Shown here: piece after piece, positions 1-44,101 of the stretch
How positions within the stretch are numbered: position 1 is the first letter of the stretch
How the letters are laid out: every line of letters starts with the position of its first letter
Assembly (NCBI GenBank): GCA_018664115.1
Contig: JABJOX010000013.1
Location: 1 to 44,101 of the forward strand
From: Candidatus Woesearchaeota archaeon
Lineage (GTDB): Archaea; Nanobdellota; Nanobdellia; Woesearchaeales; GW2011-AR9
DNA length: 44,101 nt
Direction: 5' to 3'
Position numbers and translations under genes: made by a program
Notes under the pieces: generated by a model
The model's database searches: none
Told to the model about the DNA's origin: nothing
Seen by the model: the letters and a program-made list of their open reading frames with translations, nothing else

Positions 1-1461
1 CAAACTATTGAATCGATAGAAATTCTTAAAGCCAATAAAGTTCCATTTATTATTGCTGCTAATAAAGTTGATTTGATTCACGGCTGGCAATATGATAAAA
101 GTAAATTACTGATGCAAAACATTAACAGTATGAACACGCAAATGCAAGGCGAATTTGAAAAAAAATTATACGAATTGGTAGGAACAGTTGCTGAACATGA
201 TTTGCAATCAGAACGATTCGATCGAGTAGAAGATTATACTAAACAAATTGCCATTGTTCCTGTTTCCGCACATACCGGCCAAGGAATTCCTGAACTGTTA
301 ATGGTCCTTACTGGATTAGCGCAAAAGTTCTTAGAAAAAAAATTAGAGATTGAAGAAACTGGCAATTGTAAAGGCACAATCTTGGAAGTTAAAGAAGAGA
401 AAGGAATGGGAACAACTTTGGATGCAATTATTTATAATGGCCAATTAAAAGTTAATGACACTTTAGTTATCGGTGGAATAGATCAAGCCATCGTTGTCAA
501 AGTGAGAGCATTATTAGAACCGGCAGAACTATCCGAAATGAGAGAAAAGAAAAGTAGCTTCAAAAACGTTAAACAAGTTACTGCCGCTACAGGTGTAAAA
601 ATTTCTGCTCCGGGGTTAAACGAAGCAATTTCTGGAATGCCAATTATCAGCTGTTCTGGTAAACCTGAAGAAGTAGAAAAATTAAAACAGGAAGTGCAAG
701 AAGAAGTTGGCACAATAGTAACTGAGTGCGATGAATGTGTTGGCGTAATGATTAAAGCTGATACTATCGGCGGATTAGAAGCATTAAGAAACCTATTACA
801 AGAAAAAAATATCCCCATCTCATCTGCTTCGTTAGGAGACTTAACAAAAAAAGATCTTTCTAAACTAGAATCATTAAAAGAAAAAGATGAATTTAGTGCT
901 ATAATTCTTGGATTTAACATTAAAGTATCTGAAGATTTAATAGAACTAACTAAAAGTAAAAAATTAAAAATAATTACTAATGATATTATTTACAAAATAA
1001 TTCAAGATTATGAAGAATATCTTGAAAAACTAAAAAAAGATATTGAAATGCGAAAATTATCAAAACTTGTTCGACCTTGTAAATTTGCAGTCCTTAAAGG
1101 CTATACCTTTAGACAAAGTAATCCAGCCATCATGGGTGTAGAAATAGAAATTGGCCAAATTAAAACTGGCGACCCAATTATGAATAAAGAAGGAAAGCAG
1201 ATTACTTCTGCTAAAAGTATGCAAGAAGGTAAAGATAATATCTCTTTAGCTGAACAAGGCAAACAATTAGCAATGTCTATGGATGGTGTTACCATAGGTA
1301 GACAAGTTGATGAAGGAGACTTTCTTTATACAGACATTCCTGAAGAAGATTTCAGAAAACTAAAAGAAATGAAGAAACATCTCTCTAAAATGGAAATAGA
1401 AGTTCTTAAAGAAGTTGCTGAAATAAAAAGAAAAAACAACCCCGTTTGGGGCGTTGGTTGA
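1..1461 (+). CDS. infB: Translation initiation factor aIF5B (IF-2 family GTPase), 5'-truncated by window start
   Basis: Frame is open from base 1 (QTIESIEILKANKVPFIIAANKVDLIHGW..., with the NKVD G4 motif of the GTPase). IF2/5B domains follow, ending in EIKRKNNPVWGVG*. Confidence 0.95.
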   Translation, partial: QTIESIEILKANKVPFIIAANKVDLIHGWQYDKSKLLMQNINSMNTQMQGEFEKKLYELVGTVAEHDLQSERFDRVEDYTKQIAIVPVSAHTGQGIPELLMVLTGLAQKFLEKKLEIEETGNCKGTILEVKEEKGMGTTLDAIIYNGQLKVNDTLVIGGIDQAIVVKVRALLEPAELSEMREKKSSFKNVKQVTAATGVKISAPGLNEAISGMPIISCSGKPEEVEKLKQEVQEEVGTIVTECDECVGVMIKADTIGGLEALRNLLQEKNIPISSASLGDLTKKDLSKLESLKEKDEFSAIILGFNIKVSEDLIELTKSKKLKIITNDIIYKIIQDYEEYLEKLKKDIEMRKLSKLVRPCKFAVLKGYTFRQSNPAIMGVEIEIGQIKTGDPIMNKEGKQITSAKSMQEGKDNISLAEQGKQLAMSMDGVTIGRQVDEGDFLYTDIPEEDFRKLKEMKKHLSKMEIEVLKEVAEIKRKNNPVWGVG

Positions 1462-1515
1462 ACTGAAAGAATTGAAGTTCAACTTTGTTTTGATCAAACT
1501 TTTGTTAAAAGTTTG
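1458..1515. repeat. Two consecutive inverted repeats (hairpins) after the aIF5B stop
   Basis: TTGAACT(1458-1464)...AGTTCAA(1476-1482), 7-bp stem; CAAACTTTT(1495-1503)-GTT-AAAAGTTTG(1507-1515), perfect 9-bp stem. Confidence 0.8.
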
Positions 1516-1517
1516 TA

Positions 1518-1550
1518 AGGAAACACAACCCAGTCTGGGGCGTTAGTTAA
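1518..1550 (+). pseudogene. Relic copy of the aIF5B 3' end (encodes RKHNPVWGVS*)
   Basis: 33-nt ungapped alignment with 1429-1461 (RKNNPVWGVG*), 27/33 identical; substitutions include synonymous AGA/AGG, CCC/CCA, GTT/GTC and TGA/TAA. Confidence 0.75.
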
Positions 1551-1615
1551 ATTATCCTGTTAAAAACAGAAAAACATAAAAAGAAAGCCAACCTTTCAAT
1601 AAATTCTGAAAACAT

Positions 1616-2095
1616 ATGGAACATATAACTGATTTATTATTAGAAGCGAGAGAAGAACTCAAACGTCTTGAACACATCATTTACGTTAGTCTAAAATACA
1701 CTAGGACTGTTGATGTCATCATTAATGCTTTAGACAGATTAATTGATGTTTATAATTTAACTATTGAAGCACTATTGGAAAAAGCTAAAGATGAAAATAA
1801 AGTTACCGTTTTACCCAAAAGTCCTGCTTTGAGAGCAACAAGATTAACTGAAACATATCCAGAAGATCTAAAACTAAAAAAATATCTTCATTTTTACTCA
1901 TTCTTGAAAACAATTTTAAACTTACCTTACGAAAGAAGAAGAGAATATCGTCGACATGTAACTTTGGTAGTGAGATTAGATAAGCGTACTGCTGAAGCTA
2001 ATATTGATAATCTTACCAATTGTGAACGTTATGTCCATCATTTCTTTGATTATGCTTGGGAATTAGTCCATGGTAAAAAAGTGGAAGAAGATTAA
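1616..2095 (+). CDS. Hypothetical alpha-helical protein (possible paralog of 26234..26722)
   Basis: 159-aa ORF, charged helical composition, no overlapping ORF. Confidence 0.75.
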   Translation: MEHITDLLLEAREELKRLEHIIYVSLKYTRTVDVIINALDRLIDVYNLTIEALLEKAKDENKVTVLPKSPALRATRLTETYPEDLKLKKYLHFYSFLKTILNLPYERRREYRRHVTLVVRLDKRTAEANIDNLTNCERYVHHFFDYAWELVHGKKVEED

Positions 2096-2172
2096 CTACC
2101 ATCTCTAAGAACAAAAATATTAAATACTCTTCCCAATTTTAATCTAATATTAATTTGAAAGAGAGGTTGAAA

Positions 2173-2895
2173 ATGACTCGTTTTATTGCTTTAGTATCAG
2201 GAAAAGGTGGTGTTGGAAAAACCACTACTACATTAAACTTAGGCTATGCACTTAGTAAATTAGGAAGAAAAGTTCTTTTACTTGATGCAAATTTGGTTAC
2301 CCCTAACTTATCTTTACAGTTAGGCATCCTTAATCCAAAAGGAACATTAAACCAATTTTTACGTAGAGAAAAAAATATTTCTGAAATAACTTATTTGCAC
2401 GAATCAGGGATATCATTAATTCCTTCTTCACCTTCATATGCAGAATACCAAAAAACAAATCCTCAAAAACTAACTGAAATTTTTGAACATTTAGATAATG
2501 CTGCAGATTTTGTTCTTATTGATTCTCCCTCTGGGTTAGGTTATGAAGTTAATCAAGTTCTAAAAAATAGTGACGAAATTTTAGTGGTAGTTAATCCTAA
2601 TTTAAGTTCAGTTATGGATGCGTTAAAAACAATCCAGTTAGCAAAAACAAATGATAACATCATTGGTGGTATAATTCTAAATATGAGTCATAATGGTAGG
2701 AATGAACTTAAACCTGAAGAAGTCGCCAATATTTTAGGACATCCAATTATTGCTAATATTAAACATGATCGTAAAATCAGAAAATCTTTACATAGACAAG
2801 CACCATTAACCCACATTTATCCTCGTTCAAGATCTGCTAAAGAATTTAAACGAATCGCTGAATTTATCAGCCTTAATCGTCTTTTACAAGAATGA
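2173..2895 (+). CDS. minD: MinD/ParA-type P-loop ATPase
   Basis: Deviant Walker A GKGGVGKTT and DSPSGLG Walker B region. ATG at 2173 follows GAGAGGT, a better start than the upstream TTG at 2155. Confidence 0.9.
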   Translation: MTRFIALVSGKGGVGKTTTTLNLGYALSKLGRKVLLLDANLVTPNLSLQLGILNPKGTLNQFLRREKNISEITYLHESGISLIPSSPSYAEYQKTNPQKLTEIFEHLDNAADFVLIDSPSGLGYEVNQVLKNSDEILVVVNPNLSSVMDALKTIQLAKTNDNIIGGIILNMSHNGRNELKPEEVANILGHPIIANIKHDRKIRKSLHRQAPLTHIYPRSRSAKEFKRIAEFISLNRLLQE

Positions 2896-3392
2896 AAGAA
2901 AAAAGAAAGATGGATTTGCAAGAGAAAGGTTGGAATGAGAACGAAATAAAAAAAGCTGAAAGTATTTTGGAAAAAGAAGAAAAACATGATACCCATTTCT
3001 CAAAAATAGTTTTCTGGAGTGCTTTGGTAGTAATTATCTTCGCTAACTTACTAGTTTCATTAATCTTAATCCCCTTCTTAATTGTTTTAAACAAATGGCT
3101 TCTTTACACCACCATCGTTATTTTAGCGGGTACAGTGGGTTTCCTTTATAATTTTTTGATCACAGACATTGGCCATTTAGAAAAAAAACATCATCTTACA
3201 GCAGCAATTATTATTCCTATTCTTGCCTTAGCCAATATGACTATAATGGTTTTTGTTTCTAACAGATTTATCAGAGATTTAAAAGTCGATAATGTTCAAC
3301 ATAACATCTGGATAACTGCAATTGTCTTTGCTGTAGCGTTCATTCTCCCTTACCTTCTTGACCAAATTAGAATAAAATTAAAATCAAATTAA
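2892..3392 (+). CDS. Hypothetical multi-pass membrane protein
   Basis: 166-aa ORF with about 4 hydrophobic segments; overlaps the minD stop by 4 nt. Confidence 0.75.
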   Translation: MKEKRKMDLQEKGWNENEIKKAESILEKEEKHDTHFSKIVFWSALVVIIFANLLVSLILIPFLIVLNKWLLYTTIVILAGTVGFLYNFLITDIGHLEKKHHLTAAIIIPILALANMTIMVFVSNRFIRDLKVDNVQHNIWITAIVFAVAFILPYLLDQIRIKLKSN

Positions 3393-3733
3393 CTTCCAAT
3401 TCCAATTAAAACAATTCCAAAAATTATTCCTGTTAAAGAAAAATATTTCCACTTGTTCATTTTTTCTCCTAAATATTTAACAGAAAGAATGGTGGTCCAA
3501 ATATAAGTTAAAGAAACTAAAGGATAAACTACGCTTAACTGTTCCATGCTTAAAACTATAAGATAAAAAACAGTAGCAATAATGTAAAGAAATAACCCAT
3601 CCCAAAAATCAATACTGAATAACAATTTCTTAAAGGTGTATTTAATTGTTCCTTTTTTCATCACTGCAGTTCCAGTCGCACCAATAAATGAACCCACAAA
3701 AATAATTGCTAAAGCTAGAAGATTAACCATCAA
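3389..3733 (-). CDS. DMT/SMR-like (EmrE/EamA family) half transporter
   Basis: 114 aa, 4 TM; pattern ...VVYPLVSLTYIWTTILSVKYLGEKMN. Confidence 0.75.
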   Translation of the reverse strand: MMVNLLALAIIFVGSFIGATGTAVMKKGTIKYTFKKLLFSIDFWDGLFLYIIATVFYLIVLSMEQLSVVYPLVSLTYIWTTILSVKYLGEKMNKWKYFSLTGIIFGIVLIGIGS

Positions 3734-4106
3734 CTATCACCTTTTCTTTCTTTGAAGCCAACCCTAAAAGACTAACTGAAAATAATATTAATGTCACTCC
3801 CATCCATTTCCAAACATTCATTGTATCTGGAAAAAGCCAGGAAGACAATAAACTTACCCAAACATAACTAGTAGCAATAATGGGAAAAAGTACCGTTAAT
3901 TCCCCATACTTAAAAGCAGAAAGCATCAACAAAAATCCTACTCCATAAAGAACAAACCCTAATATAAAAGGAACATTAAATATTGTCATTAAAGCATCCA
4001 AATTTATTTTATTAATTCCAAATTTCCAAGAAATTTGTCCAATAGAAGTAAAGATTGTACAGAGAACCATTAACAAAATAGCTTTAAATGAATTATTAAT
4101 TATCAT
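3723..4106 (-). CDS. DMT/SMR-like (EmrE/EamA family) half transporter
   Basis: 127 aa, 4 TM; LTVLFPIIATSYVWVSLLSSWLF; overlaps its partner gene by 11 nt. Confidence 0.75.
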   Translation of the reverse strand: MIINNSFKAILLMVLCTIFTSIGQISWKFGINKINLDALMTIFNVPFILGFVLYGVGFLLMLSAFKYGELTVLFPIIATSYVWVSLLSSWLFPDTMNVWKWMGVTLILFSVSLLGLASKKEKVIVDG

Positions 4107-4156
4107 TCTAAACTTTTTCTTAATCCATTTTATAAATTTACTGAAACTATAGAATT

Positions 4157-5743
4157 TTATTCTTTCAATAACTGTTCAATCATCGCAGCGTAAGCAGGTC
4201 TTGCTACAAGTACACCAAAAGAAATACCTACAATCGTAGTGAAAGCAAAACCTTTCAATAACCCTGCCCCAGCAAACCACAGAGGCAACATCCCTGCGCA
4301 AGTTGTTAAGTATGCTCCCATTACAATAAACATTGCATTTTTAATTCTTTTTTTCCAATCAGAGATAACTTCCCCTTTCAATGTTTCATCAGTAATAATG
4401 ATAAGATGATCTACACCAGTACCTGCAACAATAATAATTCCGGCAATCGCTGCTAAATCTAAATTCCAACCAACTAAAGAAGCAAATCCTAAAATTAAAA
4501 CCATCTCAGAGATTATAATAAAAACCATTGGTGCAACAACTTTTATTTTTCTATACCTGATTAAAACAACAGTAATAACCGAAAGAATAGCCAACAAACC
4601 AACAAGAACAATATTATCCAAAAACTCTTTACCTAATGAAGGACTGATTGTGTCCATTTTAACTACATCTAATTTCACTGGTAAACTCCCAGTAATAATA
4701 ATGGTCTGTAATCTTTTCATATTTTTCAAAGCGTCAGTAACCCCGTCTGCTTGTGTTGGACCAGCACCAGCACCAGAAATTTGAATGTTCATGGTTGCTC
4801 TACCTTTTAAGTCTGCCCCAATTCTTAAACGATCAACTTCGTTATCATCAAGATATAAAGCAATATCATCGCTCAAATAACTACCGCCTTCTTCAGACAA
4901 TACAGTTAATTTATCTGTTAATTCTGCTTGCCTTTCTGCAGCCTCTTCACTTAAAGTAATTCCAAAAAAGAAACTACAAGCATAACCACCATCAGAAGTT
5001 TTTGAACAACCTCTTCTTGGATCTATTCCAGAACAATCAGCACTTCTACAAACATAAGTAATATCTTTCTTTCCACCAAAGAAAACTGTTTCATTACCAA
5101 TCTTTGCTTCAAACTTTCCCTGTTGAGATAATAATTCCCTAACTTCATCTTCTGTAACTCCAGCAATTTCAATTAAAATAAAATCTTCCCCTGCTAAATC
5201 AGAAGCTGCTCTAACAATAACATCGCTCAGCCCATAAACGTTTAACCTTTCTTTAAGATTAGCAATCGTAATTTCTAAATCCTCTTCAGAAATTGGTTCA
5301 GCAGGTTTTAATAAAACTCTTGTTCCACCCTCTAAATCTAAACCTTTTCTTAAATTAGAAGTTGGAGCTTGATATATTTTTAATCCTAAATCTATTTCTC
5401 CTGAAACATCTCTCTTTGTTTTAAGAGTGTAAAATCCGTCACTAGTCTCTAGCATTAAACTCCTATTTTCTTTCAGGTTAGAAGTTAATTTATAAAAATC
5501 ATCTGCAGTGTTTATTTTTTCACCGTTAAAAGAAATAATTTTTTCTTTAGCTAACGGCGTTAATTTCGGAGAAGGATTTTGTATCCCTGCTAACTCTGCA
5601 GAAGAATTCTGAACAACACTTCTGATTGTCACTCCCTCATTTCCAAATACTTTCGGATGAATAGAAACAATTGCAAAAACTAAGAAAATAACTAGCATAA
5701 TTACTCTCCAGTTCGAAATGATATTTTTAAGTCTTTGATTCAT
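4157..5743 (-). CDS. secD: Protein-export membrane protein SecD
   Basis: GLDLEGGTRVLL motif, SecD/SecF C-terminal TM domain, adjacent to and overlapping secF. Confidence 0.95.
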   Translation of the reverse strand: MNQRLKNIISNWRVIMLVIFLVFAIVSIHPKVFGNEGVTIRSVVQNSSAELAGIQNPSPKLTPLAKEKIISFNGEKINTADDFYKLTSNLKENRSLMLETSDGFYTLKTKRDVSGEIDLGLKIYQAPTSNLRKGLDLEGGTRVLLKPAEPISEEDLEITIANLKERLNVYGLSDVIVRAASDLAGEDFILIEIAGVTEDEVRELLSQQGKFEAKIGNETVFFGGKKDITYVCRSADCSGIDPRRGCSKTSDGGYACSFFFGITLSEEAAERQAELTDKLTVLSEEGGSYLSDDIALYLDDNEVDRLRIGADLKGRATMNIQISGAGAGPTQADGVTDALKNMKRLQTIIITGSLPVKLDVVKMDTISPSLGKEFLDNIVLVGLLAILSVITVVLIRYRKIKVVAPMVFIIISEMVLILGFASLVGWNLDLAAIAGIIIVAGTGVDHLIIITDETLKGEVISDWKKRIKNAMFIVMGAYLTTCAGMLPLWFAGAGLLKGFAFTTIVGISFGVLVARPAYAAMIEQLLKE

Positions 5744-6618
5744 TTTCTCTTTTTCTCAATATACATTCTTAAAATCCCTACGTTCTGAATCCAGGTCATA
5801 ACTAAATCAACCAATAATCCAATAAATAAGATGATCATAATTTGTTTAACAACTTCACTCTCAACAAATATTAACGCAACTCCAATTGCAACAAGGGTAG
5901 TTGTACTCATTGTTAAACCAGTTTTCATCGCCCCATAAACACGGTCCATCACTGTACCTTCTTTCCTCTTCAATAACCTTGTACTAAGAAGAATATCTGT
6001 ATCAACAGAATAACCAATTAACATTAAAAAAGCAGCAATCCCTGCCGTACTTAATTTTATTCCAGTCAAATTAAAAATTGATAAAGTAACAATGATATCA
6101 GATAATGCAGCTAAGATAACTGCTAAACTTGGAATAATAGTTCTGAAATAAATTAAGACCACTATTCCCATTAATAAGAAAGCGATAATTAAAGCCATAA
6201 AAGTTTGCTTAAAAAAACTATTTCCTAACGCTGAACCCATCACTTCAATACTATAATCCCCTTTACCAAGATTATATTTTTCTGTAACTGCTTTTGTTAA
6301 AGCGTTAATCTCAGAATTTTCCTGTGCATCTGAATCAACAGCAACACTTACAACTTGTCCTGCAGAACTGATTGTTCTTACATTAATATCTGCTTTAGGA
6401 AATTTATCTTGTAAAAATAATCCTAACTCTTCAACATTAACCATGTCTGTTTTGTCAAGAGTAATAGATGAACCACCTTTAAGGGTAATTCCTTTGTTAA
6501 CAAAATCTCCAGTAACAGCTGTTTGAATTCCAATCTGCAATAAAGCTAAGACTAGAATAATAAATGGAATCAGAAGTAATACTTTGTACTTTTGCTCATA
6601 AATATCTTTCAACTTCAT
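5740..6618 (-). CDS. secF: Protein-export membrane protein SecF
   Basis: GITLKGGSSITL and IGYSVDTDILLSTRLLKRKEG motifs typical of archaeal SecF. Confidence 0.95.
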   Translation of the reverse strand: MKLKDIYEQKYKVLLLIPFIILVLALLQIGIQTAVTGDFVNKGITLKGGSSITLDKTDMVNVEELGLFLQDKFPKADINVRTISSAGQVVSVAVDSDAQENSEINALTKAVTEKYNLGKGDYSIEVMGSALGNSFFKQTFMALIIAFLLMGIVVLIYFRTIIPSLAVILAALSDIIVTLSIFNLTGIKLSTAGIAAFLMLIGYSVDTDILLSTRLLKRKEGTVMDRVYGAMKTGLTMSTTTLVAIGVALIFVESEVVKQIMIILFIGLLVDLVMTWIQNVGILRMYIEKKRK

Positions 6619-6713
6619 CTTTCTCTTTAAATTTGTAGATTATATATAAAGATTGTGCTGTTTTACCCTAATCAACCAAAACTTTAATATAAAACTTCAT
6701 TTATTCAAGACCT

Positions 6714-6938
6714 ATGGCAAAAAAAGAATCTAAAGACGAACAAATTGGTTTTCATAAAGGTAGCTTGGCTACTTTAGCTAAAGAACGTGAAGAATTTATG
6801 CGTATTCTGCAAATAGTTGAACAACTAATGCAAATGCACATTAAAGAACTTAAAGATCTTGGCGTTGATTTACAGAAACAAGCAAGTGATGTTACTAAGA
6901 AACTTAAGGGTAAGAAACCAATTGAAGACGTCTTGTAA
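6714..6938 (+). CDS. Hypothetical small protein
   Basis: 74-aa ORF, helical, stand-alone between divergent genes with upstream AT-rich promoter-like DNA. Confidence 0.6.
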   Translation: MAKKESKDEQIGFHKGSLATLAKEREEFMRILQIVEQLMQMHIKELKDLGVDLQKQASDVTKKLKGKKPIEDVL

Positions 6939-6985
6939 AGAAAAAGAAAGATTAAAAAAAAGAAAAAAATATTTTTTCTATTATT

Positions 6986-8959
6986 TTACTTTAACAACAA
7001 AGCTAGTAAGAACAGAATCACTGATAGTAAAATAACAATTCCTGCTACAAACAGTAAAGTCATTCTTAAATTACTAAAGCCTGATTCTTGAACTCCATCT
7101 TGACTGAAATCAGTAAAATCTAAAGGTTGAATCTCAACACTGGACCCACTTGTTTGTGGTGGAATATAATTGTCCAATAAAGTATTATATTGGTTATTAT
7201 CTTCCCCATTAAGAAGGTCGTCAATGTCATCTCTTAGATCTATGATGTCATCTTCAAGCTCTGATAAATCATCTAAAAGACTTTCATCGATATCATCTTC
7301 ATCTTCAAGATCATTAATCATGTCTTCAACATCATTCTCAAGATCTTTCAAATCATCATCTAAATCTTCAAGTTTCTTTTCATACTTCTCAATGTCTTTG
7401 TCGTCATCATCTTTTACTGCTTTCTCGTACTTCTTTTCAAAATAAGTAAAGTCATCTTCATCACTTTCAAACTCATCTTTGTACTCTTCGTACTCAGCTT
7501 CATCAGCAGTTTGATCATCGTCAGCAGGAGTTGAACCATCTTCTCCAGCACTATCACAAGCATCTCCTAATCCATCTCCGTCAGTATCTACTTGAGTAGG
7601 ATTAGCTGCTAATGGACAATTGTCAACTGAATCTAAATGTCCGTCTGCATCAGTATCAACAGGAGTTATAGGATCTACTTCACAAGTAGTAGCATCAAAT
7701 TCCTCTGTAGCTAAAAAGATCACCATCTCTTCAATTAACTGATTAAACTTTTCAGCAAGAGAAGCAAAATCTTCAGCTAATGAATTACCTTGAGCTTCCA
7801 ATTTTAAAACGTGACCATTTAAAGATTCTTCATAACCTGCAGAAAAAATTATAGTAACCGCTAATCCAAACTGAATTGTCTCAGCTTGTTCTTCATCTCC
7901 AGTACACATTGCTGTTTGATAAGCCACTACAGAATCTTCAAACATTCCTTTAAACAGTAAATAAGCATTTTCGCTTTCTCTTAATGCATTCATTAAATCA
8001 TCATCAGGATCAACTGGACCTTCTGGATTATAATCTCTGTCACAAACATTGCCAATACCATCAGCATCAACATCTTCTTGACCAGAATTAGCTACAAAAG
8101 GACAGTTATCTTCTAAATCATAAATTCTGTCTCCATCAGTATCAAGCTCAACTGGGTCAACTGGATCTTCTGGGACATAATCTCTGTCACAAACATTACC
8201 AATACCATCATGATCGAAATCAGCTTGATTTGGATTAACTACTAAAAAGCAATTGTCTTCAGAATCAACAAATCCGTCACCATCAGTATCAACTGAATCT
8301 ACTGGATCAACTGGGTCTTCAGGAACATCTACATAATCAAGATCGCAAACATTACCAATACCATCATGGTCAGCATCTTCTTGACCAAAATTAGAGGTTA
8401 ATATACAATTATCGCAAACATCTCCAATGCCATCATTATCAAAATCAGCTTGATTAGGATTTGCTGTTTCTAAACAGTTATCACAAACATCGCCAACACC
8501 ATCATTATCAGTGTCTTCTTGTTCAGGATTAGCAGTCAAAGGACAATTATCATTTGCTTTATCTACCCCATCACGATCTGCATCGTGTTCATCTAAAATA
8601 GCTACAATTGTATTATAATTGTCAACATCAACAGTTTTTACTTTTTCAAAATCTGCAAGTAATTCATTTAAACTTAATTCTTCAGCTAAACTAATAGCCT
8701 TATTTAAAATTAAAATTTCTCCATACAAAGAACTCTCTAAATTATGTAACCCATTAAGAATTTCTTCTGTAGGACCAATAGCACCAAGTTTAACAAACAA
8801 AAGATTAAAATCTTCGTTTAATGATTCACTTGATAACTTTAATTCACTTAATTTATAACTTAAAATTGCTTCTTGTTCATCATCAGCAAGAACAAATGAA
8901 CTAACTGAAACTAACAAAAGCAAAATAATAAATAAAGATTGTATTTTTTTTGTTATCAT
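6986..8959 (-). CDS. Secreted, membrane-anchored thrombospondin type-3 repeat (Ca-binding) protein with acidic coiled-coil and C-terminal TM
   Basis: Signal peptide MITKKIQSLFIILLLLVSVSSFVLA; repeated DxDxDGxxDxxDNCPxxxNPxQxDxDxDGxGxxCD; acidic D/E-rich coiled-coil; TM LLFVAGIVILLSVILFLLALLLK. ATG at 8959 preferred over 8980. Confidence 0.85.
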   Translation of the reverse strand: MITKKIQSLFIILLLLVSVSSFVLADDEQEAILSYKLSELKLSSESLNEDFNLLFVKLGAIGPTEEILNGLHNLESSLYGEILILNKAISLAEELSLNELLADFEKVKTVDVDNYNTIVAILDEHDADRDGVDKANDNCPLTANPEQEDTDNDGVGDVCDNCLETANPNQADFDNDGIGDVCDNCILTSNFGQEDADHDGIGNVCDLDYVDVPEDPVDPVDSVDTDGDGFVDSEDNCFLVVNPNQADFDHDGIGNVCDRDYVPEDPVDPVELDTDGDRIYDLEDNCPFVANSGQEDVDADGIGNVCDRDYNPEGPVDPDDDLMNALRESENAYLLFKGMFEDSVVAYQTAMCTGDEEQAETIQFGLAVTIIFSAGYEESLNGHVLKLEAQGNSLAEDFASLAEKFNQLIEEMVIFLATEEFDATTCEVDPITPVDTDADGHLDSVDNCPLAANPTQVDTDGDGLGDACDSAGEDGSTPADDDQTADEAEYEEYKDEFESDEDDFTYFEKKYEKAVKDDDDKDIEKYEKKLEDLDDDLKDLENDVEDMINDLEDEDDIDESLLDDLSELEDDIIDLRDDIDDLLNGEDNNQYNTLLDNYIPPQTSGSSVEIQPLDFTDFSQDGVQESGFSNLRMTLLFVAGIVILLSVILFLLALLLK

Positions 8960-9122
8960 TGTAATTTTTCCTCCAATCAATTAAATTACTACCTCTTAGT
9001 GAGACTTCTTTTATAAAGTTTTCGTAAACATCTACTCAAAAGTAACAAATCCTGCGAAAGATTTAAATACCAGCACCATTGGGAAGTAACAAAACAATTA
9101 AAATTACGAGGGTTAAATAAAA

Positions 9123-10187
9123 ATGGTAAACTATTTAAAAAAAATATTAACTTCTGGATTAGTAGCAGGAATGATTATCGCTCCTGGATGTGGAGATACT
9201 AATAATATACATATCCACAATTATAATAAAGATGCAAAACAAGAATCATCTGACGTTAGAGTAGATACTCAATTTAATGATGGTTATCGTCAAGCTGATA
9301 TTCAAACTGAAGTTATTGAAGATTTATTTGTTGCAGAAGACAATTTAGATTTAAACGCACAAGATACAAACATTGATTCTAATGTAGAAGACTTACTTAC
9401 TACTGAAGTTAGTGCAGATTTAAAAGATATTTATACTGCAGAAGTTACAGATGTAGAAGATACATATGAAGTTAAAGCAGATGTAAAAGATTCATACGAA
9501 GTTAGCGACAACACAGAAGTAGAAGACACTTATGAAATTAATGTTGATACTAATGTAGAAGACGCTTATGAAGTTAACGATGTAGAAGATGTATTTGAAA
9601 TTAACGCAGATGTAGAAGACACATATGTTGCAGAAGTTAACGATGTAGAAGATATATTTGAAATTAGTGCAGATGTAGAAGACATTTATCTTGCAGAAGT
9701 TAATGATGTAGAAGACGCATATGAAGTTAATGCAGATGCAGAAATTGAAAATGACGCTGCTGATTCTTTAGTAGAACAAATATTAAGTTGTGAAAATTTA
9801 AATGAAGTTCCTGCTTGTTTAGGAGATGATTATGCAACTTTAGTTTCTACAGGATTAGAAGTTAACACTGCGATTGATTTAGAATATGCAGGCGTAACTA
9901 CTGATCAAGATGTAGACCATTTCAAGATGATTGTTTCTGGAAACCCTTGTGTATTACCAGAATACTTTGAAGAAAGTTGTCTTGCTTGGATAAATACAGA
10001 GAAACCAGGAATATCTACTGTTAAATTAATTGACGAAGAAAATATTGAAATTAGAGGAGGCTTGTTAGAAAGAATTGCTGCTCTTACTGTACTAGCTAAT
10101 GGAGAAGTTCAAGGAAGTGAATGTGTTATCACTGGAATTGATCCAAACACAGCATCAGTTAATTGTAATGAGCAACCAGAAGAATAA
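9123..10187 (+). CDS. Putative lipoprotein with tandem acidic DVED(T/I/A)Y(E/V)V-type repeats
   Basis: Signal peptide ending APGC; degenerate repeats (VEDTYEV, VEDAYEV, VEDVFEI, VEDIFEI...) in about aa 100-215; distinct C-terminal domain with Cys residues. Confidence 0.8.
   Translation: MVNYLKKILTSGLVAGMIIAPGCGDTNNIHIHNYNKDAKQESSDVRVDTQFNDGYRQADIQTEVIEDLFVAEDNLDLNAQDTNIDSNVEDLLTTEVSADLKDIYTAEVTDVEDTYEVKADVKDSYEVSDNTEVEDTYEINVDTNVEDAYEVNDVEDVFEINADVEDTYVAEVNDVEDIFEISADVEDIYLAEVNDVEDAYEVNADAEIENDAADSLVEQILSCENLNEVPACLGDDYATLVSTGLEVNTAIDLEYAGVTTDQDVDHFKMIVSGNPCVLPEYFEESCLAWINTEKPGISTVKLIDEENIEIRGGLLERIAALTVLANGEVQGSECVITGIDPNTASVNCNEQPEE
9410..9745 (+). repeat. In-frame degenerate tandem repeats around GATGTAGAAGAC
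   Basis: Multiple copies of gatgtagaagac/gatgtagaagat with gaagttaa(t/c)g spacers inside the lipoprotein ORF. Confidence 0.85.
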
Positions 10188-10225
10188 TTTTCTTTTTTTC
10201 TTTTTTCTTTTTTAATATATAAAAA

Positions 10226-10702
10226 TCAAATAATAACTTCTCCACGATGAATCTTTGGTAAAAAATTTAGAATCTTTTTCTCTTTATATTTAGCACAACC
10301 AAAAATTTCCTGATTATATTTCAATAAAATAAACTTATTATCATCACCTAAATCTTTTTCTAAATCTATACCCTGGAAATAATCTTTCATTTCTTTTTCA
10401 GAAAATTCGACAACATTTTTTAAGGTAACTTTATTTTTTTCAGCCTCTTTTGCTAATAATTGTGCCCCTTCTTTACTTAATCTAACGTGATTATGTTTTA
10501 CCTCAGCGAAATATAACCCAATCCTATCTATTTTAAGTTTATCAATATCTAATCTTCCAATATCTTTATTAACAAGAAAAATTCTATTTTTATCATTCCT
10601 TAAATAGGCATAATCATTTTTTAAAGAATAACCAAAATCATTTTGAGTAATTACTTTAATCTTTTTAATTTCCCGCGTATTTAAAATAATTAATTTTTGC
10701 AT
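10226..10702 (-). CDS. PUA-like protein related to the C-terminal domain of NOL1/NOP2/RsmF-type rRNA methyltransferases (stand-alone)
   Basis: RIGLYFAEVKHNHVRLSKEGAQLL...VVEFSEKEMKDYFQGIDLE...FILLKYNQEIFGCAKYKEKKILNFLPKIHRGE pattern. Confidence 0.7.
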   Translation of the reverse strand: MQKLIILNTREIKKIKVITQNDFGYSLKNDYAYLRNDKNRIFLVNKDIGRLDIDKLKIDRIGLYFAEVKHNHVRLSKEGAQLLAKEAEKNKVTLKNVVEFSEKEMKDYFQGIDLEKDLGDDNKFILLKYNQEIFGCAKYKEKKILNFLPKIHRGEVII

Positions 10703-10743
10703 AATACTAAAGAACTATAGATAATTTAAAAACTTATCCTACT

Positions 10744-10980
10744 TTATTCAACCGGTTCCAATTTAATAATCTGTACCGGACAAACATCAACAGCTTCCTG
10801 ATTCTGAGAACGAGCATCTTCAGTTTCAATTATTCGGTCCCAATGATTGTCAACTTTCTTACTTTCTTTAAGATGAGCCATTCCTTCTTGATCCATTTCC
10901 CAAAAGTCTGGACAAACAGCTGCACAAGCACCGCAACTGATACATTCTTCTTTAAAGTGTAAAATTTTAAATTTTGTCAT
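10744..10980 (-). CDS. Ferredoxin, single [4Fe-4S] type
   Basis: CISCGACAAVCPDFW near the N-terminus and distal VDVCPV; 78 aa. Confidence 0.9.
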   Translation of the reverse strand: MTKFKILHFKEECISCGACAAVCPDFWEMDQEGMAHLKESKKVDNHWDRIIETEDARSQNQEAVDVCPVQIIKLEPVE

Positions 10981-11109
10981 TTTTTGTCACCTTAGTTTAA
11001 TTTTATTTATAATTCCCATTCAGAAATTAAACCCATTTATAATTGTTTTCTTTCTTAACCAGCCATATTAGCGAAAAGCTTATATAATCATTTTTATTTA
11101 TTTAGTATT

Positions 11110-12072
11110 ATGAAAAAGAGTGTAAGTGTTGTTAAAGTATTAAGTATTATCCTATTAACATTATTTCTAGTTGCTTGTAAAGGTCAAGTCCAAGCAGGTG
11201 ATCAACCTTTAGACACTGCAGCAGCTCTTAGAATAGTACAAACTGGCACGCAAGGAATTGAAGCCAAAACATTACCTAACCAACCACCAAACTTAATTTA
11301 TGACCAAAATGAATTAGTAGCTTTAGTAGAAGTTCAGAACCGAGGTAATGCTGATTTAGATGTCACTCAATGTTTTATGCAAATTACTGGTTTTGACACA
11401 AATATTATTTCTGGAAGTTTTGGCTTACCACAATCTTGTGCAGTTAATGTTGGAACTTTAGAAGGAAAAAATGTTTATAATGTTGAAGGCAGTACTAATT
11501 TACTTGAATTCAGAGCACCAAACATTGTTTTACCATTAGGAGTTTTTGAATACAATCCTAATTTAAATTTTCTAACTTGTTATGATTACCATACTGTTGC
11601 TAATCCTCAAGTTTGTGTGGACCCCTTATTTTATCAGGTTACTGCTGAACAAAAATCTTGTACTCCACAAAATGTGGTTATGACTGGTGGACAAGGTGCA
11701 CCAGTAGGAATCAGTTATGTTGCTGTAGATATGGTTGGTAACAAAGCTATCTTTGAAATTAATATAGTTAATAATGGTGGAGGAAGAATTCTTGCTCCAG
11801 GAGCAAATATCCAAAATTGTGGCAGTCTTGGATTAGATTATCAAGATTTAGACAAAGTTCGTTATGAAGTAAGTTTAAGTGGTGGTTCACCAATAAGTTG
11901 TAGCCCAATTGACAAAATGGTTAGGTTAACAAATAATCAAGGAAAAATTGTTTGCAGTTTTTCAATCAATTCCCCTTCTGCTTTTGAAACGCCGTTATTT
12001 ATTGATTTAGATTATAGTTACATTAAATCATTTCAACAACCAATTAAAATCGTTAGAACACCCGGAACATAA
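11110..12072 (+). CDS. Putative lipoprotein, Ig-like surface domain family
   Basis: Lipobox LVAC; GGQGAPVGISYVAVD..., NNGGG...; C-terminal LFIDLDYSYIKSFQQPIKI; similar architecture to 12143..13033 and 38122..39000. Confidence 0.8.
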   Translation: MKKSVSVVKVLSIILLTLFLVACKGQVQAGDQPLDTAAALRIVQTGTQGIEAKTLPNQPPNLIYDQNELVALVEVQNRGNADLDVTQCFMQITGFDTNIISGSFGLPQSCAVNVGTLEGKNVYNVEGSTNLLEFRAPNIVLPLGVFEYNPNLNFLTCYDYHTVANPQVCVDPLFYQVTAEQKSCTPQNVVMTGGQGAPVGISYVAVDMVGNKAIFEINIVNNGGGRILAPGANIQNCGSLGLDYQDLDKVRYEVSLSGGSPISCSPIDKMVRLTNNQGKIVCSFSINSPSAFETPLFIDLDYSYIKSFQQPIKIVRTPGT

Positions 12073-12142
12073 GGCAAACTTTAAAAACTCCAATTCTTTT
12101 CTCTTACTATAAATATTAATATTAAAAGAGAGGTAGATTAAA

Positions 12143-13033
12143 ATGAAAAAAATTATATTGTCAGTAATGGTTATTAGTTTGTTATTTCTAGCTGCTTGTG
12201 AAGGGGAACAACAACAAACTTCCACTGGAGCATACATTGGTGGAACCCAAGGAGTTACAGGAAATTTTGAACCTTTTGGAGTTGAAGAAGATACAGTTTA
12301 TAGTATTTTTGATACTGAAACATTTCCCATTGAATTAACTTTAAACAATAAGGGAGAATATGAACTTCAACCCGGAGATGTTAAAGTAACTTTAAAAGGT
12401 CCCTCTTTAGATTTTGGTGGAATTCCTTCTTTAAGTTTACAAAACGCAGATTTAGTTGATACTATCTCTGAGCTTCTTCCTACAGGTGGAGAAGAAACTA
12501 TCACTTTCTCTTCAGACGCAGAATATAATCAAGAAGTTAATGGTTACATTGATAGAGAATGGTTTGCAGATATTGAATATACTTATCAAACTTATTTAAT
12601 CATTCCAGAAGTTTGTTTGAAAGAAGACTTAAAAGACGACCGAGTTTGTGATGTAGAAGGCACGAAAACTTTCTTTGTTTCCGGTGCACCAATTACTGTT
12701 AATACTGTTAGTGAAACAACTGCAGGAAAAGGCATTATGGCTTTAACAATTAAAGTAAGTAATGTTGGTGGTGGAGACGTAACTAAGCCTGGTGAAGAAT
12801 TTGGCGTGCAAGAAAGAATAACTTATTCCATTGATGATTCTAACTGGGAATGTAAACAAGCTGGTAAAATTAACGAAGCTCGTTTGATCAACGGTGAAAC
12901 TAACATTGTTTGTAAATTAAAAACTGCTTTAGCAAAAGACACTTTAGCTACTAAACAAGTTAAGATCACTTTCGACTATACTTACCGAGACTTAATCTCA
13001 GAAAAGTTAAGAATTAAAGAAAGCGCTAAGTAA
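12143..13033 (+). CDS. Putative lipoprotein, Ig-like surface domain family
   Basis: Lipobox LAAC; SGAPITVNTVSE..., SNVGGG...; C-terminal VKITFDYTYRDLISEKLRI. Confidence 0.8.
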   Translation: MKKIILSVMVISLLFLAACEGEQQQTSTGAYIGGTQGVTGNFEPFGVEEDTVYSIFDTETFPIELTLNNKGEYELQPGDVKVTLKGPSLDFGGIPSLSLQNADLVDTISELLPTGGEETITFSSDAEYNQEVNGYIDREWFADIEYTYQTYLIIPEVCLKEDLKDDRVCDVEGTKTFFVSGAPITVNTVSETTAGKGIMALTIKVSNVGGGDVTKPGEEFGVQERITYSIDDSNWECKQAGKINEARLINGETNIVCKLKTALAKDTLATKQVKITFDYTYRDLISEKLRIKESAK

Positions 13034-13110
13034 ATTTTAATTTTTTTATTTATTTTTATCTTCTTATGTTTAGAAATCTTTATTAATTAGTTATCCTCTC
13101 GCAAATAGTT

Positions 13111-13560
13111 ATGGCTTATGAAATAATTGATGAAGATGAAAGAATCACATTAGAAGAAACTTTTGGTTTCCGTGGTGGAAATACTTGGCGAGACGCAGTT
13201 GATGAATTAAAAAATGCCCTGAAATCTGGTTCTTTTAGAGGTGTCCCAGATAATGCAGTAATCTATGCAACACAAGTCACTCCTGAAAGATATGAAGCTT
13301 ATATTGGAATTGCTGCTCCGAAAAAAGAAACAACTAACTCATCTTCTTTAATTATTCATGGTAATGAATTAGAAAGGTATATTGCCAGACTTCCTGGAAA
13401 AAATTTAGAAGAAAAATTAAGAAATATCAAAGAAGATGCGCAACAAGGTCAAATTAGTAAAAGAGCTGCACGAGCAATGATTGATACTCTTAAAGGATAT
13501 AACACCCTCAAAGATAAAGATTACGCTAAAGATAAAAGTTTAGAAGGCAGCTTGCTTTAG
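13111..13560 (+). CDS. Hypothetical protein
   Basis: 149-aa ORF, free-standing. Confidence 0.7.
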   Translation: MAYEIIDEDERITLEETFGFRGGNTWRDAVDELKNALKSGSFRGVPDNAVIYATQVTPERYEAYIGIAAPKKETTNSSSLIIHGNELERYIARLPGKNLEEKLRNIKEDAQQGQISKRAARAMIDTLKGYNTLKDKDYAKDKSLEGSLL

Positions 13561-13572
13561 AAGTAATTATCT

Positions 13573-14238
13573 TTATTCAATCAAATTTTTCTCAATCAAA
13601 AATTCTTTAATAATCTCATACATTTTATCATAACCTTTTGAATTAGGATGTAATCCATCATCTAACAACTTTGAATGATCTAATTCTTTCCATGCCTCAA
13701 ATAAGTTAACAAACAAAACACTTTCTTTGTCACAAGAATTTTTAATAATATTATTATACTGCTCAACTCTTTCATTAAAGAAAAATGTAGTTTCGTAAGG
13801 ATTAGTTTTACTTTCATCCACAGGGGTTAAACCCACAAAAACAATTTCAGAAGAATATTTTTTTGCTAACTCAATCAATTTTAAAATATTTGTTTTGAAA
13901 TCTTCTGGAGTAGTCTGAGGATTATCTGGAGTGTCAATAAATCTAGAATCATTTGTCCCAATGCCAATTAGAATAACAAATTTATCTTCAGGTCTCTTTT
14001 TTTTAGTTCTTGCTTTACACTCTGTCTCAAAGCGATTCAATAAATCTGCAGAAGTATTACCAGAAATTCCTAAATTGTAAACTGCATTATAATAATCTTT
14101 GGCCTCAAAATAATTCTTTAATCTTCCAACCCAACCTAAACAAGGTTGTTCACCGCGACCAAAAGTAATACTAGCACCAAAACATAATATTGCATTCATT
14201 TTATTATTAATTTTTCTCCCATTTATATATCTTATCAA
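13573..14238 (-). CDS. SGNH/GDSL-family hydrolase
   Basis: ILCFGASITFG block I, GIGTNDSR block III, DDGLHPNSKGYDKM block V. ATG at ~14199 is an alternative start. Confidence 0.9.
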   Translation of the reverse strand: MIRYINGRKINNKMNAILCFGASITFGRGEQPCLGWVGRLKNYFEAKDYYNAVYNLGISGNTSADLLNRFETECKARTKKKRPEDKFVILIGIGTNDSRFIDTPDNPQTTPEDFKTNILKLIELAKKYSSEIVFVGLTPVDESKTNPYETTFFFNERVEQYNNIIKNSCDKESVLFVNLFEAWKELDHSKLLDDGLHPNSKGYDKMYEIIKEFLIEKNLIE

Positions 14239-15419
14239 CTCTCAACCCTAACAACATCATTCTCATTAATTCTGAAAACTATTGCGCCAATAACAATTAT
14301 TACACCCATCACAATAAACGAAGTAATCAAATTTTTATTTGCTATGCTCCCTATTACCAAATTCATTATTGCTAAATAAGCGGAAACTATCATTGAAATT
14401 ACTGATAATACAGTTGCCCTATTATGGCTTTCAATGTGGTCATTTTGATATTGTGAAAATAAAGGATCTCTTAAAATACTTGTTCCCCTAAGAAGAAGGT
14501 ACCATATGAAAGATAATGCTGGCCCAATAATAAAAGCCATAGCAAGATAAAAAATTCCCGGAAGAATAGTGGTTAAGAAAATTGTTTTTTTCATCCCAAT
14601 CTTTTCTTCGATTTTATAAGCATATTTAATTAACAATGCTCCTAAAAGTGAACCCCCTGCCATAGATATTCCCCAAAGTGCATTTGGGACACCAGCAATC
14701 AAAAAGTAAGGTTGAAAAAGAAACATGATAATATGATAAAATGGAAGTGTAAATAAAGAAAGATAAATAATTCTTCTTAATGATTTATTTTTAAGAATAT
14801 GAGCAGTAGATTCTTTAAATAAAATTAAAGGACTTACTTCTTTGATTTTCTTTTGATGTTTTCTTTCTGTAATAAATAAAGAAATGATAAAAGCAATTAT
14901 TGCCCCAAATGTAAAAAGCCAAATTAATAAAACAAAAGTATTTGGATCATGGCTTCTGGCAAGATAACCACCAGTAGCTATAGCAATAACAATTCCTATT
15001 AAAGAATAGGAATTTATAGAACCCCAAATTTTACTCATTTCTTTTTCTCTTTTTTGATACTTTAAAGCATCGTATACTAACGCTTCTATGGCACCAGAAC
15101 CAAAAGCAATCCCAATTCCGAAGAGAACTTGGATTATAATAAATTCATAGTACGAATAAGCAAAGATAGTCCAAATATTTCCAATAATTAGAAGAAGCAT
15201 TAGGAAAGATAAAGAAAACTTTCTGCCAATCTTGTCAGCAATAATTCCTGTAGGAACTTCTGAAAATAAAACTGCAATTATTAATACTGCTTCTAAAGAA
15301 ACTATTTGAAATGTATCTAATCCTCTTGAAAAATAAAATAAAGCTAAAATAGGTGAAAAGAAAAATAATGATTTGAAGAAGTAAATCCATTTAAGTTTAG
15401 TAATATTATCAAACTTCAT
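14235..15419 (-). CDS. MFS transporter
   Basis: About 12 TM; EVPTGIIADKIGRKFSL cytoplasmic-loop motif. Confidence 0.85.
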   Translation of the reverse strand: MKFDNITKLKWIYFFKSLFFFSPILALFYFSRGLDTFQIVSLEAVLIIAVLFSEVPTGIIADKIGRKFSLSFLMLLLIIGNIWTIFAYSYYEFIIIQVLFGIGIAFGSGAIEALVYDALKYQKREKEMSKIWGSINSYSLIGIVIAIATGGYLARSHDPNTFVLLIWLFTFGAIIAFIISLFITERKHQKKIKEVSPLILFKESTAHILKNKSLRRIIYLSLFTLPFYHIIMFLFQPYFLIAGVPNALWGISMAGGSLLGALLIKYAYKIEEKIGMKKTIFLTTILPGIFYLAMAFIIGPALSFIWYLLLRGTSILRDPLFSQYQNDHIESHNRATVLSVISMIVSAYLAIMNLVIGSIANKNLITSFIVMGVIIVIGAIVFRINENDVVRVES

Positions 15420-15451
15420 AATTAAAAAAGAAATACGCTAATTATATAAAA

Positions 15452-16408
15452 CTATTTACTCCCAACCATTACTATAAACGCTAAGAATGCTTCCAATTGT
15501 ACATACTCATCAGAACCTTCTGTCATCCGAAATTCTACTTCTCCACATTTGTCAATTAATTCAACTTTCTTTCGATCATCCAATTCCAAATTCCAAATTT
15601 CTCTTTGAATTTGTTTAATTACATCTAAACCAGATAATCCGTAATTCAACATTAAATCAAGAAGCTTCTTTCGTGAAGCAAGAAAATCTCCCCTAGCAGC
15701 AATCCCTAACAGTTCATTTACTTCGCGAGGTTTAGCTACAGAAGCCATTGAATAAACTAATTCTGCATCAATATCTTTTTTAATTACTGCACAACTTTGC
15801 ATTACATTCTCCAAACGCCGACAATCTCCGCTACAAACGTCAAATAACGCTTTCTTTGCCTCGTCAGAGACAGTTAAACCCTCATCAACTACTAACTTGT
15901 CAACCATTGCATAGATATCCTCCTCAGCAAGTGGTTTAAATCTAAACACTGCACATCTACTTTGAATAGGATCAATAATTTTCGAAGAATAATTACATGA
16001 TAAAATAAATCGGCAAGTCTTAGTATAATTCTCCATCGTTCGCCGTAAAGCTTGCTGTGCTTCTTTTGTTAAAGCATCAGATTCATCAAGATAAATTAAT
16101 TTGAATGGAACGTCGCCAAGAGCTCTTGTCCGTGCAAAATCTTTTACTTTAACCCGAACAACATCAATTCCTCTTTCATCAGAAGCGTTTAATTCCAAAA
16201 CGTTCTGTCGCCAATTTTCTCCAAATAACTGTTTAGCAATCACTAAAGAGAGTGTAGTTTTACCTACACCAGCCGGACCAGAAAATAATAAATGTGGCAT
16301 ACTTCCAGTAGAAACGAACGCTTTTACTTTCTCAACAATCTCTTGCTGACCTTTAACTTCTTCAAAAGTCTGTGGTCTGTACTTTTCTGTCCAAATAGAT
16401 GAAGTCAT
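15452..16408 (-). CDS. rfcS: Replication factor C small subunit
   Basis: WTEKYRPQTFEEVKGQ, GPAGVGKTT Walker A, LDESDALT, SRC motif (QSRCAVFRF). Confidence 0.97.
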   Translation of the reverse strand: MTSSIWTEKYRPQTFEEVKGQQEIVEKVKAFVSTGSMPHLLFSGPAGVGKTTLSLVIAKQLFGENWRQNVLELNASDERGIDVVRVKVKDFARTRALGDVPFKLIYLDESDALTKEAQQALRRTMENYTKTCRFILSCNYSSKIIDPIQSRCAVFRFKPLAEEDIYAMVDKLVVDEGLTVSDEAKKALFDVCSGDCRRLENVMQSCAVIKKDIDAELVYSMASVAKPREVNELLGIAARGDFLASRKKLLDLMLNYGLSGLDVIKQIQREIWNLELDDRKKVELIDKCGEVEFRMTEGSDEYVQLEAFLAFIVMVGSK

Positions 16409-16523
16409 AACTATCTAGCAAACTTAATTCTTTATAAATTTTGCTTGTTTAGAGAAGATGTTTATAATTCCATTACTTCAGAACAATAATAATTAAAAAA
16501 GAAGACCAACCCAACCAAATAAA

Positions 16524-17258
16524 ATGGCTAAACCACTAACTGAAATATTGCATGGAAATCCTTTAGAATTACTTCTTAATGAAGCAATGATGGGCATTAT
16601 GCCTTTTGATGATTATTACTCTTCACTTAAACCTGACGTTATGTTAACACCAGTAGAAGATGAGAATTTTCAAATTGGAGTGATGTATTGTATTTTTGAA
16701 AAAAATGTTTACATTAAATCCATTAACGTACAAACAAATCTTAATTCTACAGAAAAAAATGGAGAAACTATTAAAAAAATATTCCAAGAAGGAATTAGAA
16801 AATATGGGGGACATATTGCTCGTATTGCCCAAATTACGGGTAATGGTGGCACTAAACAACAAAAATTAAATATTGATAAAATGGCCAAAATTAATCACCA
16901 AGCATTTCCTACTAAAAAACAACAATTAAGAGATCTTCTTTATTTGCGAGAAGAATGCCCAAATAAGTTTGGATTTTATTCAATAAGTTTAGGCCCATTT
17001 CATAAAAAATACTTTACTTATGATCAAGAAGGAACAGATGATAATCCAACACAAGCACAAATAAGTATTGCTGTAAATGGCAGAGGAGTATGGGACTTAA
17101 CTGGAAATATTTGGAATAAAGAAAAGAAATTAAATGGTTTGCTTTCATTTATGACAGAACATTTTGGTTACAAAACAGATCTTAAAGATTGGAAAGCCAC
17201 ATATCATCAAAGAGGACATTTCCGAGACCCAATTGATTTAAGACCTCAGAAATCATAA
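16524..17258 (+). CDS. Hypothetical protein
   Basis: 244-aa ORF; no recognised motif. Confidence 0.7.
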   Translation: MAKPLTEILHGNPLELLLNEAMMGIMPFDDYYSSLKPDVMLTPVEDENFQIGVMYCIFEKNVYIKSINVQTNLNSTEKNGETIKKIFQEGIRKYGGHIARIAQITGNGGTKQQKLNIDKMAKINHQAFPTKKQQLRDLLYLREECPNKFGFYSISLGPFHKKYFTYDQEGTDDNPTQAQISIAVNGRGVWDLTGNIWNKEKKLNGLLSFMTEHFGYKTDLKDWKATYHQRGHFRDPIDLRPQKS

Positions 17259-17286
17259 TTCTAACTGTTTTCTTTTAATTTATTTC

Positions 17287-17478
17287 TTAAAACACCCATA
17301 ACAAAATCCCAGAAGCCCAACTTATCAAATCGTTATAAGAGATCCCAAAAAACACTACCGCCACAAATACAAGCAATAACACATAAAATAATACTTTCAA
17401 TATTTTAGAAATAAAGTTGGCAAATACTACTACTAACATCGCAATTACAACAATTCCTACTGGAGATAAAATATCCAT
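17287..17478 (-). CDS. Small two-TM membrane protein
   Basis: 63 aa, strongly hydrophobic, directly downstream of the MscS-like gene on the same strand. Confidence 0.6.
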   Translation of the reverse strand: MDILSPVGIVVIAMLVVVFANFISKILKVLFYVLLLVFVAVVFFGISYNDLISWASGILLWVF

Positions 17479-17511
17479 AATAAAAGTAAAAATAAAACTA
17501 ATATAAAAGAT

Positions 17512-18570
17512 TTACTTAACTAAATGAACAGTTCTTGTCGGGAAAGGTATTCCAATCTTAGCTTTGTTCAAAGCATTGTAAATAGCTTCTGTCATTTCTA
17601 ACTTCTTACTGTAAGCCATACCCCATTTTTCTACCCAGAAATATGCTTTAAAATTTAAAGCAGAATCACCCATCTCTAAAAATTGTACAGTCGGCTCAGG
17701 ATCACTAAGTATCTCTTTATCCTTTTTTAATATCTCTAAAACAACTTTCTGTACTTGAGTAACATCACTTCCATACTCTACTCCAAAATTAACGTGAGCC
17801 CTAATCTTCGGACTAGGCCGAGTATAATTCTGAACACGAGAATTTGCTAAATATCCATTTGGAATATAAATAACCTCATTATCATACGTAACCAATTTTG
17901 TACTTCGTAAACCAATGTCGTGAATAGTTCCCACTTCACCAGACTCAATCTTAACTTTGTCACCAATTTCAAAAGTCTTATCTAATACTAAAGTCACACC
18001 ACCTATTATGTTTTTCAAAGAATCCTGTAAAGCGAATCCAATTACAATTCCTAAAATTCCTGCTCCTGCTAAATAAGGGCCAATATCAATGTTCCAAATT
18101 TTTAAAACCCATAAGATTGTAATAACAACAAAAATAACTTTTACTATTTTGTGAAATAATGGTAATAAAATATCATCAAAAGTACTTTTAGTTCTTTTAG
18201 CAAAAGACTTTCCCCAAACATCAATGATTACATCTACAACCCGAGCAACAATAAAAACAAAAACTATCGCCATTAACGAATTGATTAATTGATTAGCAAT
18301 TCCATTAACTTCTAAACTTAATATTGCAAATTTTATTCCTAAAGCCAAAAGAAGATAAAATATTGGAGTTTTAGTTCTTTCAAAAATAATGTCATCAACT
18401 TCAGTTTTTGTTTTCTTTGCCCATCTCTGAAAAAACTTTTCAAAAACAAATAATGATAATTTAGCTACTAAAACAAAAACTACTAAAATTAAAAGAGCAA
18501 AAACATATTTATTTTGTAAATAATTGCCGTATGGAAGAGTTCCAAACCAATTAAAAATAATTTCTTTCAT
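17512..18570 (-). CDS. MscS-family mechanosensitive ion channel
   Basis: AGAGILGIVIGFALQDSLKNIIGGVTLVLDKTFEIGDKVKI core motif. Confidence 0.93.
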   Translation of the reverse strand: MKEIIFNWFGTLPYGNYLQNKYVFALLILVVFVLVAKLSLFVFEKFFQRWAKKTKTEVDDIIFERTKTPIFYLLLALGIKFAILSLEVNGIANQLINSLMAIVFVFIVARVVDVIIDVWGKSFAKRTKSTFDDILLPLFHKIVKVIFVVITILWVLKIWNIDIGPYLAGAGILGIVIGFALQDSLKNIIGGVTLVLDKTFEIGDKVKIESGEVGTIHDIGLRSTKLVTYDNEVIYIPNGYLANSRVQNYTRPSPKIRAHVNFGVEYGSDVTQVQKVVLEILKKDKEILSDPEPTVQFLEMGDSALNFKAYFWVEKWGMAYSKKLEMTEAIYNALNKAKIGIPFPTRTVHLVK

Positions 18571-18604
18571 TTTATTAATAAAAAATAATACTTGTTTTTA
18601 AGAG

Positions 18605-19930
18605 TTATGCTTTTGCTTTATGTTTATGTGTGCCCATGTGCTTATAACGATGTCTAGGATGATGATTCTTCTTTACAGCTTTTTCATCAACAGGGGGCAT
18701 TCTCCGTTTAATTAAAAACACTTTAATTGAACTTAAAACAATTGTTCCAGTAATGGTAACAAAAACAATTTTCGAAATAAAATGAGCATGTTGTACTCCT
18801 GCATTAATAGCTAATTGTGCAATCGCTGCTGCTGCTAATCCTCGCGCAAAAATAGCATTAACTAATAATCTACTTTCCGGCAACATTTTTTTGGTAAGCA
18901 ACGAAGATGCACCTCTAGTAAACATTAATACTATTGATAACACCACCCCAATTAAAATAGCTTTCCAATCAGAAATATCAATCATAATTCCAATGTAAAC
19001 AAAAAAGAATGTTTTCAAAAGAAATGATACTTGATGATAAAAAAATTCTTCTGATGGCGTAGTTACCGAAACGCCCAACTCACCTTTAAGTGCTTTTTTC
19101 TTTTCTTTAGCTTCTTTACTTAATATTCCTTTAATTATCGAAGACAACTGTTTAGAATTCTTTAGAATTAATCCAAAGAATAACGCTGCAATTGCTCCAT
19201 TACCCCGCAAAAATTCTGCTACGACATAAATTAAAAATAAGTAAGCAATGGCGATCATGTAATTGTGCTCTTTGAAAACTCTTAAGATTAAAAAAATCCA
19301 AAGTACTCCCCCAATTAAACCCACCAGTATCGCTACTGCAAATAAACTTACTAGTTGAGTTAATATATTTTGTATTCCAAAACCACCCAACTTAAGAATT
19401 TCAATCACAGTTAAAGAAAAAACAATACAAAAAACATCTGTTAAAGCAGATTCTAAAGCTAATAACGAATATAATCTCTCACTAATTTTAACTTGTTTCA
19501 AAATAGGAATAACAAAAGATGAAGATACTCCCCCCAACATAAATCCCCCTAAAAGAGATAAGACGAATGAAAATCCTCCCACCCAAAAACCAAATCCCCA
19601 TAAAATCGCGGCAACAATTAACGAAGAAATAACAAAATTAAAAATTGTCATAATAAAACTTTCCGAAAATTCCCGAATTAATGATGGTAAACTAATATTG
19701 AATGCTCCGTCAAATAATAAAAATACTAAAGTAAAAGTGGTAAACACAGGTGCCAGTGAAACTAAATCAGAAGGAGAAATTATTTTTAAAGCAAAAGGAC
19801 CTATAATAAATCCTAACGCAATTAGGAATAAAACGTCTGGCACGCTAAATTTTCTAAAAAACCATTCTGCAAAAAATCCGAAAAATAAAATTAGGCTAAA
19901 TGCCAATAAAATTAACGATACCGCCTCCAT
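18605..19930 (-). CDS. Cation:proton antiporter (CPA family) with His/Lys-rich C-terminal tail
   Basis: About 12 TM, GGFMLGGVSSSFVIPILK, LESALTDVFCIV; tail NHHPRHRYKHMGTHKHKAKA. Confidence 0.85.
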   Translation of the reverse strand: MEAVSLILLAFSLILFFGFFAEWFFRKFSVPDVLFLIALGFIIGPFALKIISPSDLVSLAPVFTTFTLVFLLFDGAFNISLPSLIREFSESFIMTIFNFVISSLIVAAILWGFGFWVGGFSFVLSLLGGFMLGGVSSSFVIPILKQVKISERLYSLLALESALTDVFCIVFSLTVIEILKLGGFGIQNILTQLVSLFAVAILVGLIGGVLWIFLILRVFKEHNYMIAIAYLFLIYVVAEFLRGNGAIAALFFGLILKNSKQLSSIIKGILSKEAKEKKKALKGELGVSVTTPSEEFFYHQVSFLLKTFFFVYIGIMIDISDWKAILIGVVLSIVLMFTRGASSLLTKKMLPESRLLVNAIFARGLAAAAIAQLAINAGVQHAHFISKIVFVTITGTIVLSSIKVFLIKRRMPPVDEKAVKKNHHPRHRYKHMGTHKHKAKA

Positions 19931-19982
19931 AGTACTAGAATAACATTATTGGTTTATATATATTACGGAAAAACAAAGAAAA

Positions 19983-20078
19983 TTAAGCAGCAATAAAAGT
20001 GAAGAAATCTAATTCTTCATGATTGCCTTGTAAAAATTGATAATTTAAAAGATCAAAAAAATATTTTTCAGCGTTCAT
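19983..20078 (-). CDS. Candidate 31-aa microprotein overlapping the PRC-barrel gene stop
   Basis: ATGA overlap; MNAEKYFFDLLNYQFLQGNHEELDFFTFIAA*; below the ORF-track cutoff. Confidence 0.35.
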   Translation of the reverse strand: MNAEKYFFDLLNYQFLQGNHEELDFFTFIAA

Positions 20079-20356
20079 TCTGCACTTGGTTCCTCATCAT
20101 CCATTGCACCAGTAGGAACTGCACTCTTAGAAATTATTAAAATGTCACCAACCGCTTTAACTAACTGATGCGGAACAATAACTCCTTTCGCACTACCGAT
20201 AACTCTACTTAAGAAAGAATTCTTTGTAGATTTAATTTTCCAACCAGAAACTTTGTTTGTTTGAATAATACTATCTTCAACATCACCGAAATACTCACCG
20301 GTATCAGTAAATACTTTTAAATCATAAGTTTCAGACACTTTTTTCATTTTTAGCAT
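20075..20356 (-). CDS. PRC-barrel domain protein
   Basis: KVFTDTGEYFGDVEDSIIQTNKVSGWKI...GVIVPHQLVKAVGDILII; internal ATG start preferred over 20371. Confidence 0.75.
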   Translation of the reverse strand: MLKMKKVSETYDLKVFTDTGEYFGDVEDSIIQTNKVSGWKIKSTKNSFLSRVIGSAKGVIVPHQLVKAVGDILIISKSAVPTGAMDDEEPSAE

Positions 20357-20430
20357 ATTAAACCACCTCACTAATATAATTAAGTTAAATTTACTTAAGT
20401 TTAAATACTTTTCTGTATTTGAAGCTAACT

Positions 20431-21117
20431 ATGAATAACGTTATGATTATTGGTACATCACATATTGCTAAACAAAGTGTGAATGAGATTAAAACCGCCG
20501 TTAGTGCCTGGAAACCAGACATTATTGCTGTAGAACTAGATTTACAACGGGCTGCTGCTTTGATGTCTGAAGAGAAAAGTAAAGTCACTTTAGCTATGAT
20601 TCTAAAAATTGGTATAAAAGGTTATTTGTTTGCTAAAGTTGGCCAGTTTGTACAACAAAAGTTAGGTAAAATGGTTGGTGTAAGTCCTGGAAGTGAAATG
20701 AAAGAAGCTTTGAATCTAGTTCGGAAGGAGAAATTAGAAGCAGCTTTTATTGACCAACCAATTCAAATCACGTTAAAAAATTTCTCTAAGTACTTAACCT
20801 GGAAAGAAAAATTTAGATTCTTCTGGGATATGGTAAAAGGTTTGATTACTCCTAAAAAACAAATGCGAGAAATGGGTTTAGATCAATTTGACTTAACTAA
20901 AGTTCCTGGGAAAGAAGTTGTTAAGAAATTAGTTAACCAAATGCGAAAAAGATATCCTAACGTTTATCGTGCTTTAGTATCTGATCGGAATAAGTATATG
21001 GTTCGCCAAATTGTAAAAATTCTCCGTAAAAACCCAGATAAAAAGATTCTTGTAGTTATCGGTGCTGGCCATGAAGAAGGGATGCGAGAACTGCTGTTGA
21101 AAGTCGATGTTGTTTAG
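20431..21117 (+). CDS. TraB/PrgY-family protein
   Basis: MIIGTSHIAKQSVNEIKTAVSAWKPDIIAVELDLQRAAAL and C-terminal KKILVVIGAGHEEGM. ATG 20431 preferred over TTG 20419; upstream TTTAAATA box. Confidence 0.9.
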   Translation: MNNVMIIGTSHIAKQSVNEIKTAVSAWKPDIIAVELDLQRAAALMSEEKSKVTLAMILKIGIKGYLFAKVGQFVQQKLGKMVGVSPGSEMKEALNLVRKEKLEAAFIDQPIQITLKNFSKYLTWKEKFRFFWDMVKGLITPKKQMREMGLDQFDLTKVPGKEVVKKLVNQMRKRYPNVYRALVSDRNKYMVRQIVKILRKNPDKKILVVIGAGHEEGMRELLLKVDVV

Positions 21118-21120
21118 AAA
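21017..21120 (+). repeat. Left copy of 104-bp direct repeat (3' end of the TraB-family gene)
   Basis: 97/104 identical, ungapped, to 22353-22456. Confidence 0.95.
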
Positions 21121-21123
21121 TTG

Positions 21124-22308
21124 TTAAGAACAAGGAACTTTAAACCCATGACTTGGCTTATTCGGAACTTGACATAATGTCTGTTTCATCATCTTTTCTG
21201 CTTTATAAAAAACATACTCCCTTTCATTACAACTTAAAATTTCATTCTGAGACATAGAAAATAAAAGATTAATCTCAGCACCATAAACACTTACCCAATC
21301 CCTATCCCCAATATGAGGAGGATTATCTTTTTCACAAATTATATGCCCCAATTTTTCATTATGAGATAATTCATCAAAGTTGTGATTTGCTTCATGATAT
21401 AATGTGGAGGCATAATCTATTTTTTCTTCAAGAGCGTTTTCATGTAACATTCTTACACAAACATAGATTGTACCTTGACCCAACTTATTCTTTGCAATAG
21501 GGCCTTCAAAAATTGTAGGAGAACATCCTATTTCTTCAAAATTTTCACCGTAACTTTCAGGTTGAGAACCATCATAATAAACAAGATTATTGTCTTTAAC
21601 AAAATCATAAGCGTTGACAAACTGATTTATTAGCATATTCTTAGGTTTGACATTACTAGTATATTTTAACACTGTAAGATATTTAATGAGATATTCAAAA
21701 TTATTCTTTTTTTCTCCAATAATTCCATTAAAACAGAAAGTTTCTACACCAAAGAACGATAATTTCTCACAAGAATTAGAAGAAAACTTATTCTGAATTC
21801 CTAAAAAATAATCAAAGCTACTTTGGTCCTTATAATGAACACTTAAAGAATTGCCCTTATCTAAAACTTTTTCTTCATCAATATTAGAGTAACCAAAATA
21901 TTCCAATAATCTATACAAATCCGTTCTACCTACAAAATTTTCTGCAATAAATAAACTTTCACAATCTGATTTTGAAGAAGTAAGCCAAACATTTTCATCA
22001 TTTATTTTTAAATAACATCCAATTTTAATACTTTCTAAAACCTTTTTTGCAATTTGTAATCTTCTGGTGGGATCAATCTTGTAAATTTTCGTATCCCTAT
22101 ATCTCTTTTTAAAAGAATAATAAGTTTCACCAACTAATGCTTCCGATTGGTTTGCTTCATTAATAACTAAAGTGAGTTCTTCAATAGTAAAATTTTCCAT
22201 CTCTGCTTCAATCTCTTCATCAGAATAATCCCCATTACAACCAACTAGAATTAAAAATAATAATGAAATTATAATTACACCTATCATCCTCATTATTATT
22301 TTCATCAT
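21124..22308 (-). CDS. Putative lipoprotein with HExxH metallopeptidase-like motif
   Basis: Signal/lipobox IIISLLFLILVGC; STLYHEANHNFDE; downstream GAEINLLF could supply a third ligand. TATA-like ttatatatat near 22325-22335 favours a start at ~22308 or ~22293 over 22338. Confidence 0.7.
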   Translation of the reverse strand: MMKIIMRMIGVIIISLLFLILVGCNGDYSDEEIEAEMENFTIEELTLVINEANQSEALVGETYYSFKKRYRDTKIYKIDPTRRLQIAKKVLESIKIGCYLKINDENVWLTSSKSDCESLFIAENFVGRTDLYRLLEYFGYSNIDEEKVLDKGNSLSVHYKDQSSFDYFLGIQNKFSSNSCEKLSFFGVETFCFNGIIGEKKNNFEYLIKYLTVLKYTSNVKPKNMLINQFVNAYDFVKDNNLVYYDGSQPESYGENFEEIGCSPTIFEGPIAKNKLGQGTIYVCVRMLHENALEEKIDYASTLYHEANHNFDELSHNEKLGHIICEKDNPPHIGDRDWVSVYGAEINLLFSMSQNEILSCNEREYVFYKAEKMMKQTLCQVPNKPSHGFKVPCS

Positions 22309-22352
22309 TCTTAATATTTCAAAGATATATATAAACATTTCTTTGAATCACT

Positions 22353-22456
22353 AAATTCTTCGTAAAAACCCAGATAAAAAGATTCTCGTTGTTATCGGTG
22401 CTGGCCATCAAGAAGGTATGCGAGAATTGCTGTTGAAGGTCGATGTTGTTTAGAAA
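22353..22456 (+). pseudogene. Orphan copy of the TraB-family gene 3' end (right direct repeat)
   Basis: Encodes ILRKNPDKKILVVIGAGHQEGMRELLLKVDVV*; 7 substitutions relative to 21017-21120, only one of them nonsynonymous (E to Q). Confidence 0.93.
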
Positions 22457-22485
22457 CCACTTCCCAGTAAATAATTCTCAAAAAG

Positions 22486-22493
22486 TTTATAAA
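22486..22493 (+). promoter_or_regulatory. TATA box for RNase P RNA
   Basis: TTTATAAA about 25-30 nt upstream of the RNA 5' end. Confidence 0.6.
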
Positions 22494-22514
22494 GATGGGA
22501 CTAAAATATACTAA

Positions 22515-22850
22515 TAGGTAGGAGTGGTATTTAGCTTACGGTTTTAAATTGAGGAAAGTCCGCCCACTATTAACAAACTGCTTACGAGAGTAAGGATCAG
22601 AAATGGTCAGCTCTGGCTCAGAAACGACACGTCCTGTCAAATGGAATGATAAAGAGTCCATGTAATGGCGAAGCATTCAGAGATGAATGTGAGTTAACCT
22701 TTTGACGTCTTGACAGGGAACGATGAAACGGCGAATCTCAGTTAGTGCAAGTTGGTTCAACGCTTAGTAGAATGCTAAAACAAACCATCGTTATCACAAT
22801 GTTGATAATTCGGGTTTGACAAAAGGCGGCTTATTCCACCCTACCTACTT
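22515..22850 (+). ncRNA. rnpB: RNase P RNA (archaeal)
   Basis: P1 pairing AGGTAGG...CCTACCT, CR-I gaggaaagtcc, agaaacgacac, ggttcaacgcttagtagaatgctaaaacaaacc, CR-V gacaaaaggcggctta. Confidence 0.95.
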
Positions 22851-22851
22851 T

Positions 22852-23352
22852 TTATATTAAATTAAATCTTCTTAAAATGCTCATATAAGCATGATATCTT
22901 ATTCCTAAATCAAGATCTTGAACTTCATTAGGACTTACCCAACGTAACTCCGCTACTTCTTCACAGTCAACTTTTAAATTGGTTTCATCTAAATCCCCTA
23001 TATCAACCAAAAAAGCATGAAGACGAATTTCAAAGTCGGGTAATTTTTTATTTTTAAACCAATAACTTATATGATTTGTAAGCATTTCTTTTTTGAATTC
23101 TTTTAAATCAATTCCTAGTTCTTCATTTATTTCTCTGATTAATGCTTTGTTAGGGTCTTCATTTTCTTCAATTCCTCCTTGAGGAAACTTATATGTGTTT
23201 TTATCAACAAAAGATTTATCTAGAGAATTATTTCTGGGATTTAATATAATTAACAATTTCCCATCTTTTCTTCTAAGTAAACCTAGTGCTGTATTGCGGT
23301 AATCTTTTCCAAGTTTTGCCATTTTTCTAATTCGTATGTTGTTGGTGAACAT
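22852..23352 (-). CDS. Nudix hydrolase (RppH-like)
   Basis: Nudix box GGIEENEDPNKALIREINEELGI; KFPQGG. Confidence 0.92.
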   Translation of the reverse strand: MFTNNIRIRKMAKLGKDYRNTALGLLRRKDGKLLIILNPRNNSLDKSFVDKNTYKFPQGGIEENEDPNKALIREINEELGIDLKEFKKEMLTNHISYWFKNKKLPDFEIRLHAFLVDIGDLDETNLKVDCEEVAELRWVSPNEVQDLDLGIRYHAYMSILRRFNLI

Positions 23353-23981
23353 AAAGAGATATCTATGGATAAACTAATTATGTTGTGAAGTTTATCAGGG
23401 CTTTTAGTTCCGTCTAATCGGATCATTTTTTCTTTTAAATAATCTTCTGCTCTGTTGATTGTATCTTGCCATAAGTCATATCCTCTTCGAACGTTTTCTC
23501 TCCTAAATTCAGTTTTAGTGTAATCATCATCGGATACTCTTTCTAACAAAACATCTTTTGGGACATCAATAACAAAATATTGTTCTGGATGTAAATTAGT
23601 AGACAAAAAAGCATCTTCAAATTTTGTATCTTTATCCTGTTGTCTTAACATGAACCATCTTGACAAATAACATCTGTCCATTAACAATACTCCCTCGGGA
23701 TTAGTGCTAATAAATGAAGCATATTTATCTTCATTTTCATTTGATAAAACTTGATAAGCAAGATTCCAATCTTGATAATTTTTATTATTATTAGCTTGCC
23801 AAATTTTCCACCAGTCAGAACTGGGGTCTGTGAAATTGTCTAACCCTTTTCCTGGTCTTGAACCATCACCCCTAAGAACACCTACCGGAACAGAAAGACT
23901 TTCTAAATGTTCTTTCATTTTACTAATTTGAGTGCCTTTACCACTCCGATTAAGACCATCAAAAGAAATTATTTGTCCCAT
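23283..23981 (-). CDS. Thymidylate kinase-like P-loop kinase
   Basis: IISFDGLNRSGKGTQ P-loop, LLMDRCYLSRW DR motif; C-terminus overlaps the Nudix ORF. Confidence 0.8.
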   Translation of the reverse strand: MGQIISFDGLNRSGKGTQISKMKEHLESLSVPVGVLRGDGSRPGKGLDNFTDPSSDWWKIWQANNNKNYQDWNLAYQVLSNENEDKYASFISTNPEGVLLMDRCYLSRWFMLRQQDKDTKFEDAFLSTNLHPEQYFVIDVPKDVLLERVSDDDYTKTEFRRENVRRGYDLWQDTINRAEDYLKEKMIRLDGTKSPDKLHNIISLSIDISLCSPTTYELEKWQNLEKITAIQH

Positions 23982-25462
23982 TATTGTAATTCCCCTTTTT
24001 CATAAAAAGATAGAGGTGTTGAACCTTCATATGCTTTTGCTGCTGCTAAATAAGACATACTCATTAATGCCACTGAACCTTCATGTTGTTCTAAAGAGGA
24101 TTTCAATTTTCCTTTTGGAATTTCACCATTAACCGCCATCATAAATTCACAAAAACAAGATCCTCTAGCATCTTCTTGATGCCCCCTACTATAACCTTTA
24201 AGTCCTTGTTCGTTCACTTTACCAAATTGTACAACTTCAAATTCTGGCAAGTCAACTCCAAGAGCTTTTGAATTTCTAAAAATATAAACATCAGAATGGA
24301 GCTCTCCTCCAATAAGACCACTACCTTTTAAACTATCATTATCTATCTGGTCCGATTGATAAGAAACATAATAAATAACTTGAAATGGCCCTTGATGTAC
24401 AATATGAGTTTCATGTCTAATCCTACCATTTCCTTTGTATAAATTATTTCTTGCATCTACCCAAGAACGTTTACTAAAACCATTATGTAATAAAGAGAAA
24501 TGGATATTAGTTATTTTCAAATCATCTTTCATTAATGAAATATTAACATGGGCATCAATTTCTCCAAACCCTTTTGTCTTTTCGATAAATTCTTCATTAG
24601 TTAAATTAAATTTTCCATTCGAATAACTATTACCAAAAATTTTTTTATAATCTTCAACATTTAATTGAGTGATCCAGTCATTCGGACGAATAAAATTCGC
24701 ATAACATTCAATCTTATTATGTTTTTTGTTTTTTGCAATTTGAGTATACCAATACATAACATCAAAAAAATGATACCCACTATGACTACATTTTCCAATA
24801 CCACCATTATATCCATGATAATCTAAATTAATAACTTCATCTGGCATTCTCCACTGACCATCACTATGTTGACAAACAATAGAAGTTACAGGACAATTGG
24901 TTCGTTCATAAATTCTTTCAAGTTCCGCCTTAACTCGATTAACTGCAGGGTGATATCTTCTTTGAGATAAACAACTAAGAATCAAGTCTGGATATTTTAT
25001 TTCAGTTTCTTTATATTTTTTAAGAAGCTCTTTATAATCTTCCATTATCTTTATTGCTTGTTTTGGTTCAGTACTTGCATTAACTTGAGTGGTTACAGGT
25101 TTATCAGTAAGAATATGTAATCCGTTTTCTAAAGCAAAATTAATGTATGTTTTATGTGCTAAAGGGTCGGTTGATAATATTACCGCATTAATATTATACT
25201 TTTTGACTAACTTTTGTAGATTAAGATAATCTTTTTTGGCTAATTTAAATTCAGAATTATAATTAGGAGCAACAAAATAAGTATCTGAATTAATATCATG
25301 ATCTTTAAGATATTTTATTGTCTCTTTTTTTAACTTGTCTATTTCAACAACTAACTTTAAGTCCGTATTGTATTTTTCATGATATTTTTTAATTAAAGGC
25401 AAATAAATTCTTTTTGCATGTGGCCCACATCCAATAACCATAACATTGTTTGTTTGTTTCAT
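23981..25462 (-). CDS. Gfo/Idh/MocA-like NAD(P)-dependent oxidoreductase, divergent
   Basis: N-terminal VMVIGCGPHAKRIYLPLI Rossmann motif, AVILSTDPLAHKTYINFALENGLHILTDKPVT (typical DKP motif). Confidence 0.8.
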   Translation of the reverse strand: MKQTNNVMVIGCGPHAKRIYLPLIKKYHEKYNTDLKLVVEIDKLKKETIKYLKDHDINSDTYFVAPNYNSEFKLAKKDYLNLQKLVKKYNINAVILSTDPLAHKTYINFALENGLHILTDKPVTTQVNASTEPKQAIKIMEDYKELLKKYKETEIKYPDLILSCLSQRRYHPAVNRVKAELERIYERTNCPVTSIVCQHSDGQWRMPDEVINLDYHGYNGGIGKCSHSGYHFFDVMYWYTQIAKNKKHNKIECYANFIRPNDWITQLNVEDYKKIFGNSYSNGKFNLTNEEFIEKTKGFGEIDAHVNISLMKDDLKITNIHFSLLHNGFSKRSWVDARNNLYKGNGRIRHETHIVHQGPFQVIYYVSYQSDQIDNDSLKGSGLIGGELHSDVYIFRNSKALGVDLPEFEVVQFGKVNEQGLKGYSRGHQEDARGSCFCEFMMAVNGEIPKGKLKSSLEQHEGSVALMSMSYLAAAKAYEGSTPLSFYEKGELQ

Positions 25463-25674
25463 TTACAACATAATTGCTTTTTTACTTATTAAAATGTGTA
25501 GCAATAAAGTATACAACTTCTAGTTTTTAACTTTAAAAAAAAAGATTTTAATGTATATTTAATAGATACAAAAGCATTAAACCGGAAATAACAATTTAAA
25601 AAACATTATTTTTGAGTTAAGAAACAAAAAAAATCCAAAAACCTTATAAAACCAATAAAACTTAAGACATTAAA

Positions 25675-25845
25675 ATGGCAAATGATAAAATCAGAATGCC
25701 CTCTGGACAAGGAGGACTAACCAGATACTTTGATGAGTTCAAATCCCGAATAGAATTTTCTCCAGCAGCGGTAATTGTTCTTTCAGTCGTAATTATGATT
25801 ATTATAATTTTACTACACTACTTTGGAGGAAACTGGTTCCAATGA
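25675..25845 (+). CDS. Preprotein translocase subunit Sec61-beta (SecG, archaeal)
   Basis: 56-aa ORF missed by the track: MANDKIRMPSGQGGLTRYFDEFKSRIEFSPAAVIVLSVVIMIIIILLHYFGGNWFQ*; ATGA overlap with NAC. Confidence 0.92.
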   Translation: MANDKIRMPSGQGGLTRYFDEFKSRIEFSPAAVIVLSVVIMIIIILLHYFGGNWFQ

Positions 25846-26186
25846 TACCAGGAATGAACCCTAGAAAAGTACAACAGATGATGAAGCAGATGGGTATTCA
25901 ACAAGTTGAAGTTCCTGCTACTGAAGTTATCATTAGAACTGAAGAAAAAGAAATTATTATTACTAATCCTTCTGTGCAAAGAGTTAATATGATGGGCAAT
26001 GAAAACTTTCAAATTTCTGGAAATATTGAAGAAAGACAATTATCTACTACCCCAGACATTTCTGAAGATGATGTTAAAACCGTTATGGAACAAGCTCATG
26101 TTTCTAAAGAAGAAGCAAAAAAAGCAATCGAGAATGCAAATGGCGATTTAGCAGAAGCAATTATGAGTTTTAACAAAGAAGAGTAA
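25842..26186 (+). CDS. nac: Nascent polypeptide-associated complex protein (archaeal NAC)
   Basis: MIPGMNPRKVQQMMKQMGI...; C-terminal UBA-like EDDVKTVMEQAHVSKEEAKKAIENANGDLAEAIMSF. Confidence 0.95.
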   Translation: MIPGMNPRKVQQMMKQMGIQQVEVPATEVIIRTEEKEIIITNPSVQRVNMMGNENFQISGNIEERQLSTTPDISEDDVKTVMEQAHVSKEEAKKAIENANGDLAEAIMSFNKEE

Positions 26187-26233
26187 CTTTCTAACAAAAC
26201 TATTTTATACCTAAACAACTTTCTAAGTAAATA

Positions 26234-26722
26234 ATGCCAACTTCCACAGATTTTCTGAAAGCAAAAGATAACGCCACTCAGAAATACGAAGGAGCAAGAC
26301 ATTTGCTTAATATCACTTTCCCAACAGTAAAAGATCCAAAACTGTTGTTAGGAGTTATTGATAATTTGGTTTGTTCTATGGAACATTCAATTGAAGCCAT
26401 TTTGATCTATGAAAGATTGTTAAGAATGGTTCCAATATATTCTGAAAATCCCAAAAGCCAGTTTAATATGTTCAGACAAAAATCTATGAACAGAAATAAT
26501 ATCTCTCCAGAATATGTTAATTTGTATTTAGAATTAAAAGATATTTTAGAACTGCACAAAAAAAGTCCGATGTCTTTTCAAAGAGGAAACAAGTTTGTAA
26601 TTTGTAATAAAGATTATATGTTGAAAACCTTATCAATCAACGATATTCGTAAATATTTAGAACAAACTAAAGAATTCTTAGATATTACTGAGAATGTTAT
26701 CAGTAAATATGGCCAAAGTTAA
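26234..26722 (+). CDS. Hypothetical alpha-helical protein
   Basis: 162-aa ORF; segment VIDNLVCSMEHSIEAIL resembles ALDRLIDVYNLTIEALL of 1616..2095. Confidence 0.75.
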   Translation: MPTSTDFLKAKDNATQKYEGARHLLNITFPTVKDPKLLLGVIDNLVCSMEHSIEAILIYERLLRMVPIYSENPKSQFNMFRQKSMNRNNISPEYVNLYLELKDILELHKKSPMSFQRGNKFVICNKDYMLKTLSINDIRKYLEQTKEFLDITENVISKYGQS

Positions 26723-26770
26723 TGTAAGAAAACAAAAACATTTAAAACCTAAAATATTATTCTAACAAAT

Positions 26771-27172
26771 ATGGGATTTTTAGACAAAATAAAATTTTGG
26801 AAAAAAGAAGACGATTTTGGCGATTTTGATAATAAGATTGATCAACATATGGAAAAAAGTGATGATTTGTTTAAAGGAGACGATTTAGGTTTAGACCAAA
26901 AACCTCCTGGATTAGGTGAAAAATCCCCTTTTGATCAACCAACAGAAACGCAACCAGACTTGTTAGCGGGAACGCCTCCTGAACAACCGGCAGCTTTCCA
27001 AGCCCAACAACAAATGCAAGCTCCTAGTGGCACTGATACAGGAAAAAGAGATTTAGAATTACTAAGCAGTAAACTTGATACCATTAAAGCAATCCTTAAT
27101 TCTATGGATCAAAGAATCGCTAACATTGAAAGATCTGCGGGAACTGTTAAGAAAGAAGAAAAATTATGGTAA
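26771..27172 (+). CDS. Hypothetical protein with low-complexity middle and C-terminal coiled-coil
   Basis: 133 aa, MGFLDKIKFWKKEDDFGDFD..., P/Q-rich linker, KLDTIKAILNSMDQRIANIE; 7-nt overlap with lspA. Confidence 0.75.
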   Translation: MGFLDKIKFWKKEDDFGDFDNKIDQHMEKSDDLFKGDDLGLDQKPPGLGEKSPFDQPTETQPDLLAGTPPEQPAAFQAQQQMQAPSGTDTGKRDLELLSSKLDTIKAILNSMDQRIANIERSAGTVKKEEKLW

Positions 27173-27624
27173 AAAAATTATTACAAAAACAAGGAATATT
27201 ATTTTCTTTGATTACAATTCTGATTGTTGCTTTTGACCAATTAACAAAATATTTAATTCTTAAATTCGACCCCTATTTCGGATACAAATATTTGAAAATA
27301 GTTTTAATAAAAAATACTGGCGCCGGTTTTGGCATCTTAAAAAATCAAACTTTCTTTTTGGGAATAATTTCTTTAATTGTTGCCGTAACTTTAATCGTTT
27401 ATTACAAAAGAATTCCAAAAGAAAAAAATCAGCAAATTCTTTTCGCATTATTCCTCGGTGGAGTTATTGGTAATCTTATCGACAGATTTTTTAGAGGTTA
27501 TGTTATCGACTTCATTAACTTCAGCTTCTGGCCCGCGTTTAATATTGCTGACTCTGCTTTAACAATCGCAGTAATTGGATTAGTTATCTATTACTTTAAA
27601 GAAGAAAAAAAGAAAGAAAATTAA
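27166..27624 (+). CDS. lspA: Lipoprotein signal peptidase (signal peptidase II)
   Basis: DQLTKY, NTGAGFGIL, GGVIGNLIDRFFRGYVIDFI, FNIADSALTI motifs with both catalytic Asp residues. Confidence 0.95.
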   Translation: MVKKLLQKQGILFSLITILIVAFDQLTKYLILKFDPYFGYKYLKIVLIKNTGAGFGILKNQTFFLGIISLIVAVTLIVYYKRIPKEKNQQILFALFLGGVIGNLIDRFFRGYVIDFINFSFWPAFNIADSALTIAVIGLVIYYFKEEKKKEN

Positions 27625-27627
27625 AAA

Positions 27628-28239
27628 CTACTTCACACAAACATGCCCTTTATACTTCTTATTTGTTGCTTCTCGTTTATCTTTGAACCAAATTAAACGA
27701 TCACTCTTGATTCTCTTTGCCCATTCACATTTCGGCTCGTGATAAACATTGCTCATGTTACTAGCAACATACTTGCCAGGAGAATGTTTAACTGCCGGCT
27801 TCTTTGCTGCAACTTTTTTAACAACTACTTCAGACGCTTCTTCTTTAACTTCAGGCACGTCAAACACTTCGCTGTGCGGTTCTTCTTCACTAACAACTTC
27901 CGGTTCACAAGAAGAACAAACTTTCTTTGGTACTGCCATTAAAAAACCAATTAAAGCCAAAAACAATAACAAGAACGAAATCCCGTCTGTGTATCTCCAA
28001 ACTAAAACCAAATTCACTAAATAAAACAAAAATACAAAAAATAATACCCTCTCTCCCCAAACTTTGACATAACCAATAAAACCGATTAAAGCCAATAATA
28101 GTAAAAACAAAAACCCTAACAATTCTAAATTAAAAAAATTTCCTGCAGTATTAATAAAAATCCTAATCATTCCAAAAAAAAGTAAAACCAGGATGATTGC
28201 GTAAACAAATAATTTTCCAAAACTTTTTTCTTCTGCCAT
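27628..28239 (-). CDS. Membrane protein with C-terminal Ada-like metal-binding module
   Basis: About 5 TM, then YVASNMSNVYHEPKCEWAKRI...EATNKKYKGHVC. Confidence 0.7.
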   Translation of the reverse strand: MAEEKSFGKLFVYAIILVLLFFGMIRIFINTAGNFFNLELLGFLFLLLLALIGFIGYVKVWGERVLFFVFLFYLVNLVLVWRYTDGISFLLLFLALIGFLMAVPKKVCSSCEPEVVSEEEPHSEVFDVPEVKEEASEVVVKKVAAKKPAVKHSPGKYVASNMSNVYHEPKCEWAKRIKSDRLIWFKDKREATNKKYKGHVCVK

Positions 28240-28325
28240 AATAAATTAGAGAAGAAATGTAGTTATAAGTATTTATGTGGTTGATTAATTATAATAGGAA
28301 ATAACTTTTAGAATTTAAAATTGAA

Positions 28326-28643
28326 TTAAAACTCTTCTTCAATGTTCTTTAATAACCCTTTATTCTTCAAGAATTGCACTTCGGCCTTACTTCTATATTT
28401 GTAAACTACATCGCCTTTAGCATCGCCACCAAGTTCCCAAGGTTCAATTAAAACAACGTCATTTTCTCTGACCCATAATCCTCTTCTTAATCTTCCAGGA
28501 ATTCTGCACATCCTTTCTTTTCCATCTAAACAAAGAACTTTCATTCTGCTACCACCTACCCTTTGTTGAACAATCCCTAAAACCTCTTTACCTTGCGGTA
28601 AACGTACTCTGATCATTGGTTGGTCTGGTGGTGTATAAGCCAT
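28326..28643 (-). CDS. eif1A: Translation initiation factor aIF1A
   Basis: IRVRLPQGKEVLGIVQQRVGGSRMKVLCLDGKERMCRIPGRLRRGLWVRENDVVLIEPWE. Confidence 0.97.
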   Translation of the reverse strand: MAYTPPDQPMIRVRLPQGKEVLGIVQQRVGGSRMKVLCLDGKERMCRIPGRLRRGLWVRENDVVLIEPWELGGDAKGDVVYKYRSKAEVQFLKNKGLLKNIEEEF

Positions 28644-28679
28644 ATTAATCTAATTAGAGAGGTTGTTTATAAAGGTTCT

Positions 28680-28744
28680 CAAAAATTTTACAAATTTTTG
28701 GAACACAAAGAAATGTATTTCTTAATCACATTTCTGGTGTCCAA
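28680..28744. repeat. Two adjacent hairpins between divergent aIF1A and cbf5 promoters
   Basis: CAAAAATTT-TAC-AAATTTTTG (28680-28700) and TTGGAACACAAAGAAATGT...ACATTTCTGGTGTCCAA (28698-28744). Confidence 0.65.
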
Positions 28745-28841
28745 GAAAAATCTTTGTTTTTCTCCGGACCCAAAAAAAATCATTGTTTTTTTGTATGATT
28801 TGTAGTAAATACCACAAAAAACTATTTAAATAAGCCAAAGA

Positions 28842-29789
28842 ATGAAACAAAACATGGAAAAACAAATCTTTGTTAAGAAAGAAGCAGTAGGAGAGTTTGG
28901 AATCAATCCAGATGAAAAAACTACAGAAACTCTCCTAAAATACGGAATCATTAACATTGATAAACCTAAAGGTCCTACAAGCCATCAAACTTCTGATTAT
29001 GTAAAAAAAATTTTAAAATTGAGTAAAGCCGGCCATTCCGGAACTTTAGATCCACAAGTTACCGGTGTGCAACCTATCGCTATTGGCAGAGCCACAAGAA
29101 TTACTCATTTCTTTCTCACTGCCCCAAAAGAATATATTTGTTTAATGCATTTGCACAAAGATATTGATGAAGAAACTATCCAAGAAGGAATCAATAAGTT
29201 TATTGGTAAAATTAGACAATTACCCCCTATAAAATCTGCAGTAAAAAGACAAGTTAGGACAAGAGAAATTTATGAATTAGAAATATTAGAAATTAAAGAA
29301 AGAGACGTTCTCTTCAGAGTAAAATGTCAAGCTGGAACTTATATTCGAAAACTTTGTCACGATTTAGGACAAGAATTAGAAATTGGCGCGCATATGGTGG
29401 AACTAAGAAGAACCCAAGCTGGCCCATTTACAGAAGAAGATAATTTAGTTACTTTGAATGATTTAGATGATGCACTCCATTTCTATCAAGAAGAAAAAAA
29501 TGATAAATTTTTACGTCATTGTATTCAACCAATTGAAAACGCTTTAAAACATATTGCTAAATGTTGGATTTTTGATACCACTATTGAAAGTTTAACTCAT
29601 GGAAGAGATTTAGCTATTCCTGGAATAAGTAAATTAGAAAATTTCAAGAAAGGCGAATTTGTTGCCATTCTAACACTTAAAGGAGAATTGGTAGCCATTG
29701 GTGAAGCCATTATCTCAGCAGTAGAAATAAACATGCAAGATAAAGGCCTAGCTGTAAATGTTAAAAAAGTATTTCTAGAAGCTATTTAA
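28842..29789 (+). CDS. cbf5: tRNA/rRNA pseudouridine synthase Cbf5 (TruB family, with PUA domain)
   Basis: NIDKPKGPTSHQ, KAGHSGTLDPQVTGV catalytic motif, C-terminal PUA. Upstream TATTTAAATAAG. Confidence 0.95.
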   Translation: MKQNMEKQIFVKKEAVGEFGINPDEKTTETLLKYGIINIDKPKGPTSHQTSDYVKKILKLSKAGHSGTLDPQVTGVQPIAIGRATRITHFFLTAPKEYICLMHLHKDIDEETIQEGINKFIGKIRQLPPIKSAVKRQVRTREIYELEILEIKERDVLFRVKCQAGTYIRKLCHDLGQELEIGAHMVELRRTQAGPFTEEDNLVTLNDLDDALHFYQEEKNDKFLRHCIQPIENALKHIAKCWIFDTTIESLTHGRDLAIPGISKLENFKKGEFVAILTLKGELVAIGEAIISAVEINMQDKGLAVNVKKVFLEAI

Positions 29790-29827
29790 TCAAAATAATT
29801 ATAAAGTAAAACTGATTTCAAATAATT

Positions 29828-30970
29828 ATGAGTATTAATAACAACTTATCAAAAATTTTTGAATTTTTAAAAAAGATTTTTGAAAAGTCAAAAGAAAATA
29901 ATTCTGTTTCAGAGGGCATTTCTAATTATTCTTCAAAATCCCCAACCCAAAATAAAGAGACAAATCAACCATATGATTTCTTTAACCTCAAAATAAGAAA
30001 AGAAACAAAAGAAAATGCAAAAAAAGCATTATCCAATACTTCTATTGCTGCGAAAGAAAAAATTAAAGTTATCTCCCAGCTATTTAAACCTAAATTAAAA
30101 AAAGGATTTAAGATTTCAAATAAAATTAATAAAAAAGAAATAAAACTCCTAAAGAAAAGATTTAAAGCATCAAAAAAAATTTTCAGAAAAAATAAAAAAT
30201 TTGATAAAAAAACAAAAAAAAGACTAACTTATACTAAAAACCAATTACAAGATTCAAATAAAAATGAAATCCCATTTTATATTGAACTAGAAAAATTGTT
30301 AAAATACGAACTCAGCTTAATTGTCAGATTAGCTGCTAATGAAAGAGAAATTGGTCCAAGATTAAAAAAATCAATTAAAGGAGAACTAAAACAACTTCTT
30401 AAAAAAACAAAAGATCACATTAAAATAATCAACATTGAAAATAAATTAGGCTACGTAAATCCAAATCATTTAGAAGAGTATAAAGAAACAGAAAAAAAAT
30501 TATTACAAAAAATAAAAGAAGAAAATGCTTTTATTGAACTAATTGAACAAAAAGAATCTAGATTATTAAATTTACTTAAAACTGCATTGTTAAGAGAAGA
30601 AAGTGATATTAACAAACTTTTAAAACATTATAAAATCATGTTAGCTGAACTTCAAGAAAAATTAAAAAGAGAGAAATCATTATTAAGAGCTACAAAAGAT
30701 AAAAATGAAAAAAACAACATCAAAAATAAAATTAATGATTTGAAATCCAGTGTAAAAATATTCAAAAAGAATAAATTTAATCCAAATAAAAAAAGATTAT
30801 ATTCCATTTTAAGCCATATTATTTTTCTAAAAAATGTTATTAATTTAACAAAAAAAATAGAAATTAATGAAAAAATATTATTTCAAAGATATGGGGAAAT
30901 CCAAGCTTTTCTTGAAGAAGTAAAAAAGATGGAAATAGAAACAAAAGCCATCAATAAAAAATTAACTTAA
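29828..30970 (+). CDS. Lysine-rich coiled-coil protein
   Basis: 380 aa, K/E/N-rich; no signal peptide. Confidence 0.7.
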   Translation: MSINNNLSKIFEFLKKIFEKSKENNSVSEGISNYSSKSPTQNKETNQPYDFFNLKIRKETKENAKKALSNTSIAAKEKIKVISQLFKPKLKKGFKISNKINKKEIKLLKKRFKASKKIFRKNKKFDKKTKKRLTYTKNQLQDSNKNEIPFYIELEKLLKYELSLIVRLAANEREIGPRLKKSIKGELKQLLKKTKDHIKIINIENKLGYVNPNHLEEYKETEKKLLQKIKEENAFIELIEQKESRLLNLLKTALLREESDINKLLKHYKIMLAELQEKLKREKSLLRATKDKNEKNNIKNKINDLKSSVKIFKKNKFNPNKKRLYSILSHIIFLKNVINLTKKIEINEKILFQRYGEIQAFLEEVKKMEIETKAINKKLT

Positions 30971-30973
30971 AAT

Positions 30974-31570
30974 TCAATTCAACTCAATAACCATTCCTTC
31001 CCAACCAGGATTGATAACCATAGTTTTACCAACTTTATCTTGAGCCCCGGCAGTTTCATGAATATGTCCACAAACCATCAACTTTGCATTTATTCTTTCA
31101 ATAAACTTTCTGTAATCATGATTACCAACTTGCCTTTTTTCTAATAAATCAATCTTTGTTCCAAAAGGCGGTCCATGCGTGACTAAAATTACTTTCTCAT
31201 CTTGATACTTACTATACCAGTCTCGAGAGATTTTTCTGAACTCAGAATCTTCAGCAGCAAATCCACCGCCACCATAACCTAAAAAAACATAATTATCTTT
31301 CTTAATCGCTTTCTTATTAAAATTAATGCAGTTAGGATAATCAGCAATAACTTCTTTAAACATACTATCACTTTCATGATTACCAGGAATAATATAAAAC
31401 TTTTTTCCTAAATCATTAAACTTTTTTAGAATGTATCTTAATCCTCTGCCAAACATTGTTAAATCGCCAGCACAAACAACAAAATCAATATCATCCTGAG
31501 ACGCTCTTTTAAGTAACTCTTTCAAATACTTCTTATCCTCGTGCAAATCTACAAAAGCTAAAAATTTCAT
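30974..31570 (-). CDS. Calcineurin-like metallophosphoesterase
   Basis: DLHEDKKY, CAGDLTMFG, IPGNHES, VTHGPPFG, CGHIHE motifs. Confidence 0.93.
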   Translation of the reverse strand: MKFLAFVDLHEDKKYLKELLKRASQDDIDFVVCAGDLTMFGRGLRYILKKFNDLGKKFYIIPGNHESDSMFKEVIADYPNCINFNKKAIKKDNYVFLGYGGGGFAAEDSEFRKISRDWYSKYQDEKVILVTHGPPFGTKIDLLEKRQVGNHDYRKFIERINAKLMVCGHIHETAGAQDKVGKTMVINPGWEGMVIELN

Positions 31571-31592
31571 GATAATAAAAATAATAAAAAAA

Positions 31593-32426
31593 TTATTCTC
31601 CTTCTTTTACTTCTTCAGCAATTTCTTCAGCCACTTCTTCTACTTTTTCAGCAACTTCCTCAGCTACTTTTTCAGCAACTTCCTCTTTGGCGTCTTCAGT
31701 TTTAGTTTCTGGAGAAGAAGGGATATCATCTTTAATCTCTTCTTTTACTTCTTCTTTGATTTCTTCTGCAACTTTTTCTGCAACTTTCCCTTCAACTTTT
31801 GCAGCTTCAGATTTATCATCAACTATTACTTCTTCAGTAACCAAACCTTTCTCTTGTAATTTTAAAACTCTTACAGAAATTTCTTTTAAAGGTAAAATCT
31901 TTTTTAATTTCCTTTTGAATTCCATTTGTATCCTTCTGTTAACTAATAAAGAAACAAATGTAGCCAAATCATACTTCTTAACCTCGGCATCTAATAATTC
32001 TCCTAATTCTTTTCTTAATTTACTTCTTACTGATCTTTGTGCTTTATTGATAGTAACCATTAAACTCTTAATAACAATAGTCTTACCACCTTTAGTTTTC
32101 AAAAGAAAATAGTCATCTAATCGAACACAGTTTTTTCTGATACATCTTTTAACATATTGTGAAGTTAATTGATAACTCACTAATGAAGTTTTCAATAAAT
32201 TACCTTCAACGTTAGTTATTTGTAAACCAATTTGAACATTTTGATCTTTAATATTACCAGTTAAATCTTTAAGATTAACTTTTAATTTTCTGCCTACCGC
32301 TGTATCCGGACTTTGTAAATATGATTCCCCTACTTCTTTATTTCCAAATATTTTAGGAGCAATAACTTTATACCAAACTTTCTTTTTAATTTTTATTTTA
32401 CTTACTTTTTTCTTTGCTTTTGCCAT
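31593..32426 (-). CDS. rps3ae: Ribosomal protein eS1 (S3Ae) with long acidic C-terminal tail
   Basis: KKKVWYKVIAPKIFGNKEVGES...LKDLTGNI..., CIRKNCVRLDDYFLLKTK; tail rich in E/K/V/A. Confidence 0.93.
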   Translation of the reverse strand: MAKAKKKVSKIKIKKKVWYKVIAPKIFGNKEVGESYLQSPDTAVGRKLKVNLKDLTGNIKDQNVQIGLQITNVEGNLLKTSLVSYQLTSQYVKRCIRKNCVRLDDYFLLKTKGGKTIVIKSLMVTINKAQRSVRSKLRKELGELLDAEVKKYDLATFVSLLVNRRIQMEFKRKLKKILPLKEISVRVLKLQEKGLVTEEVIVDDKSEAAKVEGKVAEKVAEEIKEEVKEEIKDDIPSSPETKTEDAKEEVAEKVAEEVAEKVEEVAEEIAEEVKEGE

Positions 32427-32783
32427 ATTTTAATCTCCTTAGATACCCAGTTTTATGCTTAAGATAGCAGTCATTTAAAAAGGTTTTGTGAAATAATTAT
32501 CATTCTTAATCTTTTCAAATTTATAACTCAATAAAATTTCTAAATAAATTTAAATAAGAATCATTTTTTAATGAATTACTTCGAAAATAACACACCATCA
32601 ATAAAGAAAAGCCAATTTCTAACCCAGAATGACAAATAAAGTACTAAAACTGGCCGTTTTACAACCACTAAGCGTTAAAAATCTGTATTCTAAAGAATAG
32701 AAAAGTATTTAAATAAGTATATCTCAATGAATATAGTAAAATCCACACTAGATTGGATAAATGATTATTAAAAGAGGGGAAAT

Positions 32784-33995
32784 ATGGTTATTTCTAATAT
32801 TGGAGCGGAAATTGAATATAATTTAATTGATAGCCAAGGCTATTTAATAAATAATGCTCCACGAGTATTAGCAGACCCCAGAAATGATGGCTCATTGGTA
32901 AAAGAAGGGACTAATTCTCAAATTGAAATTGTTTCCGACCCCGCTGACACGGTCCATGAATTAGGACAAAACATTCGAAAAAAAATAATTTTGTTAGAAG
33001 ATATCTGTCAAGATCATGGGTCTTTTCCTATTCCTGCTAGTGAATTCGGAGCAGGTAAAGGAGAACTAAGAGGAATGTCTGACCCACTTAAAAATCGTGG
33101 ACCAATTTATTTAGACCTATTTGGAAAAGAATTGTTTGAAGAATTACGAGCATATTCTGGAACCCATTTACACATTTCTCAAACTCCAGATAAGCAAACT
33201 GAACAATATAATTTATTACAGGCATTAGATAATTTATCTTACGTTTTAACATCTTCATCACCAATTTCCTATCAAGGGATAAATTCCATCAATTGTCATC
33301 GAGTTAATTCTTTTAGAAATAATGTTTTCAAAGAATCGCCATTACACGGACAATTGCAACCATACATTAATTCTTTAACAGATATTGATAAACAGAATAC
33401 TTTAAGATGGCAACAATGGCTTGATGATTTAACTAAAAAGAATAGCCCTTCTGCCGCAGAATATCTCAACATTTTCAAGCCAGAAAACACAGGTTATGCC
33501 CCAATTAGAAAAAGAGACAACATTGGTCCTACAGGAACTTTTGAAGTGAGAAGTTTTGACACCAATAGTTTAGATATCACTTTAGCCGTTTTTGCTTTGT
33601 ACAAAGGTGTCCATGATAAAGCCATGAAAAACAATACCCCTATTGAAATTGCTACCCAAAATAATACTTATAATTTTACAGAAGATAAAATAACTTTACC
33701 AAATTATCAAACTTTACTTCAATTCGAAAATGAAGGAATCCAAAACGGACTTAAATCAGATTTAGTTAAAGATTACATTACCCATCTTCTTCCCTATGCA
33801 GAAGCAGGACTTCCCCCAGAAGATCGGCTTTATCTTGCCCCATTAAAGGAGATGCTCCTAACAAGAGATAATCCCGCTGATGAAATTATGAATTTTATGA
33901 GAGAACAAGGTTACCAAGGCCACCAATTTACACCTCAACAAACTGCCCAAACTAATCTTTATATGAGGGAAAGACATTTACAATCACTAAACTAA
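32784..33995 (+). CDS. Glutamate-cysteine ligase-like (GCS2/YbdK-type) carboxylate-amine ligase
   Basis: IGAEIEYNLID, NSQIEIVSDP, SGTHLHIS, GTFEVRSFDT motifs; upstream TATTTAAATAAG. Confidence 0.8.
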   Translation: MVISNIGAEIEYNLIDSQGYLINNAPRVLADPRNDGSLVKEGTNSQIEIVSDPADTVHELGQNIRKKIILLEDICQDHGSFPIPASEFGAGKGELRGMSDPLKNRGPIYLDLFGKELFEELRAYSGTHLHISQTPDKQTEQYNLLQALDNLSYVLTSSSPISYQGINSINCHRVNSFRNNVFKESPLHGQLQPYINSLTDIDKQNTLRWQQWLDDLTKKNSPSAAEYLNIFKPENTGYAPIRKRDNIGPTGTFEVRSFDTNSLDITLAVFALYKGVHDKAMKNNTPIEIATQNNTYNFTEDKITLPNYQTLLQFENEGIQNGLKSDLVKDYITHLLPYAEAGLPPEDRLYLAPLKEMLLTRDNPADEIMNFMREQGYQGHQFTPQQTAQTNLYMRERHLQSLN

Positions 33996-34028
33996 AATTA
34001 TTTAAATAACAAAATATTATTAGTAACC

Positions 34029-34643
34029 ATGAAACTTTATTTGCAAACTACTAATTTCACTACTGCCGCTTCTGCACTTTTAACTATTCTTCACCATTTT
34101 AATCCAAAAATAAAATTATCTAAAGAAAACGAATTTGAGATTTGGAAAAAAACTGTTAATCTCCCTACTCGGGGCTCTTCCATCTTTGCCTTAGCCAATT
34201 ATGCTCAACTTTCCGGCTTAAATCCAAAAGTCATTGTGGAAACAAAAAAATACAATTTCCCAGATTATAGGTTTTATCGCTATAAAAAAGAAGATGTTGA
34301 ACAAGCTAAATTCTCAGATTTGCAACATTTAAAAGAAGCTGGAAAAAATAATGTCCTTATTGAAAAAAAAGAAATTGATTTTAAAGACATTAAAAACGAA
34401 TTAAAGAAAAATAATCTTCTTCTTTTAAGATTAAACACTAAACCCATCAGAAATGAAAAAAGAAACACATCAAATTTTATTATTGTTTCGGGTTATGAAA
34501 ATAATTATTACCATATTTTTGATCCGGCTATGGGGGGGATTTCTATTCCAAAAGAAATAATGAAAGAAGCATTCTTTACTTTAGAAACAAAGAAATATCG
34601 TGACCATGGATTAATTGTTTTTAAAGAAAAACCAACAGAATAA
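34029..34643 (+). CDS. Peptidase C39-like (papain-fold) protein, apparently lacking catalytic Cys and His
   Basis: LQTTNFTTAASALLTILHHFNP corresponds to QTTDYTCGPAALLMAL...; SNFIIVSGYENNYYHIFDP corresponds to the HFvVVtGyd...DP region. Confidence 0.6.
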   Translation: MKLYLQTTNFTTAASALLTILHHFNPKIKLSKENEFEIWKKTVNLPTRGSSIFALANYAQLSGLNPKVIVETKKYNFPDYRFYRYKKEDVEQAKFSDLQHLKEAGKNNVLIEKKEIDFKDIKNELKKNNLLLLRLNTKPIRNEKRNTSNFIIVSGYENNYYHIFDPAMGGISIPKEIMKEAFFTLETKKYRDHGLIVFKEKPTE

Positions 34644-34655
34644 AAATTAAAAAAA

Positions 34656-35393
34656 TTATAACTTCGTTCTATCTAAAGGCTCTGCTCGAACGTGCCAATT
34701 ACCACCATTAAAATCAAGATCATTAACATCAGCAGCAAAATAACCGCCATTCTTAACAACATCCCAAAGAACACAAGGGCTAATTAAAGCTGGCGTTTCT
34801 AACCCTTTACTTTCACGATAATTAAAAACATTGGTTAAAGATTTTGGACTTAGAAAACTAAATACAGCTTTTTCTGCACCCATCATTTTTAAATTTTCAA
34901 CAGCAGTTTCATAATCCCCGTTTTCAGTTAGAACCCTAGTAACATATCTTCTTTGTTCACCATTTAATAGATCAGGATTTTCAAGAGGTAAAGTAAAATT
35001 AGCGGAAGCACTATCTACTCCGCCACCATAATCACACATTGTCAAAGCATCAAGATCAAACTTTGTCGTACTAGAATCAGAGCCAATTCGTTCAATATCT
35101 TCCTGAGAATTATGAACAACATAAACAGATGTTTTAAGTTGTTTCTCAACTCCAGACAAATTCTGTAAAACCAAATTATTCTCAATCCCTCTCGTTAAAT
35201 ATAAAGTCTGACCATCTTTACTAGGAACAACAACAGCTGATTCCGCCACTAAATATCTTGTCCCTTGTAGTGTTTCTTGTGTTAATCTTTCTGCACTAAT
35301 TTCATAAGCATGTTGAATCGTATCTAAAACCACTTCTTCAAGAGCTTCCCTCAAAGAACAATCAATATCCACCAATTTTTCATTTTGCACCAT
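34656..35393 (-). CDS. Hypothetical protein
   Basis: 245-aa ORF; no recognised motif. Confidence 0.75.
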   Translation of the reverse strand: MVQNEKLVDIDCSLREALEEVVLDTIQHAYEISAERLTQETLQGTRYLVAESAVVVPSKDGQTLYLTRGIENNLVLQNLSGVEKQLKTSVYVVHNSQEDIERIGSDSSTTKFDLDALTMCDYGGGVDSASANFTLPLENPDLLNGEQRRYVTRVLTENGDYETAVENLKMMGAEKAVFSFLSPKSLTNVFNYRESKGLETPALISPCVLWDVVKNGGYFAADVNDLDFNGGNWHVRAEPLDRTKL

Positions 35394-35486
35394 CTTAATA
35401 TTTTAAGTTTTGTTTAAGTATATAAAAATATTGTAATTGGAATACCATTAAACATTTAAATAAAAAAGAATATTAATTAGATTACA

Positions 35487-36224
35487 ATGTGTAGAATGAT
35501 ATTTGCCGCAGGAGATTTTGAGTTAAGTCAATTAATAGATAATCTTATTCTAATGGCTAAAGGAGAAAACGAACTTCATGAAAATAATCCAGAATTAGGA
35601 ACTTATCAACACGCTCATGGATGGGGCATAGCTTACTTAGACCAGGGAGAATGGATTGTTAAAAAATCAGAGAAAGCAGTCTTCGAAGATTCAGAAATTA
35701 ATGAATTAAGAACAGTAAAAACTAATCTAGCCGTTTTACATGTTCGTAGAGCAACAAATGGCGTTATTTCCTATGACAATACCCACCCTTTCCAGTTTAG
35801 AAATTATGTCTTTTGCCATAACGGAACGCTTCGTGGAAAAATAGATTATGACCAGTGGTTCCATGTTGACGGAAAAACAGATTCCGAAAAATTATTTTAT
35901 TCAGTCCTAACAGAAATTAAAGAGGACTATGATGATTATGATGAAAATAAAGTTATTACCGCCATCAGAACAGATACCGAAAGATATCAAGATTATACCG
36001 CATTAAATTTTATTCTAGCAAGGGTAAAAGAATCATATGTTCATTACCTCAGTCAAGATAAAAGTCAATACCATCAAATGAAAATGGGTAAAAGTGATAA
36101 TCTGGTTATTGTCAGTTCTGAAAAACTAAAAAATCTCCCAAACTTACAATGGAACGCTTTAGAACAAGGAGACATTGTTACAATTAATAATCAAACTTTA
36201 GAAACAAGTATTAACAAGAGATGA
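35487..36224 (+). CDS. Class II glutamine amidotransferase (Ntn-type)
   Basis: N-terminal MCRMI (nucleophile Cys2), HGWGIAYL, VLHVRRAT, NTHPFQFRNYVFCHNGTLRG. Confidence 0.92.
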   Translation: MCRMIFAAGDFELSQLIDNLILMAKGENELHENNPELGTYQHAHGWGIAYLDQGEWIVKKSEKAVFEDSEINELRTVKTNLAVLHVRRATNGVISYDNTHPFQFRNYVFCHNGTLRGKIDYDQWFHVDGKTDSEKLFYSVLTEIKEDYDDYDENKVITAIRTDTERYQDYTALNFILARVKESYVHYLSQDKSQYHQMKMGKSDNLVIVSSEKLKNLPNLQWNALEQGDIVTINNQTLETSINKR

Positions 36225-36263
36225 TATATAAGAACATACTCAAAAAAATAAGATTTTTTTGTC

Positions 36264-36281
36264 GTTCTGATAAATCAGAAC
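36264..36281. repeat. Perfect palindrome/hairpin upstream of the glutaredoxin TATA box
   Basis: GTTCTGA-TAAA-TCAGAAC followed by ATTTTTAAATAAG. Confidence 0.75.
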
Positions 36282-36314
36282 ATTTTTAAATAAGCTTATC
36301 TTTTGATAATTAAA

Positions 36315-36590
36315 ATGGAAATCAATGTTTATACAATCCCTACTTGCGGTTGGTGTACAAAACTAAAAGATTGGTTAAAAAAGAAGAAAATTGCTTTTAT
36401 TGAACACGATCTTACTGAAAGTGACCATGCTCGAGATGAAATGATTGAAAAATCAGACCAATTTGCTACTCCGGTAACAATCATCAAATATTATGAAGAC
36501 CAGAAAGAGGATGAAGAGCTGGTATTAATTAAAGAAACAGTAATTGTTGGTTTTGATGAAAAGAAATTAGAAGCCGCTTTAAAAGAATAA
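36315..36590 (+). CDS. Glutaredoxin-like protein
   Basis: INVYTIPTCGWCTKLKDWLKKK, TPVTII (cis-Pro), VGFDEKKLEAAL; ATG 36315 preferred. Confidence 0.88.
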   Translation: MEINVYTIPTCGWCTKLKDWLKKKKIAFIEHDLTESDHARDEMIEKSDQFATPVTIIKYYEDQKEDEELVLIKETVIVGFDEKKLEAALKE

Positions 36591-36603
36591 ACAAATTAAA
36601 AAA

Positions 36604-37548
36604 CTAAATTTTCTTTAATATTTCCCGGGGATCTTTCCCATCAAACAAGATTTCATACAATCCAGTTATCAATGGCAACTCTAATCCCGTCTTTTTCTTT
36701 AAACCAATTGCTTCTTTTAAAGTTGTTACACCTTCTGCAACCATTGGCATTTCATCAATAACTGCTTGCAATGGTCGACCTTTACCCACTTCAACACCAA
36801 CAGATCGATTCCTAGAATGTGCACTAGTTGAAGTTACAATCATATCACCAATTCCTGCAAGACCATAAAATGTTTCTGCTTTTCCACCTAAAGCAACCCC
36901 TACAGATTTAATCTCTTCTAACCCACGCGTCATAATGTAGGCTTTAGCGTTATCTCCTAAACCCATTCCATCTAAAACGCCCACAAACACCGCTAAAATA
37001 TTCTTCAAAGCAGCGCTTACCTGTACACCAATAAGATCATCACTTAAATCTATTTTCAAATTATCAGCAGCAATTACTTTCATTAACTCATCTTTACCCT
37101 TTCCACCAGCTAGAACGATTCCTGAAAACATTTCTTTGCAAACTTCTTCTGCATGTGTTGGACCGTATAAACAAAATACTGAACCAGAAACTTTCTCCGC
37201 AACGATATCACTCAAAAATTTCAAATCTGGCCCAAAACCTTTTGAACAGATTACTATGGATTGTTCTGAAATAAATTCTTTCGCAGTACTAATAGTTGAT
37301 TCTACTTTATCCGATGGCACTACTAATAAAATAAATTCAGAATCAGCTAAAACTTCTTCCATTTTATGTGAAATAAAAATATTCTCCGACAACTTAACTT
37401 CTGGCAGTAATTTGCAGACTCTTGTTTCCTGCATCTCTTGAGCCTGTTTTTCAAAGAATTCCCAGACTTTAACATCATTATTATTCCTAGCTAAATGTAC
37501 AGCTAATGCCGTACCCCAGCTTCCCCCACCTAAAATTGCAATTTTCAT
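36604..37548 (-). CDS. gpsA: Glycerol-3-phosphate dehydrogenase [NAD(P)+], bacterial type
   Basis: IAILGGGSWGTALAVHLARN, CSKGF, GPTHAEEV, ALKNILAVFVGVLDGMGLGDNAKA, GLAGIGDMIVT, MPMVAEGVTT. Confidence 0.95.
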   Translation of the reverse strand: MKIAILGGGSWGTALAVHLARNNNDVKVWEFFEKQAQEMQETRVCKLLPEVKLSENIFISHKMEEVLADSEFILLVVPSDKVESTISTAKEFISEQSIVICSKGFGPDLKFLSDIVAEKVSGSVFCLYGPTHAEEVCKEMFSGIVLAGGKGKDELMKVIAADNLKIDLSDDLIGVQVSAALKNILAVFVGVLDGMGLGDNAKAYIMTRGLEEIKSVGVALGGKAETFYGLAGIGDMIVTSTSAHSRNRSVGVEVGKGRPLQAVIDEMPMVAEGVTTLKEAIGLKKKTGLELPLITGLYEILFDGKDPREILKKI

Positions 37549-37580
37549 AATTAGTAAAAAAAAACAATAGTATAAAATTG

Positions 37581-38099
37581 TTATGGATTAACAATAATCT
37601 TTCCAGTTCTGCCAATAACTACTGAATCAACATAAGTGTACTCTCCCGGTTCTGAAAACTGCCAAGTAAAACTTTCCCCTGGTTGAATAAAACCGCTCTT
37701 CATTCCCGAAATTTCTCGTACTCCATAAACTAAAGCTTGTAACTTCTCCTGTTCATTTTTCCAGATGACTTTCTGATTAACATCTACTGTAATTGATTCA
37801 AGTCTAATTATATTCTCAGTAAGAATTATTTCTTGAGGAAATTTATTTTTAATATCTTTCTTTTCTCCTTTAACAATAATCTTTGCACTTTCTTTCTTAA
37901 TCTCATCTTGATAAGAATTAACTATTCTTTCATAAGGAGTAGAAAAGAAAAAAACCGGCTTCTCAATTGTTTCCGTTCCCAAAGAAATAAATTTATCAAA
38001 AAAGAATAAATCATTTTGCTCATAACTTATTGAACCCGCATTAATAAACGTTAAATTAAACAATACAAACAACACTAATAATAAAAACAACTTTTTCAT
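37581..38099 (-). CDS. Secreted cupredoxin-like domain protein with canonical Cu ligands apparently absent
   Basis: Signal peptide MKKLFLLLVLFVLFNLTFINA; VDVNQKVIWKNEQEKLQALVYGV...FIQPGESFTWQFSEPGEYTYVDSVVIGRTGKIIV. Confidence 0.7.
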   Translation of the reverse strand: MKKLFLLLVLFVLFNLTFINAGSISYEQNDLFFFDKFISLGTETIEKPVFFFSTPYERIVNSYQDEIKKESAKIIVKGEKKDIKNKFPQEIILTENIIRLESITVDVNQKVIWKNEQEKLQALVYGVREISGMKSGFIQPGESFTWQFSEPGEYTYVDSVVIGRTGKIIVNP

Positions 38100-38121
38100 A
38101 TTTCACCACCCTCTTTAAATC

Positions 38122-39000
38122 TTACTTATACATGTTTAATTGATGCTTCTTACTGATTTCATAATTGTAACTAAAATCTAAAGATAAAGTGGTTTCATAA
38201 GAAACCTGGTCACGAAGAAATAATTTACAAATCAATAAATCTTCTTGCTTTTTTTTATAAAAAAGCACTTTCTTTCCTTGAGAATCTTTTACAGAATTCT
38301 GAAAATGACAATCTTTCAATTCTTGATTACCTAATTTTCCCCCTTCTAAAACAACCAAATTAGCTTTACCACTGCCCCGGTTCTTAACTAAAATCCTAAA
38401 TTCTGTTTCTGTTCCCGCACTAGAAGGATAAATAACACTTTCTAATTCTGTTACTGCCACCGGCGCACCCTGCCCAGAATAACTTTTTTTAGGTTGAACC
38501 TTACAACCAGAATCATAAACTTCATAGAGATTGGGGTTAATGCAAACTGTATCTGTAAATTCAAACACAGAATCAAAACTAACTTTAACAAAAAATGGGT
38601 TTTGAAAACGTTCTGCATTTTCAAACAATTCATTTAAAGCTGTAGCATCAAATTCAACAAATATTTTCTCACCAGAAGGACTAACCAAACTTTTACCCAT
38701 TAAAACAGAAAAGTCGTTTGTTAGAGGTGAAGACATTAAAAAAAACTTCTCATCTACACCCATAATTTTTATTTGCCCCCCTTCTAAATCATAAGCTGCT
38801 TGATTATCTAACTCCACAATCATTTTAAATTTAGAACCCTGATAAATCTTCTCTGGAGGAGAATTATCTAAAAACCTAACATCTAAAGAACCATAACCTT
38901 GTTTAAAATTCTGTATCCCTTGTTTGGGTCCAGAACTAGAACCACAACCTAACAAAAACATAAACAATACAATGATCACTAAAAATTTTATTAATTTCAT
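38122..39000 (-). CDS. Putative lipoprotein, Ig-like surface domain family
   Basis: Lipobox LLGC; SGQGAPVAVTELESV...; C-terminal TTLSLDFSYNYEISKKHQL. Confidence 0.8.
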   Translation of the reverse strand: MKLIKFLVIIVLFMFLLGCGSSSGPKQGIQNFKQGYGSLDVRFLDNSPPEKIYQGSKFKMIVELDNQAAYDLEGGQIKIMGVDEKFFLMSSPLTNDFSVLMGKSLVSPSGEKIFVEFDATALNELFENAERFQNPFFVKVSFDSVFEFTDTVCINPNLYEVYDSGCKVQPKKSYSGQGAPVAVTELESVIYPSSAGTETEFRILVKNRGSGKANLVVLEGGKLGNQELKDCHFQNSVKDSQGKKVLFYKKKQEDLLICKLFLRDQVSYETTLSLDFSYNYEISKKHQLNMYK

Positions 39001-40811
39001 TTTATTAAACTAATCTTTTCTTGATTTGGACTTATTTGCACTTTCTTAAATATTTGATAATCATATTTCAACACAGCAGTCATTGTTTCCCTTCTCCAAT
39101 CACCCAACTGTAAATCAGAGTAAGGGAAATCTTCCAAACGACATTGTTTAAATGTAAATTTTTTCTTTTTCACATTAAGATTTTGGATGTTATCAGCTTT
39201 ACAGCTCGGATCAGAAAAATCAAAATTTCCCGGAGGAAAAATCAGCTCATAATTTTCAAGTTTCGTAACTTGGCCGGAACCAAGATTTTCTAAAGTTAAA
39301 ACCAAAACTGGTAAAGGCTTTTTATCTTCAATGACCACATTACTTTTAGTATGCCCAAAATAATAATTAATTCTTGCAAAATCTTTTGCTGAAAAAGATT
39401 GAGCAGCAATATTAGCAGATTTGATTTCTTTTAAAATTTCATCCTTTGTTTCCCGAACTTGTTGGTTAGTCATTTCTTCAATTTCTTTCTCAGTGCCCAT
39501 AAATGCCCTTACTAAATAAGATTCGGTTGTTAGTCCAGATAATCTTAAAGTCATGTTTAAGGTGTAAGAACCATCTAATTCCTCAGCAGGTGTACAAATA
39601 AAAGTTTCCCCATAATTTTCTTCAGAAATCTCAAATTCAGAAGAGGAATCAAAATTCCCATCAATAACTTTTTTGTTCTTTTTATCAGTAAAATCACACA
39701 ACACCGCCGCTTTAAAAGTTTGTTTGCTAGGATTAATGATATTAATTTCTGCTGAATAACCCCACTCTGGGTCATATTCAGAAATTAATTGTTCTTTATT
39801 AATTTTTATTTCAGCTTTCATTGGATCTTTAACAGTAGGAGTATAAAACCCTCCTGCAGAATAAGCTAATTTTGCTTCTTCTTCTTTCTGTTCTTTTGTA
39901 CAATCAACAAATGCTAAAGTGCCTTTTTTATAGCCTTTCTGTTTACACGCCGCTTCTAATTGTGAATTCTCCTGCCGCTCCTGAATACATACTGGTAAAT
40001 CAGTAAATCTTCCCGCCATGATACATTTTAAATTTGACCATCCAGGATTTTCCAAATCTGGTGACTGTGCTCTAAAATTTGCCTGTGCTTCTTCAAGTTC
40101 TCCCACACTTGGCAATAAAGAGTCATCATAACCAACATTAGGTAACGAAGGAGCAACAATTACAAGAACAAGATATAATATCCCAACAACTTTAAAGATG
40201 GTCACTAAAAAATTAACTTTCTTATTGTCACTCGCCTCACTTGGCAAGGTTAACAATCCAAAGAAGGCCCACCAGGGCATAAATAAAACTAAATTTTGCA
40301 TTAAAGGAGTTATTGGTAAATTCAAATCCCTAATCAAAAAAGGAATTAATCCTACATCCAAAAAAAAGAAAAGTGCAGGTAAAAATCCATACATCTCAGG
40401 CTCAAAACTTGACCCTTTAGAAAAAAGTCCAAAAATCATCGAAATGCCAAAAAATATTGATAAAAAAATAATTAAAAATTGGGGATTATGATTTGCTCCA
40501 AAAACAAAATACCAAACAAAGAAAACTGTAACTGGAATAAGAATAGCCATTCTTCCTTTCCGATCTTTATCCAATTTTGCGGATAACGCATAAACTCCTA
40601 AAAAACATAAAGTTAATGAGAAAACTAAAGTTATCGCTGAAGCTCCAGAAGTAATTCTAATAATATAATGAAATACACCTAACACTAATAGAATCCAACT
40701 AATATTTTTTGCTGCTCCTACAATTTCTTTTCCTGCAACATAAGCTCCTGCAGTTGCAGGGCCCGCTTGACCACCAGTTGCAGCACCAGATACGGCATCA
40801 GTAATACCCAT
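38997..40811 (-). CDS. Polytopic membrane protein with extracellular Ig-like C-terminal region
   Basis: N-terminal ~250 aa with multiple TM segments; C-terminal PLPVLVLTLENLGSGQVT...MTAVLKYDYQIFKKVQI resembles the lipoprotein family; 4-nt overlap with the downstream gene. Confidence 0.75.
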   Translation of the reverse strand: MGITDAVSGAATGGQAGPATAGAYVAGKEIVGAAKNISWILLVLGVFHYIIRITSGASAITLVFSLTLCFLGVYALSAKLDKDRKGRMAILIPVTVFFVWYFVFGANHNPQFLIIFLSIFFGISMIFGLFSKGSSFEPEMYGFLPALFFFLDVGLIPFLIRDLNLPITPLMQNLVLFMPWWAFFGLLTLPSEASDNKKVNFLVTIFKVVGILYLVLVIVAPSLPNVGYDDSLLPSVGELEEAQANFRAQSPDLENPGWSNLKCIMAGRFTDLPVCIQERQENSQLEAACKQKGYKKGTLAFVDCTKEQKEEEAKLAYSAGGFYTPTVKDPMKAEIKINKEQLISEYDPEWGYSAEINIINPSKQTFKAAVLCDFTDKKNKKVIDGNFDSSSEFEISEENYGETFICTPAEELDGSYTLNMTLRLSGLTTESYLVRAFMGTEKEIEEMTNQQVRETKDEILKEIKSANIAAQSFSAKDFARINYYFGHTKSNVVIEDKKPLPVLVLTLENLGSGQVTKLENYELIFPPGNFDFSDPSCKADNIQNLNVKKKKFTFKQCRLEDFPYSDLQLGDWRRETMTAVLKYDYQIFKKVQISPNQEKISLIK

Positions 40812-40861
40812 TATTCACCTCTTTTATTTAATTTAAAAAAATAAAAAAAATAAAATTCAAC

Positions 40862-42067
40862 TTATTTTACTAAGTCAATTTTTATTTCTCTAACATCTAA
40901 AGTTTTCTTTGGTTTAACTTTCAAAGCATTATTACCCTGAACAAGATCATCGCTTAAATCCATTGCAAAACTAACTTCTTTAGTATCAAAACCTTTTACA
41001 TGACCATTGAAGACCAATTCGCCAAATTTGCTGGTAACAACATCTACAAAGTCCATCTCTAATCTTAACCTTAACTCATCATTAATAACATTTTGATATT
41101 GCTCATAAGATAATTCAAAATAGTATGTTGGATATTCTACTTCTTTTAATTTAGATTCAATCAAAACATGAGATAAAACATAAGTTCCTTTGTTTGTCCT
41201 AAAAACAATTTCGTTCTCGCCCTGATAAACTAACTCAGGAGAAAATTCTATTGGAACCAATGAAAGTTCACAATCAGGTACCGCAAAATATACTTCGTTA
41301 CCATTAATTAAAACCTGTAATTTTCCCACTTCAGTAAATTGACAATCTGGTTTAAATTTCAAAATTACTTTTTCCAAATTTTTCTTCTCAGTCTCAGAAA
41401 CTAAAAATATATTCTTTGATGACTGTGCTTCAACACTAGTAACATCTGCCACTACCTGAACACTTTCTAAATCAATCATATTCGTTGCCCAAAATGCCAC
41501 CCCAATAGAAGAAGCACTAAAAAGCATTTCATTTTCTTCTTTAACCAAATTTGCAGGAATATTTACAATAAAAGAATCACCATCTTGAACTTCAGATTTA
41601 AATAATTCTTCACCATTTAAAGTTATAACTACTTCCCCTTTAACTTCATTAACTTTAAAACTTAAAAGAAGATTATCACTATTTTCTAAATCGGGAACAA
41701 CAAATTTGAATTTACTTGGTTCACCTGAAAATGCCCCTTTTTTTGCATAAACTATATTCTTTTCTGCAATTATTTTGCTTTCAGTCTTAGTATAAATGTT
41801 AACAACTGGTAAAGGATGTTCAATTTCCTTATGTCCCAAGAAATCTACTCTTCCCGGAGAAACAGTCAATAAGTTTTTCTCAATGACTGCATCATCAAGA
41901 TCTGTATCATCTGTAGTCGTTGAATCAACTGCACCGTAATCTTCATCTAATAATTCTGCTCTTTCGCTAGGAGGCAGTAAAATTACAAACCCAATCAATA
42001 ATCCAGCGATAATAACCAAAAGTACTGCCGCACCAGCAGCTTGCCCTCTTTTATTTGTGATTGCCAT
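40862..42067 (-). CDS. Surface protein with class III (archaellin/pilin-like) signal sequence and repeated beta-rich domains
   Basis: MAITNKRG|QAAGAAVLLVIIAGLLIGFVILLPP N-terminus; recurring LxxNGxE...P..L..G.N.(I/L).F motif. Confidence 0.7.
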   Translation of the reverse strand: MAITNKRGQAAGAAVLLVIIAGLLIGFVILLPPSERAELLDEDYGAVDSTTTDDTDLDDAVIEKNLLTVSPGRVDFLGHKEIEHPLPVVNIYTKTESKIIAEKNIVYAKKGAFSGEPSKFKFVVPDLENSDNLLLSFKVNEVKGEVVITLNGEELFKSEVQDGDSFIVNIPANLVKEENEMLFSASSIGVAFWATNMIDLESVQVVADVTSVEAQSSKNIFLVSETEKKNLEKVILKFKPDCQFTEVGKLQVLINGNEVYFAVPDCELSLVPIEFSPELVYQGENEIVFRTNKGTYVLSHVLIESKLKEVEYPTYYFELSYEQYQNVINDELRLRLEMDFVDVVTSKFGELVFNGHVKGFDTKEVSFAMDLSDDLVQGNNALKVKPKKTLDVREIKIDLVK

Positions 42068-42218
42068 AGTAATAAATTAATAAATTCTTTTTATATATAA
42101 ACTATTCGATATACAAATATCATAAAATTACTTTAATTATAAAATTGACACCCCCAATTGAGAAGCATTTTACGAATAAAGCAACCTTTTTATAACTGCA
42201 CAACTTTCTATCTTAAAG

Positions 42219-43274
42219 ATGATAATAATCAATTCAGATTTTAAAAGTGGAAAAGTAAAATTAAAAATAACTGAACCAGAAGATCTTTGGTATTTAAGTC
42301 ATTTAATTGATCCTGGAGATTTCATTAAAGGGAAAACCACTAGAAAGATTAAAATTGGCCAAGGAGAAAACGCCAAAGTTGCCAAAAAAAATTATGTTGT
42401 TAAAATCGAAGCAGAAACAATTGATTTTGGTTCTTCTGGAGAAACTTTAAGAATTAACGGCAAAATTAAAGAAGCTCCTGAAGAAATCCCTAAAGATAGT
42501 TATCAAGCAATTGCTTTAGAATTAGGAACAGAATTTATTATTGAAAAAGTTTCCTGGTTGGAATATCAAAAACAAAAATTACAAGAAGCTACAGAAAAAA
42601 GATATAATTATCTTATTTGTATTTTTGATCGTGAAGAAGCAATCTTTGCTTTAACAAAAAAATTTGGTTATGAAGTCATTTTAAAGATGGTTGGTGAAGT
42701 AGCTAAAAAAGCACAAACAGTAGAAATTAAAAAAAATTTTCAACTTGAAATCATTAAATCATTAGAGGAATATAACAAAAGATATTCTCCTGAAAATATT
42801 GTTGTTGCCTCACCTGCTTTCTGGAAAGAAGATTTGTTCAAAAAAATTAATAACCTAGAATTAAAAAAGAAAATTGTTTTGGCAACTTGTTCTGACATTA
42901 GTGAAAGATCAATAGATGAAGTCATCAAACGTCCCGAATTAAATAAGATTATGGGCTCTTCACGAACTAGAAAAGAAAAACTATTAATGGATGACCTATT
43001 AAATGAAATTAGTAAAAACAATTTGGCGGTCTATGGTTTCGAAGAAGTTAAAAAAGCAATCGCTGCGGGAGCAATAAGTAAACTTCTCATCACCGATGAT
43101 TTCATTCAACAACAGAGATCCACAGGAAATTACTTAGAACTAGATGAACTAATGAAAAAGATTGATCATCTCCAAGGGGAAATCAACATCATCTCTTCAC
43201 AACAAGAAAGCGGTCAAAGACTTGATGGCCTGGGAGGGATAGCTGCTCTCTTAAGGTACAAGTTAGAATGGTAA
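42219..43274 (+). CDS. pelA: mRNA surveillance protein Pelota
   Basis: EPEDLWYLSHLIDPGDFIKGKTTRKIKIG N-terminal domain; eRF1-like domains 2/3; GQRLDGLGGIAALLRYKL C-terminus. Confidence 0.95.
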   Translation: MIIINSDFKSGKVKLKITEPEDLWYLSHLIDPGDFIKGKTTRKIKIGQGENAKVAKKNYVVKIEAETIDFGSSGETLRINGKIKEAPEEIPKDSYQAIALELGTEFIIEKVSWLEYQKQKLQEATEKRYNYLICIFDREEAIFALTKKFGYEVILKMVGEVAKKAQTVEIKKNFQLEIIKSLEEYNKRYSPENIVVASPAFWKEDLFKKINNLELKKKIVLATCSDISERSIDEVIKRPELNKIMGSSRTRKEKLLMDDLLNEISKNNLAVYGFEEVKKAIAAGAISKLLITDDFIQQQRSTGNYLELDELMKKIDHLQGEINIISSQQESGQRLDGLGGIAALLRYKLEW

Positions 43275-43350
43275 CTAATCCCTAAAAGTATTTCTGACTA
43301 TATTTTGAAAAACCACAACCTTTTAATAGTAGTTCGTTTTACTGATAATC

Positions 43351-43368
43351 AAGTAACAAAAATTACTT
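43351..43368. repeat. Inverted repeat upstream of the TrmB-like gene
   Basis: AAGTAA-CAAAAA-TTACTT. Confidence 0.55.
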
Positions 43369-43399
43369 TTGTGAAAAAAAGGGGGGGTTTTGAAAAAAA

Positions 43400-44101
43400 A
43401 TGATTGTAAAAGATGAATTATTAAGCAAACTAAGGCGCTACTTCGATCTTAATTTATACGAAGTTAAATTATGGGCCGCTTTATTAAGTAGAGGTGTATC
43501 TACTGCAGGAGAACTTTCTGATATCGCTGACGTTCCACGTTCTAGAAGTTATGATGTTTTAGAAAGTCTAGAGAAAAAAGGATTTGTAGTAATGAAATTA
43601 GGAAAACCAATTAAATATATTGCTATTCCACCAACTGAAGTTGTGGACCGAGTAAAGAAAAATATGCATGCTAACGCTTTGGAAAAAGTAAAAAGATTAG
43701 ATTCAATTAAAACTTCACCATTGTTAGTGGAATTAGAAAGTTTACATACTAATGGAATTAGTTTGGTTGACCCTTCTGAATTGAGCGGTTGCTTAAGAGG
43801 AAGAAATAATATTTATAACCACTTAGACTTACTAATTAAAGATGCTAAAAGCAGTATTAATATTATGACTACCGATAAAGGTTTCATGAGAAAAGTTGAA
43901 GGTTTAAGAGCAAATTTAGAAATCGCTAAAAAGAAAGGTGTTAAAATTAAAATTTCTGCTCCTTTAACAAAAGAAAATAAAAAGATTGCTGATAGTCTAA
44001 AAAGTATTGCTGAAGTTAAACATAACGATAAGATTAAATCCCGATTTATTACTGTTGACAGTAACGATTTAGTCTTTATGATGCTTAATGATACAGAAGT
44101 G
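43400..44101 (+). CDS. TrmB-family transcriptional regulator, truncated by window end
   Basis: Open from ATG 43400 to window end: MIVKDELLSKLRRYFDLNLYEVKLWAALLSRGVSTAGELSDIADVPRSRSYDVLESLEKKGFVVMKLGKPIKYIAIPPTEVVDRVKK (TrmB winged helix). Confidence 0.9.
   Translation, partial: MIVKDELLSKLRRYFDLNLYEVKLWAALLSRGVSTAGELSDIADVPRSRSYDVLESLEKKGFVVMKLGKPIKYIAIPPTEVVDRVKKNMHANALEKVKRLDSIKTSPLLVELESLHTNGISLVDPSELSGCLRGRNNIYNHLDLLIKDAKSSINIMTTDKGFMRKVEGLRANLEIAKKKGVKIKISAPLTKENKKIADSLKSIAEVKHNDKIKSRFITVDSNDLVFMMLNDTEV

Follow-up and report, generated by a model that had tools for sequence, protein, structure and literature searches.

Small noncoding mobile elements of prokaryotes are generally expected to depend on terminal repeats that a cognate transposase recognizes and to produce short target duplications of fixed length. 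The family described here, marked by a constant sequence that we call the handle, does neither, yet it occupies the essential genes aIF5B, AlaRS, SRP54, SecY, and L6. Among documented outcomes, the nearest is the fungal mitochondrial gene hybrid whose native C terminus is displaced, a hybrid created by mORF insertion in atp6 of Allomyces and in atp6, atp9, cox2, and nad3 of Glomus (PMC3630166). In the hybrids, as at our locus, the insert adds a second gene 3' end, the native end is displaced downstream, and the differences between the two ends are largely synonymous (PMC3630166). A displaced native tail together with a functional new tail was found at the end of the aIF5B gene in the stretch of archaeal DNA analyzed here (44,101 nucleotides; "the window"). 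The fungal mORF inserts encode a homing endonuclease, whereas the element has no ORF and may extend only 26 to 30 nt beyond the duplication. Our preferred reading, to which we give a probability of roughly two in three, is that the segment is the scar of a minimal nonautonomous mobile element which makes target duplications of 27 to 131 nt and is mobilized in trans by a putative recombinase.

The aIF5B tail and its echo

The first gene of the window was assigned to aIF5B on the basis of Pfam EF-Tu D4 and IF-2 domains, and its 3' codons, AAA AGA AAA AAC AAC CCC GTT TGG GGC GTT GGT TGA, end at 1461. A direct repeat of 35 nt, with 83% identity and 89-bp spacing, was detected at 1427-1461 and 1516-1550 when set in register with the end of the handle; the repeat search itself placed the pair at 1428-1462 and 1517-1551. 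The first-pass annotation had described an echo of the aIF5B tail behind the stop codon, and this echo is real, with the same layout being present in the independent congener G002. It had also stated correctly that codons of the NPVWGV core differ only synonymously; outside this core, the echo (TAAGGAAACACAACCCAGTCTGGGGCGTTAGTTAA at 1516-1550) carries N-to-H and G-to-S changes. The features of the locus, all on the + strand, are as follows.

1-1461, +, aIF5B gene, 5' end truncated at the contig edge (ORF, Pfam, repeat)
1427-1461, +, in-gene copy of the aIF5B tail, RKNNPVWGVG* (direct repeat)
1456-1484, +, hairpin A, arms 1456-1464 and 1476-1484, tip GA-AA-GAA-TT-GA (tandem GA) (RNA fold)
1489-1515, +, handle, TTTGATC plus hairpin B, the constant right end of the element (pattern recurrence, fold)
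1516-1550, +, echo, the displaced native aIF5B end, RKHNPVWGVS* (repeat; empty site in G001; orthologous insertion in G002)
1516-1521, +, N6 junction spacer TAAGGA (in recent insertions, this class of positions mismatches at 27%)
1522, +, position +7 of the junction, an A here (98 of 109 junctions have A or T, 72 of them A)
1551-1615, +, native intergenic DNA ahead of the next gene at 1616-2095 (aligns with G001 and G002)

Hairpin A overlaps the aIF5B stop codon (1459-1461). The handle, TTTGATC-CAAACTTTTgttAAAAGTTTG, sits immediately 5' of the echo, and its hairpin B has arms at 1495-1503 and 1507-1515 around a GTT loop. Hairpin A, a linker, and the handle make up the window element, which is shorter than the 120-nt version found elsewhere (fold z of -2.48 for 1452-1518). 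The echo runs uninterrupted into native downstream DNA. At the other end of the gene, the end of another contig of the source genome G000 (C59, 4357-5028) overlaps the start of the window aIF5B with 96% identity, reflecting either strain variation or an assembly break.

Comparison with two congeners

An empty site was observed in the congener G001, in which aIF5B passes straight into native downstream DNA that aligns with the sequence following the window echo. This empty site identifies the echo as the native end in displaced form and 1427-1515 as the unit that was added. The arrangement of the window was found again in the independent genome of G002 (L004/L052), which ruled out an assembly error, and a chance repeat was rejected on the basis of G002 and the controls. 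In G002, a tandem duplication of ~57 nt was present in the intergenic DNA 3' of the echo and was missing from G000.

The main rival to duplication at insertion is import of a donor tail, in which a nuclease would cut the native gene end and repair would copy a donor tail together with the element, so that the tail within the gene would come from outside and only the echo would belong to the recipient. Three observations at this locus favor such an import. Between G000 and G002, 9 of 36 positions of the in-gene tail differ, three times the divergence of the gene body (8.1%; P = 0.002); the echo differs at only 2 of 36; and hairpin A could not be aligned between the two genomes, as though a cassette had been exchanged.

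Distribution of the handle

Searching the source genome with the intergenic part of the segment identified a second site, on contig C18, where the motif TTTGATCAAACTTT..AAAGTTTG follows a gene assigned by Pfam to alanyl-tRNA synthetase and lies directly 5' of a synonymously differing copy of the AlaRS end (RIKAILE* and RIKAVLE*). Within the family, 12 of 49 genomes carried the motif, with sites at aIF5B, AlaRS, SRP54, SecY (with a repeat of 9 nt only), tRNA genes, and RNase P RNA. Across the order, probably Woesearchaeales, an exact-pattern search of metagenome-assembled genomes detected the handle in 55 of 353 genomes at ~140 sites, counts that are not fully independent because some sites reflect shared descent or tandem repeats; a reversed-pattern control gave no matches in the 353 genomes. 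The handle was also found in Methanosarcina and Methanobrevibacter (among them the cultured species Methanosarcina spelaei and Methanobrevibacter curvatus), in ANME-1, Thermococcus, and other DPANN, and in a number of bacterial groups, and there were two matches only among viral contigs (IMG/VR). Literature searches recovered two stretches of handle sequence, in unrelated papers only, and nothing relevant on Woesearchaeota intergenic repeats or archaeal miniature elements.

Several other contexts were noted. In bacterial loci (L065 to L183; Oscillospiraceae, Aminicenantes, and Cloacimonadota), a constant G+C-rich repeat follows the handle rather than a unique target. The constant sequence that follows the handle in Clostridia counts against our preferred reading. 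Methanosarcina carries tandem arrays of up to five copies of units composed of the handle and 30 to 90 nt (L098, L102, L138, and L068). A multicopy element of ~170 nt, in which the handle is followed by GGGGCAACCCC, was present in five families of the order (L265 to L272, L279, and L292), and handle-bearing multicopy leaders lie directly 5' of start codons in genomes G267 to G269 (L280 to L293).

Target duplications at handle sites

Target duplication was examined by aligning the 60 nt 3' of the handle with the 300 nt 5' of it at 125 distinct sites in the order, with a score of at least 40 being taken as a strong repeat. A strong direct repeat of the upstream gene end, starting at the handle, was detected at 42 of the 125 sites; windows placed 150 nt further on and mispaired sites both gave none. 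In 28 of these repeats, the start lay no more than 2 nt from the handle end; in the remainder, it came a few nucleotides later because their first nucleotides differ. Duplications were 27 to 131 nt long (median, 50), and the nonduplicated part was as short as 26 to 30 nt, little more than the handle. The element is a discrete unit with a fixed right junction and a duplicated target. The unrelated targets were many and included the ends of genes for AlaRS, SRP54, SecE (L132, with two elements in succession), ribosomal protein L6 (L244, where L6 overlaps the next gene), a YchF-like GTPase (L239), a PD-(D/E)XK protein, and tRNAs. The proposal of the first-pass annotation that insertion recurs at conserved gene 3' ends held for the handle class, given these 42 sites and the empty site in G001; its likeness to the traB echo, described below, was not supported.

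A tRNA (ARAGORN predictions) lay within 200 nt of 33 of 120 handle sites, compared with ~0.8% expected, and three predicted tRNAs contain the handle as an intron. At one tRNA gene (L057), the handle occupies an apparent intron, and, separately, the T arm is duplicated with a different short insert. Insertion into RNase P RNA occurred just 5' of GAGGAAAGTCC in two different families (L054 and L264). Against the preferred reading, about two-thirds of handle sites had no detectable copy; many of these lie at the starts of genes, within introns of tRNAs, or in leaders of the multicopy kind.

Comparison of copy and echo bears further on import from a donor. In protein genes, mismatches numbered 15, 6, and 64 at codon positions 1, 2, and 3, and the codon differences were mostly synonymous (54 versus 18 nonsynonymous, with those at L193 and L223 being purely synonymous), as import would predict; some copies may derive from a donor, since this distribution looks more coding than free noncoding drift. 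Against import, the copies were identical in many insertions (L238, L251, L260, L280, and L414), no nuclease ORF was found within or adjoining the elements, and a single element at dozens of unrelated genes is more than homing alone can account for. We regard import as an unlikely explanation and infer that the duplication was made by the insertion, as a long target site duplication, rather than brought in with the element. The inserts (26 to 160 nt) had no ORF at nearly all sites. A filler of 0 to 25 nt often lies between the copy and the 5' end of the element and is not expected from a clean target duplication. Both processes may act together, with insertion producing the duplication and recombination then spreading the element between lineages.

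Tandem duplication induced by the hairpin, in which slippage at the palindrome doubles target and handle and one handle is then lost, would draw on the tandem arrays of target plus handle that are known (L098, L187, L208, L102, and L138). It leaves unexplained the arrival of the handle at unrelated genes, the presence of a 120-nt family at many loci, and the preference for A or T at position +7, and aIF5B in G001 is an empty site free of the handle. Slippage is a very unlikely origin for the class.

The junction

The junction was analyzed in 28 low-divergence duplications for which the first 6 nt had not been used in the choice. The mismatch rate was 27% at positions 1 to 6, 1.8% at positions 7 to 12, and 2.6 to 2.7% beyond. 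Of 109 junctions, 72 had A and 26 had T at position +7 (90% A/T), irrespective of whether a copy was present. In 47 targets, no upstream position departed from background; only +7 did. The rule of six nucleotides followed by A or T was also obeyed by elements found with the structural model rather than the handle pattern: at L410, six foreign nucleotides precede 48 identical nucleotides beginning with A, and at L414, 27 nt are identical and +7 is A. At L410 and L430, both sides of hairpin B had changed together (GAAC/GTTC and TAAC/GTTA). No pairing between N6 and the linker was found.

Tyrosine recombinases of the Tn916 type have 6-bp coupling segments. The sharp mismatch zone of 6 nt and the A or T at +7 fit the 6- to 8-bp overlap of a tyrosine recombinase, a fit that is no proof. 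Such an enzyme with a 6-bp overlap would account for the sharp zone, and would not by itself account for the long duplication. In our reading, N6 would be a recombinase overlap or coupling segment.

The structured body

A structured body precedes the handle in some members. In family f19, the handle terminates an element of 113 to 123 nt with constant 5' and 3' ends, and an alignment of 25 sequences of this long element gave TTGCGCGAC as the 5' end and GAAAGTTTG as the 3' end. Compensatory changes were detected in 18 of 31 pairs of the f19 body, and doubly compensated cells numbered 126, compared with 38 ± 5.6 after shuffling and at most 24 when slid. A 120-nt covariance model recovered 58 copies, distributed over 14 of the 338 genomes and reaching up to 10 in a single genome. 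G-U pairs were very rare in the body, a hint that the hairpin forms in DNA and not in RNA, and Rfam covariance models (E ≤ 1) run over 15 loci detected tRNAs only. Hairpins with a GA tip were present at 18 of 125 handle sites, compared with 1.1 expected from shuffles; being enriched without being universal, hairpin A was not taken as defining.

These data bear on an RNA-guided element, in which body and handle would form the scaffold of a guide RNA, the echo would be the guide, and the mismatches in the first 6 nt would be escapes from self-cutting. A constant structured 3' end does directly abut the target-matching sequence, and the mismatches do cluster near that boundary. The sharp edge at 6 nt and the A or T at +7 nevertheless do not resemble a seed, G-U pairs are very few, no PAM or TAM motif was found upstream of the target, none of the 26 handle-bearing genomes tested had TnpB, and 3,360 window tests revealed no internal loop that could act as a guide by pairing with the target. 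We consider RNA guidance highly improbable.

Relationship to known elements and candidate enzymes

The element is short, noncoding, hairpin forming, and multicopy, as are MITEs and REP-like palindromes; unlike MITEs, it has no terminal inverted repeats in the 25-sequence alignment, and its duplications (27 to 131 nt) are not short and fixed. With SINE-like retroposons it shares a constant 3' end common to unrelated 5' bodies and target duplications of variable length, but its duplications are much longer and no reverse transcriptase tracks it. Regeneration of the gene end, displacement of the native end, and a 6-nt junction segment recall tyrosine-recombinase integrative elements such as Tn916, which differ in that our element carries no integrase gene, occurs as one type in unrelated genes, and has no conserved core site. 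Its structured right end abuts the target directly, like that of IS200/IS605 TnpB omega-RNA elements, yet there is no TnpB and no TAM, and the target is duplicated. Casposons, which use a Cas1-like integrase, duplicate 14 to 15 bp of target, far less than the element does.

Of the candidate enzymes examined (TnpB, Y1 transposase, and reverse transcriptase), none could be linked to the element. TnpB (PF07282) was rejected as a partner, being present in 0 of 26 handle-bearing and 3 of 14 handle-free genomes, and the presence of a Y1 transposase did not track the element. Reverse transcriptase (PF00078) was likewise rejected, with 9 of 26 handle-bearing and 4 of 14 handle-free genomes positive and none of G000 to G002; those found look DGR-like, as judged by eye.

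Proposed mechanism

In the mobile-element reading, the core would be a handle of 25 to 31 nt (TTTGATC plus hairpin B), which may be preceded by an optional 5' body, hairpin A in the window and the 120-nt structured body elsewhere. The machinery presumably acts in trans: a recombinase or transposase so supplied would join the 3' end of the handle at a point 6 nt short of an A or T in the target, cutting or exchanging strands 6 nt apart and leaving tens of target bases on both sides. The event would yield two target ends, one upstream that preserves the gene and a displaced native end following the handle, and insertions would persist where the upstream copy leaves the gene whole.

It is conceivable, with the odds somewhat against it, that the family represents a class of mobile DNA with a hairpin core of ~26 nt, joined 6 nt before A or T by a predicted enzyme, with tens of target bases duplicated. 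If so, such a class could insert at essential gene ends, at junctions where genes overlap, in introns of tRNAs, and in RNase P RNA while leaving them unbroken. The hosts belong to a DPANN order whose genomes are reduced and tightly packed, and the family offers an explanation of how insertions survive there. It is also a route to a predicted recombination enzyme, the search for which is made testable by the rule of handle, 6 nt, and A or T.

Tail echoes without the handle

The first-pass annotation had viewed the aIF5B echo as a smaller version of the traB echo in the same window. This parallel was not supported: the traB tail echo (21023-21117 and 22357-22454) flanks an insert of 1.24 kb (21118-22356) which has no handle and carries an antisense gene of 404 amino acids, lipoprotein-like and with no Pfam match. 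The handle element was rejected as the cause, and the traB echo probably arose otherwise than the handle class. On contig C49 of the source genome, the tails of a convergent gene pair both recur, back to back, at 56293 and 57415 (L359, L383 to L384, and L403), and the joined tails lie between two different gene cassettes; they are a fossil of reciprocal displacement.

Homology-facilitated illegitimate recombination, documented in bacteria (PMC5361080; PMC3240628), would let a donor enter by homology within the gene and join illegitimately, displacing the native tail. The traB echo and the reciprocal C49 echoes fit such one-sided homologous recombination (PMC5361080). For the handle class it is extremely unlikely, since in every case the end of the handle forms the right joint, so that joining is not random.

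A genome-wide scan for tail echoes, the check put forward in the first-pass annotation, covered 1,116,556 bases rebuilt from stretches and 1,149 gene ends and gave an excess (20 versus 0.5 expected at a score of at least 36), but gene heads gave nearly the same result (16 versus 0.8). In the score class of the aIF5B echo (at least 38), 22 echoes were observed, compared with 1.7 expected from shuffled pairings of tails and downstream regions, many of them being tandem paralogues. Most of these tail and head echoes come from tandem paralogues. Given this and the similar excess at heads, what is specific is the handle and not tails in general. On contig C40 of the source genome (26876-26943), the tail of elongation factor 1A is repeated without a handle, with 21 identical nucleotides and a gap of 25 nt. 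From the traB, C49, and elongation factor 1A echoes, all lacking the handle, it was concluded that there is more than one cause behind the tail fossils of the source genome.

Follow-up and report, generated by a model that had tools for sequence, protein, structure and literature searches.

The window (the whole stretch of DNA analysed here, 44,101 nucleotides of contig JABJOX010000013.1 from the Candidatus Woesearchaeota assembly GCA_018664115.1) carries two copies of the 3' end of a traB-family gene on either side of a single-gene cassette. This locus is a genuine, well-preserved scar of ordinary gene exchange--that is, of an event of a known kind rather than of a new type of element. The best reading of it, and one that we consider probable, is homologous recombination anchored in traB and combined with an illegitimate right-hand join, or else an equivalent single-crossover insertion. 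What is new here is that at least two co-occurring lineages are combined, as a mosaic, in the MAG (termed here G000).

Two copies of the traB gene end

The features of the locus, in window coordinates, are these:

20078-20371, minus strand: PRC-barrel domain gene, the divergent, conserved neighbour of traB (Pfam PF05239, E = 2.9e-6)
20419-21117, plus strand: traB-family gene, intact, 232 aa, ending in tail A (Pfam PF01963, TraB_PrgY_gumN, E = 2.8e-26)
21017-21120, plus strand: tail A, the 3' end of the working traB with TAG and AAA; probably the newcomer copy
21121-22352, no strand: 1232 bp of cassette DNA separating the tails; not present in relatives with an empty site, G010 among them
21124-22308, minus strand: cassette gene, for a lipoprotein with HEANH; start placed at a Met-Met pair (the ORF could reach 22338)
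22325-22336, minus strand: TATA-like element of the cassette gene, TTTATATATATC (sequence read directly; consensus assignment putative)
22353-22456, plus strand: tail B, an orphan traB 3' end, ahead of which the joint has produced an in-frame TAA; probably the resident copy
22457-22519, plus strand: resident traB-rnpB leader with the rnpB TATA box GTTTATAAA, from comparison with G010 and G002
22520-22846, plus strand: rnpB, archaeal RNase P RNA (Rfam RF00373, RNaseP_arch, 151.5 bits, E = 5e-43)

The product of the working gene passes the Pfam gathering score for TraB/PrgY membership (93.4 versus 26.8 bits), and against NCBIfam TIGR00261 it scores 149.6, under the cut-off of 178.35. Its amino acid identity to the closest named relatives, which belong to the same genus, is 91% for G002 (SI039_bin18) and 79% for G001 (SI039_bin115).

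Tails A and B are ungapped direct repeats of 104 bp that differ at seven positions (93.3% identity), and they lie precisely where an earlier note on this DNA, made from the sequence alone, had placed them. When the assembly is compared with itself this repeat has an E-value of 4e-37, which is far beyond chance. Both tails end in a TAG stop codon followed by AAA; hence the TraB stop that the earlier note took them to share is indeed common to both, but the GAAA that it placed after the stop is not, the sequence there being TAG and then AAA. The orphan tail was also correctly described as lying close before the rnpB promoter: the rnpB TATA box (at about 22486-22494) is found some 30 bp past tail B.

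When the tails are compared in the traB reading frame, six of the seven differences are synonymous and the seventh replaces Glu219 with Gln. (An extra row in the codon comparison, AAA versus TAA at codon 200, lies across the repeat's left edge.) The TAA ahead of tail B was created by the cassette joint, so tail B is an untranslatable orphan. These differences bear upon whether the second tail arose by local tandem duplication of the traB tail around the cassette within one genome, with the orphan copy diverging afterwards--a reading that requires no donor and that yields the same topology. A dead copy, however, should gain mostly non-synonymous changes, whereas the synonymous excess seen here has P = 0.0019 under neutrality (in a test that rests on six or seven changes); and a dead copy should change more, whereas only two of the six changes polarised with G002 as the outgroup fall on B (P = 0.02, again from small counts). 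Tandem duplication is thus distinctly unlikely. Both results instead indicate that each tail belonged to a working traB gene of its own during the divergence, in agreement with the earlier claim that divergence took place while both copies were coding. At the six sites where G002 shares the state of one of the tails, B matches it at four and A at two (A differing at four), which alone does not tell which tail is foreign.

The traB-rnpB interval in related genomes

The order PRC-traB-rnpB-Sec61beta is a conserved neighbourhood in the window's Woesearchaeota family, within which traB and rnpB lie on one contig in 37 genomes. The gap between these two genes measures 23-272 bp in 15 of the 37 and 389-3614 bp in the remaining 22 (the rnpB start being approximate in a few), and the larger gaps mostly hold different genes; the PRC-traB gap, by comparison, stays at 33-149 bp in all but two of the 28 loci of the family. 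Given this variable content next to a short PRC-traB gap, the traB-rnpB gap is a permissive spot, the empty state of which is the simplest ancestor. Sec61beta and NAC genes lie downstream of rnpB in most loci with enough flank, with variable inserts.

As the earlier note anticipated, related genomes include both empty sites and other cassettes at this position. After tail B the window reads AAACCACTTCCCAGTAAATAATTCTCAAAAAGTTTATAAA, and AGTAAATAATTCTCAAAAAGTTTATAAA is identical in G010, an empty-site relative; G002 carries AAACCACTCTCCAGT ahead of its rnpB, and AAACCACT..CCAGT is common to it and to the window. Because the sequence past tail B matches that of empty-site relatives, tail B and the rnpB leader constitute the resident junction. 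The proposed ancestral order, traB-rnpB, is upheld both by this match to G010 and by the occurrence of the pair on one contig in the 37 genomes. Tail A and the cassette, as judged from these sequence comparisons, would be the newcomer. In G002 a different gene (217 aa, minus strand) occupies a position only a few bp away, and comparison of its insert with that of the window revealed no shared ends.

Among the pairs of repeats that were inspected, the two-tail pattern occurs once in the genome, and it provides the only second tail among 33 testable traB-rnpB intervals, the other 32 having none; in other words, it is not an arrangement common to all relatives, which the earlier note had named as the finding that would count against its proposal. 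Nor were convincing eroded second tails found in the relatives: in G036 a 33-base match scores 36 versus 29 in shuffles (z 5.8) and lies neither at the tail's end nor adjoining rnpB, and in G016 the match (35 versus 29 in shuffles) is likewise away from the tail's end and from rnpB.

Several further features of this neighbourhood were observed. Small genes on the plus strand, alike in having (Y/F)xGxRISxI-like motifs, recur in the traB-rnpB intervals of G014 (L110), G016 (L108), G026 (L092) and G062 (L093), which span several genera. The rnpB-Sec61beta interval varies between congeners: in the window (22852-25462) it holds NUDIX, thymidylate-kinase-like and GFO/IDH genes, and in G002 (L033 2301-3067) two short genes that resemble response-regulator receivers. 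Elsewhere in the window, short tandem direct repeats of 68-86% identity occur at 7551-8536 and 9373-9757.

The cassette gene and a possible site-specific integration

The cassette has a G+C content of 28.0%, compared with 31.3% for the genome, and its sole gene is a complete ORF on the minus strand (22338-21124). The earlier note had described one complete, oppositely oriented gene with its own TATA-like box within the 1232 bp, and so it is, except that the gene probably starts at a pair of Met codons (about 22308/22305), roughly 22-25 bp downstream of the TATA-like element, rather than at the first ATG of the ORF.

The encoded protein has a lipobox-like signal, ILVGC, and an HEANH sequence (an HEXXH motif) that is invariant across five aligned homologues, upon which basis it is reasonable to regard it as a putative surface zinc peptidase, though this label is unproven. 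The earlier designation of a metalloprotease-lipoprotein thus accords with the lipobox-like signal and the invariant HEANH, while comparison with Pfam, NCBIfam and PDB sequences gave no relevant match, and a single-sequence AlphaFold model (pLDDT 32.6) is unusable. The first 80-100 or so residues (window about 22000-22305, minus strand), which include the lipobox and a EEIEAEMENFTIEELTLVINEAN-like stretch, are similar to the N-termini of numerous proteins that otherwise differ and that are encoded in genomes of the family, a likeness that suggests a shared export module. No relative of the gene was found among the viral contigs searched, and PADLOC gave no match that would point to a role in defence.

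Homologues of the cassette gene occur patchily, in five further genomes (six of 362 in the order, counting the window's own), the best of which, from another family, has 50% over query residues 67-362. In G012 and G025 the homologue adjoins an aspartyl-tRNA synthetase-like ORF, which was identified by eye. These two genomes represent two genera of the window's family, and in them the homologue and the synthetase-like ORF have opposite relative orientations (L154 2105-3364 in G012 versus L155 2242-3357 in G025); moreover, in G012 the homologue is divided between two ORFs.

One route that the earlier note had offered is att-like site-specific integration, in which a trans-acting recombinase would use the traB 3' end and the element's replacement tail would rebuild the gene. 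Integration that rebuilds the 3' end of a gene is known for other elements; and here the 3' end is rebuilt exactly, the stop codon is the site of insertion, another cassette is inserted in G002 only a few bp from this position, and tyrosine recombinases are encoded in G000. The latter, however, are found on other contigs only: among the genes examined near the repeats no integrase could be recognised, and none was matched in the cassette, as the earlier note had itself remarked. Furthermore, none of the 32 other testable intervals is two-tailed, the homologues in G012 and G025 adjoin a different gene, the inserts in G002 and in the window have no ends in common, and an inverted-repeat scan revealed no obvious pair at the tails. 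Att-like integration is thus not borne out by these comparisons and is quite improbable. Still less probable is the more general notion that the traB stop/rnpB leader is a dedicated insertion site in the family, at which a trans-acting recombinase would add one-gene cassettes and these would restore the 3' end of traB, with only the youngest insertion keeping its displaced tail.

Strain mosaicism and the probable route of exchange

Comparison of the G000 assembly with itself (1,116,556 of 1,117,469 bases) reveals 14 dovetailed pairs of contig ends, the overlaps being 130-1150 bp long and 84-96% identical. Conserved genes are represented among the longer dovetails that were tested, and most of the differences in these longer overlaps are at third codon positions. 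One of the 14 involves the left end of the window itself (1-672 versus C59:4357-5028, 90.6%). Such overlaps between contig ends identify the MAG as a mosaic of co-occurring lineages; tails at 93% identity fit two lineages of this sort, so a plausible donor is present in the same sample. The assembly also contains many exact overlaps of 141 bp between contig ends, which point to de Bruijn assembly with k = 141. A genome-wide habit of 3'-end echoes was considered as well, and none of the 14 candidate pairs inspected is a gene-end echo. Most of the other short repeats in G000 belong to three classes, namely tandem protein repeats, the starts of paralogous lipoproteins, and promoter repeats.

With strains mixed in this way in the MAG, anything concluded from one contig alone calls for support from reads, and greater weight attaches to the worry that the locus is an assembly chimera--that is, that one lineage has traB and the cassette, that another has a cassette-free traB-rnpB, and that the contig switches between them. 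The identity between the tails lies within the range over which the MAG mixes lineages, and the window contig itself has a left end that overlaps another contig in this manner. The 104-bp repeat is, however, shorter than k; and inasmuch as a strain switch needs shared k-mers, whereas the joint at 22352/22353 has no homology on its left, there must be some real molecule in which at least about 20 bp of tail come after the cassette. A chimeric assembly is therefore unlikely.

For recombination anchored in traB, the preferred reading, what the sequence shows is the end products, from which we infer the donor, the succession of events and the enzymes, as follows. A segment comprising a traB end and the adjoining minus-strand lipoprotein gene would have been imported from a close relative whose divergence in this part of the sequence is about 7%. 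At one end the segment would have paired by homology within traB, with the result that the working gene now ends in the donor's tail A; at this left boundary of the event traB runs uninterrupted through tail A, which is homologous to tail B. The other end would have been joined without visible homology, just past the cassette promoter, into the resident traB; the sequence left of 22353 bears no resemblance to traB, and the joint lies 101 bp ahead of the end of the resident stop codon. Such a non-homologous join inside the resident gene would leave tail B as a dead fragment before the resident rnpB leader. By an equivalent route with the same topology, a circle carrying the traB tail and the cassette may have integrated by a single crossover. 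The donor is predicted to have traB-cassette, its tail A being linked straight to CCACTTCCC-rnpB. No genome with tail A and the cassette was found as donor, so the direction of transfer is one that we only infer. Of the two routes proposed in the earlier note, recombination with a diverged relative is thus the one that best explains the cassette, a suitably diverged, co-occurring lineage being visible in the assembly.

This places the incoming and resident alleles of one gene end side by side in a small-genome DPANN archaeon, whose exchange of DNA is difficult to investigate in the absence of cultures. The traB-rnpB gap, moreover, is variable and lends itself to tracking gene turnover between co-occurring lineages. 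In principle, tails A and B could recombine again, which would remove the cassette.

Literature searches on illegitimate recombination in DPANN and on Saanich Inlet Woesearchaeota found nothing, and the nearest comparisons are with systems known from elsewhere. As in integrative elements that insert at gene 3' ends, the gene end in the window has been rebuilt, direct repeats bracket the insert and the resident end lies beyond it; unlike those elements, the cassette lacks an integrase, the insert is a single gene and the repeat does not recur in relatives. A homologous anchor combined with an illegitimate end that leaves behind a displaced 3' gene part has a published precedent, such a pattern having been proposed for rhs and T6SS loci with homology-facilitated illegitimate recombination (HFIR) as its route (PMC5361080). 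In the orphan 3' parts of rhs and the orphan immunity genes of T6SS, as in traB, a constant 5' part gains a new 3' end and a downstream gene while the old 3' part is orphaned; by contrast, the two traB tails encode almost the same protein sequence, are without toxin-immunity logic and show a single displacement. HFIR itself has been described in Acinetobacter, Streptococcus pneumoniae and Pseudomonas stutzeri (cited in PMC5361080). Although HFIR has been shown in transformable bacteria and the case in the window is reconstructed from one archaeal MAG, the two appear alike in that one end is anchored by homology and the other is not, and in that DNA is added while the resident sequence is displaced downstream rather than replaced.
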